A stretch of DNA of 64,000 nucleotides, taken from NCBI GenBank assembly GCA_945890485.1, contig CAMDCN010000006.1, forward strand, positions 62,001-126,000. The letters are read 5' to 3'. Made by a program: the position numbers and the translations under genes. Origin of the DNA: Candidatus Sulfopaludibacter sp. SbA3 (GTDB taxonomy: Bacteria > Acidobacteriota > Terriglobia > Bryobacterales > Bryobacteraceae). Shown piece after piece: positions 1 through 64,000 of this stretch. How positions within the stretch are numbered: the first letter of the stretch is position 1; every line of letters begins with the position of its first letter. Under the pieces are notes generated by a model. It was given only the letters and a program-made list of their open reading frames with translations. It ran no database searches and was not told the origin of the DNA.

Positions 1-381
1 GGTATCGGAGCCGGAGTGGAAGGGACCGGGGAGGGTTTCGCGGAGCTCCTGGTAGTTGTAGATTTCGCCATTGAAGACCAGGGCATGGCCCGAGGCTGGA
101 TCGACCATCGGCTGGTGGCCGGCGGCGGAGAGATCGAGGATGGAGAGGCGGCGGAAGCCCATGGCGGCCACGGCAGGTTCGTCCGCGGTCGCGACGAAAG
201 GCAGATGGCCTAGCGCGGGGATGGTGTCCCGGCCGCGGAGGCGCGCGGCCGTAGCTGATAGAGCGAGGTAACCCTCGTCATCCGGTCCGCGGTGGCGCAA
301 GAGGTTGGTGGCTCGCTCGAGGCGGGCGTAGTCGGCGCGGCCGAGCGGGCAGGCGCTGCTGACAGTAACGAATCCACACAT
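1..381 (-). CDS. asnB: Asparagine synthetase (glutamine-hydrolysing), N-terminal part, cut by window edge
   Basis: The 127 codons inside the window read as a class II glutamine amidotransferase domain. The protein begins MCGFVTV, so the nucleophilic Cys2 is exposed after Met removal. The glutaminase motifs RHRGPDD, MGFRRLSILDLS and FNGEIYNYQELR follow in order. The family transfers glutamine-derived ammonia to an aspartate or another carboxylate; in polysaccharide operons such enzymes often amidate sugar acids. The start lies 4 nt after the flippase stop, so the two are co-transcribed. The synthetase half is beyond the left edge, so I cannot tell a housekeeping AsnB from an exopolysaccharide amidotransferase. 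Unlike the AsnB-like protein at 7380-9167, this one keeps Cys2. Confidence 0.9.
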   Translation of the reverse strand, partial: MCGFVTVSSACPLGRADYARLERATNLLRHRGPDDEGYLALSATAARLRGRDTIPALGHLPFVATADEPAVAAMGFRRLSILDLSAAGHQPMVDPASGHALVFNGEIYNYQELRETLPGPFHSGSDT

Positions 382-385
382 AAAT

Positions 386-1690
386 TTAGTAGGCCTTTCT
401 CCAAAGCTGAGGACGCCAGAACCAAACGAACCCAATGACGATGCTGCTGCCGAGCGCGGCGGAATGCCAACCGCGGTGAACCAGCTCGTAGACCCCAGCC
501 CCGATGACCCAGGAGGCGAGCAGGCGCATGGCCAGAGCCACGGGAATGCGCGCGAACCAGAGTTGCAGGAGCCACGGGAAGAGAACCACATTGGCCATGG
601 ACCAAGCGCCGGCGACGCCGAGCAGCGGCGTGGCGGCGGCATAGAGCGCCGTGAACGCCAGCTTCCAGCCGAAGACCGCGCGATGGCGATGGGCGGCCAG
701 CATAGCCGAAGAGATGATGCCCCAGCAGCAGGAGGATAGAAGGTAGCCGGGGAGGAAGAGAATGATGGTCCACGACGCTTCCCGCCAGACTTCGCCAAAC
801 AGAAGCGGGAGCCAGAGGGGGCTCCAGCCGGCGAAGAGCGCCAAGGGGAAGCCGGTGAGCAGGGTGAGCTGTTCGACGTGCGTGAGGGTAATGGGCAGGA
901 GGTCGGGATCGACTTGACGCTGGCGGCCATAAAGGGGGAGGCCGAGGCGAGGGATAGCCGCAGTCAAGAAGAGGGTTTGGCGATAGAGGCGGAAGGCCAG
1001 TTCGACAAAGGCGAGATGGACAGGCGTCGAGAAACGGGCGCCAATGACGGAGGCGACGGAGCCGGAGAGGACTCCGAGGAGGCTGTTCCCGATGGTGGCG
1101 AAAGCGAACCCGCGCACCCGTCGCCATGTGGCCTGTCGATATACCAAGCTGACGGGGCAGGGGCGGAGAAGGAACGCCAGCGCGCTTGGCAAGGCGCCTC
1201 GGAGGACCAGCGCGGCGGAGACGCCCAGACGGCTCTCTCCGGCCCACGCTCCGCCGACGGCGACCACAGTGAACAGGATCGTTTCAAAAAGCTCGACGAG
1301 CATGACGCGCTGGAAGGCGAGGTCGCGTTCGAGGAGGGCGACGGGCACGGCGCGCCAGCCGAGGAAGTAGACAGCGGCGGCGGAGGAGAGGCGCAAGTCG
1401 ATGTCACCCGGTGAGAGCGCGAAGAGCAGGAGCGCGAGGACCGCGGCAGTAGCGTGTTGTAGCGCGAAGAGGCTCTCGATGTCCGCCTCGCCGGGCTCCC
1501 GGACGAGCCAAGTGGCGAACCCTCGAGTGGCGAGTTCGGAGGAACTGACATACAGCAGGAGGGGAACGGCGAACTGCCCCCAATCCTCCGGGGTGAGGAG
1601 GCGGAGGAGAATGACTCCTCCGAGGAAGTTCACCAGCATGGCTCCGCCATAACGGATCGCCAACCAGAAGATGCCCGCGGAAGCGATCAT
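386..1690 (-). CDS. Oligosaccharide flippase (polysaccharide biosynthesis membrane protein)
   Basis: A 434-residue, strongly hydrophobic protein with about 12 predicted membrane segments. The N-terminus (IRYGGAMLVNFLGGVILLRL, then LTPEDWGQFAV) is typical of the Wzx/MATE-like flippases that move undecaprenyl-linked oligosaccharide across the inner membrane. I chose the ATG at 1690 because it overlaps the stop of the WecG-type gene in an ATGA and is followed at once by the first helix; the frame stays open further upstream (to 1804), but that part is basic, proline-rich and overlaps WecG. It sits between a glycosyltransferase and an asparagine synthetase in an exopolysaccharide operon, which supports glycan export. 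Confidence 0.8.
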   Translation of the reverse strand: MIASAGIFWLAIRYGGAMLVNFLGGVILLRLLTPEDWGQFAVPLLLYVSSSELATRGFATWLVREPGEADIESLFALQHATAAVLALLLFALSPGDIDLRLSSAAAVYFLGWRAVPVALLERDLAFQRVMLVELFETILFTVVAVGGAWAGESRLGVSAALVLRGALPSALAFLLRPCPVSLVYRQATWRRVRGFAFATIGNSLLGVLSGSVASVIGARFSTPVHLAFVELAFRLYRQTLFLTAAIPRLGLPLYGRQRQVDPDLLPITLTHVEQLTLLTGFPLALFAGWSPLWLPLLFGEVWREASWTIILFLPGYLLSSCCWGIISSAMLAAHRHRAVFGWKLAFTALYAAATPLLGVAGAWSMANVVLFPWLLQLWFARIPVALAMRLLASWVIGAGVYELVHRGWHSAALGSSIVIGFVWFWRPQLWRKAY

Positions 1691-2502
1691 GCGCGGCGGG
1701 CCCTGCGAAGCAGTTCGCGGCAAAGGAGCAAAAGGAAGGCGCTGTTGCTGGCGATGTATCGCCAGAGGAGCCGGCGGGGTTCCTGGATCAGCCGCCAGGA
1801 CCACTCGAGTCCCGCTCGTTGCATCCAGACGGGGGCACGGTCGACGTTGCCAGCCCAGACGTCCATAGCGCCCCCGACGCCGATACCGACGCGGCAGCCG
1901 GTGGCCGGGAGGTGTTCGGCCAGGAAGAGCTCCTGGCGCGGAGAGCCCAACCCGGCGATGAGGAGTTCCGCCCCGGAGGCGGCGATGGCCGCGCGAATGA
2001 ACATGGGGTCGGCGAAGTAGCCGTGGTGAGTGCCGGCGATCTGCAGTGTGGGGTTGTGCTTCTTCAACTCGGCGGCGCAGCGGGCGACCGTGGACTCGGT
2101 GCTGCCGAGGAGGAATACGCGGTGGCCTTGGGTGGCGCAGTGGGCGAGGAGGGCCCAGGTGAGATCGATTCCGGTGACGCGGCCGGGCAGGGGTTTGCCC
2201 AGGGCTCGCGCGGCAAGGACGACCGACTGGCCATCCGCGACGATGAGGTCGGCGGCGGCGTAGGCGTTCGCGAAGCTGGCGTCCTGACGGGCGCGGGTGA
2301 TGTGGTCGGCGTTCAGGGTGCAGACAAACGTCGGGAAGGGCCGGCGCAGGGCTCCGGCAAGGTAAGTAAGTGCCTCGTTCAGCGAGATGGCCGCCACAGG
2401 CAGGCCAAAGAGTTCAACTGCTGGAGCAAGTAGCCGTGCGGCCAGTGCCGCTTCCGATCGCGCCGGATTGGAAGTGGTGATAGATGGAACGGATACGCGC
2501 AC
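1687..2502 (-). CDS. WecG/TagA/CpsF-family glycosyltransferase
   Basis: A 271-residue protein that transfers a sugar, typically N-acetylmannosaminuronate or N-acetylmannosamine, to a lipid-linked acceptor at the inner membrane. Family blocks are clear: NADHI near residue 65, VADGQSVV, GSTESTV, GLGSPRQE, GVGGAMDVWAG, and the C-terminal P-x-WM...LEW...RL-x-x-EP-x-RLLWRY. The start is a GTG at 2502, which overlaps the end of the upstream glycosyltransferase by 89 bp. The first ~28 residues are not conserved-looking, so a downstream CTG start is possible and would shorten the overlap. The stop overlaps the flippase start (ATGA). Confidence 0.9.
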   Translation of the reverse strand: MRVSVPSITTSNPARSEAALAARLLAPAVELFGLPVAAISLNEALTYLAGALRRPFPTFVCTLNADHITRARQDASFANAYAAADLIVADGQSVVLAARALGKPLPGRVTGIDLTWALLAHCATQGHRVFLLGSTESTVARCAAELKKHNPTLQIAGTHHGYFADPMFIRAAIAASGAELLIAGLGSPRQELFLAEHLPATGCRVGIGVGGAMDVWAGNVDRAPVWMQRAGLEWSWRLIQEPRRLLWRYIASNSAFLLLLCRELLRRARRA

Positions 2503-3514
2503 CGTTCACCTCCCACGTAAAGTTTTCGAGAATGGTCTGGCGGGCGGCGGCGCCAAGTCGAGAGAGATCGGCCGAAGAGCAACGGCGGATCAGGGAGATG
2601 AGTTCGGGAAGATTGTGGGGGTCGAAAAGGAATCCGTTTTCGCCGGGGCGAATGAGATATCGGGTGCCGCCGCTGGCAGCGGCAAGGACGGGACGGCCGG
2701 CGGCCATGGCCTCGAGCGCCACCGTCGGAAGTCCCTCGTAGGCGGAAGGGAGCACGAAAAGCCCGCAGCGGGTGTAGGCCGCGGCGAGAGTTTCGTCGTC
2801 GACCTCGCCCAAGAAATGTACCCGGCTGGCGAGCCCGAGCGCTTTGGTCTGCACTTCGAGTGTCGCCCGGTGGCCTCCGTCAGGCCCGATCAACGTCAAG
2901 TCAAAGCCAGGCAGTTCGGCGAGGGCGGCGAGGAGGAAATCGACGCGCTTGACGGGATCGAGACGGCCGACGAAGAGCAGGGAGCGCGGGGAGCCGGGGA
3001 GAGGCGACGGCGCCGCTTCCGGCAGGCGGAGGGCGTTGGGGATGACGCGGAAGTTGCCGGCCGGTGCGCCGAGGAGAACGGCGTCGCGCTTGTCGTTGTC
3101 CGTGAGCGCGATGAGGGTATCGGCGAGGTGGAGGCCGAGCCAGCCGAGAGTGGAGTCGAACAGTCCCTTCTTCAGAGCCGACGACCAGGAGTGGGCGGGG
3201 TAGTAGCAGTGCGCCGTAAAGACGGACGGAATCCGAAGCTGGCGGGCGGCGAGCAGGCTGCAGGCCGCGAACGGACGACGGGCGCCGTGGGCGTGGACAA
3301 CGTCCGGCGCAAAGCGGCGGAGGGCACGCGGGAGGGCGAACGACGAGAAGAGCCGCTCAACAGGAACATCGTTCCAAACGTCCGGCCCGGGGGTGCGGGT
3401 GAAGATGCGGACGTCGTCGCCGTGGGCGCGGAGTTCGCGGGCAAGGTTGCCGACGTGCTGTTCGAGGCCCCCGCGCAGGGGGAAGAAACTACTGGTTACC
3501 AGGGCGATCCGCAT
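2414..3514 (-). CDS. GT4-family (GT-B fold) glycosyltransferase
   Basis: A 366-residue retaining glycosyltransferase. The N-terminal acceptor domain starts MRIALVTSSFFPLRGGLEQH and contains DVVHAHGARRPFA. The C-terminal nucleotide-sugar domain has LLFVGRLDPVKRVDFLL and the donor-binding EGLPTVALEAMAAGRPVLA motif (the E-x7-E pattern). The frame stays open upstream (to 3667), but that part is a low-complexity Ser/Pro shadow; the ATG at 3514 gives the canonical start and overlaps the upstream membrane gene by 26 bp. It probably adds a sugar to the repeat unit made by this operon. Donor and linkage cannot be read from sequence. Confidence 0.9.
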   Translation of the reverse strand: MRIALVTSSFFPLRGGLEQHVGNLARELRAHGDDVRIFTRTPGPDVWNDVPVERLFSSFALPRALRRFAPDVVHAHGARRPFAACSLLAARQLRIPSVFTAHCYYPAHSWSSALKKGLFDSTLGWLGLHLADTLIALTDNDKRDAVLLGAPAGNFRVIPNALRLPEAAPSPLPGSPRSLLFVGRLDPVKRVDFLLAALAELPGFDLTLIGPDGGHRATLEVQTKALGLASRVHFLGEVDDETLAAAYTRCGLFVLPSAYEGLPTVALEAMAAGRPVLAAASGGTRYLIRPGENGFLFDPHNLPELISLIRRCSSADLSRLGAAARQTILENFTWEVNGARIRSIYHHFQSGAIGSGTGRTATCSSS

Positions 3515-4850
3515 GGGGCTCCTGCGTGGGAATGGCGATGGTGCGCATAGCGAGGCCGGCGAAGAGAAAGAGCGGGGCGGTGCCGGTGAAGCCGAAGATG
3601 CTTTCCGAGAACATGGCCCCGCAGCAGCGTCCGAAGAGGGCGGCGGCGACGGCGGCGGCGAAGACATTCTGGAGGGAGATCGCTCCGCGAGTAAGAGTAA
3701 CTACCGTGCTGCCGAGGAAGCCGAGGAACAGGAGTACGGATAGCAAGCCTGCCTGGCCCATTAAGGCCATGTAGCTGTTTTCCCCCACTCCTTCGGCGAC
3801 AACCCCTTCGCCATTCGCGAAGCCTCCCGCTTTTCCGATGCCGCGTCCCAGCCAGTATTGGTCCAAGTTCTCTACAGCCTCCTGCATGAACTGTGTGCGC
3901 ACGGAGGCGGAACTCTCTTCACCAGTTACAGTATTTGTTAATAACTCCGAGCCAAGAGTACTTAGTACTAGGCCTCCGAAGAGCAGCCACAAAGCGATGG
4001 AACCGACTCGGGCATGGTGATCCCGGCGGATCCACGCGAGGAGCCCCAGGGCGAGCAGGGTGGCGAAGATGGACTCACGATGGACCGAGAGCGCGAGTGC
4101 GCCCATGAAGAGGGTAAGCAGGGGAATCCACTTGCGCCGTCCGGAGGCGACCAGGGCGGCGACGTAGACGACAGGAACCACGCTGGCTTGCCCGAGGGAG
4201 TGGGGATCGCCATAGAAGGAGACCATGCGGCGCATGCCATGCATGATGTGGTTGGCCCAGAGCCCGAGATGGTTGGCATTCTGATCGGGCTGGAGGCCCT
4301 TGACGTCGACGAGGAAGCCGCCGATCTGTACGACAAGACTCCAGAACTCGAGGGGGAGGAAGAAGAGTTCAAAGAAGCCGAAGGTGCAGACGAGAGCATG
4401 GGTGATGAGGTAGAGGCGGAGGAGAGATGGGGTGGCGTCGGTTTGCAGCAGGCGGCCGGCGAAGTAAGCCAACGGAGGGGTGACCAGATTGCGGAAGGCC
4501 CCCAGTTGCGTCTCGAAGGTAATCTGCGTTTCGCCGTCGCCGAGGCCGAGGGCGAAGTAGATCGTGAGGAGGACGGTGTACGAGCAGAGGAGGAGATCGG
4601 CGAGTTGCCAGTCGCCGAGGCGGGTGCGCTGGCGGAGAGCGTTGCCGGCCAGGCTCATGCCGAGGAGTCCGTCTTTGACCGCGATGAGGCCGCGGACGGT
4701 CTCCGCGCCGAAGGCGAATTGAGCGTAGAGGAGAGGTGGGACGAAGTTAGAGAAGGGCAACCAGACGAGGAGGATTGCGGCTTGCCGGGCCGGATGGAAG
4801 AGTCCGCCGGCAGTGATGGCGGCCGCGAGGAGGGCAAAGAGTGGACTCAT
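3489..4850 (-). CDS. O-antigen ligase/polymerase-like membrane protein
   Basis: A 453-residue polytopic protein with about 10-12 hydrophobic segments and a large hydrophilic loop around residues 290-350 (ending near GRGIGKAGGFANGEG and GVGENSYMALMGQAGLL). This layout is typical of the O-antigen ligase/Wzy superfamily, whose long periplasmic loop holds the catalytic residues. The E-N-S-Y-M-A-L-M-G-Q-x-G motif resembles the conserved H/N-S-x-Y-L-x-L-L-x-x-x-G block of that family. It overlaps the sulfotransferase stop by ATGA. A polymerase for the exopolysaccharide is the simplest reading; ligation of a glycan to another carrier is possible. Confidence 0.75.
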   Translation of the reverse strand: MSPLFALLAAAITAGGLFHPARQAAILLVWLPFSNFVPPLLYAQFAFGAETVRGLIAVKDGLLGMSLAGNALRQRTRLGDWQLADLLLCSYTVLLTIYFALGLGDGETQITFETQLGAFRNLVTPPLAYFAGRLLQTDATPSLLRLYLITHALVCTFGFFELFFLPLEFWSLVVQIGGFLVDVKGLQPDQNANHLGLWANHIMHGMRRMVSFYGDPHSLGQASVVPVVYVAALVASGRRKWIPLLTLFMGALALSVHRESIFATLLALGLLAWIRRDHHARVGSIALWLLFGGLVLSTLGSELLTNTVTGEESSASVRTQFMQEAVENLDQYWLGRGIGKAGGFANGEGVVAEGVGENSYMALMGQAGLLSVLLFLGFLGSTVVTLTRGAISLQNVFAAAVAAALFGRCCGAMFSESIFGFTGTAPLFLFAGLAMRTIAIPTQEPHADRPGNQ

Positions 4851-5671
4851 TGGCTATAGCCGAAGCGGGCGATTGTTGCTGCGTGGTGGTGGGCGATGGC
4901 GTCGGCTTGTTCCGGGGTGAGGACGTCCCGCCAACCGCCGGCGCGGCCTTCACGGAAGAACTTCTGCGCGGCGGGCGGCCGTTCGCAGAAGCCGGAGGCG
5001 TCTTCCTGGGCGCGGAGATTCTTGAAAGAGCAGGCTTCGATGGCGGCGTGGAGGCGGGCTTTGTCGATCGAGTAGCCGCAAGCTTGGAGGAGCGTGGTGA
5101 ACGTGGAGCAGGGGTTCGCGAGCAGGTCCTCGTAACGAGTGATGTGAACCGGAATGGCGGTCTGATCCAGCCATGAAGCGGCGTGGGTGGACCAGGAGCC
5201 GTAGAACTGGGCAAGTTGGGGCTTGCGTTCGTGGATGGAGCGGGAGGCTATGCAGTTGGCGTTCTGGATGAGGGCGATGGTGTTGGCTATGGACTTGCCA
5301 CGATGCGCCGCATAAGAGACGGCCACGTCCCAGGGGTTGCGAACGATGTAGATGGCGAGGCTGGAGTTGGCGGGAGTGTGGAGGCGGGGGTCGTACTGGT
5401 CGTGAACTTTGAAGAAGTGGCCCGGCTGATGTTGGGCCACGGTGTCGTACCAGGCAGACCGGAGGGTTGGGATTTCATCGGGCAGGAGGAGGTCGCTATT
5501 GCAACCGAGGGCTTGGTCGAACAGGGGCCGGGAGGCGGCGATCGGGATGGCGTGAATGTCGTTGAGGGCGACAGGCTCTCCGGTGGGTGCGAGGTAGTTG
5601 AGGAGGAGAGCGCGGACCCAGGTATTGCCCGATTTGGGGTAGGAGGCGATCCAGGTGATTCGGCGTTTCAT
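4847..5671 (-). CDS. PAPS-dependent sulfotransferase
   Basis: A 274-residue soluble protein. The 5'-phosphosulfate-binding loop is at the N-terminus (ASYPKSGNTWVRALLLNYL, residues ~9-27) and the 3'-phosphate-binding motif follows at IVRNPWDVAVSYAAH (~109-123). A later block (RYEDLLANP) and the FKNLRAQED and FFREGRAGGWRDVLT segments match cytosolic-type sulfotransferases, whose C-terminal R-K/R-G loop closes on PAPS. It overlaps the kinase upstream and the membrane protein downstream by ATGA, so all three are translationally coupled. The acceptor may be the exopolysaccharide or, given the location, a modified peptide; sequence does not decide. Confidence 0.88.
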   Translation of the reverse strand: MKRRITWIASYPKSGNTWVRALLLNYLAPTGEPVALNDIHAIPIAASRPLFDQALGCNSDLLLPDEIPTLRSAWYDTVAQHQPGHFFKVHDQYDPRLHTPANSSLAIYIVRNPWDVAVSYAAHRGKSIANTIALIQNANCIASRSIHERKPQLAQFYGSWSTHAASWLDQTAIPVHITRYEDLLANPCSTFTTLLQACGYSIDKARLHAAIEACSFKNLRAQEDASGFCERPPAAQKFFREGRAGGWRDVLTPEQADAIAHHHAATIARFGYSQ

Positions 5672-6558
5672 GGGAGTTGGCCGAGGACGGCGTCGGCGAG
5701 TTGGCCGACGGGGAAGGGGCTTTGCGGACGAGAGATGCGCAGGACGCGCGCTTGTTGCGCTAAGGGGGCCAAGTGAGGCGGGGAAGCACCTACGCCCCGG
5801 AAGGCTGGAACCAGGTTTGCGCGATAGACCTGCTCGGCGAGGGCGGCGAGCTTGGCAAAGCCGGTGACCGGGGTGATGGAGAGTTCGCCGGGGGCGTCAG
5901 GGGTAAGGAGGATGACGGCGCGGACGGGCAGCGGCGTGAGGTGTGCATCGGCCACGGGTACTTCAAACTTGGGGAGGTTGGGGCGGACGGCGAGAAGGGT
6001 GTCGGTGGCGATGGAGAGCTGGGCGGCGGCGTCGGCCCAAAGCTTGAGCCGCGGATAGCCGGGGTAGACCGCGATAGCGCCGGAATCGACGGGGCCGAGG
6101 GCGCAGATGTCGTCGGCGATGACCGGCATTCCGCGACGGCGCAGTTCGGCGCAGAGGGTGGACTTCCCCGCGCCCGAGGGGCCGGCAACGAGGATGGCGC
6201 CGGAAGGCGTAGCGACGGCGCTGGCGTGGAGAACAAGGGCGCCACGTTGATGGAGGAGCGCGCCGAACACGGAACCGAACAGGAAGAGGCGGATGGATTC
6301 TGGATCGGCGTTGGCAGCCGGTTCGATGGTGATCTGCCGGCCGCTATTGACGAAGTAGCGGCCGACAGAGTCGAGGTGGAAGAGGTAGCCCTGTGGTCCC
6401 GCCTGGTAGCAGAGTCCGGACTGGCGGACGTCGTCGAGTTGATCGGGAGTGGGCCCAACCAGGACCTGGACATCGCTTTCGCCGGCGGCAGGGGCGGAGG
6501 GGAGAGCACCGAGGTCGAGGGCGGAGCGAATCTGAAATCCAAAGGCTTGATAGAACAT
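5668..6558 (-). CDS. HPr-kinase-like ATP-binding protein, putative peptide C-terminal serine kinase
   Basis: A 296-residue protein of the HprK-related family. Residues ~105-114 read RGALVLHASA, then a Walker A loop GPSGAGKST (126-134), VIADDIC (147-152, the acidic pair that in HprK coordinates Mg and activates the acceptor), and YPGYPRLKLW downstream. The N-terminal ~95 residues are a non-HPr domain. No HPr-type PTS context is present. In paeninodin-type lasso clusters, enzymes of this family phosphorylate the C-terminal serine of the precursor peptide. Here the gene starts 8 nt after peptide D, and all four peptides in the operon end in serine. The assignment as peptide kinase is inference from that match; the family membership is clear. 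Confidence 0.8.
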   Translation of the reverse strand: MFYQAFGFQIRSALDLGALPSAPAAGESDVQVLVGPTPDQLDDVRQSGLCYQAGPQGYLFHLDSVGRYFVNSGRQITIEPAANADPESIRLFLFGSVFGALLHQRGALVLHASAVATPSGAILVAGPSGAGKSTLCAELRRRGMPVIADDICALGPVDSGAIAVYPGYPRLKLWADAAAQLSIATDTLLAVRPNLPKFEVPVADAHLTPLPVRAVILLTPDAPGELSITPVTGFAKLAALAEQVYRANLVPAFRGVGASPPHLAPLAQQARVLRISRPQSPFPVGQLADAVLGQLP

Positions 6559-6566
6559 GGGCTGGC

Positions 6567-6728
6567 CTAGGAGACGAAACTCGCTCCATCGAAGACGCCA
6601 GCCTGGCTGGCGACCGCTGTTTCAGCGACCGGGAGTTTCTGGAGTTCGGGCGGGGGCGAGTCTAACCGCGTGACCTTGGTAGTGGCGAGGAGTTCTGGTG
6701 TCTGGCTCTGTTTTTCGGGATTGGTCAT
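6567..6728 (-). CDS. Putative RiPP (lasso-like) precursor peptide D
   Basis: A 53-residue peptide starting at ATG 6728. It shares the block PPELQKLPVAETA (residues 27-39) with three other peptides just upstream. Downstream of the conserved Thr the predicted core is V-A-S-Q-A-G-V-F-D-G-A-S-F-V-S, with Asp at core position 9 and a C-terminal Ser. It lacks the Trp that precedes PPEL in the other three. The stop is 8 nt from the kinase gene start. A weak Shine-Dalgarno (CAAGAA) precedes the ATG. The repeated motif within one operon is strong evidence that the ORF is real; lasso identity is inference. Confidence 0.8.
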   Translation of the reverse strand: MTNPEKQSQTPELLATTKVTRLDSPPPELQKLPVAETAVASQAGVFDGASFVS

Positions 6729-6781
6729 AACGATTCTTGTTGGGTTCGCGGGACAGGGGGCCGGCCGGCTGCCGCCGGGGA

Positions 6782-6934
6782 TTAGGAGAAAAAGATGCCG
6801 TCGTCGCCGTTCTGGCTTCCCGTGCTCGCGGTTTCGGCGACGGGTAGCTTTTGCAGTTCGGGCGGCGCCCAAGGTTCCAGATCCGATCCGGGCTGAGTCT
6901 GCATTTCTTCTGAAAGTGTGTCGGGTCGGTTCAC
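6782..6934 (-). CDS. Putative RiPP (lasso-like) precursor peptide C
   Basis: A 50-residue peptide using GTG at 6934. The ribosome-binding site AAGGA sits 10 nt upstream and overlaps the stop codon of peptide B (TCC-TAA-GGA), so B and C are translationally coupled. Residues 22-36 read WAPPELQKLPVAETA. If the Thr is at position -2 as in lasso leaders, the core is S-T-G-S-Q-N-G-D-D-G-I-F-F-S: a Ser1, Asp at 8 and 9, and a C-terminal Ser, which meets known lasso ring rules. An internal ATG at codon 11 is a possible alternative start but has no better ribosome-binding site. Confidence 0.8.
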   Translation of the reverse strand: MNRPDTLSEEMQTQPGSDLEPWAPPELQKLPVAETASTGSQNGDDGIFFS

Positions 6935-6947
6935 GAATGGTTGGTCC

Positions 6948-7124
6948 TTAGGAGCCGGTAAGGCCGTCAGGATTGACTCCTGGCCCTCCCGCCGCAGTTT
7001 CAGCGACCGGGAGTTTTCTCAATTCGGGGGAATTCCAGTTTTCTTTCTGAGCTTCTGGTGTGGCTAGGGATTCGGCCTCGGGAGACGGGTCCGGCTGGCA
7101 ATTAGTCAGGTTTGAGTTCGACAT
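6948..7124 (-). CDS. Putative RiPP (lasso-like) precursor peptide B
   Basis: A 58-residue peptide starting at ATG 7124 behind an AAGGGA ribosome-binding site. Residues 30-44 read WNSPELRKLPVAETA, the family motif. The predicted core is A-G-G-P-G-V-N-P-D-G-L-T-G-S: Ala1, Asp9, C-terminal Ser14. Paeninodin, as I recall it, also has Ala1, an Asp9 ring and a phosphorylated C-terminal Ser. It is the most canonical of the four. It is separated from peptide A by a 70-nt spacer that contains a hairpin and from peptide C by 13 nt. Confidence 0.8.
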   Translation of the reverse strand: MSNSNLTNCQPDPSPEAESLATPEAQKENWNSPELRKLPVAETAAGGPGVNPDGLTGS

Positions 7125-7160
7125 AAGTTCCCTTGGGATGGTGAATTGGGGGAAGGTTTG

Positions 7161-7181
7161 GGCGTCGGCTCCGCCGGCGCC
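7161..7181 (-). other. Hairpin between precursor peptides A and B
   Basis: On the minus-strand RNA, arms of 9 nt (GGCGCCGGC and GCCGACGCC) pair around a GGA loop with one mismatch. No U-tract follows, so it is not a simple terminator. A smaller hairpin (CCGGC/GCCGG, loop GGCA) lies at 6765-6778 in the spacer between peptides C and D. Hairpins between precursor and downstream genes often set stoichiometry by attenuation or RNA processing; that role here is only a possibility. Confidence 0.35.
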
Positions 7182-7194
7182 ATTGGCCCGCTGT

Positions 7195-7350
7195 CTAAGA
7201 CAGTTCCAGGTCTTCTGTGCCGATGATCTTCTTGAGATCGTGCGTTTCGGAGACCGGAAGCTTTTGCAGCTCCGGGGGCGCCCATAGATCAGCGGGGATC
7301 GCTTCGTTAATTGACTGGAATATGGGAGGTTCGTTTATGGGATCTTTCAT
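7195..7350 (-). CDS. Putative RiPP (lasso-like) precursor peptide A
   Basis: A 51-residue peptide starting at ATG 7350 behind a good ribosome-binding site (AAGGAAG, 8 nt spacing). Residues 23-37 read WAPPELQKLPVSETH. The predicted core D-L-K-K-I-I-G-T-E-D-L-E-L-S keeps an acidic residue at position 9 (Glu) and the C-terminal Ser, but has Asp at position 1 and His before it, so it breaks the usual Gly/Ala/Ser/Cys rule for the ring-closing N-terminus. It could be a substrate for a different maturation step, or a decoy or regulatory member. It is the peptide closest to the AsnB-like gene (29 nt). Confidence 0.75.
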   Translation of the reverse strand: MKDPINEPPIFQSINEAIPADLWAPPELQKLPVSETHDLKKIIGTEDLELS

Positions 7351-7379
7351 TGCATTCACTTCCTTGGTTGGTGGTGGGA

Positions 7380-9167
7380 TTAAGCGGCGGATTTGCTCAC
7401 GAGATTTTGCGGTGAAGCGGTGGCATGTTCGAGGAAGAACCCGGCGGCGAGTCCGCAACAGATCTGAGCAGTGAGGCTCTGACGAGTTTGGGGGCTGGTG
7501 TTGGAACCGGCGTCGAGGAGCGACTGGCGCAGTCTTGGTAGATCAAGGGACTCGGATATGACGGGTTGGCCACCGAAGCGGTCGAGGGCGTCCATGGCGG
7601 CCGGAAGGCTGGCTTGCAACCGCTGGACGAAGTCGGAGCTCTGGAGACCGCGGCGGCGATTGAGTCGGACGACATCCGGGAGCAGACCCTCCATCGCGCG
7701 GCGTGCGGGCTCGCGGCCGGCGAAGAAGCCCGGAGGGATGGCTTGGCAGAGGCGGAGGAACCGGGGGTCGACGGTGGGGTCGAGGGCCTGCAGGCCGTAG
7801 GCTCCGGCCAGGGACGTCCAAAGAAACCCGGAGTAGTTGCTAGTGGCCTGGAGCGAGAAGCGGCGAAAGTCGCTCGCCTGCCGGTATTGATCTTCGGCGT
7901 CGAACAGCAGCGGCGCGAGACCTTGTGCGGTGATGAGGGAGGGGCGCAGCACACAGAACTTCTGCCAGGCGCCGCGCCGGCGAAAGCTTCGGCCGGTGAG
8001 TTGCTGAAGCTTGGCCTTGAGGGTGTTGCGCCACGTAGGCGGACCGTGCCAGGAGAGAGTGGCGTTGCCACCCTGGCCATTGAAAATGGCGTGGTGGCCG
8101 TAGGCTTGGCACTCTTCCAAGATGGCGAGGAGCCAGACGGAATTGGCGGTGGCACGAGCCGCGCCGAAGAGGACGACGGACCGTTGGATGGATGTGACCG
8201 GGCAACGGCCGGCGGCGGAGACGAGATGGTGATCGATGTTGGGGTGCCACTGCGCCACAGCGGCCGCGGCGGGGCCCTCATCGAGAATGCGAAAGGGATC
8301 GAACTTTCCCTTGGGGTGGTGGGCCGGCACTGAAGTGAAGGCGCGGAGACGCTGGCCGGAACCGGCGAGGAGCCGGGCGGCAGTGGCGGTAACTGCACCG
8401 GAATCGAGTCCGCCGCTGAGTGTAGAGGCGGGCTTGAGAACGGTGCGAACGCGGGACTCGACGGCGCGCCGGAACGTATCTTCGAATTTTAGTTGGAGAT
8501 CGTCCGTGGAGCCGCGAAGGGGTTCGACCGGTTCCTGGAGATCCCAATACCGGATCTGGCGGCAGGACGCGGCGGTGACTTCGAGCGCGTGCCCGGCGAC
8601 GAGCCGCTTGACGCCCCGAAAGCCGGTGTCGGTGGATTGGTTCGCGAGTATGCTGAGGGAGAGGGCGAGGTTTTCCCAATTGACCTCGCGGGGAACGGAG
8701 GGGACTGCGAGTACGGCATCGATGTGGCCGGCGCAGGCGAAGCTGCCGGGGGCGTGGTAGTAGTAAAGACCGGCGCTGCCAAAGGGATCGCGGGCGACGA
8801 TCAGCCGGCGGGTGCGATGGTTCCAGGCGGCGAACTGCCAGTCGCCGTGGAGGCGGGTGAGGCACTTGAGTTCGAGGCGGAGGAAGGCCTGGAAGGCGAG
8901 GGCGGAGTCGGAGATGGTCGCAGGGAGATGGAGGGCGAGGAGGAGTTCATCGCGATAGTCGAGGCGGGCGTTGCCGACCCAGGTCCAGCCGCTGGCCGCG
9001 TCCGTGAATAGGCCGGAGTTGCGTCCGCCGGCGGGCTGGACGAAGCCGAGGGAAACGCCATCGGGCCCGGCGTACTGGCCATTCGGCGTACCGGGAGGGG
9101 CCATGGCGTAGAGCATGCCGTGTAGGGGAGACGGTCCGTCGGTGAGGGCAACGCAGACAGAGGTCAT
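7380..9167 (-). CDS. Asparagine-synthetase-like enzyme lacking Cys2, putative lasso peptide cyclase
   Basis: A 595-residue protein with the two-domain asparagine synthetase layout. The N-terminal domain keeps landmarks such as LHGDWQFAAWNHRTRRLIVA and ARDPFGSAGLYYY but starts MTSVCVAL, without the Cys2 nucleophile needed to hydrolyse glutamine. The synthetase domain has the ATP pyrophosphatase loop SGGLDS at 251-256. The usual GGDELF block is replaced by NGQGGNATLSWHG (363-375). Loss of the glutaminase and drift of this second motif are what I expect of lasso macrolactam synthetases, which adenylate an Asp/Glu side chain. It lies directly upstream of the four precursor peptides. Role as cyclase is inference; superfamily is clear. 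Confidence 0.8.
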   Translation of the reverse strand: MTSVCVALTDGPSPLHGMLYAMAPPGTPNGQYAGPDGVSLGFVQPAGGRNSGLFTDAASGWTWVGNARLDYRDELLLALHLPATISDSALAFQAFLRLELKCLTRLHGDWQFAAWNHRTRRLIVARDPFGSAGLYYYHAPGSFACAGHIDAVLAVPSVPREVNWENLALSLSILANQSTDTGFRGVKRLVAGHALEVTAASCRQIRYWDLQEPVEPLRGSTDDLQLKFEDTFRRAVESRVRTVLKPASTLSGGLDSGAVTATAARLLAGSGQRLRAFTSVPAHHPKGKFDPFRILDEGPAAAAVAQWHPNIDHHLVSAAGRCPVTSIQRSVVLFGAARATANSVWLLAILEECQAYGHHAIFNGQGGNATLSWHGPPTWRNTLKAKLQQLTGRSFRRRGAWQKFCVLRPSLITAQGLAPLLFDAEDQYRQASDFRRFSLQATSNYSGFLWTSLAGAYGLQALDPTVDPRFLRLCQAIPPGFFAGREPARRAMEGLLPDVVRLNRRRGLQSSDFVQRLQASLPAAMDALDRFGGQPVISESLDLPRLRQSLLDAGSNTSPQTRQSLTAQICCGLAAGFFLEHATASPQNLVSKSAA

Positions 9168-9173
9168 GGGAGG

Positions 9174-9947
9174 TTACCAGAGGTTCCGATTGATGAGCAG
9201 GCCTTGGCTGGGGAAGAGGGGGAGGATCGTGAACTCGGGGAAGGCCGCGGTGAATTCGGCCAGGGCCCGGTCGACACCGCGGCAGCGGCGGTTGACGTCG
9301 TCGATGATGATGGCGCTGCGCGGGGCCAGCCGGGGGCGGAGCCAGGCGAGCGATTCGCAGGTGGCGAGGTAGACGTCGACGTCCAGATGACAGAGCGCGA
9401 TGGGTCCGAGTTCGACGCCCTCTGCCGCGGCCGGGAAGAAGCCACGGTGGACGTGGGCGAAGGGGAAAGGCGCGAGCAGGTTGCGGACGCGATCAAACGA
9501 CGTGTCGAGGAAATCGTCGAGGCGGAACAGATCGTCGTCCGGGGTAAGTTCAGAGAAGCCACCGGTCTCGAACGGATCGAAGCAGTGGAAGCTTCTCGGC
9601 TCGGAGCCGGAGGCGATGGCGTTGCACAGATGGAGAGCGCTGCCGCCGCGCATGGATCCGACTTCGAGGAAGGCGCCGGGTCCGACAAGGCGAGTGTAGT
9701 TCCAAAGATTGGCGAGACGGGCATGATCGAGCAGCGTATGGAACCTAACTTGGGCGATCGACGTCTGGTAGGCGGGATCGTGGAGCACCTCGACGTTGCC
9801 GGTGTCGATGGGCGGGAGGAGCAGGCGGCGCCGTTCGGCGGCGTACCGGTGACGCCGGACCGGGGTACCGAGGAGATGGAGCAGATCCCACTTGCGGGAG
9901 TTCAATTGCCAGCGCGTCAAATTGTCGAGGAACCAGTTTGCAACCAT
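9174..9947 (-). CDS. TylF/MycF-like SAM-dependent O-methyltransferase
   Basis: A 257-residue class I methyltransferase. The SAM-binding loop is FLEVGSMRGGSALHLCNAI (residues ~93-111). The acidic HLDVDVYLATCESLAWLRP segment and AIIIDDVN (~218-225) match the metal-binding Asp residues of the macrocin O-methyltransferase family. The ATG at 9947 is the first gene of the long minus-strand operon, and its stop is 6 nt before the AsnB-like start. Family members methylate sugar hydroxyls, so it could act on the exopolysaccharide or tailor the peptide product. The gene at 10017 is divergent, so the operon promoter should lie in 9948-10016. Confidence 0.82.
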   Translation of the reverse strand: MVANWFLDNLTRWQLNSRKWDLLHLLGTPVRRHRYAAERRRLLLPPIDTGNVEVLHDPAYQTSIAQVRFHTLLDHARLANLWNYTRLVGPGAFLEVGSMRGGSALHLCNAIASGSEPRSFHCFDPFETGGFSELTPDDDLFRLDDFLDTSFDRVRNLLAPFPFAHVHRGFFPAAAEGVELGPIALCHLDVDVYLATCESLAWLRPRLAPRSAIIIDDVNRRCRGVDRALAEFTAAFPEFTILPLFPSQGLLINRNLW

Positions 9948-10016
9948 GGGCTTTCGTTAATCCCTAGTGCGACATTGGGGGAAATCCTCTCCTGAATTCC
10001 GGTACGATACGGGCAT

Positions 10017-11366
10017 ATGTCCAAGAACGGCGTTTCGCGGCGGTACTTTTTTCAGGGAACTTTGATGGCGGGAGCGGTGCCCCTAGGAGGGTTCGGCAGC
10101 GTGGCGTCGCTGCGGGCTCTAGGATTCAAGTCGCCGAATGAAAGACTGAATATTGCGGGGATTGGGGCCGGGGGAAAGGGGTTCTCGGACTTGGTGGGTT
10201 GCCGTAGCGAGAACATTGTAGCGTTGGCGGACCCGGACGAGGAGCGGGGCTCGCGAGGCTTCAAAGAGTTCCCGAAGGCGACCCGGTACAAGGACTTCCG
10301 GCAGATGTTGGACAAGGAGTTGAACAACATTGACGCCGTGACGGTATCGACGCCGGACCATGTGCATGGGATGGCGGCGATGTGGGCCATGTCGCGCGGG
10401 AAGCATGTGTACTGCCAGAAGCCGTTGACACGGACGGTATGGGAAGCCGGGGAACTGGCCAAGGGCGCGGCGAAATATGGCGTGGCGACGCAGATGGGGA
10501 ATCAGGGGTATTCAAACGAAGGTGCGCGGCAGTGCGCCGAGATCATTTGGAGCGGCGAGATCGGACAGGTGAAGGAGGTTCACGCTTGGACCAACCGGCC
10601 GATGAAATATTGGCCGCAGGGTCCGGACGTGGATCCGAAGCCGGGTCCGGTGCCCTCGACGCTCGATTGGGACTTGTGGCTAGGCCCGGCGGCCGCACGG
10701 CCATTTAGCCCGGCCTACGCGCCCCGGACGTGGCGCGGGTTTCCGGATTTTGGCTGCGGCGCGATCGGCGATATGGCTTGCCACATTATGGGGACACCGA
10801 ACATGGCGCTCCGCTTGGGCGCGCCGGAGAGCGTGGAGTGCGTGAAGCAGGTGGGTAAGGGGCCGCATACTTTTCCGCAACAGGCCGTGATCCGTTTCGA
10901 CTTCCCAGCGCGCGGGGCGATGGGCCCGGTGAAGGTGTTCTGGCACGACGGGTTGAGCGAGTTCCCGCAGTTCGACGGGATTCCGAAGGGCGAACTGATC
11001 GGGGATAAAGACGTGAACGGGAGCCTGTTTATCGGCGAGAAGGGCATGGTGACGACGGGGTGCTACGGCGAGCGGACGCGGCTAATGCCGGACGCGCGGA
11101 TGAAGGAGTACAAGCTGCCGGCGCAGTCGTTGACGCGGTCTCCGGGGCATTACCAGGATTGGATTCGGGCGGCGAAAGGGGGCGAGGCGGCGTGTTCGAA
11201 CTTCAGTGTGGCCGGGCCGTTTGTTCAATGGATGCTGCTGGGCGTGATCGCGATGAAGTACGAAGGGAAATTGGAATGGGACGCGGCCAAGGGGCAGTTC
11301 TCGAACAACAAAGAAGCGAACCGGCATTTGAAGCCGACTTTCCGCAAGGGTTGGGATTTTGTTTAG
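10017..11366 (+). CDS. Tat-exported Gfo/Idh/MocA-family oxidoreductase
   Basis: A 449-residue NAD(P)-dependent sugar oxidoreductase. A twin-arginine leader (SRRYFFQGTLMAGAVPLGGF) is at residues 7-26. The Rossmann fold follows (NIAGIGAGGKGFSDLV), with VSTPDHVHGMAAMWAMSRGK and YCQKPLTRTVWEAGEL; the EKP/QKP block carries the catalytic Lys of the family. The C-terminal half has the typical WDLWLGPAAARPF and GCGAIGDMACH motifs of the secreted subgroup common in acidobacteria and planctomycetes. The Tat signal fits export with a bound cofactor. It is 21 nt upstream of a TIM-barrel isomerase that is also exported, suggesting a two-step periplasmic sugar conversion. Confidence 0.9.
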   Translation: MSKNGVSRRYFFQGTLMAGAVPLGGFGSVASLRALGFKSPNERLNIAGIGAGGKGFSDLVGCRSENIVALADPDEERGSRGFKEFPKATRYKDFRQMLDKELNNIDAVTVSTPDHVHGMAAMWAMSRGKHVYCQKPLTRTVWEAGELAKGAAKYGVATQMGNQGYSNEGARQCAEIIWSGEIGQVKEVHAWTNRPMKYWPQGPDVDPKPGPVPSTLDWDLWLGPAAARPFSPAYAPRTWRGFPDFGCGAIGDMACHIMGTPNMALRLGAPESVECVKQVGKGPHTFPQQAVIRFDFPARGAMGPVKVFWHDGLSEFPQFDGIPKGELIGDKDVNGSLFIGEKGMVTTGCYGERTRLMPDARMKEYKLPAQSLTRSPGHYQDWIRAAKGGEAACSNFSVAGPFVQWMLLGVIAMKYEGKLEWDAAKGQFSNNKEANRHLKPTFRKGWDFV

Positions 11367-11387
11367 TGCGATAGGATGGAACGCAAT

Positions 11388-12218
11388 ATGAATCGACGTA
11401 ACCTTCTCCAGATGTTACCCGCGGCTGTGGCTGCGGGATCGCTGCCCGCCGGGGCGGCGCCCAAGATTGACTCGTCGGCCGGTTTCCGGCTGGGCGTGGC
11501 GACGTATTCGCTGCGCGGTTTCCTGCGCCCGCAGGCGATCGACATGTTGAAGGTGTTGGATGTCGACACCATCTCGCTGAAGGAGTTCCACGCCAAGATC
11601 AAGAGCGATCCGGCGGAGTGGGCCAAGGCGCGGAAGGATTGCGAAGCGGCGGGGTTGCGGATTGTCTCAGTGGGCAATATCAGCATGACCGTCGATAGCG
11701 ACGAAGAGATTGAACTGAACTTCAAGTACGCACAGGCGCTGGGCGCGGAGGGCATCGTGATGGCGCCGACCGTGCCGGTGCTGCCGCGGATTGAGAAGTA
11801 CGTGAAGAAGTACAACATCAAGGCGATGATTCACAACCATGGGCCAGAGGACAAGCACTTCCCGACGCCGCAATCGGTGCTGGATGCCGTGAAGAACATG
11901 GACGAACGGATGGGCTGCTGTATCGACGTCGGCCATACGGTGCGGACCGGCGCGGACGTGCTGGAGTCGATCAAATCGGCGGGCAAGCGGCTGCACGACT
12001 TCCACATGAAAGACCTGCGGGACCTTTCCGATAAGGCCAGCCAGTGCGAAGTGGGCGACGGAAAGATGCCGGTGCCGGGGATGTTCAAACTGCTGCGGCA
12101 GGTGAAGTACAAAGGCAACGTGAATCTGGAATACGAGATCAACCTGAAGGATCCGCTGCCAGGGATGATTAAGAGCTTCGCGTATATGCGTGGAGTGCTG
12201 GCGGGGATGCAGGCTTAA
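11388..12218 (+). CDS. Exported sugar phosphate isomerase/epimerase family protein (xylose isomerase-like TIM barrel)
   Basis: A 276-residue protein with a signal region at the start (MNRRNLLQMLPAAVAAG, Tat- or Sec-like). The remaining ~250 residues form an AP endonuclease 2-type TIM barrel: FRLGVATYSLR, VDTISLKEFHAK, MIHNHGPEDKHFP, CCIDVGHTVRTGAD, DFHMKDLRD and NLEYEIN supply the metal-binding His/Asp/Glu set. I chose ATG 11388 over 11376 because the AGGATGGA ribosome-binding site is correctly spaced only for it. It follows the Gfo/Idh/MocA gene and is probably co-transcribed. It overlaps the convergent ceramidase-like gene by 4 bp (shared TTAA). Substrate unknown. Confidence 0.85.
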   Translation: MNRRNLLQMLPAAVAAGSLPAGAAPKIDSSAGFRLGVATYSLRGFLRPQAIDMLKVLDVDTISLKEFHAKIKSDPAEWAKARKDCEAAGLRIVSVGNISMTVDSDEEIELNFKYAQALGAEGIVMAPTVPVLPRIEKYVKKYNIKAMIHNHGPEDKHFPTPQSVLDAVKNMDERMGCCIDVGHTVRTGADVLESIKSAGKRLHDFHMKDLRDLSDKASQCEVGDGKMPVPGMFKLLRQVKYKGNVNLEYEINLKDPLPGMIKSFAYMRGVLAGMQA

Positions 12219-13471
12219 GGCCTGGGCAACCCTTGTAGAAAAGTGACGAGGCCGGCCGTGAGGTTGGCCTCGATCTGATCGCTGAAGACGGACGTGGTGG
12301 GTTCATAGCCGCCTTCGGCGAAGCCTGCCTTGGTGGGGAGGTAGCCGATCCAGCCGTTGGTGTAGCCGAAGTAGAACGTCTGGCGGAAGGGCGATTGGCG
12401 GCGGACTTCGAGCGCGATGGCGCAGAAGAGTTCGACGGGGGCGCTCCAAATGGCGGTGTCGTTGATGGTGAGCAGGCGGATGGGGAGACGGACCAGTTCG
12501 CCGCGTTGGTAGGTGGGGAGTTCCGGCGTCCATTCGAGTGCGGCCTTGCGCGGGCTTTCGATCCAGTGCTCATAGGCGGCGAGTTTCACATTGGGGGACG
12601 AGGCGGGGAGGCGGCTATTGGCGGCGAGAATACGGTCTCCAAGGAGAACGTTGAACTGAGTGAGATGGCCGCTGCGGGGATCGGGGTAGACGCTGTAGAT
12701 CGGCGCGAGGTCGCCAGCGGCGCCATTGATATATAGCATTGGCACGCTGAGCTTTTGTTCCACATAGGCCGCGACGATGCCGGGGGCGTCGCCCGAAATC
12801 TGCAGGAACTGCCCATTGAGGACCGTGCCGTGCATGGCGTAGTTGGCGATGAGGGCGAGGAGTGAGCCGTCGGCTTTGTCGAGGCGGATGAGGCCGATCT
12901 GCCGGTCGGCGGGACCGTCGGGGTTGAGGCCGAGGGAGATGCGGCCGTCGACGTCGCGGGCGCGGCGGTTGATGTTGGCGAGAGACATGCCGGTGCCGGT
13001 GGAGAGGCGCGCGGGGGCGAGTTGCGCGAGGGCCTTCTGCGCGCCGGAGACGAGCGTTTGGACGATGTATTCGGTGTACTCCGTGTCGACGGGATGTCGG
13101 GAGCGGCCTTTCAGGAGGACTGCGTAGACGCCGGGCGGGCCGATCTCCGGGGCGGAATGCGTGTGGGTGACGGTCCACCAGAAGTTGAGGGCGGGGACGC
13201 CGGTGGCGGCTTGGAGGCGTCGGGCGGCTTCGTGGTAGAGGGAGGGCGAGAAGAGGCAGAGGTCGGTGGAGACGAGGACGAACTTCGACTGGCCGTCGTC
13301 GAGGGCGACGATGCGGTGGTGGATGGGATCGTGGACCCCGGTGGATTGGCGATCGGCGTAGCCGAGGAGCCACTTGGGAGTGGCGGGGGTGATGTCGACT
13401 TTGACGACGGAGGCTCGGAACTCAGCGAAGAGGGGCAGGTTCAGGAGCAGGGTGAGGAGTAAGAGGCGCAT
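12215..13471 (-). CDS. Secreted neutral ceramidase-like hydrolase (short form)
   Basis: A 418-residue protein with a Sec signal peptide (residues 1-16, ending LFA). It matches the N-terminal catalytic domain of neutral/alkaline non-lysosomal ceramidase: VDITPATPKWLLGYADR, FVLVSTDLCLFS, the zinc-binding WWTVTHTHSAPE, YAMHGTVLNG, GDAPG and YINGAAGDLAPIY. Full-length ceramidases are about 650 residues with a C-terminal beta domain, which is missing here. Family members cleave the amide of ceramide; short acidobacterial members are uncharacterised. The start is followed directly by the signal peptide and overlaps the upstream symporter end by 50 bp. Confidence 0.82.
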   Translation of the reverse strand: MRLLLLTLLLNLPLFAEFRASVVKVDITPATPKWLLGYADRQSTGVHDPIHHRIVALDDGQSKFVLVSTDLCLFSPSLYHEAARRLQAATGVPALNFWWTVTHTHSAPEIGPPGVYAVLLKGRSRHPVDTEYTEYIVQTLVSGAQKALAQLAPARLSTGTGMSLANINRRARDVDGRISLGLNPDGPADRQIGLIRLDKADGSLLALIANYAMHGTVLNGQFLQISGDAPGIVAAYVEQKLSVPMLYINGAAGDLAPIYSVYPDPRSGHLTQFNVLLGDRILAANSRLPASSPNVKLAAYEHWIESPRKAALEWTPELPTYQRGELVRLPIRLLTINDTAIWSAPVELFCAIALEVRRQSPFRQTFYFGYTNGWIGYLPTKAGFAEGGYEPTTSVFSDQIEANLTAGLVTFLQGLPRP

Positions 13472-14660
13472 GGTGGATAAGGGTGAGGGCCGTGAGGTGG
13501 CCGGTTACATTCAGGATGGTTTTGGCGAAATCGGGTAGGACGTCGACGGCGAGCATCAGGCCGATGCCTTCAATGGGTAGCCCGATGGATTGGAAAACGG
13601 GGATCATGACGAGGAAGCTGGCGTTGGGGACGCCGGGGGTGGCGAAGCTCATCAGGGTGACGACGGCGGCGAGGGTGAGGAGGTCGACGGGGGAGAGGAC
13701 GATACCGTTCCATTGGGCGGTGAACAGGGAGGCGACGATCTGGGCAACGGGCGCGGCAGGCCGGAGGATGGAGACGGTGAGCGGGAGGACGAGACCGGCG
13801 GTGGCGCGGGGATAGCCGAGGATGCGCTCGGCGCCATCGACCAAAAGCGGAAGGGCGGCGAGCGAGGAGAGGGTTGGGCCGGCGACCGACTGCGCCGGGG
13901 CGAGAGCGGCGGCGAAGCGGCGGAGGGGGATGCCGGACCAGAGGGCCGCAACCGCGTAGAGAGCGAGGGTGATCAAGATGACGATGGTGGTCAGCATCCC
14001 TACGTAGAACGCGAGGGCGCCGAGGGCGGAGAGGCCCTGGCGGGCGGCGAGCGAGAGGCTGACGGCGAAGACGCCAACAGGGGCGACCCAGAGTACCCAG
14101 CGAAGGATGACGAGCATAACGTCCGCCAGAGTTTGGAAAAGCTGAACGACGGGTTGGCGTTGCAAGGCAGGGAGACGGAGGAGGGCGAAGGCGACGAGGA
14201 GGGTGAAGATAATGAGCGGGAGCATGGCGCCGTCGGTGGCGGACTTGAGCGGGTTGGCGGGGATGAGGCTGATGAGCCATTGGGAGAAGGGCGGAGGCGG
14301 GGCGAGGGCGGGCGCGGCGGCCGTGAGAGGGCGAAGCGCGGGCGGCCAAAACTGCAGCGCGGTGAGGGCGAGGGCCATGGTGGTGGCGACGATACCCATG
14401 ATGAGCAAGAGGAACACACGGCCGGTACGGGTGCCGACGCGCTGTAGCGTAGCGGGGTCGGCGACGGACGTGACCGACGAGAGAAGCAGGGCGATGACGA
14501 GGGGGATGACCGTCATCCGGATGCCGTTGAGCCAGAGCGTCCCGATGACATCCGTCGTGGCCGTGACGGCGGGAACGGCGGCAGGTTGCACGGTGGCCAG
14601 GACGAAGCCGCTGGCGAGGCCGGCGAGGAGCGCTGCGAGGATGCGAACGGTCAAGTTCAT
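13422..14660 (-). CDS. Dicarboxylate/amino acid:cation symporter (DAACS family)
   Basis: A 412-residue membrane protein with the GltP/DctA layout: about eight helices and two re-entrant loops. Recognisable parts are LWLNGIRMTVIPLVIALLLS near the N-terminus, the substrate region GPTLSSLAALPLL (in place of the usual TSSS-x-x-TLP serine-rich hairpin), and the C-terminal MSFATPGVPNASFLVMIPVF and LAVDVLPDFAKTILNVTGH, equivalent to the family's G-x-P-G and D-x-x-R-T-x-x-N-V-x-G-D. The final D of that motif is H and the R is K, so substrate preference may be unusual. ATG 14660 starts at the first helix; ATG 14693 is an alternative. Confidence 0.85.
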   Translation of the reverse strand: MNLTVRILAALLAGLASGFVLATVQPAAVPAVTATTDVIGTLWLNGIRMTVIPLVIALLLSSVTSVADPATLQRVGTRTGRVFLLLIMGIVATTMALALTALQFWPPALRPLTAAAPALAPPPPFSQWLISLIPANPLKSATDGAMLPLIIFTLLVAFALLRLPALQRQPVVQLFQTLADVMLVILRWVLWVAPVGVFAVSLSLAARQGLSALGALAFYVGMLTTIVILITLALYAVAALWSGIPLRRFAAALAPAQSVAGPTLSSLAALPLLVDGAERILGYPRATAGLVLPLTVSILRPAAPVAQIVASLFTAQWNGIVLSPVDLLTLAAVVTLMSFATPGVPNASFLVMIPVFQSIGLPIEGIGLMLAVDVLPDFAKTILNVTGHLTALTLIHHAPLTPHPAPEPAPLR

Positions 14661-14715
14661 GAAGCTTTGAGAACCCAGTATATGCAACCGCATGTGATAT
14701 AAAACAGGGACGATT

Positions 14716-17700
14716 ATGCCGAAGGAAAGCTCACGCCGAGAATTTATAAAGCGCTCGACGAAGGGGGCCGCGGTGGGCGGCGTAGCGGCGGCCACAGTAC
14801 CGGCCGCAGCAGCGGAGAGTGCTCCAAAACCGCTGAAGACGGCGCATACGCACCAGTCGACTTCCATTTGTCCCTACTGCGCGGTGGGCTGCAGTGTCGT
14901 GGTGCATACGCTGGGCGATAAGGCCCGGAATGTGAAACCGGCGATCGTGCATATTGAAGGCGATCCGGACAGCCCGATCAACCGGGGGACGCTGTGCCCG
15001 AAAGGCGCGTCGCTCGAAGAGTTTGTACAAAGCGACCGGCGGCTGACGACAGTGCAATACCGCGCCCCGGGAAGCCGGGAGTGGACGCGGATCACCTGGG
15101 CCGAGGCAATGACGAAGATGGCCCGGCGGATCAAGGATTCGCGGGACAACGGCTTCGAGGCCACCGATGCGCAGGGGCGTACGGTGAACCGGTTGGGCAA
15201 CGTCGCGATGATCGGCGGTTGCACCGACACGAACGAGATTAACTACCTGCTGAGCAAGTTCCGGTTCGGGCTGGGACTGCTCTCCTACGAGAACCAAAGC
15301 CGGCTTTGACACGGCCCCACGGTAGCCAGTTTGGCTGCCACGTTTGGACGGGGCGCGATGACGAACGGCTGGACCGACGTCTCGAATGCCGATGTCGTGC
15401 TGGTGATGGGCGGCAATCCGGCCGAGAACCATCCGGTGGGCTTCCGCTTTGTGATGGAAGCCAAGCGGCTGCGGAAAGCGAAGATCGTCTGCATCGACCC
15501 GCGGTTCACGCGGACGGCGGCGGTGAGCGATCTCTATGTGCCGATACGTTCGGGGACCGATATTGCGTTTCTCGGTGGGCTGATCCACTACGCGCTGACG
15601 GAGAACAAGTATCAGCGGAAGTACGTCGAGCAGCATACGAACGCGTCCTTCCTGATCGCCGAAGGGTTCGGGTTCAGCGAAGGGCATTTTTCGGGCTGGA
15701 AAGACGGAAAGTACGACAAAGCGACTTGGCAGTATGAACTCGACGGGCAGGGCTACGCGAAGGTGGACCCGACGCTGGAGCATCCGCGTTGCGTCTTCCA
15801 ACTGATGAAGACGCACTATTCGCGTTACACGCCTGACGTTGTGGCGAACATCTGCGGCTGTACGGCGGAGGAGTTTTTGAAGGCGGCTGCGATGATCACG
15901 ATCGCTGCCGCGGAAGACAAGAGCGGCACGGTGCTCTACGCGCTCGGCTGGACGCACCACAGCTTTGCCGTGCAGCTGATCCATGCGGCGGCGATGGTGC
16001 AGTTGCTGATGGGCAATATCGGCATGCCGGGCGGCGGCGTGAACGCGCAGCGGGGCCATGCGAACATTCAGGGCTCGACCGATATGGGCTCGTGGAACAA
16101 CTTGCCCGGGTATTTGAAGATTCCGCGGGCCAACCAGGGGACGCTGGCTGAATACCTGAAATCGAACACGCCGAAGGCGCTGCGTCCGAACAGCCTGAAC
16201 TATTGGGGGAATACGCCCAAGTTCATGACCAGTCTGCTGAAGGCCTACTACGGGCCCCACGCGACGGCGGCAAACGGGTACGGCTACGAATGGATCCCCA
16301 AAGTGGCCGAAGGTGCGGACCATTCCTGGGGCACGTTCTTCGATGAGATGCATGCCGGAAAGATGGATGGGCTGATCAGCTTCGGGATGAACCCCGTGGC
16401 GAACGGGCCGAACACGCCGAAGATGATCCGAGCGCTTTCGAAGTTGAAATGGCTGATTGTGGCCGAGAACTTTGAGACCGAGACAGCGGCATTCTGGCGG
16501 GCGAAAGAACTGGCCGACAAGGAGTATCCGCAGTCGCTGAAAGCGGAGGACATCCAAACGGAAGTGTTCCTGCTGCCGGCCGCCTGCTTCGCGGAGAAAG
16601 ACGGCGCGTTCGTGAACTCGTCGCGATGGCTGCAGTGGAAGGAAGCGGCCGTGGATCCGCCGGGCGATGCGCGGCGGGACCAGGAGATTATTGCGGACCT
16701 GTTCTTGGCCGTCCGCGCTCTTTACGAGAAAGAGGGCGGCAAATCGCCGGAGCCCGTACTGAACATGCAGTGGAACTACGCCAAACCGCATGTGCCGACC
16801 CTGCGGGAGGTGGCGCGCGAGGTGAACGGCGTTGACCTCGAAACCGGCAAGCAGCTGAATGGCTTTGGCGAGTTGAAGGACGACGGATCCACCTCGTGCG
16901 GAAATTGGGTCTACTCGGGTTCGTGGACGGAGTTGGGGAACCAGATGGCGCGGCGCGGGCAGGTGGACCCGACCGGACTGGGCCTGTACCCGGAGTGGGC
17001 GTGGAGCTGGCCGGCCAACCGGCGCATCCTTTACAACCGGGCGTCCGCGGATGATCAGGGCAAGCCGTGGGATGGCACGCGAGCGCCGATCCGATGGAAC
17101 GGCAAGCGCTGGGGCGGCGACACGCCGGACTACAAAGCCGACGCGAGTCCCGATTCGATGGCGGCATTCATCATGCTGCCGGAGGGCGTGGCGCGACTGT
17201 TCGCGCCGGATCTGGTGGAAGGTCCATTCCCGGAGCATTATGAACCGGCCGAAAGCCCGGTGGACAACGCGCTGCATCCGAACGCGAACGCCAATCCGAT
17301 GCTGAAGACTTACAAAAGCGACATGGACGCCTTCGGCACGGCGAAGGATTTCCCGTTTGTTGCGATCACCTACCGCCTGACGGAGCACTTCCATTACTGG
17401 ACGAAACACACGAGTTCGAGCTCGGAGCTGCAGTCGAACTTTTTCGTCGAGGTGCCCGAGGAGTTGGCCACGGAGAAGGGAATTGTGAGCGGAACGAAAG
17501 TGCGGGTATCCTCGGCGCGCGGCGACCTGGAGGGGCCGGCGTTGGTGACCAAACGGTTGCGGACATTGAAGGTGAGTGGCCGCAAGGTGTATCAGATCGG
17601 CCTGCCAATTCATTGGGGATTCGTCGGCAAGGTGCATGGCCCATTGATCAACAAGTTGACGCCGAGCGCGTATGATCCGAACTGCGGGACCCCGGAATAT

Positions 17701-17736
17701 AAGGGCTTTCTCGTGAACTTGGAGAAGATTGGATGA
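14716..17736 (+). CDS. fdnG: Formate dehydrogenase catalytic subunit, selenocysteine-containing
   Basis: A 1006-residue molybdopterin enzyme that oxidises formate to CO2 in the periplasm. A Tat leader is at residues 6-33 (SRREFIKRS). The [4Fe-4S] cluster ligands are C52, C55, C59 and C94. The reading frame has one internal TGA at 15307-15309 (codon 198) in the context N-Q-S-R-L-U-H-G-P-T-V-A, exactly where E. coli FdnG has Sec196, and continues in frame to 17736. A SECIS-like hairpin follows the UGA. Gene callers would split it into 14716-15309 and 15331-17736. Length matches FdnG (1015). It overlaps the beta subunit by ATGA. SelA is encoded at 58706. Confidence 0.96.
15321..15339 (+). promoter_or_regulatory. 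Bacterial SECIS-like stem-loop after the formate dehydrogenase UGA
   Basis: Immediately 3' of the in-frame UGA, GGTAGCC (15321-15327) pairs with GGCTGCC (15333-15339), seven pairs including one G-U wobble, around the five-base loop AGTTT. The loop starts 18 nt after the UGA, inside the distance at which bacterial SelB-binding SECIS loops lie. The arms also code for protein, as in E. coli fdhF and fdnG. Confidence 0.75.
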
Positions 17737-18551
17737 TTGTCGCCAAGCTCATCGATACGACGTTATGTATTGGCTGCAAGGCCTGCGAAGTCGCTTGCCA
17801 GGAGTGGAACGACCAGGAGTACACCCTGGGGACGTTCGGCGGCACCTACCAGACGATGCCCGATCTCGAGCACAATTTCTGGAACCTGATCAAGTTCAAC
17901 GAAATGGAGCGCGACGGCGGGACATCCTGGCTGATGTCGAAGTATCAGTGCATGCACTGCGCTGATGCGGGTTGTCTCGCGGCGTGTCCGGCTCCGGGCG
18001 CGATTGTGCCGCGGGCCAATGGGACCATCGACTTCGTCCACGAGAACTGCATTGGATGCGGATACTGCATCACGGGCTGTCCGTTCGATGTGCCCCGCCT
18101 GAGTCCGACGACGAAGAAGGTTTATAAGTGTTCGTTGTGTTCCGACCGCACGGCCGTGGGCCTGGAGCCGGCCTGCATCAAGACCTGCCCCACCAACTGC
18201 CTGACGTTTGGCGAACGGGATGAACTGGTGCGTATCGCCGAGGCCCGCAGCGTGGAGTTGAAGGCCGATGGTTTTGCCGACGCCGGGGTGTACAACCCAC
18301 AGGGTGTGGGCGGAACCAACGTGCTCTACGTGTTGAAGCACGCCAGCGAACCCGAGCAGTACGGGTTGCCGAAGGACCCGCAGATCCCCTGGACCGTGAG
18401 CCTCTGGAAGGGGCCGATGAAGTGGTTGGGCTCGCTGATGTTCTGGGGTACGATTCTGGGAGCATTTTTCCATTTCGTAATCTACGGGCCGCAGGACCCA
18501 GCCAAGCACGGGCACCCGGAGAAGGAGGACGAACCCAGTGAAAAATCCTGA
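17733..18551 (+). CDS. fdnH: Formate dehydrogenase iron-sulfur (beta) subunit
   Basis: A 272-residue electron-transfer subunit with four ferredoxin-type clusters. Cys motifs appear in order: CIGCKACEVACQEWN (12-26), CMHCADAGCLAACP (~74-87), CIGCGYCITGCPFDVPR and CSLCSDR...CIKTCPTNC. A single C-terminal membrane helix (LGSLMFWGTILGAFFHFVIY) anchors it, as in FdnH. It carries electrons from the molybdenum subunit to the cytochrome b subunit. It overlaps the catalytic subunit by 4 bp and the gamma subunit by 14 bp. Confidence 0.94.
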   Translation: MIVAKLIDTTLCIGCKACEVACQEWNDQEYTLGTFGGTYQTMPDLEHNFWNLIKFNEMERDGGTSWLMSKYQCMHCADAGCLAACPAPGAIVPRANGTIDFVHENCIGCGYCITGCPFDVPRLSPTTKKVYKCSLCSDRTAVGLEPACIKTCPTNCLTFGERDELVRIAEARSVELKADGFADAGVYNPQGVGGTNVLYVLKHASEPEQYGLPKDPQIPWTVSLWKGPMKWLGSLMFWGTILGAFFHFVIYGPQDPAKHGHPEKEDEPSEKS

Positions 18552-19170
18552 AGAGATTCGGATCCCTCGCTTCGATGCCTATGAACGCGTCATGCACTGG
18601 ATGTCGGCGCTGAGCTTCGGCTATGCGACGCTCACGGGCCTCGCCATCTGGTCGCCGAAACTGTATTGGATGGCGGCCGTGCTCGGCGGTGGGTTCCACA
18701 TCCGTGGCACACATCCGTGGTCCGGCATCGTGTTTGCCGTGATGATCGGGGTGATGTTCCGGCGCTGGGCGTCGGGGATGAGCCTGGATGCCGACGACCG
18801 CGTCTGGCTGACCCGCATGCACAAGTATGCGACGCACGACCACGGTGCACTCCCACCGTCGGGGCGGTTCAACGCCGGGCAAAAGATGTTGTTCTGGAGC
18901 CAGGTGGCGACGACCTTGGCGCTGTTTGCGACAGGCATCGTGCTGTGGTTTCCCGAGTGGATGCCCAGGTCGCTGCGGCTGGCTTCAATAGCGCTGCATC
19001 CGCTGGCCGCGATCGGCTCCATCACAAGTATTCTGGTGCACATTTACATGGGCACCGCCGCGGTACCGCAATCGATGCGCGCCATGCTCCGCGGCTATGT
19101 CGTTCCGGAATGGGCCCGGTTTCACCACCCCAAATGGTACAAGGCGTGGCGCGCCTCCCAACATTCGTGA
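18538..19170 (+). CDS. fdnI: Formate dehydrogenase cytochrome b (gamma) subunit
   Basis: A 210-residue integral membrane cytochrome with four predicted helices, starting at GTG 18538 inside the beta-subunit gene. Histidines suited to haem ligation occur in the first helix (YERVMHWMSALSFGYATL), in GGGFHIRGTHPWSGI, and in the last helix (GSITSILVHIYMG), the same arrangement as FdnI. It passes electrons to the quinone pool. The C-terminal HHPKWYKAW resembles the cytoplasmic end of FdnI/FdoI. Confidence 0.92.
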   Translation: MKNPEEIRIPRFDAYERVMHWMSALSFGYATLTGLAIWSPKLYWMAAVLGGGFHIRGTHPWSGIVFAVMIGVMFRRWASGMSLDADDRVWLTRMHKYATHDHGALPPSGRFNAGQKMLFWSQVATTLALFATGIVLWFPEWMPRSLRLASIALHPLAAIGSITSILVHIYMGTAAVPQSMRAMLRGYVVPEWARFHHPKWYKAWRASQHS

Positions 19171-19184
19171 TAGAAGGACCTCTT

Positions 19185-19946
19185 ATGCGGTTTACCCGAA
19201 TTTTATATTTGGCGGGCAGTCTGGCCGCCGCTGGCTGGGCGCAATCGACGCTGCCCATGGACCCGGCAAGCCTGGCGGCCGGCAAGAAGTCCTATGACTT
19301 CCACTGCGCCTTTTGTCACGGCAAAGGCGACGATGGCATGGCGGCCAACCTCGTAACCCCGAATCTGGTCCATGCGCCGACCGACTCCTCGCTGCTCAAC
19401 ATCATTCGCACCGGAATCCCGGGAAGCGACATGCCCCCGGCGCTGGGCATGACGGATACGGAGATGGCACAGGTGGCCGGCTATGTTCGGTCGCTGGGCC
19501 GCAGCGCGCCAACGAGAGTGGCCGGCGACATGGCCAAGGGCAAGGCGCTCTATAACGGCAAGGGCGGCTGCGCCGGTTGCCACATGGTGGGCGGCGTAGG
19601 CGGCCGTTCCGGGCCGGACCTGACCCTGATCGGGGCAATGCGGAGCCCGTCGAATTTGAAAACTTCAATTGTGGATCCCAATGCCGCGATGGTCGGCGGA
19701 TGGACGATGGTCCGCGTGACGATGAAGGATGGCCGTAAGGTATCGGGCATCCGGTTGAATGAAGACAATTTCCAAATCAGCCTGCGGGACGGAAAGTCGC
19801 AATTGCTGACGATTGATAAGAGCACAACGAGCGCGATTGAACGCGACATCACCAAATCTTCCATGCCGAACTACAGCAAAGTCTTCAACGCCGAAGAACT
19901 CGACAATCTGACTGCCTATCTGTTCTCTCTGCGGGGTGGCCTGTGA
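19185..19946 (+). CDS. Di-haem cytochrome c, periplasmic
   Basis: A 253-residue protein with a Sec signal peptide (residues 1-19, ending WAQ). Two haem sites are visible: CAFCH (41-45) and CAGCH (129-133), each followed by a plausible Met ligand (GSDMPPALGMTD; the second less clear). The C-terminal domain (~170-240) resembles the haem-c tail of secreted acidobacterial proteins (VRVTMKDGRKVSGIRLNEDN). The ATG has a good AAGGA ribosome-binding site. It lies 14 nt after the FDH gamma subunit, and its stop overlaps the GTG start of the PQQ dehydrogenase, so it is the likely electron acceptor of that enzyme. Confidence 0.9.
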   Translation: MRFTRILYLAGSLAAAGWAQSTLPMDPASLAAGKKSYDFHCAFCHGKGDDGMAANLVTPNLVHAPTDSSLLNIIRTGIPGSDMPPALGMTDTEMAQVAGYVRSLGRSAPTRVAGDMAKGKALYNGKGGCAGCHMVGGVGGRSGPDLTLIGAMRSPSNLKTSIVDPNAAMVGGWTMVRVTMKDGRKVSGIRLNEDNFQISLRDGKSQLLTIDKSTTSAIERDITKSSMPNYSKVFNAEELDNLTAYLFSLRGGL

Positions 19947-21493
19947 AATTAGCACTCATCCTGGCGTCCACCTCCGCGCTGTTTGCCCAGAGCAACTCCG
20001 GCGACTGGCTGCACTTTCAAGGCAATGTGGAAGGGCATCGGCATTCGCCACTAACCCAGATCACGAAAGCCAACGCCGGCAAGCTGAAGCTGGCTTGGGC
20101 CCTGCAGTTGGATAAGACCGACAAGTTCGAAGCGTCGCCCATTGTGCGCGGCGGTGTGATGTACATCTCTGAGCCGCCTTCGGATGTCACGGCGCTCGAG
20201 ACCCGCTCTGGCAAAGTGTTATGGCGCTACAAGCGCGTCCTGCCGGACAACGTGGCGTACTGCTGCGGTAAGGTGAATCGCGGCGTAGCGATCCTCGGCA
20301 ACCTGATCTTCATCGGCACGCTGGACGCGCACCTGGTGGCCTTGGATGCCTCTACCGGCAATGTTGTCTGGGATGTCGAAGTGGCCCCCCACAAGAAGGG
20401 TTACTCCTCGACGGTGGCACCGCTTGTCGTGAAGGACAAGGTGATCATCGGCAGCGCAGGCGGGGAGTTTGGCGTGCGCGGATATCTCGCGGCGTACGAT
20501 GCCAAGACCGGCAAAGAGGCGTGGCGCACGTGGACCGTGCCTTCGGCCGGCGACAAAGCAACCGAGACCTGGCTGGGCGATAGCTACAAATACGGTTCCG
20601 CGACGACGTGGGTGACCGGCAGCTATGACCCCTCGACCAATCTCGTTCTATGGGGCACCGGCAATCCCGGGCCGGACTGGAAGGGTGACAAGCGGCGCGG
20701 CGATAACCTCTATTCAAACTGCCTGCTGGCTCTCGATGCCGACACCGGCAAAATGAAGTGGTACTTCCAGTTCACGCCGCACGACGTGCATGATTGGGAC
20801 TCCACACAGGTGCCGATCGTGACCGACGAGATGTGGCAGGGCAAGATGCGGAAGCTGGTTCTGTTCGCCAACCGCAATTCGTTCTACTATGTGCTCGACC
20901 GCGAGACCGGCGAGTATCTACTGGGTAAGCAGTACGTGCGGCAGACTTGGGCGCAACCGAATCTGGATGCCAAAGGTCGCCCGACGCGGCTGCCGAATAC
21001 CTCGCCAACGGAGAAGGGCACCACCGTCTATCCCAACTCACCGGGCGCGACAAACTTCCAGGCGCCGAGCTATTCGCCGGTCACAAAGCTGCACTACGTG
21101 ATGACTCGGGACGAGGGCGGCGTGTTCTACACGGGCGATGACACGTACAAAGAAGGGAGCTGGTACCTGGCCGGCCGCTTCGTCTCGAAGCCCGGCGAAG
21201 AGGCCACTGGCGCCATCAAGGCCATGGATCCGAAAACCGGAACCGCGAAGTGGGAGTATGCCTTGAGCGCTCCTTCCTGGGCGGGCGTGCTGACGACGGC
21301 CGGCGGACTTGCGATCAGCGCGACCGGTGACGGAGACGTGTTGGCCCTTGACGACGCGACGGGGAAGCTGCTTTGGAAGTTCTCAACTGGCGGCAAGGCA
21401 TTCGCCAACCCGATCAGCTACACGGCAGCGGACGGCAAGCAGCACATTGCCATTGCGACCGGGCACACACTCTGGTCGTTCACGATCGAGTAG
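19943..21493 (+). CDS. PQQ-dependent alcohol dehydrogenase, lanthanide-type active site
   Basis: A 516-residue periplasmic quinoprotein, signal peptide 1-15. Active-site residues of the eight-bladed propeller are present: the vicinal disulfide Cys107-Cys108, Glu175 (GGEFGVRGY), Asn241 (GTGNPGPD) and the catalytic Asp284 in TPHDVHDWDS. Asp286, two residues after the catalytic Asp, is the extra ligand found in lanthanide-dependent XoxF/ExaF/PedH enzymes; calcium-type MxaF has Ala at that position. It is shorter than MxaF/XoxF (~600) and lacks a fused cytochrome domain; the di-haem cytochrome overlapping its start probably serves instead. Substrate (methanol, ethanol or other alcohol) cannot be assigned. 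Confidence 0.9.
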   Translation: MKLALILASTSALFAQSNSGDWLHFQGNVEGHRHSPLTQITKANAGKLKLAWALQLDKTDKFEASPIVRGGVMYISEPPSDVTALETRSGKVLWRYKRVLPDNVAYCCGKVNRGVAILGNLIFIGTLDAHLVALDASTGNVVWDVEVAPHKKGYSSTVAPLVVKDKVIIGSAGGEFGVRGYLAAYDAKTGKEAWRTWTVPSAGDKATETWLGDSYKYGSATTWVTGSYDPSTNLVLWGTGNPGPDWKGDKRRGDNLYSNCLLALDADTGKMKWYFQFTPHDVHDWDSTQVPIVTDEMWQGKMRKLVLFANRNSFYYVLDRETGEYLLGKQYVRQTWAQPNLDAKGRPTRLPNTSPTEKGTTVYPNSPGATNFQAPSYSPVTKLHYVMTRDEGGVFYTGDDTYKEGSWYLAGRFVSKPGEEATGAIKAMDPKTGTAKWEYALSAPSWAGVLTTAGGLAISATGDGDVLALDDATGKLLWKFSTGGKAFANPISYTAADGKQHIAIATGHTLWSFTIE

Positions 21494-21495
21494 GG

Positions 21496-23040
21496 CTAAC
21501 GCGACAACGTGAAGCGGTGAAACGGCTCGAGGTGGTCAATCGACTCCTCGGGCCGTCCCATTTTCCAGCCGAACATTCGGAACTCGATCTTGTTCCGAGT
21601 GAAGTCGATGATCGTGAAGCCATTGTCCTCGCGGGGCGCCAAAGTTTCCGCGATCTCCAGGCCCGTCGCGATCAGGGGCGGTGTGCCGCGAGCCGATGAC
21701 GGCCAGCCGCGAGGACCGGTGGAGATGGGGCCAGTGAGGACGGCGTGCACCGGGTTTCGCCGGAGGTCTGCCGTGCCATTACGCGTGATCGCTCCGTGGC
21801 CGAGGGCGTGCAAGTCCCCACTGAGAAAGAGGGGGACGCGCTCCATCGCGGATGCGGCCGCCAGCAGCCGATCATGTTGTGAACGCCAGCCTTCCTGCCA
21901 GAAGTACTTTGGCCGGGCGACGCCCAGCCGGCCGTTGGCATCGAGAACGTCCGGGTACCATTCGCCCCATTTGCCGGCGCTCCAGCCGATCGGCATGGAA
22001 GGCACGTGCACCACATGGCGGGCAGGTGAATTCCGCATGCGGCTCAACAGCCAAGCTTCGGCGTTGTCTGGAACGAGGCGGGCGTGGGGACCACGCAGCG
22101 TCTGGAAGCGGCGGCAATCGTAGAGGAGAAGTTCGGCCAGGTTGCCAACGCGGAGGGTGCCGAAGCATTCGCTGAGGCCGGGAGACCGGTCGGCTGCGCT
22201 CGCGCCGGGTAGACCGCTGGGGCGGTCGGCGTTGGGGAGATGTTCCGGGAAGTACAGATGCTGCGTGGCGCGGGCCAAGCGCGTCATGAAGTCGTCCGGA
22301 GGGAACGAGATGCCGCTAGGGATCGCTTCGTCGTTTTCAAAGTAGTCGTGGTCGTCTTGAATGAAGTGAACCGGCGTCGAGCGGAAGAGCGTACCGTAGA
22401 GCTCGGCGATCTGGCGGTCCACGGCGCGTTTCAGTAGGCGTTCGTTGGGCGTTCCGAGGACCGGAATGTCGCGGTTGAAGTCGGCGCCGAGCAGTTGGCT
22501 GGCCCAAGGCTGCTGGCCCATGGGAAAGCGGCCGGTGCCGCGGCCGAAACGGAGGTCCCAGTACACGTGGTCGCCGATGGCGATCATGGCGTCGGGTCGC
22601 TGCCGGAGCGCCGTCCGGAATAGCCGTTGGCGCGCCGGGACACTCACCCAGTAAGGCTGCGTCGTGTCTTCGATGAGCGCGGCGTCATGGCCGCCAGCGC
22701 AGGTGAAGACGAGCAGGCGGAAACGGTCGACGGCCGCGTCCGGCGGCGGGAAGGTGCGAAGGGGCCACGGCTCATAGCCATCGATCCGAAGCTGGTACTC
22801 CGTGGCGGGTTGGAGGCCGGGGACATCGAAGAGCCAGAATTGGCCATCGGAATCAGTGCGCCGCCCGCCGACTCGCCGGTTGTTGACGTGTAGTTCAGGA
22901 GCACGGAGGAGCGGTTGATGGAACGAGGCCTTGATCAGAAAACGATCCTGCGTGGCCGCGGGGAGCAGGTGGCGCAACCCTTTCGGGGGAGCGAGCGCGG
23001 CTAGTACTTGACGACGGGTCAGTGATGACTGGGTGGCCAT
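21496..23040 (-). CDS. PhoD-like metallophosphatase, Tat-exported
   Basis: A 514-residue protein of the alkaline phosphatase D family. The N-terminus has a short twin-arginine-like leader (LTRRQVLAALAPP). A fibronectin-like N-domain (~35-115) precedes the metallophosphatase domain with IAIGDHVYWDLRFG, VHFIQDDHDYFENDEA and LFLSGDLHALGHG, which supply the Fe/Ca ligands. PhoD enzymes release phosphate from mono- and diesters. It converges with the PQQ dehydrogenase, the stops being 3 nt apart, and nothing else lies between. Confidence 0.85.
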   Translation of the reverse strand: MATQSSLTRRQVLAALAPPKGLRHLLPAATQDRFLIKASFHQPLLRAPELHVNNRRVGGRRTDSDGQFWLFDVPGLQPATEYQLRIDGYEPWPLRTFPPPDAAVDRFRLLVFTCAGGHDAALIEDTTQPYWVSVPARQRLFRTALRQRPDAMIAIGDHVYWDLRFGRGTGRFPMGQQPWASQLLGADFNRDIPVLGTPNERLLKRAVDRQIAELYGTLFRSTPVHFIQDDHDYFENDEAIPSGISFPPDDFMTRLARATQHLYFPEHLPNADRPSGLPGASAADRSPGLSECFGTLRVGNLAELLLYDCRRFQTLRGPHARLVPDNAEAWLLSRMRNSPARHVVHVPSMPIGWSAGKWGEWYPDVLDANGRLGVARPKYFWQEGWRSQHDRLLAAASAMERVPLFLSGDLHALGHGAITRNGTADLRRNPVHAVLTGPISTGPRGWPSSARGTPPLIATGLEIAETLAPREDNGFTIIDFTRNKIEFRMFGWKMGRPEESIDHLEPFHRFTLSR

Positions 23041-23070
23041 GTGGCCGTCAGGTTATCGCAATTTCGTGGC

Positions 23071-24060
23071 TTAGATTGTCAGGGACCGGTATATCTCCGA
23101 TTCCGCCAAGTCGCGGCAGAACGATTCCTGGGAAAGGAATGTGGTGTCCATGGATTTCAGGTGAACGTGGGCGGCGTGGACGAGCGACGAATCGGATGCC
23201 TTGGCCGCGGCTTCTTCCATCGTTTCGTAGTACAGCGGGTATTCCTCGCCCAGATACTCCCGAACCGAGGGAAGGGAGTTGACAAGCACCGGGGTGGCTC
23301 GCACGATGCACTCAATGATGGCGTTGTTGGCAACGGCGCCAAAGAGGTTTAGAAAGACGAGCGAGGCAGAGAGAAGCTGGTCATAGGCGTGATTGGGTAG
23401 ATGGGGCAGTATCTCGATGCCCCAATCGGCCGCAGGCGGGGTTCCGAAATGCTTCCGGTCCGCGTCAAAAACGGCGTTAAAGCGCGGCAACCCATCGCCG
23501 GACTGGGGGATCAGGAGGGCTTTCCGTGATTTCGGAATCTCGAGGTTATAGATGGCGGAAAGATTCCGCAGCCACCAGCCCACTTGTACGACCCGTTGCC
23601 CCTGCTGCTGATACCGATCCCAGTCGAACCGGACTGATGGCACTTCGGTAGGGTGGCGCAACGTTGCGACAGGTACGTCGACGTAGTCGGCCAGCCAGCA
23701 TTTCATGTCGTCGGACAGCGTGAACAGTCCCCGGCAATGCGGCCAACTTTCGCGCCAGGCAGGAGTCTGACTGATATTACGAATACTCTTGTTCTGCTCA
23801 AACCACGCGGGAAAATCCGCCGGAACGTGAACAATACCGATCCATGGACGACGATACGGAATTCGGCCCTCTGCCAGGGCACCCGCGTACTGCCGGCCGA
23901 AGTTGCGTTCCACCATCGTATCGAGAAGGACCCCCGCACCGTCCGTTCGCAGGAGTGGAGTGAGACTCGATTGGGCGAATTGCCAGCCGCTGCGTTGGTG
24001 GGGATAAAGGAACGACTGCTCGAGGGTGAGTTTTGGTTGGTAAAGAGTTGGCGAAATGAT
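23071..24060 (-). CDS. Glycosyltransferase-like protein, N-terminal start unresolved
   Basis: The frame from the first ATG (23916) gives 281 residues resembling a GT-B glycosyltransferase (IVHVPADFPAWF, GLFTLSDDMKCWLADYV, VVQVGWWLRN, and a C-terminal block ECIVRATPVLVNSLPSVREYLG). Translation upstream in the same frame stays open to 24060 and looks like genuine protein (LYQPKLTLEQSFLYPHQRSG, then WQFAQSSLTPLLRTDGAGVL), so the true N-terminus is about 45 residues longer. No ATG/GTG/TTG occurs there: only ATC/ATT codons follow the in-frame TGA at 24061-24063. Either a rare ATT/ATC start or a frameshift with the ATG at 24064 is used. It is divergent from the kinase-like gene at 24113. Confidence 0.65.
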   Translation of the reverse strand: MISPTLYQPKLTLEQSFLYPHQRSGWQFAQSSLTPLLRTDGAGVLLDTMVERNFGRQYAGALAEGRIPYRRPWIGIVHVPADFPAWFEQNKSIRNISQTPAWRESWPHCRGLFTLSDDMKCWLADYVDVPVATLRHPTEVPSVRFDWDRYQQQGQRVVQVGWWLRNLSAIYNLEIPKSRKALLIPQSGDGLPRFNAVFDADRKHFGTPPAADWGIEILPHLPNHAYDQLLSASLVFLNLFGAVANNAIIECIVRATPVLVNSLPSVREYLGEEYPLYYETMEEAAAKASDSSLVHAAHVHLKSMDTTFLSQESFCRDLAESEIYRSLTI

Positions 24061-24112
24061 TCATTCAGGTTACACTTTGAGGGCGCGGAAAACCTAGGAG
24101 AAAGTCCAGAAA

Positions 24113-25138
24113 ATGAGCATTTCCGTCGGCGCTAAACGGTATTCCGTCTATGGCTACGACTTTATTTTGCAAGGGAATAGCACTGCGGCCCAAGATGGCC
24201 TAGCCGAGGATTTCACTTTTTTTTGCGGGGAATCGGCGGGTTCGGAGCCGGTGACTCTGGTGCTGAACCAGGACACGCCAAACTACGCTGATTTGCCCGA
24301 ATGCGATGCGTCGGTGTATACGCCACGGAATGTGGTTTATCGCGATGGCGACAGACGGATCCTCGATTTTGGTGGCCGCGGGTTGGGCATCTACGAGCCG
24401 AAGCAGCGCCGGTTCACGATGACCAGCGAGTCGTCGGATCTGGTCTACGAGGCGGGCTATTTATTTCTGCTCTCGCAGATTGGCCAGGCGGCGGACGAAC
24501 GCGGAATGAGCCGCGTACACGCCATGGCAATGAGCTACCGCGGCAAGGCAATTCTTGCCATGCTGCCGATGGGTGGGGGGAAGAGCACGCTGGCCGCGGC
24601 GCTTTTGAAGCATAAGGAGCTGCGAATTCTTTCCGACGATTCGCCGTTTCTCGATCGTCAGGGCGGTGTGCATGCCTTTCCCTTGCGTTTGGGTCTGCTC
24701 AAGGGCCGGGAGAAAGAGGTTCCTTCCGATCAGGTTCGCATGATCGACCGGATGGAGTTCGGCCCGAAGTATCTGGTGAACTACTCGTACTTCGCGGAGC
24801 GCGTGTCCGCGAAGGCGGAGCCCGGAATGCTGTTGATCGGGCGACGGACGCTCTCGCCGCGCGGCCGTTTGGAAGAGGTGTCCTACCGTACTGCGATTTC
24901 GGCGATGGTACCCCACAGTATCGTGGGCCTGGGTTTGTTTCAAGGCCTCGAATACATCCTCGAACGGAGTACCGGCGAACTGATCGGCAAGGCAGGCGTC
25001 GCATGGTCGCGGGCTCGGAACGCGCATCAGTTGGTGCGGCGTTCACGAAATTACGTGTTGCATATGGGGCGCGATCCCGAACAGAACGCGCAGTTGATTC
25101 TGGACACGGCGGAACGATTGTTTGCCAACGGTCAGTAG
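24113..25138 (+). CDS. HPr-kinase-related ATP-binding protein (second copy type)
   Basis: A 341-residue protein with an HprK-like fold signature: RVHAMAMSYRGKAILAMLP leads into the Walker A loop MGGGKST (153-159), followed by ILSDDSPFL with the conserved acidic pair (175-176) and HAFPLRLGL. The N-terminal ~110 residues are a separate domain. It is distinct from the homologue at 5668-6558: the sequence around the P-loop and the total length differ. It overlaps the nucleotidyltransferase downstream by 17 bp, so the two are coupled. HprK-like plus nucleotidyltransferase pairs occur in some phosphorylated-lasso clusters. Substrate unknown; no precursor peptide is visible next to it. Confidence 0.75.
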   Translation: MSISVGAKRYSVYGYDFILQGNSTAAQDGLAEDFTFFCGESAGSEPVTLVLNQDTPNYADLPECDASVYTPRNVVYRDGDRRILDFGGRGLGIYEPKQRRFTMTSESSDLVYEAGYLFLLSQIGQAADERGMSRVHAMAMSYRGKAILAMLPMGGGKSTLAAALLKHKELRILSDDSPFLDRQGGVHAFPLRLGLLKGREKEVPSDQVRMIDRMEFGPKYLVNYSYFAERVSAKAEPGMLLIGRRTLSPRGRLEEVSYRTAISAMVPHSIVGLGLFQGLEYILERSTGELIGKAGVAWSRARNAHQLVRRSRNYVLHMGRDPEQNAQLILDTAERLFANGQ

Positions 25139-26237
25139 CCATCTCTACACGCTCGCCGGGAAGGCCTTGGCGCCGATTCTCCGTCTGCCGTTTGTCGAGA
25201 GCGTCTACATTCGGCGGAGCGTCGCGGCGGGCGAAGCCGAGTTCCCGTGGAGCGACCTCGATCTGGGTATGGTGATCGGCGACTGTACCGGTGAGGATCT
25301 TTTCGCGCTTTGGCGTCGATTCCAGGTGGCGAAGGTGTTGTTCCCGCGCCTGGGTGAATGTGTCGTGGCGACGGCGGATGAGTTGTCGGAGATGGCCGCG
25401 ATGGATCCCTATCGAGCTTCGCTTGACCGGCGCTTCGGCGTTGTCGCCGGCGGGAGTCGGCCATCAATCCCAGCACTGCCGATTTCCGGCATGGCTGCGG
25501 CTCGCCGGCTTGTCTTCTGGTTTGAACATTACTTGCCATTGGCCGTCCGGCAGAGGAACGTGCGCAATCAGCGCAAGTTTGTGAAGGAGATGGCCAACGC
25601 TCTTGGCGTGGTCGAGGGCCGATGGCCGGAACCCCGGCGCTCCCGTGCGGAGACGGAACTGCCGGTTGAGCTGCCGCCCGGTTCACCGTTCGCGCAGTGC
25701 TGCTTTCTTGCCGAACGGGCGCAGCGTCGGTTGCGGCCGCCGGCGCCGGTGCTGAAAAGTGTCGTACGCCTACCTTCGCTGGTGCTCCTACCCGATCGGA
25801 ATACGCCAATACCGGATGACGTAGCCGCGCGTACGATTGTTGCCACGCCACCCGTGATGGATTTGCTGATGGCCACGCAGAATCCGTTCCTTTGGTTGCA
25901 GTACGGAGCCGAACTGGAGCCGCTCGGGTTTGTTGCGCCGCCGGTCGCTGCCTGGTGGGAACTCTGCTACCGGCAGGCCAGTGGCGAACGATTTCGCTTG
26001 CCGGGGTTCTGCGAACGTGGCCCGATACTGCAGGCGGATCGTCTGGCGAGGGTGGAGCGCACGGTGCAACGATTAAGCGCCGGAGGTGCTCCAGGGGACG
26101 ATTCGAGGACGGCTGCCGCTGGACGGTCCCCAAGCCTCCGCCGATACTACCAGGGAGAATACGAAGGTCTTGCCCGGCGGGCTAAGGCGCTACGGGAACA
26201 GATTCGTCGCCAGCTCCCCGCCGCCGTCATTCCTTGA
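25122..26237 (+). CDS. Nucleotidyltransferase-fold protein
   Basis: A 371-residue protein beginning at TTG 25122, within the end of the kinase-like gene. The N-terminal region has the minimal nucleotidyltransferase motif FPWSDLDLGMVI with metal-binding Asp45 and Asp47, preceded by VESVYIRRSVAAGEA in place of the usual G-S. The remaining ~250 residues, Arg- and Pro-rich, match nothing I recognise. In the pseudomycoidin lasso cluster, as I recall it, a nucleotidyltransferase-like protein modifies the phosphorylated peptide tail; here the pair has no visible precursor, so that role is only a hypothesis. An alternative is modification of a small molecule or tRNA. Confidence 0.65.
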   Translation: MPTVSSHLYTLAGKALAPILRLPFVESVYIRRSVAAGEAEFPWSDLDLGMVIGDCTGEDLFALWRRFQVAKVLFPRLGECVVATADELSEMAAMDPYRASLDRRFGVVAGGSRPSIPALPISGMAAARRLVFWFEHYLPLAVRQRNVRNQRKFVKEMANALGVVEGRWPEPRRSRAETELPVELPPGSPFAQCCFLAERAQRRLRPPAPVLKSVVRLPSLVLLPDRNTPIPDDVAARTIVATPPVMDLLMATQNPFLWLQYGAELEPLGFVAPPVAAWWELCYRQASGERFRLPGFCERGPILQADRLARVERTVQRLSAGGAPGDDSRTAAAGRSPSLRRYYQGEYEGLARRAKALREQIRRQLPAAVIP

Positions 26238-26240
26238 GCG

Positions 26241-26717
26241 CGACCACCGCCAAAACGTACTAGCGGCGGAAAAATTGGCTCCTCACCCTGGACGCCTTTC
26301 GAACTCTTGCTGCCTGAATCTAGTGTCGCTCGAACCCCCCTAACTCCTTGTCATCGTTTGGCCCGGGCGTGTAGTTGAAGTCTGCGTCAAGTCTGGGTAC
26401 CCAACGAGCAGGACGCGGGAAACTCTCAACAAGAGCACGGACTTCCCACAACCGGACGTCTGGACATTATCGGCCGGTGCCCATCAAAAGCTGCAAACGA
26501 CACCGTGGCTACGATCGATTAAGTGTCGGCAATGGAATGGCAACTGATGGGATACGGGTTGTTTGTGACAGTATATGCGTGCCACTTTACTTTGGTGGGA
26601 TCGATGGCATTCTGATGCTCTTGGCGCGCCCTGCTGAAGAATCTGAACGCGCCGCAATCACAGATGCACTACCACTGCTTTGTGCACATTCACGCACGGG
26701 ATAACTCGCTGCGACTA
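26241..26717. other. Gene-poor stretch, no supportable gene
   Basis: Reading frames here are short and lack coding signal on both strands. A 109-codon frame at 26375-26704 has basic, low-similarity content and no ribosome-binding site. I see no RNA gene, terminator or insertion-sequence ends. With the next segment it looks like a decaying region. Confidence 0.5.
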
Positions 26718-26990
26718 TTGGGGCCCTACATCCGGAACGAACGATTGCGCTCGTGCGGTATCACACCGCTAGCTACGGACTTGGAGGGCCAGAAGCGACA
26801 ACCCTGACGCAGATTCCGGTGCTATTAATGCAACAAGGGATCAGCCCAACGCTGGACATCGAAAAGAGGTGCTGCGATCGAGAATAGGGTCTGGAATGCT
26901 GGACTTGCTGTCGGTAGCGCTCGAGGCTCTCATGATTTCACCTACACCGCACAGAGCTACGGCTCCACGCACACCAGTGGGCGATTACTC
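26718..26990 (+). pseudogene. Decayed alpha/beta-hydrolase-like fragment
   Basis: Three overlapping plus-strand frames each give a piece of plausible protein. Around 26718-26840 the frame reads GALHPERTIALVRYHTASY then GLGGPEATTLTQIPVLLMQQ. A second frame near 26810-26870 gives SGAINATRDQPNAGHRKE. A third frame near 26882-26980 gives NRVWNAGLAVGSARGSHDF. The PVLLM block resembles the strand before the catalytic Asp in alpha/beta hydrolases. No single frame is intact and no start is present, so this is best read as a frameshifted remnant; the family is a guess. It ends against the convergent xylanase gene. Confidence 0.35.
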
Positions 26991-29275
26991 TGCTCCCCGC
27001 CCACAGTCACACGCAATTCTACACTACCGTCAACCCCCGGCGGAATCATGAGGTTCACCTGCATCAGTCCATACAAACCGCCAGTCATCCCCGCGAAAAG
27101 CACGGGGGCGTTCACGCTTCCTAGTGTCGCCGACGTCGGTAGCGTCTGCGCGTACGGCCGATCCACCGGCACTGGAACTCCGGTCGTAACGACTCCATCC
27201 AAGGGGCCTGAACCCATCATGTAGACTGTGATGAAACTTCCAGCTTTTGCGCAATTACTCTCGCTGTTCAAGCTGTAATCTGAATTCTGTACAATCCCGC
27301 GGTTCGCTCCGTAGGTGAGGATGAACGGGGCCGCTGCCTTCACCTTTAGTGGCACGGGCAGGCTCTCCACTCCCGCGGTCACCACCTTCACTTGAGCGAT
27401 GCCGAGTCTTGTCTCATAGGGAAGTTGCAGGATGATCAGTCCCGGACTGACATAGTACAGCGGAACCGGAACGCCGTTCACCAACACCCGAACGCCACCC
27501 AGCGTTGTGGGCAGAGTTCCGCCCGAAGCTGTCTCCGTCTGCGATGCCATGCGCTCCCCGTATAAATCCACCAGCGATCCCGGAGAAACATCGTTCGTCA
27601 GCCCCGCGTGAATAATCGCACCGCCATCCAGGATTTGCGGTTTCAGCGCGAACTGGGTCAACTCCTGCAGCGTCGAAGCATAGGCCGCCTTCGGCTGATA
27701 CTGCCGGTCAAACAGGAGCGCGTCGCTGAAGCCGGGAAAGAAACTGTCGATCCAGGAAATAGCGTCGGTCACACCCCACACTGTGATCATGGTGCACTTG
27801 GGATGCGCGCGGCAAGCCGCCACCATGTTGCGATACTCGGTCGCCTGCTGCTGCAGTTTTTGGGGTGTGGTTGGCGACTGAATCCGCACATCCAATTCCG
27901 TGATGTGGACTTCCAGCCCCAAATCGCCGAAGCGCTTGATGTTCTCGGTCATCGACTGCAAGCTCGGAGCCGCGTTGTTCACAAAGTGCGCCTGCAGGCC
28001 TACGCCGTGAATCGGCACTCCCCGGTTCAACATTCCCTGTACCATTGTGAACATCGCGTTTGATTTTGCGTTCAGTCCTTCGACGTTGTAGTCGTTATAA
28101 AAGAGCTTAGCGTCGGGATCGGCTGCGTGCGCAAGCCGGAATGCTTCATCAATGTAGTTCGGGCCCACGTTGTTCGACCAGAACGTGGGTCGCAACCCGT
28201 TGGGCGCGGGATCTAGAATCGCTTCATTCACGACGTCCCACCAGGTGACGTGGCCCTTGAAGTGTATGACCTCCGTTTCGATGTGTTCCTTCATAAGTGC
28301 CGCCGCCTGCGCCTGCGTGAAGGTACCGTTCCTCACCCAGGCGGGAAGCTGGTTGTGCCACAGCAGCACGTGTCCCCGCACCCGCATGTGATTCGCCTCC
28401 GCGAACCTCACCACTTGATCCCCGGGACAAAAGTTGTACCGCCCCGCAGCCGGATGCGTCGTATCGAACTTAAACGCGTTCCCCGCCACTATTTGGTTGA
28501 ACTCCCGCCCGATCGTTTGAGCGTAGGTGCTCTGCAACAAATCAGCAGGCGAGGTCTCCGAACCGAAATAGAATCCCCGCGCCGACGCAACGTTGCGCAA
28601 AGCCGTGTCCGTCCGCGCCACTTTCCGTCCATAAGGATCGAACAACGTCACGCTATTGCTCGCGGCGGGAGCCGTGGCGATCATGCCCCGCAGTGTCACC
28701 GTCGTGTTGGCCGCCGCACCCAAGCCCCAGTAGACGAATCCATTCGAGAACAAGCCCGGATCCGCATACCGGCCCGCCTCCAGCCCGTTCACGAAGAACA
28801 CGAGGTCGGCCCCGATGCGCGCCACTTCTAAACGCACCGGTCCTGGCTGACGATTCCCCGGAATCGGGAACGAGCGCGAAACATTGGTCGCCGAAGCGCC
28901 CGTCCAGTAAAATGTGGAGACAGAGTTCCCGACGACACCTGCATCGATCCGCTTCAGTCCTTCCCAGAACTGCCCGCCTGTCGAAGGCTGCCCTGTCAGA
29001 GAGATCCCCACGGAGTTCGCGGTCACCGACGATTCAAGCTCTGCCACGATGCTGAAGTCTCCCGCAACTTCCAGCCTCGATCCCGTCAGCATGAACGCCT
29101 GGTAAGACGCTCCGGAGGTGTGTGCGATCGTAGACCCGTCTGCCGAGACACGCGCCGTTGCCGAACAGCCCCAGTCGCTACTCATCAGGTCGGCCACCTG
29201 CGTCCAGCCGTCCCGCGGGCTTACGGCGGCGCTGCTTGCCAAAGTTATGGAAAGGAGTAAGAGGAGGAGACGCAT
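26957..29275 (-). CDS. Secreted GH10 endo-1,4-beta-xylanase with Solibacter-type C-terminal domain
   Basis: A 772-residue secreted enzyme. Signal peptide 1-19; a beta-sandwich, laminin-G/CBM-like domain at ~25-200; GH10 TIM barrel at ~235-540 with the acid/base Glu351 in WWDVVNEAI and the nucleophile Glu460 in VHITELDVR; and a C-terminal domain ~549-772 that I recognise as TIGR03437 (LGGVRVLVNGVPVPLYYVSP ... NLMIPPGVDGSVELRVTVGG). GH10 enzymes cut internal xylan bonds. I took ATG 29275; TTG 29284 is in frame 9 nt upstream. An esterase of the acetyl-xylan-esterase kind lies 0.8 kb upstream on the same strand. The terminal domain recurs in the sugar dehydrogenase at 46064. Confidence 0.93.
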   Translation of the reverse strand: MRLLLLLLSITLASSAAVSPRDGWTQVADLMSSDWGCSATARVSADGSTIAHTSGASYQAFMLTGSRLEVAGDFSIVAELESSVTANSVGISLTGQPSTGGQFWEGLKRIDAGVVGNSVSTFYWTGASATNVSRSFPIPGNRQPGPVRLEVARIGADLVFFVNGLEAGRYADPGLFSNGFVYWGLGAAANTTVTLRGMIATAPAASNSVTLFDPYGRKVARTDTALRNVASARGFYFGSETSPADLLQSTYAQTIGREFNQIVAGNAFKFDTTHPAAGRYNFCPGDQVVRFAEANHMRVRGHVLLWHNQLPAWVRNGTFTQAQAAALMKEHIETEVIHFKGHVTWWDVVNEAILDPAPNGLRPTFWSNNVGPNYIDEAFRLAHAADPDAKLFYNDYNVEGLNAKSNAMFTMVQGMLNRGVPIHGVGLQAHFVNNAAPSLQSMTENIKRFGDLGLEVHITELDVRIQSPTTPQKLQQQATEYRNMVAACRAHPKCTMITVWGVTDAISWIDSFFPGFSDALLFDRQYQPKAAYASTLQELTQFALKPQILDGGAIIHAGLTNDVSPGSLVDLYGERMASQTETASGGTLPTTLGGVRVLVNGVPVPLYYVSPGLIILQLPYETRLGIAQVKVVTAGVESLPVPLKVKAAAPFILTYGANRGIVQNSDYSLNSESNCAKAGSFITVYMMGSGPLDGVVTTGVPVPVDRPYAQTLPTSATLGSVNAPVLFAGMTGGLYGLMQVNLMIPPGVDGSVELRVTVGGEQSNRPLVCVEP

Positions 29276-29910
29276 GAGTTCCAATAATGTCGAGCGTGCA
29301 GCCGTGTGTCAAGCGGTCTACCTAGCCCCTCAGAGCAGAATGCTATACGAAGCCATCTTTTCGCGCTAAGTCACAGAGAGCCCCCTACTGCTGGACCAAT
29401 AGGCAAACCCATTTCTGAGTCTAAACAAGCCCAGCGAAGTCCCATTGCTCAACCACCTGTGCGCCGGGCCGGAACAGCGGTGCCAGATCAGTTGTCCTGG
29501 AATTGGGTCATAAGAGCCCAGTCTCGTCTGCAACTGCGAACGCCCCTGCTCGAATCCGCGAACTGACTCAAGCAAAAAAATGTTGCGGTTCGTTTAGCGC
29601 AGGTGTTTGGGCATGCCGTATCGACACTCCTGTCGATACGGCATGCATACGCGAAGAGTGAGAAAAGTGTAAACCGAGACGCGAAACGCGTTAACCATGC
29701 GTAGGCGTTCTCTGGAGACACGGCGAATTCAAGTGCATGTGCCCGAGCTCACTCACCGAGCCCACCAGAACGGTTCTCCAAGGTGTGAACGGGAGAGTAG
29801 GATTGTCTGGAGCGCATGGAGACATCAGGAAGACGATGTGGAGAACGCGTAAACCTGCGGAGGGCGCAGGCGTAAACCACGGGGTACTGAATGTTCGGCG
29901 GGAAATAATT
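29276..29910. other. Intergenic region with a perfect inverted repeat and short direct repeats
   Basis: No coding frame here is convincing. Contents seen: a 15-bp perfect inverted repeat (29611-29646, listed separately) and three near-copies of GYGTAAACC (about 29669, 29849 and 29869). The region lies between the xylanase start and the 3' end of tRNA-Asn, a usual integration target, but I found no integrase gene or second tRNA 3' end. Confidence 0.5.
29611..29646. repeat. Perfect 15-bp inverted repeat with 6-nt loop
   Basis: GCATGCCGTATCGAC at 29611-29625 is exactly complementary to GTCGATACGGCATGC at 29632-29646, with loop ACTCCT. Neither side carries a T-tract, so it is not a standard terminator. 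The outer GCATGC is itself palindromic. Candidates are a REP-like element, a protein-binding palindrome, or a recombination site close to tRNA-Asn. Confidence 0.85.
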
Positions 29911-29985
<75 letters not shown>

Positions 29986-30009
29986 ACACTGCACTTGACA
30001 ACCCTCTTA

Positions 30010-30038
30010 TTTCAACAAATTCGAGGGGAAAGTGTCAA
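30010..30038 (-). promoter_or_regulatory. Candidate sigma-70 promoter of tRNA-Asn
   Basis: On the minus strand a perfect TTGACA (30033-30038) is followed after 17 nt by TTGAAA (30010-30015), a weak -10. A start near 30003 would leave an 18-nt 5' leader before the tRNA. The same stretch holds the end of the esterase gene's downstream region but no gene. Confidence 0.5.
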
Positions 30039-30043
30039 CTGGA

Positions 30044-30916
30044 TTAGCGTCTTTTCAGCCAATCTGCCAACCGTCCCGGCCAACTCGACAACGCGAGATC
30101 GCTCCACGCCAATCCAACCCCGTGCGGCCCCTTCTCGTAGATGTGCAACTCCGCCGGTACTCCCGCCTTTCGCAACGCCAGATAAAACAGCACGCTGTTC
30201 TCCGGCGGCACCCCCGTGTCCTCGTTCGTGTGGAACAAAAACGTCGGTGGCGTCTCTGCCGACACCTGCTTCTCGTTCGACAACAGCTCCGTCAATTGCG
30301 GATCCGGCGTATCGCCCAAAAGATTCCGCCGCGATCCCTTATGGACCACCTCTTCCTGGGTGAACGTGATCACCGGGTACGCCAAAATTGCGAAATCCGG
30401 CCGCGATCCCGCCCGTTCAATCGGATCCGCATCGCCCGCCCGCCCCCCGTCGAAATGCGTCGCCGCTGTCGCTGCCAAATGACCACCCGCCGAGAATCCC
30501 CACACGCCAATCCGCTTCGCATCCACTTTCCATTCCGAAGCCTTCGTCCGCACCGTGCGAATCGCCCGCTGCAGATCCTGCAGCATTACCGGATGACGAT
30601 ACCGCGGCCCCAGGCGATACTTCAGCACAAACGCCGAAACCCCTTGCGAGTTCAGCCACTGTGCAATCTGCTTGCCCTCATGGTCTATCGCCAGCGCTCC
30701 GTAGCCGCCGCCCGGGCAAACCACCACCGATTGCCCATTCGGATTCTTCGCCAGCCACGGCGTTAGCGACGGCTGGTCTTTCTCCGTCTCCCCCAGCGCC
30801 CCCGGGGCGCCCTGAGGCCACAGCAACTGCGCGGCAGGCTCCGGGACAGCACGTTGTGCGTTCAGCGAGCCAATGGTCATCAAACAGAGCGTCATCAGGC
30901 AAAACAAAAGGCGCAT
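30044..30916 (-). CDS. Secreted alpha/beta hydrolase, acetyl-xylan-esterase-like (BD-FAE/Axe family)
   Basis: A 290-residue protein with a signal peptide (1-20, ending LNA). It shows the carbohydrate-esterase alpha/beta fold: VVVCPGGGYGALAIDHEGKQ (oxyanion hole), WGFSAGGHLAATAATH with nucleophile Ser in GFSAGG, FLFHTNEDTGVPPENSVLFY with the acid Asp, and KGPHGVGLA with the catalytic His. The family removes acetyl groups from xylan or similar glycans. It lies upstream of the xylanase on the same strand with tRNA-Asn between, consistent with a xylan-use function. Confidence 0.88.
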   Translation of the reverse strand: MRLLFCLMTLCLMTIGSLNAQRAVPEPAAQLLWPQGAPGALGETEKDQPSLTPWLAKNPNGQSVVVCPGGGYGALAIDHEGKQIAQWLNSQGVSAFVLKYRLGPRYRHPVMLQDLQRAIRTVRTKASEWKVDAKRIGVWGFSAGGHLAATAATHFDGGRAGDADPIERAGSRPDFAILAYPVITFTQEEVVHKGSRRNLLGDTPDPQLTELLSNEKQVSAETPPTFLFHTNEDTGVPPENSVLFYLALRKAGVPAELHIYEKGPHGVGLAWSDLALSSWPGRLADWLKRR

Positions 30917-30932
30917 AGATCCTCGTAATCTA

Positions 30933-31091
30933 TCACTCTCCCTGCTTCAGTCGCCCGCTTTGCTTCAGCGCCTCCCGGAGTAGATACTCGATCTGCCCAT
31001 TCAGGCTCCGAAACTCATCGTCGGACCACCGCTTGAGCAGATCGAGGGTTTTCTCATCGATGCGGAGCAGGAATGACTTCTTCTCTGCCAT
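30933..31091 (-). CDS. Small ribbon-helix-helix (Arc/CopG-like) protein
   Basis: A 52-residue protein. It starts MAEKKSFLLRIDEKTLDLL: a short beta strand (SFLLRID) followed by two amphipathic helices (EKTLDLLKRWSDDEF; LNGQIEYLLREALKQSG). R-S-L-N-x-Q-I-E-x-L-L is the classic Arc-type ribbon-helix-helix signature for DNA binding as a dimer. The ATG lies 2 nt after the stop of the SPFH gene, so both come from one transcript. It may regulate the pair; without a toxin-like partner an antitoxin role is not supported. Confidence 0.82.
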   Translation of the reverse strand: MAEKKSFLLRIDEKTLDLLKRWSDDEFRSLNGQIEYLLREALKQSGRLKQGE

Positions 31092-31093
31092 TT

Positions 31094-31963
31094 CTAGTGA
31101 TGCAATGTTCCTGCGTTCACAACCGGCTGGACGTTGCGTTCGCTGCAGAGGACGACCAGCAGGTTCGAGACCATCGCCGCCTTCCGTTCCTCATCCAGGT
31201 TGACCACGGCTCTCTGGTTCAACTGCTCCAGCGCCATCTCCACCATGCCCACCGCGCCTTCCACGATCTTCGCCCGCGCGGCGATAATCGCGCCGGCCTG
31301 CTGCCTCTGCAGCATCGCCGCGGCAATCTCCTGCGCATAAGCCAAGTGCGTAATCCGCGCCTCCGTAATCTCCACGCCTGCCACCGTGAGCCGGGATTGG
31401 ATCTCCGTCTTCAGCCGTTCCGCCACCAAGTCCGTCGAGCCGCGCAACGAAATGTCGTTGGCGTCATGCGCGTCATAGGAGTACACCGTCGCCAAATTCC
31501 GCAATGCCGCCTCGGACTGCACCGTCACGTAGTGCGAGTAGTCGTCCACCTGAAACGTCGCCTCCGCCGAGTCCACCACCCGCCATACGACCACCGCCGC
31601 GATCTCAATCGGGTTGCCGTCATGGTCGTTCACCTTCAAGTGATTCGTCTCGAAATTCCGCACCCGCAGCGAGACCTTCTTCTTCGAGTAGAACGGGTTC
31701 GACCACCGAAGGCCCGCATCTTTCACCGTGCCGACGTACCGTCCGAACAGTTGCAGCACTACTGCCTGATTCGGCTGGACGGTAAAGTTACCCGGCAGCA
31801 TCACAAAACCCAGGATCAACAACAACAAACCGGAAACGATGTACGTCGCCGCCTCGCCGCTTCCTTTGGCCGTAAAGAAGCAGTAGAGACTGGCGCCAAA
31901 AATGGCGAGATTGATAAGCAGCATCAGGTAGCCGCTCGGTGCCCTTTCGATTCGCTCTTTCAT
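31094..31963 (-). CDS. SPFH/Band-7 domain membrane protein
   Basis: A 289-residue protein with two N-terminal membrane segments ([35 protein letters not shown]) followed by an SPFH domain: [53 protein letters not shown] and AEERLKTE-like [14 protein letters not shown] long helix ([20 protein letters not shown]) follows. Such flotillin/QmcA-like proteins form membrane scaffolds and assist proteases. It is coupled to a small ribbon-helix-helix gene and divergent from the PQQ-like propeller at 32025. Confidence 0.9.
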
Positions 31964-32024
31964 ATCGAAATGATATCATTGTGATTTCGGGCGAGTCCAG
32001 CGAAAAGTGAGATATCCTCACGCT

Positions 32025-33275
32025 ATGCACCGCCTTGCCTGTCTCGCTGTGATCTCCGTCGGAACCCTCGCCGCCGAAAACTGGCCGCAGTGGCGAGGCC
32101 CGTCCTTTGACGGCAGCTCCGCCGAGAAGGGACTGCCCACGAAGTGGACCACCGAAGAGGGCGTCACCTGGAAGCTCCCGCTCCCCGGTCGCAGCGGCGC
32201 AACGCCGATCATCTGGGGCGAGCACGTCTTCCTGAACGTCGCCGACGGCGAAGACCTGCACATTTGGGACGTCGACCGGTCCACCGGCAAACTCCGTTGG
32301 CAGCAGAAGCTAGCCGGCGGCAACTACAAAATCAACAAGCAGAACATGTCATCACCTTCGCCGGTCACCGACGGCAAGACGGTGTTCGTGCTCACCGGCG
32401 TAGGCATCTTCAAGGCGTTCGACTTCACCGGCAAGGAGCTCTGGAGCCGGGATATTCAGAAGGATTATGGCAAGTTTGGCCTGAACTGGGGCTATGCCTC
32501 TTCGCCGCTGCTGTGGAACGGCTCGTTGTACGTCCAGGTGCTGCACGGCATGAAGACCGACGACCCCTCGTACCTCCTCCGCATCGACCCCAAGACCGGC
32601 AAGACCGTGATGAAGGTCGACCGGCCCACTGATGCCATTGTGGAATCGCCGGACTCCTACACCACGCCCCAGATCTGGAAGGAAGGCGCCAAGGAGGAAC
32701 TCATCATCACGGGAGGCGACGTCGTCACCGGCCACGATCCCTTGACGCTCAAGGAGCTTTGGCGCGCTAACGTCCTCAACCCGCAGAACAACCCGATGAA
32801 CCGCATCATCGCCTCCGCCGTCGTAAAAGACGGACTCATCTATTGCCCCACTCGCGTGAAGCCGCTCACCGCGCTCCGGCCCGGCGGTCGCGGCGACGTG
32901 ACGAAGACTCACATCGCCTGGCAGAATCCGAACGGCCCCGACGTCCCGTCTCCGGTCACCGATGGCAAGTACCTCTACGTCACCAACGACCGTGGCATTC
33001 TGTGGAATCTCAATGCGAAGACCGGGGAGGAGATCTGGGGCGGCCAGCGCATCAAACCGGCGATCTATTCGTCGAGCCCCGTGCTCGCCGACGGCAAGCT
33101 CTACGTCACCAGCGAGGACGGCCTCGTCACGGTCGTTAAGGCCGGCCCTACGTTCGAAGTCCTGGCGGAGAACGATATGAAGGAGTACACTCTCTCCTCC
33201 CCGGCCATCTCCGACGGTCAGATCTTCATCCGGACTGCGGGCGCCTTATACTGCATCGGCGCCCGCCGCCGGTAA
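32025..33275 (+). CDS. Secreted PQQ-like beta-propeller protein (PQQ_2 repeats)
   Basis: A 416-residue protein with a signal peptide (1-16, ending LAA). It starts [20 protein letters not shown] and contains repeated blades such as [35 protein letters not shown] and [12 protein letters not shown]. This family is common in acidobacteria and planctomycetes, and most members lack PQQ-binding residues and have no assigned reaction. It is related to the protein at 37522. I chose the ATG at 32025 rather than the in-frame GTG at 32007 because the signal peptide follows it directly. Confidence 0.85.
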
Positions 33276-33277
33276 CC

Positions 33278-33754
33278 CTAGCCTTTGGGTTTAAAGTAGA
33301 ACACCATCGCCGCGCCGCCGGCCGTGATCACATAGCCGAGCCACAACAGCGGATTCACTTTCGTTTCGGGCGGGTGCAGGTACATCGTGAACAACACGTT
33401 GATCAGCGGTGCGCCGCCGAACACAATGGGCATCACGTAGTTCGGCACGCCGCCATTGCGGAAGGCGAAGATGATGCAGATGGCGCCGATCGCCCCAAGC
33501 GCGCCGCCTAATGACGCATTGATCGTACCGGCACGGTCAAACGTTCCCATGCCGCCGCTCGACTGCAGTTGCAGCATCGGCACCAGCACCCCCAGCAGGA
33601 AGTAGGCCCCGCCGACGCAAAGTAGAGCCTTCATCGGGTTGCCCAGTTTTACCTGACCCGTATGCAAAATGGGGCCGTAAACTCCCCAGGCGAGCATGGC
33701 GCCGAGCGCGAAAAGCAACCAGAGCATACTGCGTTTTTTCTCCTTGGATGACAT
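33278..33754 (-). CDS. Small DMT-superfamily-like membrane protein, function unknown
   Basis: A 158-residue protein with four or five hydrophobic segments: LWLLFALGAMLAWGVYGPIL, MKALLCVGGAYFLLGVLVPM, GGALGAIGAICIIFAF, NYVMPIVFGGAPLINVLFTM and LWLGYVITAGGAAMVFYF. The pattern looks like half of an EamA/DMT transporter. I have no function for it. It converges with the PQQ-like propeller gene, stops 2 nt apart, and lies 20 nt downstream of the TonB receptor gene, so it may be the last gene of that transcript. Confidence 0.75.
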   Translation of the reverse strand: MSSKEKKRSMLWLLFALGAMLAWGVYGPILHTGQVKLGNPMKALLCVGGAYFLLGVLVPMLQLQSSGGMGTFDRAGTINASLGGALGAIGAICIIFAFRNGGVPNYVMPIVFGGAPLINVLFTMYLHPPETKVNPLLWLGYVITAGGAAMVFYFKPKG

Positions 33755-33774
33755 GGACCCTCGATTATCCCAGA

Positions 33775-36700
33775 TCAGAACTGCAGCCGGATCGCGAACT
33801 GAATCTGCCGCGAAGACGTCACCGTCGACCGGATGCGGCCGAAGCCACCCAGCGGACCGGTTGTCGTCGAAATCGCCAGCAGATTGGGCGGGGCGAAGTT
33901 CGTGTGATTGAACAGATTGAAGGATTCCGCGCGGAACTGAATCCGCGCATTTTCATTCCAGCCCCGCAGCGGGAAAGACTTCAGCGCCGCCAGGTCGAAC
34001 GTCTTCAGTCCGGGGCCAATGAACGTTCCCCGGCCCAGATTCCCTAACGTGCCAGGAGCCGAAAGGACAAAAGCCCTTGGATCGAAGTACTGATCCGGCC
34101 CGCCGAGCACGGCGCTTTGATGCGTATAGCCCGGCGCCATCGACGCCCGGTCCTGGCCCAGCCCCGGCCCCAGCGAAGGCGCCCAGCCAGAGCGAGAACG
34201 GTTGCCGCTGACGAACACGGTCAGCGGACTCCCCGAGCGGAAGTTGTTAATCCCGGCCAACTGCCAGTTCGCAAACGCCGCCTTCTGCCAGCCGGAAGCC
34301 GCGCGGGCGATTGGCAGGTCGTAAGTGAAGTTCACCACCCAGTTGTGCTTGGCGTGGTAGTCGGATAGACCTTTGTTGTAATTGAACCCTTCAAACTCGG
34401 GCATGGCCGAAGTCGTGCCGTTCGTGCCGTCAGAGAAGAAGGTCGATGCCTGCGTCGTATCAATGTTCCGCGCAAACGTGTACGAGCTCTGGAACTGCAA
34501 GTCGCGGCCGAGGCGCTTGCGAATCTCCAGAAGGCCGGCGTGATACCAGGAATTGCCGTCGCTCGATTTCAACTCGATCGTCGCCCAGTTCGGATTCCGC
34601 CGCGGCGCGCCAGCAGGGAAGAGCAGCGTCCCGTCCGCCTGCCGAACCGGCTCCACAATGTTCACGTCGTTCGAGCGAAGCAGGTGAATCCCCCGTGCCC
34701 CGGCGTACCCAAGCGTCGCCACAAAGCCGCCCGGCAACTGATGCTGCACGTTCAGGTTCCACTGCTGTACATAAGGGTTCTTCAGGTTGAACTCCACCGG
34801 CCGCACCGTGTTCCCAATTGCTCGCGCAAACGGGGGCACCGGGAAGGTCGGATTCACAATCAGGACGCGTGGTGTAGCCGGCGGGTTCGTCACGGTGACG
34901 ATCAGGTTCTGCTGGTTGTTCGTATTGAAGAACAGGCCGTACCCGCCGCGCAGCGAAGTCTTGCCGGTGCCGAAAACATCCCACGCAAAACCCAACCGCG
35001 GTGAAAAGTTCTTCTTCGTCGGATTGGCATAAAGCGGACCCGGAACCGTGACGGCGTCCGTGAACAGGTTCTTCATGTTTGAATCCCGGCCGTAGATATC
35101 TTCCGGCATGGTCGAGAACTCGTACCGCAGGCCTGGGTTCAGCGTAAACCGTGGCGTCACCTTCCACGAATCCTGCAAATAGAAACCCATTAGCGTGAAT
35201 CGCCAGTAGCGATCGAACGTGGCCGCCGGAGTCAAGCCCAGGAAGCGCGCCGGCCGGTTTTCAAGAAAGCTCCGAACATCGTTAAAGGCGAATGTCCCTA
35301 AGGAAAACGTCGGGTTCACCATGTTCATCTGATATCGCTCCGCCATCATGCCGGCCTTGATCAAATGGCTGCCGCGGGTGAGAGTCACTCCCGTGTCGAA
35401 GCTGAAGACATTTTGCGTTAGCCGCAGGTTGGCCGAACTTTGTGTGCCGAAGCGAGGCATGCCGCCGACGTCGATATTGCCGGTCGTGCCCCGGCCAGGG
35501 ACAAACTCCGCCAGCGGCGTCGCCGTGTTCGCCTCGATATTCTGACCAATCCGGGTCCGGCTGAACCCGCCGCGCACGTGGAACAAGGTCTGCGGCGAAA
35601 CGATGTGGCGATACTCCGTCGTCAGGAACTGATTCCGTGAAAGGAACTCCCGCGGAAACTGTGGAAAGTCGGTCGGTAGAACCTGCACCGCGTCGTCCCA
35701 CGTATGCCGGGCGAAGAACTGCCCGCGGGTGCCGACGTTGCGGTCGTAGCGGCCCTGCACAAAGTTCTGATCCACCGTCTGGTTGAAGCCGAAAATGTAG
35801 TCCGCCAATCCGCCCCCGCGCGAGGCGCCGTTCGGCCGCGGCATCTCGTTCAGGAAAGGCACAATCGCTGGATTCAACGTCACCGGGCCATTCGGCAGAA
35901 TTCCGGCGCGGGCATTATCGTCGGGGACAATGGAACTGATCGTGCGGCCCAGCCGGTCCCGTAAGCTTTCCACCGTGAAAAAGAAGAAATCCTTGTCCTT
36001 CCGCAGCGGGCCGCCAATGCTGCCGCCGAACTGGTTGCGCTTGAAATCGGGCCGCTTGGCCGGATCGAAGAAATTGCGCGCATCGAAATTGTCGTTGCGC
36101 AGAAAGTGGAACAGGCTGCCGTGCCAGGCATTCGTGCCGGATTTCGTAATCGCGTTGATCTGCCCGCCGCTATTGCGGCCGAACTCGGCGCTGTAGGTAT
36201 TCACCTCAACGCGGAACTCGCGGATCGCCTCAACGCCCAACACCGTCCCCGCCGCCGACCCCGCCGGGCCGTTCGTCATATCGTTCTGCGGCGTGCCGTC
36301 AATCAGGTACACATTCGAACGCGGATCCTGCCCGTTAATCGAAGTCCCCAGTCCATGGGCGACTACCGATCCGCCGTCGCGATGCGGATACGCGACCACG
36401 CCCGGCTGCAGCAGTGCCAGATCCGTATAATTGCGTCCGTTCAGCGGCAAGTCTCTGATCGCGGACCCGCCTACCAGATACCCCAGTTCTGAAGTCGAAG
36501 TGTTCACCTGCGATGCCGAGGCGTTTACGGTCATCTCCTGGTCCACCGCGCCAACCTCCAGGGTCACATCGATCGTCGCCGACTCGTTTACCGACAGCTC
36601 GATGCCACGGCGCACCATCGGCCGGAAACCCTTGGCCGTAATGCGAACTTCCACCTCCCCGACTGGAATCGCTGGAATACGAAACAAACCCACGCTATTC

Positions 36701-36870
36701 GTCAACACCTGCCGGACTAATCCGGTGGCGGTCTGAATGACCGACACTTCGGCCCCTTGCACGATGCCACCACTGGGATCGTGAATCGTACCGTTCAGCG
36801 TCGCGGTGGTTTGGCCGTAGGCCACAGCAAATAAAGAAAGAAGGATTCCGGTCGTACGAGCCAACTGCAA
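33775..36870 (-). CDS. Oar-like TonB-dependent receptor with carboxypeptidase-regulatory domain
   Basis: A 1031-residue outer-membrane protein. Signal peptide 1-19; an N-terminal carboxypeptidase-D regulatory-like Ig domain (~22-105: ATLNGTIHDPSGGIVQGAEV ... GLFRIPAIPVGEVEVRITAK); a plug domain (~110-240, RDLPLNGRNYTDLALLQPGV) and a large beta-barrel ending in a C-terminal Phe (RLQF), the BamA recognition end. Such receptors are strongly expanded in Solibacter-type acidobacteria and are thought to take up glycans or peptides, though ligands are unknown. The nearest upstream gene on this strand is the membrane protein at 36919. Confidence 0.92.
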   Translation of the reverse strand: MQLARTTGILLSLFAVAYGQTTATLNGTIHDPSGGIVQGAEVSVIQTATGLVRQVLTNSVGLFRIPAIPVGEVEVRITAKGFRPMVRRGIELSVNESATIDVTLEVGAVDQEMTVNASASQVNTSTSELGYLVGGSAIRDLPLNGRNYTDLALLQPGVVAYPHRDGGSVVAHGLGTSINGQDPRSNVYLIDGTPQNDMTNGPAGSAAGTVLGVEAIREFRVEVNTYSAEFGRNSGGQINAITKSGTNAWHGSLFHFLRNDNFDARNFFDPAKRPDFKRNQFGGSIGGPLRKDKDFFFFTVESLRDRLGRTISSIVPDDNARAGILPNGPVTLNPAIVPFLNEMPRPNGASRGGGLADYIFGFNQTVDQNFVQGRYDRNVGTRGQFFARHTWDDAVQVLPTDFPQFPREFLSRNQFLTTEYRHIVSPQTLFHVRGGFSRTRIGQNIEANTATPLAEFVPGRGTTGNIDVGGMPRFGTQSSANLRLTQNVFSFDTGVTLTRGSHLIKAGMMAERYQMNMVNPTFSLGTFAFNDVRSFLENRPARFLGLTPAATFDRYWRFTLMGFYLQDSWKVTPRFTLNPGLRYEFSTMPEDIYGRDSNMKNLFTDAVTVPGPLYANPTKKNFSPRLGFAWDVFGTGKTSLRGGYGLFFNTNNQQNLIVTVTNPPATPRVLIVNPTFPVPPFARAIGNTVRPVEFNLKNPYVQQWNLNVQHQLPGGFVATLGYAGARGIHLLRSNDVNIVEPVRQADGTLLFPAGAPRRNPNWATIELKSSDGNSWYHAGLLEIRKRLGRDLQFQSSYTFARNIDTTQASTFFSDGTNGTTSAMPEFEGFNYNKGLSDYHAKHNWVVNFTYDLPIARAASGWQKAAFANWQLAGINNFRSGSPLTVFVSGNRSRSGWAPSLGPGLGQDRASMAPGYTHQSAVLGGPDQYFDPRAFVLSAPGTLGNLGRGTFIGPGLKTFDLAALKSFPLRGWNENARIQFRAESFNLFNHTNFAPPNLLAISTTTGPLGGFGRIRSTVTSSRQIQFAIRLQF

Positions 36871-36918
36871 TGATTCACCTCAATGACTTAGGGTATCAAA
36901 GCGACCGGCCCCAACCCC

Positions 36919-37452
36919 TCACTTTTCCGAGAACTTTGCCAGCACCGCACCACCCAATGTCCACGCCACCCACGTATCAACTACGTCGACCATCGTATAG
37001 TGCAGCGACTGGCTCATCCAGATCCAATTGTTCAGGTTCGTGAACAGACCCATCGCCAAGCCAATCAGGGAGACGAAGATCAGGCGGGGAAGGTAACCGC
37101 GCAATTCCGTCATTCCCATCAGAATGACCAGGATGGCCGCCACGGCAATGTCGAGCAAAATCCCGCGGATGAACATGTCCGGCGACATCATCTGCCCACC
37201 CACCGCTTTATAGTTGATAGTCGCCACCGGGCCGGCCGCATAGCGATCGGCGATCGTATTCGGGTCGGTACCCTGATTCGGGAGCATGTAAACGCCGTCC
37301 TGGGGCAGGTTGGCCCGCAGCACCGCCCCCACCGCAGCCTCGTCCTTTACCGACAGCAGCGCGGCATTGTGGAACGGCAGGGCGACCCAGGAGGTGCCTT
37401 GCCAGACAAAAACGGCCAGTGCGGCCAGCAACGTGAAAAGGATGCGTCTCAT
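36919..37452 (-). CDS. Uncharacterised four-helix membrane protein
   Basis: A 177-residue protein. After an N-terminal helix (RRILFTLLAALAVFVWQGTS) comes a ~75-residue extracytoplasmic part with LRANLPQDGVYMLPNQGTDP, then three more helices. WVALPFHNAALLSVKDEAAV resembles the conserved start of a small bacterial membrane family, but I do not know its function. I chose ATG 37452 because the upstream extension is not hydrophobic. It is divergent from the propeller gene at 37522 and 48 nt upstream of the TonB receptor. Confidence 0.65.
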   Translation of the reverse strand: MRRILFTLLAALAVFVWQGTSWVALPFHNAALLSVKDEAAVGAVLRANLPQDGVYMLPNQGTDPNTIADRYAAGPVATINYKAVGGQMMSPDMFIRGILLDIAVAAILVILMGMTELRGYLPRLIFVSLIGLAMGLFTNLNNWIWMSQSLHYTMVDVVDTWVAWTLGGAVLAKFSEK

Positions 37453-37521
37453 GGTGCGAAAAAGTCTACGCGAATTCGCCGCCGGGCGCATGCCCCCCGC
37501 CAAACCCAATACACTATTGCC

Positions 37522-38784
37522 ATGCGCTGGCTTCTGGGACTGATGGCGATAACACTCTGGGCCGATAACTGGCCGGCATGGCGCGGGCCGACTGCCAACG
37601 GCATCTCCGCCGAGAAAGGCTTTCCCTCCGAATGGTCAGCGACGAAGAACGTCGCCTGGAAGACGCCCATTCCCGGCCGCGGCCGCAGTTCCCCCATCGT
37701 CTGGGGCGACCGCATCTTCCTCACCGCCGACATCGACGGCGATGTGATTCCTGGCGCCAAACCGCCCATCCACCTGCTCGACGGCAAAGAGTTCCTCCAC
37801 CCCGATAGCCAAGGCGCCAACCGCGCCCACCAGCTCGTTCTTCTCTCGCTCGACCGCAAAACCGGCCGCATCTTGTGGCAGAAAACCGCCCACTCCGGTC
37901 AGGTCTACGACGATCGCCACAAAGCCGGCAGCTACGCCGCCCCCACCCCCACTACCGATGGCCGGTCCGTCTTCGCCTACTTTGGCTCGGAAGGCCTCTT
38001 CGCCTACGACTACGACGGCAAGCTGCTCTGGAAGTTTAGCCCCGGTCCCATCAAAACCATCGGCATGGGCCACGGCACCTCGCCCATTCTCGCTGGCGAC
38101 CGCATCCTTCTCCAGTGCGATAACGCCGACGAAAAGAAGTCCTTCCTCATCGCCCTCAACAAGAAAACCGGGAAACCCCTCTGGCGCGTCGACCGCCCCG
38201 TGAACATCACCTGGAACACCCCGCTCCTCGTCAATGGCGCCCTCATCACCGCGGCCACCGAAAAGGTGATCGCCTACGACCTCAAGACCGGCAAGGAACT
38301 CTGGGAGGCGCCCGGCATCAAGGGCAACGCTGTGCCTAGCCCCGTCAGCGGCAACGGCATCGCCGTCGTTTCCGCCGGCTACCCCGACAAGTACGCCTAC
38401 GCGGTCGGCCCCGGCGGCAAAGTCCTCTGGACGTACGCCAAAGGAACCGCCTATGTCCCCTCGCCAATTTTCTACGGGCTCCACGTCTACCTGATGACCG
38501 ACAAGGGCCTGCTCACCTGCATCGACGCCAAGAGCGGCGGCGTCCTCTATGAAGGCAAGCGCCCGCCCGTCCCCGCGACTTTCCTTTCCTCGCCTGTTGC
38601 GTATGATGGAAAGATTCTAATCATCAGTGAAGATGGAGACTCCTTCGTGATTCAAGCCGGACCGGACCACAAAGTCCTCGCCACCAACTCGATCGGCGAG
38701 CCCGTCCTGTCGTCCCCGGCGCTTTCGAGCGGCATGATCTTCGTGCGCGGCAAGGACCATCTGTTCGCCATCGCCACGCCATGA
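37522..38784 (+). CDS. Secreted PQQ-like beta-propeller protein (second copy)
   Basis: A 420-residue protein with signal peptide 1-14. It starts [20 protein letters not shown], nearly the same pattern as the protein at 32025, and has blades ALLW-type: [47 protein letters not shown] and [11 protein letters not shown]. The two are paralogues. Its stop overlaps a DUF3311 gene by ATGA, so it is co-transcribed with a sodium:solute symporter pair; this suggests a role in extracellular processing of the transported substrate, but that is inference. Confidence 0.85.
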
Positions 38785-38987
38785 AGATTGCTCTTGTCGT
38801 GATCTCCATTGCTGCCTTCTACGTCCTCCATCACGATTGGTGGAACTGGTCGGCCGCCCGGCCGCTCGCCTTCGGCTTCCTCCCCGTCGGTCTCTGGTAT
38901 CACGCCCTCTACACCGTCGCCGCCGCGTTTCTGATGGCGGCCCTCGTCCGCTGGTGCTGGCCCTCCGGCTTGGAGCGCGACGAATGA
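38781..38987 (+). CDS. DUF3311-like small membrane subunit of an SSS symporter
   Basis: A 68-residue protein with two helices ([36 protein letters not shown]). Small two-helix proteins of this kind usually precede sodium:solute symporters, as YhdT-like or DUF3311 partners. It overlaps both neighbours by ATGA. Its high aromatic content and the P-x-G-L-W-Y-H motif fit DUF3311. Confidence 0.8.
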
Positions 38988-40483
38988 TTCCCGCTCTCTT
39001 CGTCCTGGCCTATCTGGCCATCGTTCTCTACATCGGTATCTTCGCCTTCCGCCGTTCGAGCGGCCAATCCGAAGACTTCTTCCTCGCCGGCCGCTCGCTT
39101 GGGCCCTGGGTATTTCTGCTTAGCCTGTTCGGCTCCCACATGACGGCGTTCGCGATTCTTGGCTCCAGCGGCCACGCGTTCAATTTCGGCATAGTCACCT
39201 ATGGCCTCATGGCCTCCAGTTCCGCCCTCGTCGTGCCGCTCTGCCTGCTCTTCCTCGGCACCCGTCTCTGGTCCGTCGGCAAGCGCTTCGGGCTCATCAC
39301 CCCCGTGCAGATCTTCCGCGACCGCTGGGAGTGTGGCCACATCGGTACGCTCATCTTCTTCTTGCAAGCGGCCCTGCTCGTGCCGTACATCATCATCGGC
39401 GTCATGGGTGGCGGCACCACGCTCAGCGTCATCAGCGGCGGCTTCATCCCCTTCTGGCTCGGCGGCCTGATCGTGGCTTTGGTCGTCATGAGCTACGTCT
39501 TCTTCGGCGGCATGCGCGGCACCGCCTGGGTCAATACTTTCCAGACCGTGCTCTTCCTCAGCTTCGGCGCCATCGCCGTTACGTTGATCAGTCAAGGCAT
39601 GGGCGGCTTCTCCGCTGTCACCGAACGCCTGCTCAACAACCCCAACACCGCCAGCCTCCTCACTCGCGAAAAGTTCTCGCTCACCACTTTCCTCGGCTAT
39701 ACATTTAACCCGCTATCCGCCATCGCCTTCCCCCACATCGCCATCTTCTGCCTCACCGCCCGCAAGGTCACTCAGTTCAAACGCACGGTGATCTTCTATC
39801 CCATCTGCCTCCTCCTCATCTGGCTCCCCTGCGTCTATCTCGGCGTCGCCGCCAACCAAGCCACTGACATCCCCGCGATCGAAGCCAAAATCGAAGCCAA
39901 GGCCGCCACCGGCCGTCCCGTTCCTGGCGACGACGTGATGCTTCAACTCCTTGGCCGCTACGCCCCCGTCTGGGTCGCCGGCCTCCTCGGTGCCGGAATC
40001 ATGGCCGCCGTCATGGCCAGCGACTCGCAGATTCTCGCGCTCTCGACGATGTTCACAGAAGACATCTTCGCCTTCTACGGCGGCAAGGACAGGTTCGGCG
40101 AGAAGGCGCAAATTGGCACCGGCCGCTTGTTCGTCGTCCTCGTCACGGCCTTCGCCTACTTCACCGCACTCAACGCCAAGGTTGCCATCTTCGACCTCGC
40201 CGTCCAATACGCCTTCGCCGGCTACGCCGCCATGGCCCCGCTCTTCGTCGCCGCTCTCTGCTGGCGCGGATCCACGAAATGGGGCGCGCTCGCCTCCACG
40301 CTCTTCATTGCGGGTTCCACCTTCGCGCTGTATCTACTTCCCCGCGGCTACACAATTCTCGGCTTCGCCCCCGTCGTCCCAATGACGCTCATCTCGGCCG
40401 CGCTCGTCTGGGGCGTGTCCCTGTTAACACCGAAGCCGTCCACTGAAACAATCAACCGATACTTCCCTTTGTCCTCTGTATAA
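38984..40483 (+). CDS. Sodium:solute symporter (SSS family)
   Basis: A 499-residue carrier with about 13 helices. Family features: [25 protein letters not shown] near the N-terminus (an R-S-x-S-x-x-D-F-x-L-A-G-R block), [16 protein letters not shown], the SSS signature [20 protein letters not shown], and [20 protein letters not shown]. The ATG at 38984 overlaps the DUF3311 stop. Substrate cannot be read from sequence; a monocarboxylate or sugar acid is plausible given the neighbouring MFS sugar-acid-type carrier. Confidence 0.9.
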
Positions 40484-40485
40484 TC

Positions 40486-41814
40486 ATGCCCATGCCTCCA
40501 CCCAATAAGCTCACGCCCATCCAGTGGTTGATTTGTGCCGTCGCCGCCCTGGGCTTTGCTTTCGACATCTACGAACTCCTCGTCCTGCCCCTCATCGCCG
40601 GCCCCGCGCTCGCCGAACTCGGCGGGCTGAAACCCGGCACCCCGGAGTTCAACAGTTGGACGGGCATGCTCTTTTTCGTCCCCGCCTTCGCCGGTGGCAT
40701 CTTTGGCATGGTCGGCGGCTATCTCACGGACCTTTGGGGCCGCCGCCGCGTCCTCGTCTGGAGTATTCTGCTCTACGCCGTCTCGGCCCTCGCCGCTGGC
40801 TTCGCTACCTCGCTTGAACAGCTCCTGTTCTTCCGCTGCACCACCTTCATCGGCGTCTGCGTTGAGTTTGTCGCCGCTGTCGCTTGGCTCGCCGAACTCT
40901 TCCCGGACGCCAAGCAGCGCGAAAACGTCCTCGGCTACACGCAGGCGTTCTCTTCCATCGGCGGCCTCCTCGTCACCGGCGCTTACTATCTCGCCGTTAC
41001 GTGGGCCCCCAATCTCCCCGCCATTCACGGCGGCCACGAAGCCTGGCGCTACACGCTCATTTCCGGCGTCCTCCCCGCCATCCCGCTCATGATCATTCGG
41101 CCCTTCCTTCCGGAATCGCCGCTGTGGGCGCAACATAAAGCCGCCGGTACGCTCCGCCGCCCCAGCTTTGCGGCGCTCTTCCAGCCGCAGTACAGCCGCA
41201 CCACCTGGGTCACCATGATCATGTACGCCGCCAGCTACGGCGCGGCTTTCGGCGCCATTCAGCACCTGCCCCGCATCGTCCCCGGCCTCGCCGAAGTCCT
41301 TCCCCTCGCCCGTCCGCTGCAGCAGAAGGTCGTCTCGAACGTCCAGTTCTTCCAGGAGATCGGCGGTCTCGTCGGCCGCGTCATTCTTGCTTACCTGGCC
41401 GTCCGCATCGTCGGCCGTCGCACCCTGCTTCGCGTCTTCCAGGTCCCCGGGCTCTTCCTCGTGCCGCTCGTCTTCTTCAACGCGATGGACGTATCAGTCG
41501 ACGTGCTGAAATGGGGCGTCTTCGCCGCCGGCCTGCTCACCGTCGCCCAGTTCAGCTTCTGGGGTAACTACCTGCCGCGCATGTATCCCACCCACCTCCG
41601 CGGTACCGGCGAAAGCTTCGCCGCCAACATCGGTGGCCGCATGCTCGGCACCTCCGCCGCCCTCATCACCACCACCCTGGCCAACTATACGCCCGGCGCC
41701 TCTCCCGCAGCCAAGCTCGCCGTCGCCGCGGGTTGCGTCGCCACCGCGGTCTACCTCATTGGCTTCGCCAGCAGCTTCTTCCTGCCAGAACCGCCCGAAA
41801 AACTGCCAGAATAG
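40486..41814 (+). CDS. MFS transporter (sugar/aromatic acid:H+ symporter type)
   Basis: A 442-residue 12-helix transporter. The D-x-Y-E motif in helix 1 (GFAFDIYELLVLPLIAG), the A-loop GGYLTDLWGRRRVL and the second A-like block FGGRI-type VRIVGRRTLLRVF place it in the metabolite:H+ symporter groups. The start is 2 nt after the SSS stop, so these genes form one operon with the propeller at 37522. It is followed by mtaB on the same strand. Confidence 0.88.
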   Translation: MPMPPPNKLTPIQWLICAVAALGFAFDIYELLVLPLIAGPALAELGGLKPGTPEFNSWTGMLFFVPAFAGGIFGMVGGYLTDLWGRRRVLVWSILLYAVSALAAGFATSLEQLLFFRCTTFIGVCVEFVAAVAWLAELFPDAKQRENVLGYTQAFSSIGGLLVTGAYYLAVTWAPNLPAIHGGHEAWRYTLISGVLPAIPLMIIRPFLPESPLWAQHKAAGTLRRPSFAALFQPQYSRTTWVTMIMYAASYGAAFGAIQHLPRIVPGLAEVLPLARPLQQKVVSNVQFFQEIGGLVGRVILAYLAVRIVGRRTLLRVFQVPGLFLVPLVFFNAMDVSVDVLKWGVFAAGLLTVAQFSFWGNYLPRMYPTHLRGTGESFAANIGGRMLGTSAALITTTLANYTPGASPAAKLAVAAGCVATAVYLIGFASSFFLPEPPEKLPE

Positions 41815-41818
41815 AGGA

Positions 41819-43114
41819 TTGCAGAAGTTTTTCGTTCACAATTTCGGATGCCGGGCCACGCAGGCCGACGGGGCCGCGCTTGAGTCTCTGCTCGAGCAAC
41901 GCGGACTCTCCTCGGCCAGTGAAGCCCGCACCGCCGACCTCGTCGTTCTCAACACCTGCACGGTCACGAGCAACGCCGACGACGATGTCCGCGCCATGGT
42001 CCGCCGCGTCAATCGCGAAAACCCCGCCGCGCAAATCCTCCTCACCGGCTGCTACGCCCAACGCGCCCCTGAAGAACTCGCGGCCCTCCCCGGTGTCACC
42101 TGGGTCGTTGGCAACTCCCACAAAACCCAAATCCCCGACATCGTCGCCGAATCCCTCACCCCCTTCCACGGCCAGATTCACGTCGGCGACATCTTCGCCC
42201 AACACGACTTTCTCTCCGCCCCCGTCGACGACGCCGCCGGAGACCGCGCCCGCCCCAACCTCAAGATTCAGGACGGCTGCAACAACCGCTGCTCGTTCTG
42301 CATCATTCCCTTCGTCCGCGGCCGCAGCCGCTCCATGCCCGCCGATCAGGTTATTGAACAGGTTCAACATCTCAGCCGTAGCTACCGCGAAGTCGTCCTC
42401 TCCGGTATCAATCTAGGCCGCTGGGGCAGGGAACCCGGCCAGACCATGCGCCTCGCCGGCCTCGTCCGCCGCATCCTCGACGAAACGCCCATCGAACGCA
42501 TCCGTCTCTCCTCCGTCGAGCCCATGGACTTCTCCGACGACCTGCTCCATTTGATGGCGGACTCCCCCCGCATCGCCCGCCACGTTCACGCCCCGCTCCA
42601 ATCCGGCTCCGACACCGTCCTCCGCCGCATGCACCGCAAGTACCGGCCGCGCCACTACGCCGACCGTGTCACCAAGGCCCGCACCCTCATGCCGGACGCC
42701 GCCATCGGCGCTGACGTCATGGTCGGCTTCCCTGGCGAAACCGACGCCGAGTTCGCCGAAACCTTCCGGTTCATCGACGAACTACCGTTCACCTACCTCC
42801 ACGTCTTCACCTACTCCGCCCGCCCCGGCACCCCCGCCGCCGACGCGCCGGCACAGGTCCCCATGCCCGTCCGCAAGGATCGCAACCGCCAGCTTCGCGA
42901 ACTCGCCGACCGCAAGAATCGGGCCTTCCGCCAGAGGTTCCTCGGCCAGTCGCTGTCGGTCGTCACCCTCGGCCAAGGCCACATGGCGCTATCGAGCAAC
43001 TACCTCAAAGTCGAGCTGCTCCAACCGGCGACCGACAACCTGCTTCTCAACGTCCCCATCGGCGCGTTGACGGACTCCGGCCTCCGCCAGTTCGATCCGC
43101 TTCGCGTGCTCTAA
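41819..43114 (+). CDS. mtaB: tRNA (N6-threonylcarbamoyl-A37) methylthiotransferase MtaB
   Basis: A 431-residue radical-SAM methylthiotransferase that adds a methylthio group to t6A37. The N-terminal UPF0004 domain opens QKFFVHNFGCRATQADGAA and carries cluster-ligand Cys at GCR, NTCTVTS and GCYAQ. The radical SAM motif is CNNRCSFCIIPFVRGRSRS, and a C-terminal TRAM domain follows. MtaB-type rather than MiaB is suggested by the N-F-G-C-R-x-T-Q-A-D start. No ATG fits: TTG at 41819 gives the conserved N-terminus, 4 nt after the MFS stop; the AGAGGA nearby is very close to it. It is convergent with recR. Confidence 0.88.
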   Translation: MQKFFVHNFGCRATQADGAALESLLEQRGLSSASEARTADLVVLNTCTVTSNADDDVRAMVRRVNRENPAAQILLTGCYAQRAPEELAALPGVTWVVGNSHKTQIPDIVAESLTPFHGQIHVGDIFAQHDFLSAPVDDAAGDRARPNLKIQDGCNNRCSFCIIPFVRGRSRSMPADQVIEQVQHLSRSYREVVLSGINLGRWGREPGQTMRLAGLVRRILDETPIERIRLSSVEPMDFSDDLLHLMADSPRIARHVHAPLQSGSDTVLRRMHRKYRPRHYADRVTKARTLMPDAAIGADVMVGFPGETDAEFAETFRFIDELPFTYLHVFTYSARPGTPAADAPAQVPMPVRKDRNRQLRELADRKNRAFRQRFLGQSLSVVTLGQGHMALSSNYLKVELLQPATDNLLLNVPIGALTDSGLRQFDPLRVL

Positions 43115-43714
43115 CTACATCTCCCGGCGGTTTTCCATCGACTTCGACATGCTGACTTCGTCCGCGTATTCGAGGTCGCTGCCCACCGGAATGCCCATCG
43201 CAATCCGCATCACCTTAATGCCGAGCGGCTTCAGCAAACGCGCCAAATAGGCCGCCGTCGCCTCACCCTCGACAGTCGGGTTGGTCGCGAGAATAATCTC
43301 TGTCACCACCCCATCGCTAAGCCGTTCGAGCAAACTCTTGATCCGTAACTGCTCCGGCCCAATCCCCCGCAGCGGCGAAATCGACCCGTGCAGCACATGG
43401 TAAAGCCCATCGAACGACCGCGTCACTTCGATCGGGATTATGTTCGGCGCCTCTTCGACGACGCAGATCACATGCTGATCCCGTGAATGGTTCGTGCAGT
43501 ACGGGCAAAGCTCGCTATCGCTGATGTTGTTGCAGATGCGGCACAACCCCAGCTTCTCTTTCACGTCGAGAATCGCCTGCGCCAACCGCTGCGCGTCGTC
43601 CATCGAGGCGCGCAGTACATAGAACGCAATCCGTTGAGCAGACTTCGCCCCCACGCCGGGCAAGCGCCGGAACTCATCCACTAAACGCGCGAGCGGTTCG
43701 GCAAGATCCGGCAT
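43115..43714 (-). CDS. recR: Recombination mediator protein RecR
   Basis: A 199-residue protein of typical RecR length. Helix-hairpin-helix at [17 protein letters not shown], zinc finger C-R-I-C...C-P-Y-C (~58-72) and Toprim domain with [17 protein letters not shown] and [20 protein letters not shown]. RecR with RecF/RecO loads RecA onto SSB-coated gaps. It forms the conserved block dnaX-ybaB-recR, with 6 nt to ybaB. Confidence 0.97.
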
Positions 43715-43720
43715 GGCAGT

Positions 43721-44029
43721 CTAGAACATTCCTGGGGGAAGCCCAAGGCCGCCCAGCATCCCGCTCATCTTCTTCTGCGTTTCGTCTTCGACTTTCTTGT
43801 GCGCTTCGTTAAACGCGGCCAGCACCAGATCCTGCAGCATCTCCGCATCGCCCGCGGCTTCTGGATCAATCGTGATGCCCAGGCAGTGCTTCTGCCCGTC
43901 CATCTTCACGGTCACCATCCCGCCGCCTGCGGAAGCTTCGACGCGAATCGCGGCGATGTCTTCCTGCATCTTGGCCTGCATCTTCTGGGCCTGCGCCATC
44001 ATGCCTTGCATATTGCCGGGTAGTTTCAT
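43721..44029 (-). CDS. ybaB: Nucleoid-associated protein, YbaB/EbfC family
   Basis: A 102-residue protein with the family's N-terminal helix of Met/Gln/Lys (MQGMMAQAQKMQAKMQED) and the core VEASAGGGMVTVKMDGQKHC. It binds DNA as a tweezer-like dimer. It lies 4 nt after dnaX and 6 nt before recR, the usual order. Confidence 0.95.
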   Translation of the reverse strand: MKLPGNMQGMMAQAQKMQAKMQEDIAAIRVEASAGGGMVTVKMDGQKHCLGITIDPEAAGDAEMLQDLVLAAFNEAHKKVEDETQKKMSGMLGGLGLPPGMF

Positions 44030-44033
44030 GGGG

Positions 44034-45911
44034 TTACTCCTTCAAGTTGCGGACACTGCGGACCTGCGCTTCCGGAAACGTCTCCTGGAACCGCTTCACC
44101 GCCGGGTGGGCCAACGCCCGTTCGGTGGCGTCGTCCTGCGCGGCCTGCTTGGCCGCCGGTGGCGGACCGCTCTGCACCGTCGCCGAAAAGCGAATCTTCG
44201 CGCGGACGCCCGTCATACCGATGGCCGCCAGAACGCGGTTCACATCGGACTCTTTCATCGTGAACTCGGCCTCTTCCGGCGCGACGATTTCCAGGCCGCC
44301 GGGGCCTTCGGAAATCTCCGCCGCTTCGAAGCCATCGGCCGTAAACTTCAAACCCAGTTCCAGCGCCGCCGCGTAGAGCCGGCTCCGCAGATCACTGTCG
44401 ACCGGCTTCCCGGCAGAAGCCTTCGGTTGCGGCGCCGCATCCACAAACGCGTTTCCGGCAGGCGCTTTCACTGTCGCCTGCCACGGTGCCATGTTTTGCA
44501 GCTCCGCCAAGGGATCTTCGTCTACCTTCGCGCTCGGGGCGGGTGCCTCGGGTGCTTTTGCCTTCGCCTGCCAAGGTGGCATTGCCGCAATCTCGGCCAA
44601 CGGATCGTCGTCCACCTTCGGCTTCGCTGCCTTTGGCGCCGGCTCGGTCGTCTTGGGCGATCCCTGCCACGGAGGCAGCGCCGCAATCTCGGCCAACGGA
44701 TCGTCGTCGGCCTTAAACCTAGCCCCGCTCGGCGGAGCCTGCCGCGGCGGTGGCGGCTTCTGCGCTGATGGCGCCGGTCCCGCGCCCGGGCCCAACTTCG
44801 CCAGCGCCTCTTCAATCGTCGTCAGCTTGGCCGCATGGACCAGCTTCAACAAGCCAATTTCCAAATGCAGCCGCGGTTGCAGCGAATACTGCAAGTCCTT
44901 GAACACATCCAGGACAATCTGCAGGTACCGCGTCAAGTCCATCTCGCTGAACTTGCCCGCCACCATCGCCATGTTCTGCTTCTCGCGCGGAGAAGCCGCA
45001 ATCAGCCGCGTCCCCTCGCCCGAAATCTTCGCCACCAACAAGTTCCGGATGTGCCGCGCCAACTCCCGGCAGAAGTGCTGCAAGTTCGCGCCCTTCCGTT
45101 CCAGTTCATCGACAATCTCCAGCATCCGCGCCGAATCGCTCTGCTCCAGCGCCGTAGTCACCTGGTCCATCGCGTCCTGCGAGAACATGCCGAGCAGCGC
45201 CCGCACCTCGGCGGCGTGCAATGTCGATCCGCAGCAGGCAATTGCCTGGTCGAGCGCCGACAAGGAATCGCGAACGGACCCCTCGCCCACCTGTGCGATC
45301 ACCGCCAAGGCCTCCGGCTCCGCCGTAATGCCTTCCTCGCCGCAGATCCATTCCATCCGCTTAAGCAGCTCTTCGAAATCCACGCTGCGGAACGAAAACT
45401 GCTGGCACCGCGAAGCAATCGTCGTCGGAATCTTGTGCGACTCCGTCGTACACAGGATGAATACCACCCACTCCGGCGGCTCTTCCAGCGTCTTCAGCAG
45501 CGCGTTGAACGCCTCGTTCGTAATCTGATGGGCTTCGTCGACGATGAAGACCTTGTACCGGTCCCGCGCCGGCCGGTAGCGGACGCTCTCGCGCAACTCC
45601 CGCATCTCGTTGATGCCGCGGTTCGACGCCGCGTCGATCTCGATCACGTCCACCGCGCCGCCCGCCGTGATCTCTTTGCAACTCGCGCAAACACCGCACG
45701 GGTTCGTCGTCGGCCCCTCAATACAATTCAAAAAACGCGCCATCAGCCGGGCGACCGTAGTCTTGCCGGTCCCGCGCTGGCCACTGAAGATGTAGCCGTG
45801 GGCGATACGACGCTGCGTAATCGCGTTATCCAGCGTCGTCTTGACGTGTTCCTGACTGACCAGTTCGGAGAACGACTGCGGCCGGTACTTGCGCGCGATG
45901 ACCTGATACAT
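44034..45911 (-). CDS. dnaX: DNA polymerase III subunit tau/gamma
   Basis: A 625-residue clamp-loader subunit. AAA+ motifs: Walker A SGQRGTGKTT (43-52), zinc-binding Cys at 63, 72, 75 and 78, Walker B VFIVDEAHQI (121-130), sensor-1 LCTTESHKIP and the EEPPEWVVF block. Clamp-loader domains II-III run to ~375; a Pro/Ala linker follows with three copies of a D-D-P-L-A-E...P-W-Q motif (401-478), then a C-terminal tau-like domain (~500-625). It is followed by ybaB and recR and preceded by the SRP RNA gene, a conserved order. Internal frameshifting to gamma was not evident. Confidence 0.96.
   Translation of the reverse strand: MYQVIARKYRPQSFSELVSQEHVKTTLDNAITQRRIAHGYIFSGQRGTGKTTVARLMARFLNCIEGPTTNPCGVCASCKEITAGGAVDVIEIDAASNRGINEMRELRESVRYRPARDRYKVFIVDEAHQITNEAFNALLKTLEEPPEWVVFILCTTESHKIPTTIASRCQQFSFRSVDFEELLKRMEWICGEEGITAEPEALAVIAQVGEGSVRDSLSALDQAIACCGSTLHAAEVRALLGMFSQDAMDQVTTALEQSDSARMLEIVDELERKGANLQHFCRELARHIRNLLVAKISGEGTRLIAASPREKQNMAMVAGKFSEMDLTRYLQIVLDVFKDLQYSLQPRLHLEIGLLKLVHAAKLTTIEEALAKLGPGAGPAPSAQKPPPPRQAPPSGARFKADDDPLAEIAALPPWQGSPKTTEPAPKAAKPKVDDDPLAEIAAMPPWQAKAKAPEAPAPSAKVDEDPLAELQNMAPWQATVKAPAGNAFVDAAPQPKASAGKPVDSDLRSRLYAAALELGLKFTADGFEAAEISEGPGGLEIVAPEEAEFTMKESDVNRVLAAIGMTGVRAKIRFSATVQSGPPPAAKQAAQDDATERALAHPAVKRFQETFPEAQVRSVRNLKE
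44478..44711 (-). repeat. Three in-frame repeats coding D-x-D-P-L-A-E...P-W-Q in the dnaX linker
   Basis: Residues 401-416, 433-448 and 463-478 of the tau protein read ADDDPLAEIAALPPWQ, VDDDPLAEIAAMPPWQ and VDEDPLAELQNMAPWQ. Spacing is 32 then 30 residues, separated by Ala/Pro/Lys linkers. An acidic-hydrophobic element repeated in a disordered linker looks like a set of short binding motifs. Confidence 0.9.
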
Positions 45912-45932
45912 GCGGGGCTAAAAAGGAAATGC

Positions 45933-46028
45933 CAGGCTCCGGGTGATCCGCGGCACACGAACTAAACCACTACCGTTGCTTCCTTCCGGATCTGGCGGGG
46001 TTTGCAGCCGCCCATTGCACGGAGCCCG
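45933..46028 (-). ncRNA. ffs: Signal recognition particle RNA (4.5S-type)
   Basis: On the minus strand the sequence holds the SRP signature CAGATCCGGAAGGAAGCA and the following CGGTAG, the 5' and 3' strands of the Ffh-binding helix with its GGAA tetraloop. The ends pair (GGGCTCCG with CGGAGCCT), closing a ~96-nt hairpin. A T-rich stretch (TTTCCTTTTT, 45919-45928 on the minus strand) follows as a terminator. Upstream, TGCTAAACT (46046-46054) is a plausible extended -10. The gene sits just before dnaX, as in many bacteria. Ends are approximate. Confidence 0.92.
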
Positions 46029-46063
46029 AAACCTGACAAGCAACCAGTTTAGCATTCCGGCGC

Positions 46064-47767
46064 TTACGGGAGGCGGATTTTTAACACCGGGCTCTGCACC
46101 CCAGCCGCCGTAATCGCCACCTCCGGCTCCCCGGTCAGCCCGGCCGGAATCCTCGCATTAATCTGATACAACCCCGCAAATCCAGGTGCTAAACCGCTAT
46201 AGAGCACTTCCGCCATCTGCCCGCCTATCGTCACCGTCACCGTCTCCCGCGTCAGTGCCAGGGGACTCGCCGGCGCCGCCGCCCCATTGGCCGGCCGGTT
46301 CGTCACATCGCCCAAGCCGGTCGCGTACATCGTGACGATTCCTTCCGTGAAACTCACCGCCGCATATTGCCCATCGCCCGTAAACAACGCCGGTTGCACT
46401 GCCCGCAGCGGAATCACCGATACCGGTGCCGTCGCTCCACCGACGGCCACGCTCACCTCCGCCTGCACGCTCGGCAGCGCATACGGAATAAAGAAGTTGA
46501 TCTGCTGGGGTGTCACCGCATAGAGCCCTACCAGGTTCCCGTTCACCCGCACAGTTACCCCACCCAACGCCGTCGGCAACGGATATCGTTCGGCCGCAAT
46601 TGTACTCGTCAATCCCGGCAAGGCGGTCGTGAAAATCGTCCCAATGCCCCCCGGCGTCAATCCCCGTTCAAAACTCGCAGCGCTCGTTACCGCCCGAATC
46701 TGCCACGGCGCCGCTGTCGCCGCGATCCGCGAAACCACCCCGTCTATGCTCACGAGGTACAACTCCCCGGCCTCATCCTCGCCAAACGCCGAAATCTGCT
46801 GGCCCGTCGCGGTAAACCTGACCGTCTCGCCGCCCCGGTGCCCCCACACATTCCCGTTGCAGTAGTCCGCAAACAGATACGTCCCCCGCAACTCCGGATA
46901 CTGGCTCCCTTTGTAAATGAACCCACCGGTCACCGAACACCCCTCGCTCCGTCCGTAAACAAACACCGGCCGCACCAGGTCCGTCCGCGCCTCACAATTC
47001 CGGTCGTCCTGGCAGGCGTTGCCCTCCATCAGACTCCATCCATAGTTCCGGCCCTTCGGCGACCCGTTCGGCTCAAAGTCGATCTCTTCCCACCGATTCT
47101 GCCCCACGTCCCCGGCCCATAGATCCCCGGTCTCCCGGTCAAACGAGAACCGCCAAGGATTCCGCCAGCCGCTCGACCAGATCTCCGGCTGGGGATTCTC
47201 GCTGCCCTCGGTATCCAAGCGCACCATCTTCCCCAACAGCGTCGCCGGGTTCTGGCTGTTCTTCTGGGGATCGTTTGCCGACCCGCCATCCCCCATCCCG
47301 ACGTACAAATGCCCGTCCTTCGGATGGAACGCTATCTGCCCACCGTTATGATTCTGAAACGGCTGCCGCACCCGCAGCACCACCTGTTCATTCGCGGAAT
47401 CGGCCGCGTTGTTGTCGGCCGTCATCCGCACCCGCGCCACAATAGTTTCCTGTTGCCGGTTGACGTAGTTGATGTAGAAATAGCGCTTCTGCGCAAACCC
47501 CGGCGGAAACGCTAACCCCAGCAGCCCCATCTCCCCGCCATACTGCACCCGCGACTGGATATCGAGCAGCGGAGTCGGCCGCACCGACCCGCTCGCCCAA
47601 ACCTTGATCACCCCCGGCTGCTCGACGATAAACAACCGACCCGAGCCGTCGCCCGCGTGCGTCACCTGAATCGGCGCGCGCAGCCCTGTGATGAGTGGAT
47701 CAAATCGCAGGGCAGGGAACTGCGCCGCCAGGGGCAACGCCAACAACAAACTCGTCAACCACCGCAT
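46064..47767 (-). CDS. Secreted PQQ-dependent sugar dehydrogenase with Solibacter-type C-terminal domain
   Basis: A 567-residue protein, signal peptide 1-16 (ALPLAAQ). Residues ~18-350 form the six-bladed propeller of soluble glucose/sorbosone dehydrogenase (GSDH): VEQPGVIKVW, YGGEMGLLGLAFPPGF, the catalytic His140 in FQNHNGGQIAFHP, VGMGDGGSANDP, GWRNPWRFSFD and GDVGQNRWEEID. The C-terminal ~210 residues (358-567) are a TIGR03437 domain, LGGVTVRVNGNLVGLYAVTP ... GLYQINARIPAGLTGEPEV, homologous to the tail of the xylanase at 26957. I chose ATG 47767, at the signal peptide. Confidence 0.9.
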   Translation of the reverse strand: MRWLTSLLLALPLAAQFPALRFDPLITGLRAPIQVTHAGDGSGRLFIVEQPGVIKVWASGSVRPTPLLDIQSRVQYGGEMGLLGLAFPPGFAQKRYFYINYVNRQQETIVARVRMTADNNAADSANEQVVLRVRQPFQNHNGGQIAFHPKDGHLYVGMGDGGSANDPQKNSQNPATLLGKMVRLDTEGSENPQPEIWSSGWRNPWRFSFDRETGDLWAGDVGQNRWEEIDFEPNGSPKGRNYGWSLMEGNACQDDRNCEARTDLVRPVFVYGRSEGCSVTGGFIYKGSQYPELRGTYLFADYCNGNVWGHRGGETVRFTATGQQISAFGEDEAGELYLVSIDGVVSRIAATAAPWQIRAVTSAASFERGLTPGGIGTIFTTALPGLTSTIAAERYPLPTALGGVTVRVNGNLVGLYAVTPQQINFFIPYALPSVQAEVSVAVGGATAPVSVIPLRAVQPALFTGDGQYAAVSFTEGIVTMYATGLGDVTNRPANGAAAPASPLALTRETVTVTIGGQMAEVLYSGLAPGFAGLYQINARIPAGLTGEPEVAITAAGVQSPVLKIRLP

Positions 47768-47771
47768 CCGG

Positions 47772-48959
47772 TTATCCTCCGTGAACGAAGTGCGTAATCG
47801 TTTCGATGTGATAGGTCTGGGGAAAGAGGTCAATTAATTGGCAGCGGTCAATCGAGTAACCCGCCGCCAGCAACAACTTCGCATCGCGTGCCAAAGTCGA
47901 CGGGTCGCAGGAAACCACCGCAATCCGCCCCGGCTGCAACCGGATCAGATCCCGCACCACCGCCGCACCGAGCCCCGCCCGCGGCGGATCGGCCAGCACG
48001 AACTGCGGCTTCCGCTGCATTGTCTCCAAGAACAAATCGGCGCTCGCCCGGTGATGCTCCACGGTCTTCTTCGCCCGGTTCGCATTGAACACAAGGTCTT
48101 CCACCGCCGACTTCGAACTCTCCACCGCCACCACTTTCGTGAAGCGGTCCGACAGCGGCAGGCTGAACAAACCCACGCCCGCGTAGATCTCCAGCGCCAG
48201 TTCGCCCGTCGCGTCGCCAATCGCCGCCGCCACCAGTTTCTTCAAAAGGAACCGGTTCACCTGGAAGAACGATTTGTGGCTCACCCGGAACCCTTCGTAC
48301 TCCAACGCCCCGGTGATCGCGCCCGGAATCTCGCTCTCGCACCAGTCAAAAAACTGCCGCGCCACGCGCCGCCCCGCCATCGTTTCGATGACGTTGAGTT
48401 GCACCTCTTTCTCATTCGTGAAGAGTTCGAGCGACCGCACAAACCCCGGCCACCGCGAGTTCTTCAGCATCCCGCGAATAATTGTGATGCACTCGTTCAG
48501 CTTCGGCGACGAGATCGGGCACTGCTCAATCGCTTGCAGCTTGTGCGACCCGCCCTCGCGGAATCCAATTTTGATCCCGTCAATGTGCAGTTGAATCCGG
48601 TTCCGGTACCCCCACGGATTTCCCGTGATCGTCCCGATCTCACCCGGAATCTCAATCCGGCCGATCCGCGAGAATACCTCCCGCACGATGGCCACCTTCT
48701 GCTCCACCTGGAACGGGTAAGCGGCGTGCTGGTAGTGGCAGCCTCCGCACGTTCCAAAGTGCGGGCACGGCGCTTCCACCCGCTGCGGCGAAGGGGTCAG
48801 AATCTCTTCGACGCGCGCCTCCAACATATCTTTGCGCTCGCGCGCCACGGCCACCCGCACCTGTTCGGCCGGCAACACATACGGCGTCAGGACCACGCGG
48901 CCTTCATGACGGCTCAGTCCATCGCCGCCGTACACCAATTTTTCAACTTCTATTTGCAC
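47772..48959 (-). CDS. rlmD: 23S rRNA (uracil-C5)-methyltransferase, RlmD/TrmA-like
   Basis: A 395-residue RNA m5U methyltransferase. An N-terminal TRAM domain (~1-55) precedes the [4Fe-4S] motif CPHFGTCGGCHYQ (with a further Cys nearby at EQCPISS), then the SAM site LEIYAGVGLFSLPL, LADPPRAGLG and the catalytic Cys in VVSCDPSTLARD. The iron-sulfur cluster and TRAM domain point to the RumA/RlmD/RlmCD group rather than TrmA. It is 4 nt from the sugar dehydrogenase start and divergent from trpS (37 nt). Confidence 0.9.
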   Translation of the reverse strand: MQIEVEKLVYGGDGLSRHEGRVVLTPYVLPAEQVRVAVARERKDMLEARVEEILTPSPQRVEAPCPHFGTCGGCHYQHAAYPFQVEQKVAIVREVFSRIGRIEIPGEIGTITGNPWGYRNRIQLHIDGIKIGFREGGSHKLQAIEQCPISSPKLNECITIIRGMLKNSRWPGFVRSLELFTNEKEVQLNVIETMAGRRVARQFFDWCESEIPGAITGALEYEGFRVSHKSFFQVNRFLLKKLVAAAIGDATGELALEIYAGVGLFSLPLSDRFTKVVAVESSKSAVEDLVFNANRAKKTVEHHRASADLFLETMQRKPQFVLADPPRAGLGAAVVRDLIRLQPGRIAVVSCDPSTLARDAKLLLAAGYSIDRCQLIDLFPQTYHIETITHFVHGG

Positions 48960-48996
48960 TGTCTTCTATTGTGGACTAGTAGACTGGGAGATTGCG

Positions 48997-49989
48997 ATGA
49001 AAGCACGCGTCTTCTCCGGGATGCAGCCCACCGGAAACCTTCACATAGGCAATTATCTTGGCGCCCTACGAAATTGGGTGAAGCTGCAGCATGACTACGA
49101 ATGCATTTTCTGCATCGTCGATCTCCACGCCATCACCGTCTACCAGCCCCCGGCCGAACTGCGCGAAAAAATCCGCCAAGTCGCCGGCCTCTATCTTGCC
49201 GCCGGCATCGACCCCAAGATCACCGCCCTCACCGTCCAATCCAGCGTCCCTCAGCACGCCGAACTCGGTTGGCTGCTCACCTGCGTCACGCCCCTTGGCT
49301 GGCTTGAACGCATGACCCAGTTCAAAGCCAAGTCCGAAGCGGCGGAAACCATCGGCGACGGCCTGCTGCAGTATCCGGTGCTCATGGCCGCGGACGTCCT
49401 GCTCTATAACGCTGCCGTCGTCCCCGTCGGCGACGACCAGCGCCAGCACATGGAGCTCACCCGCGACATCGCCGAACGCTTCAACAGCCTCTACGGCGAA
49501 ACCTTCGTCGTGCCGCAGACCAGCCTGCCCATGGTCGGCGCCCGCGTCATGGGCCTCGACGATCCCACCAAGAAAATGAGCAAGTCCACCGCCGGCTCCG
49601 GCCACGCCATCGGCCTGCTCGACAAGCCCGAAGAAGCGCGCAAAAAGATCATGCGCGCCACCACGGACTCCAATCCCGCCGTCGACTTTGAAACCATGGG
49701 CCCCGGCGTCCAGAACCTTCTCGGGATCTTCCAGGCATTCACCGATTGGTCCCAGGACGAGATGCAGCGCCACTTCACCGGCATGCGCTACGGCGACCTG
49801 AAGAAGCAGGTGGCCGAAGCCGTCCTCGCCGGCCTCGCGCCCATTCAACAGCGCTACGCCGAACTCATGCAGGATCCCGGCTACCTCGAAAGTATTCTGC
49901 AGGAAGGCCGCGACCGCGTCACGCCCACCGCCGCCAGCATCGTTAAGACCGTGAAAGAACGCATGGGGCTCTATACCATCGACCAATGA
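48997..49989 (+). CDS. trpS: Tryptophanyl-tRNA synthetase
   Basis: A 330-residue class I synthetase of normal length. The HIGH-type motif is PTGNLHIGNYLGA (residues 10-22) and the KMSKS motif is KKMSKSTAG (~191-199). MAADVLLYNAAVVPVGDDQR is the conserved tryptophan/ATP pocket. The stop overlaps the start of the MFS gene by ATGA. Confidence 0.97.
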   Translation: MKARVFSGMQPTGNLHIGNYLGALRNWVKLQHDYECIFCIVDLHAITVYQPPAELREKIRQVAGLYLAAGIDPKITALTVQSSVPQHAELGWLLTCVTPLGWLERMTQFKAKSEAAETIGDGLLQYPVLMAADVLLYNAAVVPVGDDQRQHMELTRDIAERFNSLYGETFVVPQTSLPMVGARVMGLDDPTKKMSKSTAGSGHAIGLLDKPEEARKKIMRATTDSNPAVDFETMGPGVQNLLGIFQAFTDWSQDEMQRHFTGMRYGDLKKQVAEAVLAGLAPIQQRYAELMQDPGYLESILQEGRDRVTPTAASIVKTVKERMGLYTIDQ

Positions 49990-51326
49990 CGGAGCGCCGC
50001 CGCGTCACCATCCCTGACTACTGGAACCTCCTCCGCGGCAACCGCAACTACCGGTTGCTGTGGGGCTCCCAGATCATTAGCGAAATCGGGGACTGGTTCT
50101 TCACGCTGGCGCTCTATAACCTCCTGCTCGACTTCACGGGCAAGGCCGAATCCATTGGGTTTGCCTTCGTCCTGCAAGTGCTCCCGCAGTGTCTCACCGC
50201 CCCGGCCGCCGGTGTATTGAACGATCGCATCAGCCGCCGCAAGGTGATGATCATCGCCGACCTCTGTCGCGCCGCCATCATCGGCTGCATGCTCTTCGTC
50301 CGCTCGCCGGAGATGTTGCCGCTGCTCTACGTCCTCCTCTTCCTTGAAACTGTCATGTGGGGGCTGTTCGAACCGGCCCGCGCCGCTGTCGTCCCCAACA
50401 TTACAAACGGAGACGAGATCTTCGTCGGCAACGCCCTCAGCTCCACCACCTGGAGCTTTAACTTCGCCATGGGCTTCACCGTTGGCGGCGTTGCTCTCGC
50501 CCTACTCGGCCGTGAAGCCGTCTTCGCGCTGGACGCCTGTTCCTTCATCGTCTCGGCCATGCTCGTCCGCCGCATGTCCTTCCACGAACCACACACCGAA
50601 GGCCACGCCCCGCTCCATTGGCGCGACCTTTTCGACTTCAAGCCCATCGCCGATGGCATCCGCTACGTGAAGCAGGATGGCCGCATGTTCGCCACCCTAT
50701 TCGTCAAGTCCGGCAACTCCATCATCGCCTCCAACTGGGTGCTGCTCACCATGCTCGGCCGCGACCGCTTCGCCGTCAACTGGCTTGGCGTCGAGCCGGA
50801 GCGCGCCGCCGCTCTCGGCGTCAGCCTATTGATGGGCTGCCGTGGAATCGGCGCCCTGACCGGCCCCATCCTGCAAGGCTACGTCGCCGGCCGCAACCAG
50901 ACTCGCCAACGCTACGCCATTCTCGTGGGATTCGTGTTGGCTTCGTTTGGTTATTTCCTGCTCAGCCAAGCCTCCACTCTCACCATGGCGTGTCTCGCCG
51001 TTATCATTGCCCACCTCGGCAGCACCATCACCTGGGTCGGCTCCACCATCCTTCTCCAACTGAATACCGAAGACAAATTCCGCGGCCGCGTCTTCTCCGC
51101 CGAGTTCGGCTGTGCCGTGATCATCATGTCGCTCGCCAGCTCATCCGCCGGCATCTTCATCGACCACGGCTGGACCCCGCAGCAAGTCGCCGGCCTCACC
51201 GCCAGCCTGCTCCTGCTGCCCGTCCTGCTCTGGGCTATTGTGCTGATGAAGTGGGAACAACTTCGATCGCGGCGAACCCTTCCGCCAACTCCGGCGGAGT
51301 CAACCGCCTCGCCAGACGCTCCATAG
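49986..51326 (+). CDS. MFS transporter (drug/enterobactin-exporter-like)
   Basis: A 446-residue transporter of about 12 helices. It begins with the typical efflux pattern LLRGNRNYRLLWGSQIISEIGDWFF, then NDRISRRKVMIIADL (A-loop) and FEPARAAVVPNITNGDE, characteristic of EntS/MdtH-like MFS exporters. It overlaps trpS by 4 bp. Its last 92 bp are antisense to the end of a P-loop kinase gene. Substrate unknown. Confidence 0.88.
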   Translation: MTERRRVTIPDYWNLLRGNRNYRLLWGSQIISEIGDWFFTLALYNLLLDFTGKAESIGFAFVLQVLPQCLTAPAAGVLNDRISRRKVMIIADLCRAAIIGCMLFVRSPEMLPLLYVLLFLETVMWGLFEPARAAVVPNITNGDEIFVGNALSSTTWSFNFAMGFTVGGVALALLGREAVFALDACSFIVSAMLVRRMSFHEPHTEGHAPLHWRDLFDFKPIADGIRYVKQDGRMFATLFVKSGNSIIASNWVLLTMLGRDRFAVNWLGVEPERAAALGVSLLMGCRGIGALTGPILQGYVAGRNQTRQRYAILVGFVLASFGYFLLSQASTLTMACLAVIIAHLGSTITWVGSTILLQLNTEDKFRGRVFSAEFGCAVIIMSLASSSAGIFIDHGWTPQQVAGLTASLLLLPVLLWAIVLMKWEQLRSRRTLPPTPAESTASPDAP

Positions 51327-51699
51327 CGTCCACCGGCACCACCCGCTGCCGCGCCGCATTGCGTTCCAAGCACACCGCCAACGGCACGTCGAAATAGACC
51401 GCCACGCACTCCGCCCCATACAAGTCGGCGATTTTAATCCACTGCCGCCGGTCCCTCTTCGTCAGGTTCGTCGCGTCGATGTAGCTCTCCGCCGCTCCCA
51501 AGTCCAGGCGCAGCCGCAGGAACCTCCGCAGCACTGCAAACACCGTACCGTGAATGGTTTGGTCGTTCTCGTTATCCCGTAGCAGCAACCGCATCGCATC
51601 GGACGACAGCGGCGTCACTCCGCGCCGCGAGAGCCAAGTGGACTTGCCCGATGCCGGCAAGCCCACCAAGACATACACCCGCTTTTTAGGCGAGGACAT
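51235..51699 (-). CDS. P-loop kinase of the polynucleotide kinase/zeta-toxin-like group
   Basis: A 154-residue protein. The Walker A loop VYVLVGLPASGKST is at residues ~8-21, then a lid and Walker B-like part (TPLSSDAMRLLL, IDATNLTKRDRRQWI, AVYFDVPLAVCLERNAAR) as in T4 Pnk-like 5' kinases. The ATG at 51699 overlaps the acyl-CoA dehydrogenase end by 14 bp; the 3' end lies 92 bp inside the opposing MFS gene. Small single-domain members occur in RNA or DNA repair, but the substrate is unknown. Confidence 0.8.
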   Translation of the reverse strand: MSSPKKRVYVLVGLPASGKSTWLSRRGVTPLSSDAMRLLLRDNENDQTIHGTVFAVLRRFLRLRLDLGAAESYIDATNLTKRDRRQWIKIADLYGAECVAVYFDVPLAVCLERNAARQRVVPVDAMERLARRLTPPELAEGFAAIEVVPTSSAQ

Positions 51700-53404
51700 A
51701 CCGCTGCGCTGCCAACAGCCGTTGCGCAATCTCCTGCCGCAGCGCGATTGTGTTCACCGGTTCGAACTTCGACAGCCGCTTCAGCGCGGCGAGTTGAATC
51801 CGCAGGTCGTCGCCCTCGGCGCACGCCGCCAGCACCATCCGCGCGTGGCGCTCCACTTCCTCCATCGCTTCCTGCAGAAATACCGCCGTCATCTTTGGCG
51901 CCACGTTATGCTTCTGGCTCCGCAATTGCACCGACTCCATCGCAAACGCCTGCATCGTGATATCGCACAGCGCCGCCAAAATCTCCTGCTGGCTATCGAG
52001 CTCCGTCATGTACTTCTGATAGGCCACGCCCAGGCACAGCAGCGCCACCTTCTTCGCGTTCTTCACGAGATCCGGTGGCCCGCCCGCCAGGCTCGGCCCG
52101 GCCAGCAACTCGCCTTGCAACTTCTTCACGGCTGCTACCAGGGGCAACTGCCCCCGCTGCGCCCGCTTCAGAATCATGCCGGTCGCCAGCATCCGGTTGA
52201 TCTCGTTCGTCCCTTCAAAAATCCGGTTGATCCGCGAATCGCGATACGCCCGTTCCACCAAGTAATCCTGGTGATACCCGTAGCCGCCGTGGATCTGCAC
52301 GCCCTCGTCCACCACGTAGTCCAGCGCTTCACTCGCAAACACTTTGATGTAGGAGCACTCGGCCGCAAACTCCTCGACGGCCTTCAACTTCACCGCCGCC
52401 GCGTCTGCCTGCGCCCAGCTCCACCCAGTCAGCTTCTCTTCAATCATCCCCGTGACGCGATAGCTCATCGTTTCGGCGGCGTACGTCTTAATCGCCATCT
52501 CGGCCAGCTTGGCCTGAATCATCCCGAACTGCGAAATCGTCTTGCCGAACGCCACCCGTTGCTTCGCATATTTCAACGAAAGCTGCAGAACGTTCTTCAT
52601 GCCTCCCACCGCAAACGGACCCAGCTTCAAACGCCCCAGATTCAGAATGTTGAACGCGATGATATGCCCGCGACCGATCTCGCCCAGCACGTTCTCCGCC
52701 GGCACCTTCACGTTATCGAGGAACACGGGCGTGGTCGAGCTGCCCTTGATCCCCATCTTCTTTTCTTCCGCCCCGGCCGAGACGCCCGGCGTCGAGCGCT
52801 CGACCAGAAACGCCGTGAACTTCTCGCCGCCCACCTTTGCAAACACGGTATAGAGGTCCGCCGCGCCGCCGTTGGTAATCCACATCTTCTGGCCGTTCAG
52901 CGTGTAGTAGGTCCCGTCTTCCGACAGATCCGCCCGCGTCTTCGCCGCCAGCGCGTCCGATCCCGCCTCCGGCTCGCTCAAGCAGTAAGCCCCAATCAAC
53001 TCGGCCGAGGCTAACCGGGTTAGGTACTTCTCCTTCTGCGCCGCCGTGCCATACAGCAGCACCGGCAACGTCCCGATGCCGCTATGCGCGCCGTGCCAGC
53101 CGGCATAAGACCCGTCCTTGGCGATCCCCTCGGCCACAATCATCGCCGAGGTCAGGTCCATCTCCATGCCGCCGTACGCTTCCGGCACCAGCACCGCCGT
53201 CAGCCCGATCTCGGCCGATTTCTTCAGCACCCGCACGGCCACGCCCGGCTCCTGATGCTGAATCGCCTCCAGGTTCGGTTCAATCTCTTTGGCCGAGAAC
53301 TCCTCGGTCGCCTTCGCAATCGCGCGATGCTCCTCGGTGAAGTCTTCCGGGGTGAACACCTGCGCCGCTGTCTGGTCTTCTACTAAAAATCCGCCGCCTT
53401 GCAT
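51686..53404 (-). CDS. Acyl-CoA dehydrogenase
   Basis: A 572-residue FAD-dependent enzyme for the first beta-oxidation step. Core ACAD parts: N-helical domain (FTEEHRAIAKATEEFSAKEI), middle domain AYCLSEPEAGSDALA and WITNGGAADLYTVFAKV, and the catalytic-base/FAD block VDEGVQIHGGYGYHQDYLVE and RIFEGTNEINRM. About 150 extra residues at the C-terminus resemble the long bacterial ACAD forms (FadE-like), which carry an extension domain. It lies 4 nt from the thiolase stop within the beta-oxidation operon. Confidence 0.93.
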   Translation of the reverse strand: MQGGGFLVEDQTAAQVFTPEDFTEEHRAIAKATEEFSAKEIEPNLEAIQHQEPGVAVRVLKKSAEIGLTAVLVPEAYGGMEMDLTSAMIVAEGIAKDGSYAGWHGAHSGIGTLPVLLYGTAAQKEKYLTRLASAELIGAYCLSEPEAGSDALAAKTRADLSEDGTYYTLNGQKMWITNGGAADLYTVFAKVGGEKFTAFLVERSTPGVSAGAEEKKMGIKGSSTTPVFLDNVKVPAENVLGEIGRGHIIAFNILNLGRLKLGPFAVGGMKNVLQLSLKYAKQRVAFGKTISQFGMIQAKLAEMAIKTYAAETMSYRVTGMIEEKLTGWSWAQADAAAVKLKAVEEFAAECSYIKVFASEALDYVVDEGVQIHGGYGYHQDYLVERAYRDSRINRIFEGTNEINRMLATGMILKRAQRGQLPLVAAVKKLQGELLAGPSLAGGPPDLVKNAKKVALLCLGVAYQKYMTELDSQQEILAALCDITMQAFAMESVQLRSQKHNVAPKMTAVFLQEAMEEVERHARMVLAACAEGDDLRIQLAALKRLSKFEPVNTIALRQEIAQRLLAAQRYVLA

Positions 53405-53408
53405 CGCC

Positions 53409-54536
53409 TTAAATCCTCTCGAAAATTCCGGCCGCGCCTTGTCCGCCGCCGATGCACATCGTCACCATGCCGTACCGGTGCCCGCCCCGCTCCATCTCGC
53501 GCAATATCGTCGCAGTCAGCTTCGCGCCCGTGCATCCCAACGGATGCCCCAGCGCTAGCGCCCCGCCGTTCACATTCACCCGCTCCGGCGGCAACCCCGC
53601 CTCGCTGATGACAGCCAGCGCCTGCACGGCAAACGCTTCGTTCAGCTCAATCACGCCGATGTCGTCGAGCGTCAACCCGGCCAGCTTCAGCGCCTTCGGA
53701 ATCGCCGCCACCGGCCCGATGCCCATCACCTCCGGCGCCACGCCCCCCACCGCAAAGCTCACGAACCGCGCCCGCGGCTTCAAACCCAACGCCTCCGCCC
53801 GGCCCGCCGACATCACCAGCGCCGCCGCCGCCCCGTCCGAGGTCTGCGAAGAATTACCCGCCGTCACGGTGCCCTTTGCATGAAACGCCGGCTTCAGTTT
53901 CGCCAGCGCCTCCATCGAAGTATCCGCCCGCGGACCCTCGTCTTTACGAAACGAACCCACCGGAATCAACTCCTCGTCGAACTTCCCGTTCTCCTGCGCC
54001 GCAATCGCTTTCTGATGGCTGGCCAACGCGAACGCGTCCTGCTCCTCGCGGCTGATGCCGTAGCGCCGCTGCAGGTTCTCCGCCGTCAGGCCCATATTAA
54101 TGTAGATCTCGGGCAGGTGCTCCACCATCCACGGGTTCGGCGCAATCCGCATTAGAGCCAGCGGCAGCATGCTCATGCTCTCCGTCCCGCCCGCCAGCAG
54201 CATCTCGGCCATACCCGCGCGGATTCGCTCCGCCGCCATCGCAATCGCCTGCAAGCCCGACGAGCAGAACCTATTGATGGTCACCCCGCAAACCGTATCC
54301 GGCAACCCCGCCCGCAGCGCCGCGATCCGCGCCACATTCATGCCGCTCTCGCCTTCCGGCGTCGCACAGCCCAGAATCACATCTTCGATCTCGGCGGCGG
54401 CCACCGCCGGGTACCGCGCCAGCAACCCCTCAATGGCAATGGCCGCCAGATCATCCGGCCGCGTCTGCCGCAGCGACCCGCGCGGCGCTTTGCCGACGGG
54501 GGTCCTTACGCAATCCACAATTACGGCTTCATTCAT
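53409..54536 (-). CDS. fadA: Acetyl-CoA acyltransferase (thiolase)
   Basis: A 375-residue thiolase. The nucleophile Cys is in [16 protein letters not shown], the NEAF motif in [13 protein letters not shown], the second active-site Cys in [10 protein letters not shown], and the C-terminal [14 protein letters not shown]. It cleaves 3-ketoacyl-CoA with CoA. It is coupled to the dehydrogenase/hydratase (4 nt) and acyl-CoA dehydrogenase. Confidence 0.95.
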
Positions 54537-54540
54537 CGCT

Positions 54541-56832
54541 TTAGTTCCGCAGGGGCTTCCCGGTCTTCAACATATGCGCCATCCGCGCCTGCGTCTGCGC
54601 GTTTCCGCACAGGCTCAGAAACGCTTCCCGTTCGAGGTCGAGCAGTTGCTGTTCGCTAATCAATGTGTCTGCCGGCACCGCGCCGCCGCACAGAACGTGC
54701 GCCAGCTTCCCGGCGATCACCACGTCGTAGTCCGTAATGTAGCCGCCCTGCTGCGCCATCCACGCTCCGGTCTTCAGCAACGCGATCCCCGGCTCCCCTG
54801 CGACTTTCACATCCGTCCGTGGAACGCCGGGCCGGTAGCTGTCTACCATCGCCAGCGCCTCCGCCTTCGCCACGCCCAGCAACCGCTCCGGGTTCATCAC
54901 CACGGTCGCAGACTTGTCGAGCAAACCCAACTGCTTGGCTTCGTCCGCGCTGCCGGAGACCTTGGCGTAGCCAATCGTCTCGAACACTTTGCGCGGATCC
55001 TTCAATCGCACAATCATCTCTTTGCAGCCGCCCGCGCCGGGGATCACCCCAACGCCGACTTCGACCAAACCCATGTATAGCTCCGCCGAAGCCACCGCCC
55101 GCGGCGCATGCAGCAGAATCTCCGCCCCGCCGCCCAGCGCCCGTCCGTGCCCGGCCACCACCACCGGCACCGGCGAATACTTGATCGCCATGTTCGCCTG
55201 TTGAAACCGGTGTGCCGCCAGGTTCAAATCGTCCCACTCGCCTTCCTGCGCCAGCATCAGCACCAGCACCAGATTGGCTCCGGCGCTGAACAGATCGCCT
55301 TGATTGCCAATCACCAGCGCCTGATGATTGCGCTGCGTCTCGGCAATCGCCTCGGAAATCTCGCCGACCTGGTCCTCGCCCAGCACGTTCATCTTCGAAT
55401 GGAACTCGAGGCACAGGCACCCGTCGCCGAGGTCCACGAGCGAGCAGCCCGCGTTCTTCCGCACCACGCCGCCGGCCCGCTTCCGGTCCGCCAGCGAGAT
55501 CACCCCGGGCCGCTCCGCGATCCGTTGATAGTGCCCCGCGCCGAGGTCGAAGTAGTCGGTCCGCGGCTGGCCCTTCTCATCCGCCGACCGGTAGAAGGCC
55601 TTCGCCCCGCGTTCGAGCATCGTCTCGACGCCCGTCGGCAGCGCCAAGCCTTCCTGCTGCATCCGCTTGGCGGTCGCTTCGAAGCCCAACACGTCCCACA
55701 GCTCAAACGGGCCGTACGTATGCGCGTAGCCCCAGCGCATCGCCCGGTCAATTTCCACGGTGCGATCCGCAATCTCTGGCACGCACCAAGCCGAATACCA
55801 CATGGCGTCGCGCAGCACCTTCCAAACGAACCGGCCGTACTTGTCGTCGCTCTTGACGAGCGTCCGCAGCCGCGTTGGCAGGTCGTCCGGCATGGGGGCC
55901 AGGCGCGGCTTGTTGGCCTTGTGATACTCGAGTGTTTTCCAATCGAGCGCGTGAATCTCCTTCTCCGGCCCGACGCGCTTGTAAAATCCTTGTCCTGTTT
56001 TCTCGCCGAGCCAGCGGTTCGCCATCATCTGCTCGACGAACGGCGGCGGCTTCAGCCGCTCGCGCCAAGGGTCGTGCGGCACCATGCCGTAGAGGTTTTC
56101 GGCGACATGCACCCAGATGTCGAGCCCCACGATATCGAGCAGCCGGTAACTGGCCGAGTTCGGCAGGCCGATCACGGAGCCGGTGAGCGCATCCACCTCT
56201 TCGATGGTGAGGTCGTCCTCCATCGTGTATTGATAGGCGCTGGCGCCCCACATGCTCCCGATGCGGTTGGCGATGAAATTTGGCGTGTCCTTACAGACCA
56301 CCACGCCCTTCCCGAGCCGCCGATCGAGAAACCGCTCGACGTCAGCGAGTAGCAATGGGTTCGTTTCGTCACCAGGGATCACTTCACACAAGTGCAAGTA
56401 ACGAGGAGGGTTAAAGAAGTGCGTCCCCAGGAAATGCTGCCGGAATCCGGCGTCGAACCCGGCGCTGATTTGCGCCAGCGGAATGCCGGAGGTGTTCGTC
56501 GAAACGATCGCATCGGCCGACCGCAGCGCGGCGACCTTCGTCCAAAGCTCCCGCTTCACGTCCAGCTTCTCGGTTACCGCCTCAAGTATCCAATCGCACC
56601 CGGCGACCTTGGGTAGATCCTCCGCAAAACTCCCGGGCGTGACGCGCGCCGGATACTCCGGCAGGAAGAAGCCGCCGGGCTTTCCCCGGAGCGCGGTGTC
56701 GAGGCCTTTTCGAGCGGCGTCCACTGTGAGGTCTAAAAGAAGGACCGAAACCCCGGCGTTTGCAAAATGCGCCGCAATCCTCGCCCCCATGGTCCCTGCA
56801 CCCAACACCGCCACATGGCGGATATTTCGCAT
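54541..56832 (-). CDS. 3-hydroxyacyl-CoA dehydrogenase/enoyl-CoA hydratase bifunctional protein (FadN-type)
   Basis: A 763-residue protein with the dehydrogenase domain first and the hydratase last, the FadN order rather than FadB. N-terminal Rossmann motif [20 protein letters not shown] (residues 7-26), [17 protein letters not shown] (catalytic His/Glu region) and [17 protein letters not shown] crotonase domain begins at ~470 ([46 protein letters not shown]). It catalyses two middle steps of beta-oxidation and starts the operon fadN-fadA-acyl-CoA dehydrogenase-kinase. Confidence 0.94.
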
Positions 56833-56860
56833 GAAGGTCAGCCTATCATGGAACTAACGG

Positions 56861-57886
56861 ATGTCTGCTGCAACTGCTCAACGTTTCCCTCGCTGGGTGA
56901 TTCCTGCTCTTGGCTACGCCGTTTCGATAGCCTGTCTCATCCACGTTTACCGCCATTTCGATTGGGCGGAACAATGGCCCCGGATCATGGCCGTGCCTGC
57001 CTCCTGGATCCTTGCGGCTGTCCTTACGGATATCGCCGTCTACTGCGTCCAAGGCTGGCGTTGGAACCTGCTCCTCAGCCCGGTGGGCTCGCTGCCCAAG
57101 CTAAGAACGATGCAGGCGATCTATGTCGGCCTGTTCGCCAATGAGTTGCTGCCGCTGCGGCCCGGAGAAGTCATTCGCAGCTTCCTGCAGGCGCGTTGGT
57201 CCGGCGTGCCGTTCTCCGTCGTCGTTTCGAGCGTAGTCATCGAACGGCTGTTCGATGGCGTCTGGCTCATCGCCAGCTTCTTCGTCGCATCCTTTTTTGT
57301 CCAGCTTCCGGAACTGCTTGTGGTTGGCAGCCGCATCCTGGCCGTCCTTCTGGTCGGCATCGGCTGTCTGCTGGCGTTCGCGATTCTCGCCAAGGATCGG
57401 GCCGAGCGTTGGATACAGCGGACCATTTGGGCGCAAGGCTTCCACCATCTTCTGGCCGCGGTGGCGTCGATGAGCAAGAGCCCATCCTTCTTCCGCAGCT
57501 TTCTGTTGAGTGGTCTCTATCTGGCCCTCCAAGCGGCGCCAATCTACTTCCTCTCCTCCGGCTTCCAACTCGGTCTCACGCTGGGCGAATGCGCCATACT
57601 CCTGGTTATTCTGCGGCTCGGCGCCGTGCCGCCGCAGGCCCCTGGCAACGTCGGGACCTTCCATTGGCTCGTCGTCATGGGCGTCACGCTCTTCGGGGTC
57701 GACCGCGAGACCGCCGTCGGCTATGCAACTCTACTATTCTTGGTGATTACCGTCCCGCTTTGGATGGTCGGCTTCGTGGCCCTGCTCGCCACCAAAATGA
57801 AGCTGAGCCAACTGCGAATGGACGCTGAAAACGAACCGGAAACCACTCATGCGAGCACTCCTTCTCCTAGCTCTGCTGGCCGTTAG
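56861..57886 (+). CDS. Flippase-like (lysylphosphatidylglycerol synthase TM-like) membrane protein
   Basis: A 341-residue protein with about 8 helices of the LPG-synthase-TM/UPF0104 type. Landmarks: ILAAVLTDIAVYCVQGWRWN, the conserved NELLPLRPGEVIRSFL block, IERLFDGVWLIA and PPQAPGNVGTFHWLVVMG. The MprF catalytic domain is absent, so aminoacyl transfer is unlikely; lipid movement is more plausible. It overlaps the PIG-L gene by 38 bp. Confidence 0.88.
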   Translation: MSAATAQRFPRWVIPALGYAVSIACLIHVYRHFDWAEQWPRIMAVPASWILAAVLTDIAVYCVQGWRWNLLLSPVGSLPKLRTMQAIYVGLFANELLPLRPGEVIRSFLQARWSGVPFSVVVSSVVIERLFDGVWLIASFFVASFFVQLPELLVVGSRILAVLLVGIGCLLAFAILAKDRAERWIQRTIWAQGFHHLLAAVASMSKSPSFFRSFLLSGLYLALQAAPIYFLSSGFQLGLTLGECAILLVILRLGAVPPQAPGNVGTFHWLVVMGVTLFGVDRETAVGYATLLFLVITVPLWMVGFVALLATKMKLSQLRMDAENEPETTHASTPSPSSAGR

Positions 57887-58709
57887 TATGGCCGCGCAAC
57901 CCCTCCGCATCATCGCCATTGGCGCGCATCCCGACGATTGCGACATCAAGTTCGGCGGCACCGCCGTGCTGCTGGCCAAGATGGGCCATCAGGTGAAGTT
58001 CGTCAGTGTCACGAATGGCGACGCCGGCCACCACGAAATGGGCGGCCAGGTCCTCGCCAACCGCCGCCGCGCCGAAGCAGCCGAATCGGCCCGCCGCTTG
58101 GGCATCGCCGAGTACGAAGTGATGGAGAATCACGACGGCGAACTGACCCCGTCGCTCGACGTCCGCCGCCAGATCATCCGCGCCATCCGCAACTGGAAAG
58201 CCGACGTCGTCATCACCCATCGCACCAACGACTACCACCCCGACCATCGCAATACCGGCATCCTCATCCAGGACGCGGCCTACATGGTGCAGGTCCCGAA
58301 CATCGTCAGCGACGCCCCGGCTCTCCGCAAGAACCCCGTGTTCCTCTATTTCTCGGATTACTTCCAGCGGCCGAACCCCTTTCGCCCGGACATCGTCATC
58401 GACATCGAAGCCGCGTTCGAGCAGAAGATCAATGGCCTCGACGCCCACGTCTCGCAGTTCTACGAGTGGCTCCCCTGGGTGAGCGGCGTCTCCGAGAAGG
58501 TGCCGAAAGATCCCGCTGCCCGCAAGGCGTGGCTCCGCAGCGAGCGCTCCAACCCGCGGCTGAACGACGAAGCGAAAGCCTCTTACGCCAAATGGTACGG
58601 CGGCGGCAAGACCCCGAAATTTCTCGAAGCGTTTGAGATCTGCGAGTACGGCCGCCGACCCACCGATGACGAGATCCGTACGCTGTTCCCGATGCTGCCT
58701 AAGAAATGA
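57849..58709 (+). CDS. PIG-L family N-acetyl-sugar deacetylase, exported
   Basis: A 286-residue protein starting with a signal peptide (residues 1-16, ending SMA). The zinc site is IAIGAHPDDCDIKFGG (AHPDD motif) and HRTNDYHPDHRNTG. The family removes acetyl groups from GlcNAc-type substrates (PIG-L, MshB, BshB). The start is inside the flippase-like gene; the ATGA overlap with selA couples it downstream. An exported location argues against bacillithiol-type metabolism. Confidence 0.88.
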   Translation: MRALLLLALLAVSMAAQPLRIIAIGAHPDDCDIKFGGTAVLLAKMGHQVKFVSVTNGDAGHHEMGGQVLANRRRAEAAESARRLGIAEYEVMENHDGELTPSLDVRRQIIRAIRNWKADVVITHRTNDYHPDHRNTGILIQDAAYMVQVPNIVSDAPALRKNPVFLYFSDYFQRPNPFRPDIVIDIEAAFEQKINGLDAHVSQFYEWLPWVSGVSEKVPKDPAARKAWLRSERSNPRLNDEAKASYAKWYGGGKTPKFLEAFEICEYGRRPTDDEIRTLFPMLPKK

Positions 58710-59968
58710 TCACGGAGCTTACCAGCGTCGAGACAGTCCTGATTAAACTGCGGGACCTCTATCCGGAAGTCCCGCATGAGGTACTCAAATCCGCCGCCCA
58801 AATTGCTTTGAGCGAAGTTCGGCAGGGCCGGCCCGCCGATCCCACCGTCACGGTTGATTACCTGACGAAACCGTCGCTGCAACCGGTCATCAACGCCACT
58901 GGCGTGATTCTGCACACCAACCTCGGCCGGGCGCCGCTCGGCGCCTGGACGCCGATCGCTGGCTATTCGCACCTCGAATACGATCTTAAAACCGGCCGCC
59001 GCGGCCGCCGCGATCACCACATCGATCGCTTCTTCGGCCACCTGCTCAACGCCCGCGGTCTCGCCGTAAACAACAACGCCGCCGCCACCTATCTCGTTCT
59101 TCACGAACTGGCCGCCGGAGCGGAAGTGATCGTCTCCCGCGGCGAACTGATCGAGATCGGTGACGGCTTCCGCATCCCGGACATCATGCGCCGCGCCGGT
59201 TGCACGCTCGTTGAAGTCGGCACCACCAACCGCACGCGAGTTGACGACTACCGAGCCGCCATCACGGAGCGCACGGCCCTTATCCTGCGCGTGCATCCGT
59301 CCAACTTCCACATCTCGGGGTTCACCGGCAAACCGTCCCTCCGGGAACTCTGCTCACTCGGCGTGCCCGTCTACGAAGACCTCGGCTCCGGCTGCCTCGT
59401 CGATCTCAAGGAGTTCGGCATCGACGAGCCCCTGGTCCGTGATTCGCTCGATGCCGGCGTCAGCGTCGTCACTTTTTCCGGCGACAAACTCCTCGGCGGG
59501 CCGCAAGCCGGGCTGATCGCCGGGCACGGCGAGACCATCGAACGCATTCGCCGGAACCCCATGTTCCGCGCCCTTCGCATCGACAAACTCGTCACGCAGG
59601 CGCTCGAAAACGCGCTCCGGGCCGTCGTCCTCGAACGCTGGGACGACCTGCCGGCTATTGCCATGATCCGCCAATCGGCCGAATCCATCCGGGACCGTGC
59701 CGAACGGCTCCGCGCCCAACTCCAAATCCCGGCCACGGTTATCCCTGGCGAATCGCTCGTCGGCGGCGGCAGCACCCCCGATCAGTCCCTGCCCACCTAC
59801 CTGCTGGCGATCCCCCAGCCGGAAATGGAACGGCGGCTCCGATTAGGGAAGCCGCCGGTGATTGCTCGCGTCGAAAAGGGCCAACTGCTGATCGATCTCC
59901 GTACGGTGTTCCCGCACGAAGAGCCTGCGCTGTTAGGCGCGCTGCATGTAAGCGCCTTCGCTGGTTGA
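58706..59968 (+). CDS. selA: L-seryl-tRNA(Sec) selenium transferase SelA
   Basis: A 420-residue PLP enzyme that converts Ser-tRNA(Sec) to Sec-tRNA(Sec). Features: PVINATGVILHTNLGRAPLG, VNNNAAATYLVLHELAAGAE, SRGELIEIGDGFRIPDIM, GTTNRTRVDDY, and the PLP lysine K261 in FSGDKLLGGPQAGL. It is ~40 residues shorter than E. coli SelA, mostly at the N-terminus. It is the partner needed for the selenocysteine of the formate dehydrogenase at 14716. No selB, selD or tRNA-Sec was seen. The last 36 bp overlap efp on the other strand. Confidence 0.96.
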   Translation: MITELTSVETVLIKLRDLYPEVPHEVLKSAAQIALSEVRQGRPADPTVTVDYLTKPSLQPVINATGVILHTNLGRAPLGAWTPIAGYSHLEYDLKTGRRGRRDHHIDRFFGHLLNARGLAVNNNAAATYLVLHELAAGAEVIVSRGELIEIGDGFRIPDIMRRAGCTLVEVGTTNRTRVDDYRAAITERTALILRVHPSNFHISGFTGKPSLRELCSLGVPVYEDLGSGCLVDLKEFGIDEPLVRDSLDAGVSVVTFSGDKLLGGPQAGLIAGHGETIERIRRNPMFRALRIDKLVTQALENALRAVVLERWDDLPAIAMIRQSAESIRDRAERLRAQLQIPATVIPGESLVGGGSTPDQSLPTYLLAIPQPEMERRLRLGKPPVIARVEKGQLLIDLRTVFPHEEPALLGALHVSAFAG

Positions 59969-60490
59969 CACCATAATCGTTTCGCCTTCGTTAATGAACG
60001 CAGGCACCTGGACGATCAGGCCCGTTTCCATCTTGGCCGGTTTGCCCACGTTTGAAACGGTGGCGCCCTTCAGACCGGGTTCGGTCTCCATCACCTTCAT
60101 CGGCACCGACGGCGGCAACTCCACGCCCACGGCGCGGCCTTCGTAGAACTCGATATTGATCTTCAGATTTGGGATGAGGTATTTCACCGCGTCACCCAGC
60201 ACTTCCTCCGTGAACCCGATCTGCTCGTAGTTCTCGGTGTTCATGAAGTAGTACATCTCGCCGTCGTCGTAGAGGTACTCCATCTCCTGGTCGTCGAGAG
60301 CGATCTTTTCGATCTTGTCTTCCGACGCGAAGCGATGTTCAATCTGCGATCCGTTCCGCAGGTTGCGCATCTTCACCTGTACAAATCCACGCAGATTGCC
60401 CGGGGTCCGGTGCACCATGCTGAAGACCGTGTGCAGTTCGTTGTTGAACTTCACCACCATTCCGGGACGCAATTGAGTTGCTGCTAACAT
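59933..60490 (-). CDS. efp: Elongation factor P, with Asn at the tip
   Basis: A 185-residue EF-P with three KOW/OB-type domains. It relieves ribosome stalling at polyproline. The domain-I loop reads HRTPGNLRGFVQVK; Asn32 occupies the place of the E. coli Lys34 (PGKGQAF) that is beta-lysylated. An Arg (R34) is nearby but not at the tip. No EpmA, EarP or YmfI genes are visible in the window. The gene is convergent with selA (36-bp overlap) and divergent from guaB (35 nt between starts). Confidence 0.95.
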   Translation of the reverse strand: MLAATQLRPGMVVKFNNELHTVFSMVHRTPGNLRGFVQVKMRNLRNGSQIEHRFASEDKIEKIALDDQEMEYLYDDGEMYYFMNTENYEQIGFTEEVLGDAVKYLIPNLKINIEFYEGRAVGVELPPSVPMKVMETEPGLKGATVSNVGKPAKMETGLIVQVPAFINEGETIMVSTSEGAYMQRA

Positions 60491-60525
60491 AAAAGCCCAG
60501 TTTACCAGCTATCCTGGATGGTTAC

Positions 60526-61992
60526 ATGATTCCCGATCAGATTCAGGAAGGCCTCACCTTCGACGACGTTCTATTGCAGCCTGCCCACAGCAACGTTTTG
60601 CCGGGACAGGCCGACACACGAACCATGCTGACCCGTTGCATTCCGCTGCAGATCCCGATCGTCAGCGCCGCGATGGACACGGTGACCGAAGCGCATCTCG
60701 CCATCGCCCTCGCGCAGCAGGGCGGAATTGGCATCATCCACAGGAACATGACGCTGGAACGGCAGGTGGAAGAGGTCGACCGGGTGAAACGGTCCGAGAG
60801 CGGCATGATCGTCGACCCGGTCACCATCCGCCCCGATCAGCCCATCACCGATGCGCTCGAACTCATGAAGCAGTTCCGCATCTCCGGCGTCCCGGTAACG
60901 ACCGAAGGCGGCCACCTCGTCGGAATCCTGACCAACCGCGACCTGCGTTTTGAAACGAATTTCCATTTGCCCGTGTCGTCCCGCATGACCCAGGGCCGGG
61001 ACCGGCTGATCACCGTTCCGGTCGGCACCACGCTCGAAGACGCCGAAAGCATCCTGCACAAGCATCGCGTCGAAAAGCTCCTGGTAGTGGACGACAGCTA
61101 CACGCTGAAGGGCTTGATCACCGTCAAAGACATTCAGAAGAAATTGAAGTACCCGAACGCTGCCAAGGACGGCCAAGGCCGCCTGCGCGTCGGCGCCGCC
61201 ATTGGATCGACCGGCGATTTCCTGGAGAGGGCGCAGGAACTGGTCCGCCGCAAAGTCGATGTGATCGCGATTGACTCGGCGCACGGCCACCATCAAGGCG
61301 TGATGGACGCGGTGAAAGCGGTGAAGCACCTGCTGCCCGATGTGCAACTCCTCGCTGGAAACGTTGGCACCTACGAAGGCGCCCGGGATCTCATCCGGCT
61401 CGGCGCCGATGGCGTGAAGGTCGGCATCGGCCCGGGCTCCATCTGCACCACCCGCGTCGTATCCGGCGCCGGGGTGCCGCAGATCACCGCCATCGCCGAA
61501 TGTTCGAAGGCCACGCGCGAGGCCGGCGTACCGTTGATCTCCGACGGCGGCATCAAGTACTCGGGCGACGTGACCAAGGCGATCGCCGCCGGCGCGGACT
61601 GCGTCATGATCGGCAGCCTGCTGGCCGGAACCGACGAGAGCCCCGGCGAGACGATTCTCTACCAGGGCCGGACGTTCAAGAGCTACCGCGGTATGGGGTC
61701 GCTTGGCGCGATGAGCGAGGGGTCCACGGCCGACCGCTACGGCCAGGCGCGCAGCGACAAAATGGTTCCGGAAGGGATCGAGGGCCGGGTGCCGTACAAA
61801 GGGCCGATTGCCGAACTGGTTTTCCAACTTGTCGGCGGATTGCGGAGCGGCATGGGCTACACCGGTTGCGCCACCATCCCAGAGCTCCAGGAACGCGCCC
61901 GCTTCCTCCGGATTTCGCCGGCCGGCCTGCGCGAAAGCCACGTCCACGACGTCATCATCACCAAAGAAGCGCCGAATTATCGAGTAGAATAG
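60526..61992 (+). CDS. guaB: IMP dehydrogenase
   Basis: A 488-residue enzyme oxidising IMP to XMP in GMP synthesis. Start [20 protein letters not shown]; two CBS domains at ~95-205; the catalytic Cys in [16 protein letters not shown]; the NAD/IMP flap with [18 protein letters not shown] and [20 protein letters not shown]. Length and layout are standard. Confidence 0.97.
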
Positions 61993-62067
61993 CGGCACGG
62001 GAACTTTTCTTCCGGCGTGGCGTCGAATAGAGCAGTAGACTTTGGACTCAGGGAAAGGAAGTCGGTT

Positions 62068-62769
62068 ATGGCAGAATCCATTATCGGTTTCGGCTACGAA
62101 GATGCCGCGGTGGCATCTCGGCCGGCTGACGCCCACGAAGAAGACGCCGAACTCCTTGCGGCGCTGAAAGCAAACCAGGAGAGCGCCTACGAGGTGCTGA
62201 TATCCCGGTTCCAGCAACCGGTTTACAACCTGATTTATCGGCTTCTCAATGATCCGGCTGACGCTTGCGACGCCGTACAAGAGGTTTTCCTGAAGGTGTT
62301 CCGCAACGTGGAATCGTTCCGCGGGCAGAGCAGTCTGAAGACCTGGGTCTATCGCATTGCGCTGAACGAGGCATACAACCATCGGCGATGGTTCAGCCGG
62401 CACCGGAAGCAGGAAGTCGGATTGGAGACAGACGAGGAGGGTTCGCGGAGTTGGATCGAGTCTATCTCCGATCCGTCCCGCGACCCTTACGAGTTAACCC
62501 TGAACGAGGAGCGGCACCAGTTGATTGAGGATGCCCTCCGAGAGATCAACCCTGATTTCCGTGCCGCCGTGGTCCTGCGCGATTTGGAAGAGCTCAGCTA
62601 CGAAGAGATCGCCGAAGTCATGCAGGTCTCGCTCGGAACGGTGAAATCGAGAATTTTGCGAGGACGCGAATCGCTACGCCGCGTTCTTGTTGCCAAGGCC
62701 AATGATTCGAAGGCGTATGTCCCAACTTCGTCGGGGAATTTGGGGTGGATGCAGGAGATCGTGAAATGA
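62068..62769 (+). CDS. ECF-type RNA polymerase sigma factor
   Basis: A 233-residue sigma-70 family protein of the RpoE/SigW-like group. Region 2: YEVLISRFQQPVYNLIYRLL and DAVQEVFLKVFRNVESF, then the R-G-x-S-S-L-K-T-W-V-Y-R-I block. Region 4: FRAAVVLRDLEELSYEEIAE and VSLGTVKSRILRGRESLRR. Long acidic N-terminus (~45 residues). I chose ATG 62068, behind AAGGAAG with correct spacing; the frame upstream to 62017 has no ribosome-binding site. It overlaps its anti-sigma factor by ATGA. Confidence 0.93.
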   Translation: MAESIIGFGYEDAAVASRPADAHEEDAELLAALKANQESAYEVLISRFQQPVYNLIYRLLNDPADACDAVQEVFLKVFRNVESFRGQSSLKTWVYRIALNEAYNHRRWFSRHRKQEVGLETDEEGSRSWIESISDPSRDPYELTLNEERHQLIEDALREINPDFRAAVVLRDLEELSYEEIAEVMQVSLGTVKSRILRGRESLRRVLVAKANDSKAYVPTSSGNLGWMQEIVK

Positions 62770-63467
62770 GCACCGCGAACAGCCGCCAACATCCTACGGA
62801 ATGCAAGGCCATTCAGCGTGAAGCGGTCGACTATCTGGATCGTTTGTGCACGGCCGCCCGAGCCCGGGAGATTAGCCGCCATTTGAGCGGCTGCTCGGCG
62901 TGTACGCAACATCTAGACAGCATGATTCATCTGCGGCGAGGCGTTCGGGCCTTGCCGCCCCGTCCAGTTCCGACGAATTTGGCCGTATCCTTGCGGGTGG
63001 CCGCTTCCCGTCAACACTCGCGGCGGGCCTCTCAACTCCGCTGGCGGGATCGCCTGCGGCTGTGGACCGTCAATAGCTGGCGGCCGATTGCCGTGCCCAT
63101 GGTGGGCGGATTTGCAACGGCTTGCATGCTATTTGCGACGATCCTGCCGACGTTGTCCTCCCCGGTGTTAGCCAATGACGACGCGCCCGCGGCTTGGTAC
63201 CAAAGCGCTGAATTGAGTGATCTCGGGCCGTTCGGCCTGCCGGCGGATCATCTGACGTTGGACCTGATTCTGGATGAACAGGGCCGGATGATCGACTATT
63301 CCGTTCCGGATAGCGAAAGCGTTCTGATGAGCGACGTGGAACTTCGCCGGACGGTGGAGAACAATTTGCTGTTTATGCGGTTCAAGCCGGCCGAGTTTTT
63401 TGGTCAGCGCACCACCGGAAAACTGCGGATCACCATCCGCCGCAGCCAGTTGGAAGTTAAGGGCTGA
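62766..63467 (+). CDS. Membrane-anchored anti-sigma factor with zinc-finger
   Basis: A 233-residue protein with an N-terminal ZAS-like zinc motif (C-x28-H-L-S-G-C-S-A-C, residues ~13-48), a single membrane segment (AVPMVGGFATACMLFATIL, ~117-135) and a periplasmic domain (DLILDEQGRMIDYSVPDSES ... NLLFMRFKPAEFFGQRTTGK) that resembles a TonB/energy-coupled C-terminal domain. It is the cognate inhibitor of the sigma factor just upstream, released by an envelope signal. Confidence 0.88.
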   Translation: MSTANSRQHPTECKAIQREAVDYLDRLCTAARAREISRHLSGCSACTQHLDSMIHLRRGVRALPPRPVPTNLAVSLRVAASRQHSRRASQLRWRDRLRLWTVNSWRPIAVPMVGGFATACMLFATILPTLSSPVLANDDAPAAWYQSAELSDLGPFGLPADHLTLDLILDEQGRMIDYSVPDSESVLMSDVELRRTVENNLLFMRFKPAEFFGQRTTGKLRITIRRSQLEVKG

Positions 63468-64000
63468 TTGGGGCAGAAACTCGGTCAGCACTTTCTGCAC
63501 AGCGCGCCCATGGTCGAGCGCATTGCGGCCGCCGTTTGCCGGTCGCAACCGAAGCAGATTATTGAAGTTGGCCCCGGTAAGGGTGTGCTGACGCAGCGCC
63601 TCCTCGCGACCGGCGCCGAGGTGATCGCCATTGAACTGGATCCGGCCATGGTGGCGATTCTGCGCGAGCGCTTCCCGGAGCACCCCTGCCTGACGATCGT
63701 CGAGGCCGATGTGCTCTCCGTTGACTTGGCGCAGTGGGGACCCGCGGTCCTTGCCGGAAATCTTCCGTATTACATCACTTCGCCGATTCTCGACCGGATT
63801 TTCAAGGCGCGTGCCGCCCTCCGCGAGGCGGTCTTACTCATTCAGAAGGAAGTGGCCGAGCGGCTCACCGCCTCGCCCAACTGCCGCGACTACGGCTATC
63901 TGAGCGTCGCCACGCAGACCTACAGCTCTCCGGAGTATCTGTTTCAAGTGAAGCCCGGGATGTTCCGGCCGCCGCCCAAAGTGGATAGCGCCGTCGTCCG
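63468..64000 (+). CDS. rsmA: 16S rRNA (A1518/A1519-N6) dimethyltransferase RsmA (KsgA), 5' part
   Basis: The gene runs off the right edge, with 177 codons present. Family motifs: GQKLGQHFLHSAPMVERIAA, IIEVGPGKGVLTQRLLATGA (SAM binding), VLAGNLPYYITSPILDRI (N-x-P-Y catalytic) and AVLLIQKEVAERLTASP, followed by PGMFRPPPKVDSAV. The start must be TTG at 63468, directly after the anti-sigma stop TGA: no earlier ATG or GTG exists in frame, and the conserved G-Q-H-F-L comes six residues later. Confidence 0.95.
   Translation, partial: MGQKLGQHFLHSAPMVERIAAAVCRSQPKQIIEVGPGKGVLTQRLLATGAEVIAIELDPAMVAILRERFPEHPCLTIVEADVLSVDLAQWGPAVLAGNLPYYITSPILDRIFKARAALREAVLLIQKEVAERLTASPNCRDYGYLSVATQTYSSPEYLFQVKPGMFRPPPKVDSAVV

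Follow-up and report, generated by a model that had tools for sequence, protein, structure and literature searches.

The four consecutive small genes on the minus strand of the window, the whole 64,000-nucleotide stretch of DNA from Candidatus Sulfopaludibacter sp. SbA3 analysed here, most probably encode substrates of one shared lasso peptide pathway of the paeninodin type, as judged from the sequences of the precursors and their neighbours. The first-pass annotation had taken them for a clan of lasso-type RiPP substrates, and this view gains support from the genes for a PqqD-like protein (B1) and a leader peptidase (B2) in the same locus as well as from conserved homologues in related genomes. 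The precursor genes follow an AsnB-like gene and precede genes for an HPr-kinase-like protein and a sulfotransferase, all on the minus strand:

9174..9947, minus strand: O-methyltransferase (TylF-like), located 6 bp upstream of the gene for the cyclase
7380..9167, minus strand: putative lasso cyclase (C), an AsnB-like protein of 595 aa with an intact SGGLDS and without Cys at position 2
7195..7350, minus strand: precursor A, 51 aa; predicted core after T(-2)-H DLKKIIGTEDLELS, putative acceptor E9
6948..7124, minus strand: precursor B, 58 aa; predicted core AGGPGVNPDGLTGS, putative acceptor D9
6782..6934, minus strand: precursor C, 50 aa, GTG start; predicted core STGSQNGDDGIFFS, putative acceptor D9 (in addition D8)
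6567..6728, minus strand: precursor D, 53 aa; predicted core VASQAGVFDGASFVS, putative acceptor D9, leader Trp replaced by Ser
5668..6558, minus strand: HPr-kinase-like kinase (K), H-x14-G-x2-G-x-G-K-S-x15-DD, Pfam and NCBIfam matches below cut-off
4847..5671, minus strand: sulfotransferase, PF00685 with 85 bits (cut-off 22), ASYPKSGNTW loop

From the cyclase over precursors A, B, C and D to the kinase, the gaps measure 29, 70, 13, 53 and 8 bp, and the kinase and sulfotransferase genes overlap by 4 bp, a spacing that fits a single operon. The lengths of 51, 58, 50 and 53 residues and the common leader motif [W/S]xxPELxKLPVxET agree with the earlier description of the peptides, including the absence of the leader Trp from D alone, and so do the acidic residue 11 positions after the Thr (core position 9) and the final Ser, both of which also recur in all 12 relatives. 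A profile of these 12 peptides from other genomes (12 rows of a joint alignment that also held the four of the window, 1 residue being clipped from one row) recovered the four precursors from the six frames of the window with E-values of 1.4e-18, 9e-17, 8e-14 and 2e-10, the next match in the window having an E-value of 0.44. A DNA pattern for PEL..KLPV occurs four times in the 7.1-Mb genome, always at the precursor locus, and the reversed control pattern not once; neither the pattern nor the profile found further precursors elsewhere in this genome. Searching the PDB with the precursor profile gave nothing useful.

Within the genus, 16 precursors are present in five of 19 genomes, i.e. four in the window's genome, five each in G009 and G001 and one each in G010 and G016. 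D or E 11 residues after the Thr, the final Ser, the leader Pro and Leu-7 are found in all 16, the leader Trp and Leu-10 in 15 (Leu-10 is once Ile). The predicted cores have 14-15 residues; STGSQNGDDGIFFS, NTGSQNGDDGVFFS and ATGSQNGDDGIFFS recur nearly identically between genomes, and others diverge widely. Collapsing at 70% identity leaves 11 distinct cores of the 16. Among these 11, entropy is lowest at core positions 9 and 14 (0.44 bits each; 1.10-2.59 bits at the other 12 positions). Within-core shuffling gave P = 4e-11 for acidic residues throughout at position 9 (5e-10 for any one position) and P = 1.5e-9 for Ser at the end of every core, values that are optimistic because the precursor sequences are related. 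The precursor neighbourhood is kept in G009, G001, G010 and G016, in G010 spread over broken contigs, and AsnB-like and kinase neighbours accompany the precursors in 5/5 genomes (the G010 kinase being cut by a contig end). The earlier reading had been staked on the absence of homologues that lack the acidic residue, the terminal Ser or an AsnB-like or kinase neighbour, and within the genus no such homologue turned up among the 16 precursors of the five genomes. We also ran the profile against 237 family genomes and 396 evenly drawn phylum genomes, which gave matches in 7/237 and 1/396 (the window's own); up to 28 (family) and 17 (phylum) candidates per genome were scored, part of the first-look set, so that distant members may be missed. 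Five of the seven family-genome matches were judged real. The match in G243 (E = 0.002) lies among genes judged unrelated by eye, and that in G192 (E = 0.003) was set aside as it is partial and on a contig other than that of this genome's B2.

In 18 kb read outside the window, the following genes lie on the same contig and on the same strand as the precursors; with the window genes, those for B1, B2 and the nucleotidyltransferase complete the set B1, B2, C, K, S and N:

from C6:51516, strand of the precursors: B2 leader peptidase, NF033537 with 82 bits (cut-off 33)
C6:51910-52206, strand of the precursors: PqqD-like B1, Pfam PqqD with 49 bits (cut-off 23), NF033536 with 60 bits
from C6:50479, strand of the precursors: NTP_transf_5 nucleotidyltransferase, PF14907 with 162 bits
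C6:49285-50472, strand of the precursors: SelA-like PLP enzyme

B2 is the sole PF13471 match of the genome (G000:C6:51528-51854), about 10 kb outside the window's first base, and its Cys and HAW motifs are visible in the sequence. In the PDB, B1 matches the lasso PqqD chaperone 9x90 (E = 1e-7) and TbiB1 (5v1u, E = 7e-7); its score below the cut-off of the lasso PqqD model NF033536 (60 vs 80 bits) counts against a lasso pathway. Six of the 19 genus genomes have B2, i.e. all five with precursors and G015, in which the profile search found no matching precursor, and a second B2 is located elsewhere in G001, G010 and G016. Of the features of the lasso class, B2 in the locus, B1 and an AsnB-like cyclase with SGGxDS and without Cys2 are present, and if the cut falls two residues past the Thr, all 16 precursors have Thr at -2 and D or E at position 9, inside the 7-9 range of the class. 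An ABC exporter was not recognised among the locus ORFs scanned, which is a further point against the pathway.

For the AsnB-like protein of the window, the best NCBIfam match is the lasso cyclase model NF033535, with 178 bits against a cut-off of 525, which again speaks against a lasso pathway; in Pfam it matches Asn_synthase, and its AlphaFold2 model has a mean pLDDT of 66. With this lasso cyclase model, a second AsnB-like protein (L006:16480-17940, reaching into the window) has a slightly higher score (187 bits for a 486-aa part, against 178), which also weighs against the pathway. It is unlikely to be the cyclase, as it starts with MCG and matches asparagine synthase best (230 bits, cut-off 267), and the window protein was chosen for its position beside the precursors, its missing Cys2 and the distribution of Asp and Asn in its catalytic motif. 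An AsnB-like search in 61 genomes gave some match in 46. Besides the window's own, there are eight strong cyclase relatives, all from the same genus, with identities of 85% (G009, G001), 68% (G010), 67% (G016), 65% (G017) and 44-57% (G012, G006 and G013, those of G006 and G013 cut by contig ends); a further contig search added one locus of a Clostridia assembly with a cyclase identity of only 20%. The Asp of SGGxDS is kept in 5/5 cyclases from genomes with precursors and is Asn in 4/4 from genomes without them (G017, G012, G006 and G013, with SGGLNS or SGGFNS); searching these four genomes for B2, matching precursors and Wzi gave no match (G013 is just 58% complete). This retention of the Asp together with precursors and B2 is what we call the strongest evidence that the AsnB-like protein is the cyclase. 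The genes for the Asp-less relatives are open and constrained, with dN/dS values of 0.083, 0.070 and 0.190 among G012, G013 and G006 and of about 0.30 for G017 against G010 and G016 (G010 against G016: 0.26). Such purifying selection argues against simple decay, makes a second role possible and has to be counted against the lasso pathway; the Asn-for-Asp relatives (L044:8578-10365, L045:3550-5229, L046:4805-5896 and L048:3243-4361) may possibly represent a retained non-catalytic protein. In G017, G012 and G013 this relative lies near a SelA-like PLP gene. All five genomes that have precursors retain the TylF-like gene; in G017, which has neither B2 nor matching precursors, it is shortened to a 158-aa ORF.

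A different product class was also considered. LPP RiPPs (Paenibacillus lpp) share the HprK kinase, the RRE, the NTP-transferase and the [Y/W]xxP leader logic with our locus, according to the accessible part of their description, and the four peptides could be processed in the same way by kinase, RRE, NTP-transferase and a peptidase without any macrolactam, the AsnB-like protein acting on a different substrate. The persistence of AsnB-like relatives beside a SelA-like gene in genomes without matching precursors would suit this idea. However, the LPP peptidase is of the SpI-like serine type in that description, and our locus has a lasso B2 and an AsnB-like cyclase; the acidic residue at position 9 is invariant and would not be needed in a linear product, and the catalytic Asp is retained by the proteins from genomes with precursors and B2 and by none of the others. 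We consider LPP-like peptides very improbable.

Concerning the kinase, the AlphaFold2 model (pLDDT 90.8) matches PEP carboxykinases best (best E-value 9e-8) and HPr kinase/phosphatase with an E-value of 3e-6. PEP carboxykinase and HPr kinase/phosphatase belong to one superfamily. The motif H-x14-G-x2-G-x-G-K-[ST]-x15-D-D is present in 10 of 12 kinases checked, 5/5 in the genus and 5/7 outside, and absent in its exact form from both G074 kinases. By analogy with characterised relatives, on which the predicted cut site, ring, threading, phosphorylation and later modifications are modelled, the PqqD-like B1 would bind the leader part W-x-x-P-x-L-x-K-L and the kinase would phosphorylate the linear precursor at its C-terminal Ser. 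B2 would cut two residues past the conserved Thr (Thr = -2), and the AsnB-like cyclase would adenylate D/E9 and join it to the new N-terminus, yielding a 9-residue ring with a tail of 5-6 residues, to which the nucleotidyltransferase and the sulfotransferase would probably add sugar or sulfate. Phosphorylation of the final Ser appears likely by this analogy: in the accessible text of PMC8498205, the final Ser of paeninodin-type precursors is the reported phosphorylation site, the kinase of Firmicutes paeninodin-type clusters phosphorylates the C-terminal Ser, some of these clusters carry a sulfotransferase or nucleotidyltransferase, and pseudomycoidin has hexoses on the phosphate. The pseudomycoidin cluster of Bacillus pseudomycoides resembles our locus in having a kinase gene and a nucleotidyltransferase gene beside the lasso genes, and differs from it in that several precursors are present here and glycosylation is predicted by analogy.

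True threading seems rather more probable than a failure to thread, again by analogy. A 14-residue core minus a 9-residue ring leaves a tail of 5, so that threading needs proof, and tails of 5-6 residues are very short for it, which counts against a lasso pathway; lasso peptides typically comprise 16-21 residues, and huascopeptin has 13 with a 7-residue ring and hence a 6-residue tail, as stated in the available part of PMC12427821. The predicted residue 1 varies among V, S, A, D, F and N, and residue -1, Ala in 13/16, is more conserved than residue 1; both points weigh against the pathway. Residue 1 of tested systems is G, C, S or A, and Asn1 was reported as new in 2025 (PMC12670498, in the part available). 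These features would also fit a different cut in the same pathway, with B2 acting directly after the Thr or elsewhere so that Ala would become residue 1 of a 10-residue ring, or else a branched-cyclic product that is not threaded. Ala following the Thr in 13/16 with a variable next residue, tails no longer than the 6 residues given for huascopeptin and the LPP-family leader ending in T-1, the last two taken from partial texts, all favour this alternative. We nevertheless regard it as unlikely, as lasso precursors generally have Thr at -2 (PMC10368454, accessible part), which places the acidic residue at position 9 in 16/16, and as rings larger than nine residues are described as too flexible for holding the tail (PMC12427821, available part). 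The cut two residues past the Thr is our preferred reading.

The leader allows a direct comparison with known systems. The first-pass annotation had proposed a new family with a Thr lying two residues nearer than in the leaders of known lasso peptides; this holds against YxxPxLxxxGxxxxxT and fails against paeninodin-type leaders, since W-15, P-12, L-10 and L-7 is the register given for the paeninodin-like PbaA in the accessible part of PMC13381572. A new leader class was therefore rejected, and the claim of novelty for the leader is not supported. The comparison with lasso precursor models that the annotation had suggested gave a weak match of precursor B to the NCBIfam paeninodin model NF033524 (15.5 bits, below the cut-off of 27; E = 0.011), and precursors A, C and D had no match at E-values up to 1; being below the cut-off, the peptides are called paeninodin-type and not family members. 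With the paeninodin-type systems of Bacillota (PadeA, PbaA) the locus shares the WxxPxL register, separate B1 and B2, an HPr-type kinase and the final Ser; unlike them, it belongs to Acidobacteriota, has 14-15-residue cores whose residue 1 varies, and keeps its machinery in two parts with polysaccharide genes between them; no ABC exporter was recognised in the ORFs scanned. The bsf cluster of Bradymonas (BsfA/BsfK) has, as far as the text of PMC10368454 was available, an identical kinase motif spacing and individual genes for B1, B2, C, K and N. Where our precursors carry Thr at -2 and a conserved Ser at the end, BsfA carries Ile at -2 and a phospho-Ser3, and the bsf cluster contains an ABC transporter gene. 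Lasso clusters can carry several precursors (PMC13381572, same part), so that the leader type, the enzyme set and the presence of several precursors have each been described before (PMC8498205; PMC13381572; both in part), and comparable sets of genes occur in Bacillus and Paenibacillus. The locus differs in its short cores and tails, its variable residue 1 and the halves of the machinery flanking a polysaccharide locus.

In the wider family, 52/237 genomes have B2, with 65 matches. From 40 stretches fetched around B2 matches other than the window-type locus, we kept by hand 26 rows as plausible precursors and sorted them by the leader Pro-to-Thr spacing. Rows with a spacing of 10 or 11 start with W in 10/10 and end with Ser in 8/10 cases, and those with a spacing of 12 in 8/16 and 0/16; the final Ser, invariant in the 16 precursors of the genus, is thus kept only in part by the short-leader precursors of the family. 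In L110, L129, L132 and L147, Thr occurs at a spacing of 10 as well as of 12, and these rows were placed in the 12 class; placing them under 10 instead would leave 8/14 of the short class Ser-ending. Left out of the 26 were chance-like matches, the peptide at L110:8581 as well as L112, L137 and L142, which have no Thr in register and end in P, E and E, and the L127 precursor (Ala at -2, Ser end) was missed by that scan. Spacing-12 clusters sometimes have kinase-like genes, so that the kinase alone is no predictor of the final Ser. The best link to the classical lasso arrangement is G136 (L131), where homologues of kinase, B1, B2 and cyclase form a row together with three precursors that have the leader spacing of the window's four; one of the two precursors scanned fits the paeninodin model (E = 9.5e-4, below the cut-off).

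Some loci of this search deserve separate mention. In a lasso cluster of G074 (L127:1657-7681), two HprK-like genes, two PqqD-like genes and a sulfotransferase gene surround a single precursor, WTKPTLERLSLKQAL-KAAGVVDSSFVQS, in which residue -2 is Ala and residue 7 Asp. The candidate precursors at L137:3829 (minus strand) and L142:2604 (minus strand) have Ile where Thr(-2) is expected, a replacement reported for some Acidobacteriaceae (PMC10368454, in the part available). In G036, a Cys-rich peptide at L110:8581 (plus strand), YQKPAFEYEQVFET-MALTCGK..., is encoded near lasso-type genes and looks like another RiPP; it has a spacing of 10, a Y start and a Ser end, and its leader-like part ends in FET as in LPP precursors, going by the available portion of their description.

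The two lasso halves are separated by surface-polysaccharide genes, which in the window occupy 386..4850 on the minus strand, and the locus runs past window base 1:

386-1804, minus strand: flippase-like protein
1687-2502, minus strand: WecG/TagA glycosyltransferase
2414-3667, minus strand: group 1 glycosyltransferase
3489-4850, minus strand: polytopic membrane protein, O-antigen-ligase-like by our own reading only

Outside the window, an AsnB-type amidotransferase starting with MCG, a methyltransferase, an epimerase, another protein, Wzz, Poly_export/SLBB (Wza-like) and Wzi are encoded between the halves. Polysaccharide genes separate the lasso halves on one contig in four of the five genomes, the fifth (G010) being broken across contigs, and Wzi matches occur in the same 5/19 genus genomes as the precursors and in no other. 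The link to the polysaccharide genes is real as a neighbourhood and as joint occurrence, but physical linkage by itself could bring it about. Among open-licence papers, our search listed none that deals with this locus or with polysaccharide genes dividing a lasso cluster. In G085, whose precursor ends in DGTFFAS, a gene with PAP2 and Wzi domains (L136:628-3177) adjoins lasso kinase, B1 and B2, a capsule neighbourhood in another genus. A glycosyltransferase-4 gene, presumably WecA-like, adjoins related lasso genes in G136. In G017, where this block is missing, weak remnants between the cyclase and SelA genes are kinase-like (41% over 59 residues) and flippase-like (43% over 51).

We hypothesise that the lasso peptides may be functionally coupled to the polysaccharide genes. 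The more specific proposal, that the peptides are attached to or exported with capsular polysaccharide, the phospho-Ser being coupled to a sugar by the nucleotidyltransferase and the route leading via Wzx/Wza/Wzi, is doubtful; the gene placement, the co-occurrence of Wzi, the G017 remnants, the lack of a recognised exporter in the ORFs scanned and the neighbours in G085 and G136 were counted as indirect points in its favour. If it were true, the capsule would be decorated with several ring peptides. Our reading of the four genes would extend lasso biosynthesis of the paeninodin type, probably with phosphorylation, to a group of Acidobacteriota that is represented here by metagenome assemblies only. 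The short cores, 11 of them distinct and all belonging to a single kind of enzyme set, would offer a natural series on the minimum tail length of lasso peptides, and the polysaccharide neighbourhood makes a function of the C-terminal phosphate, perhaps sugar, modification testable.
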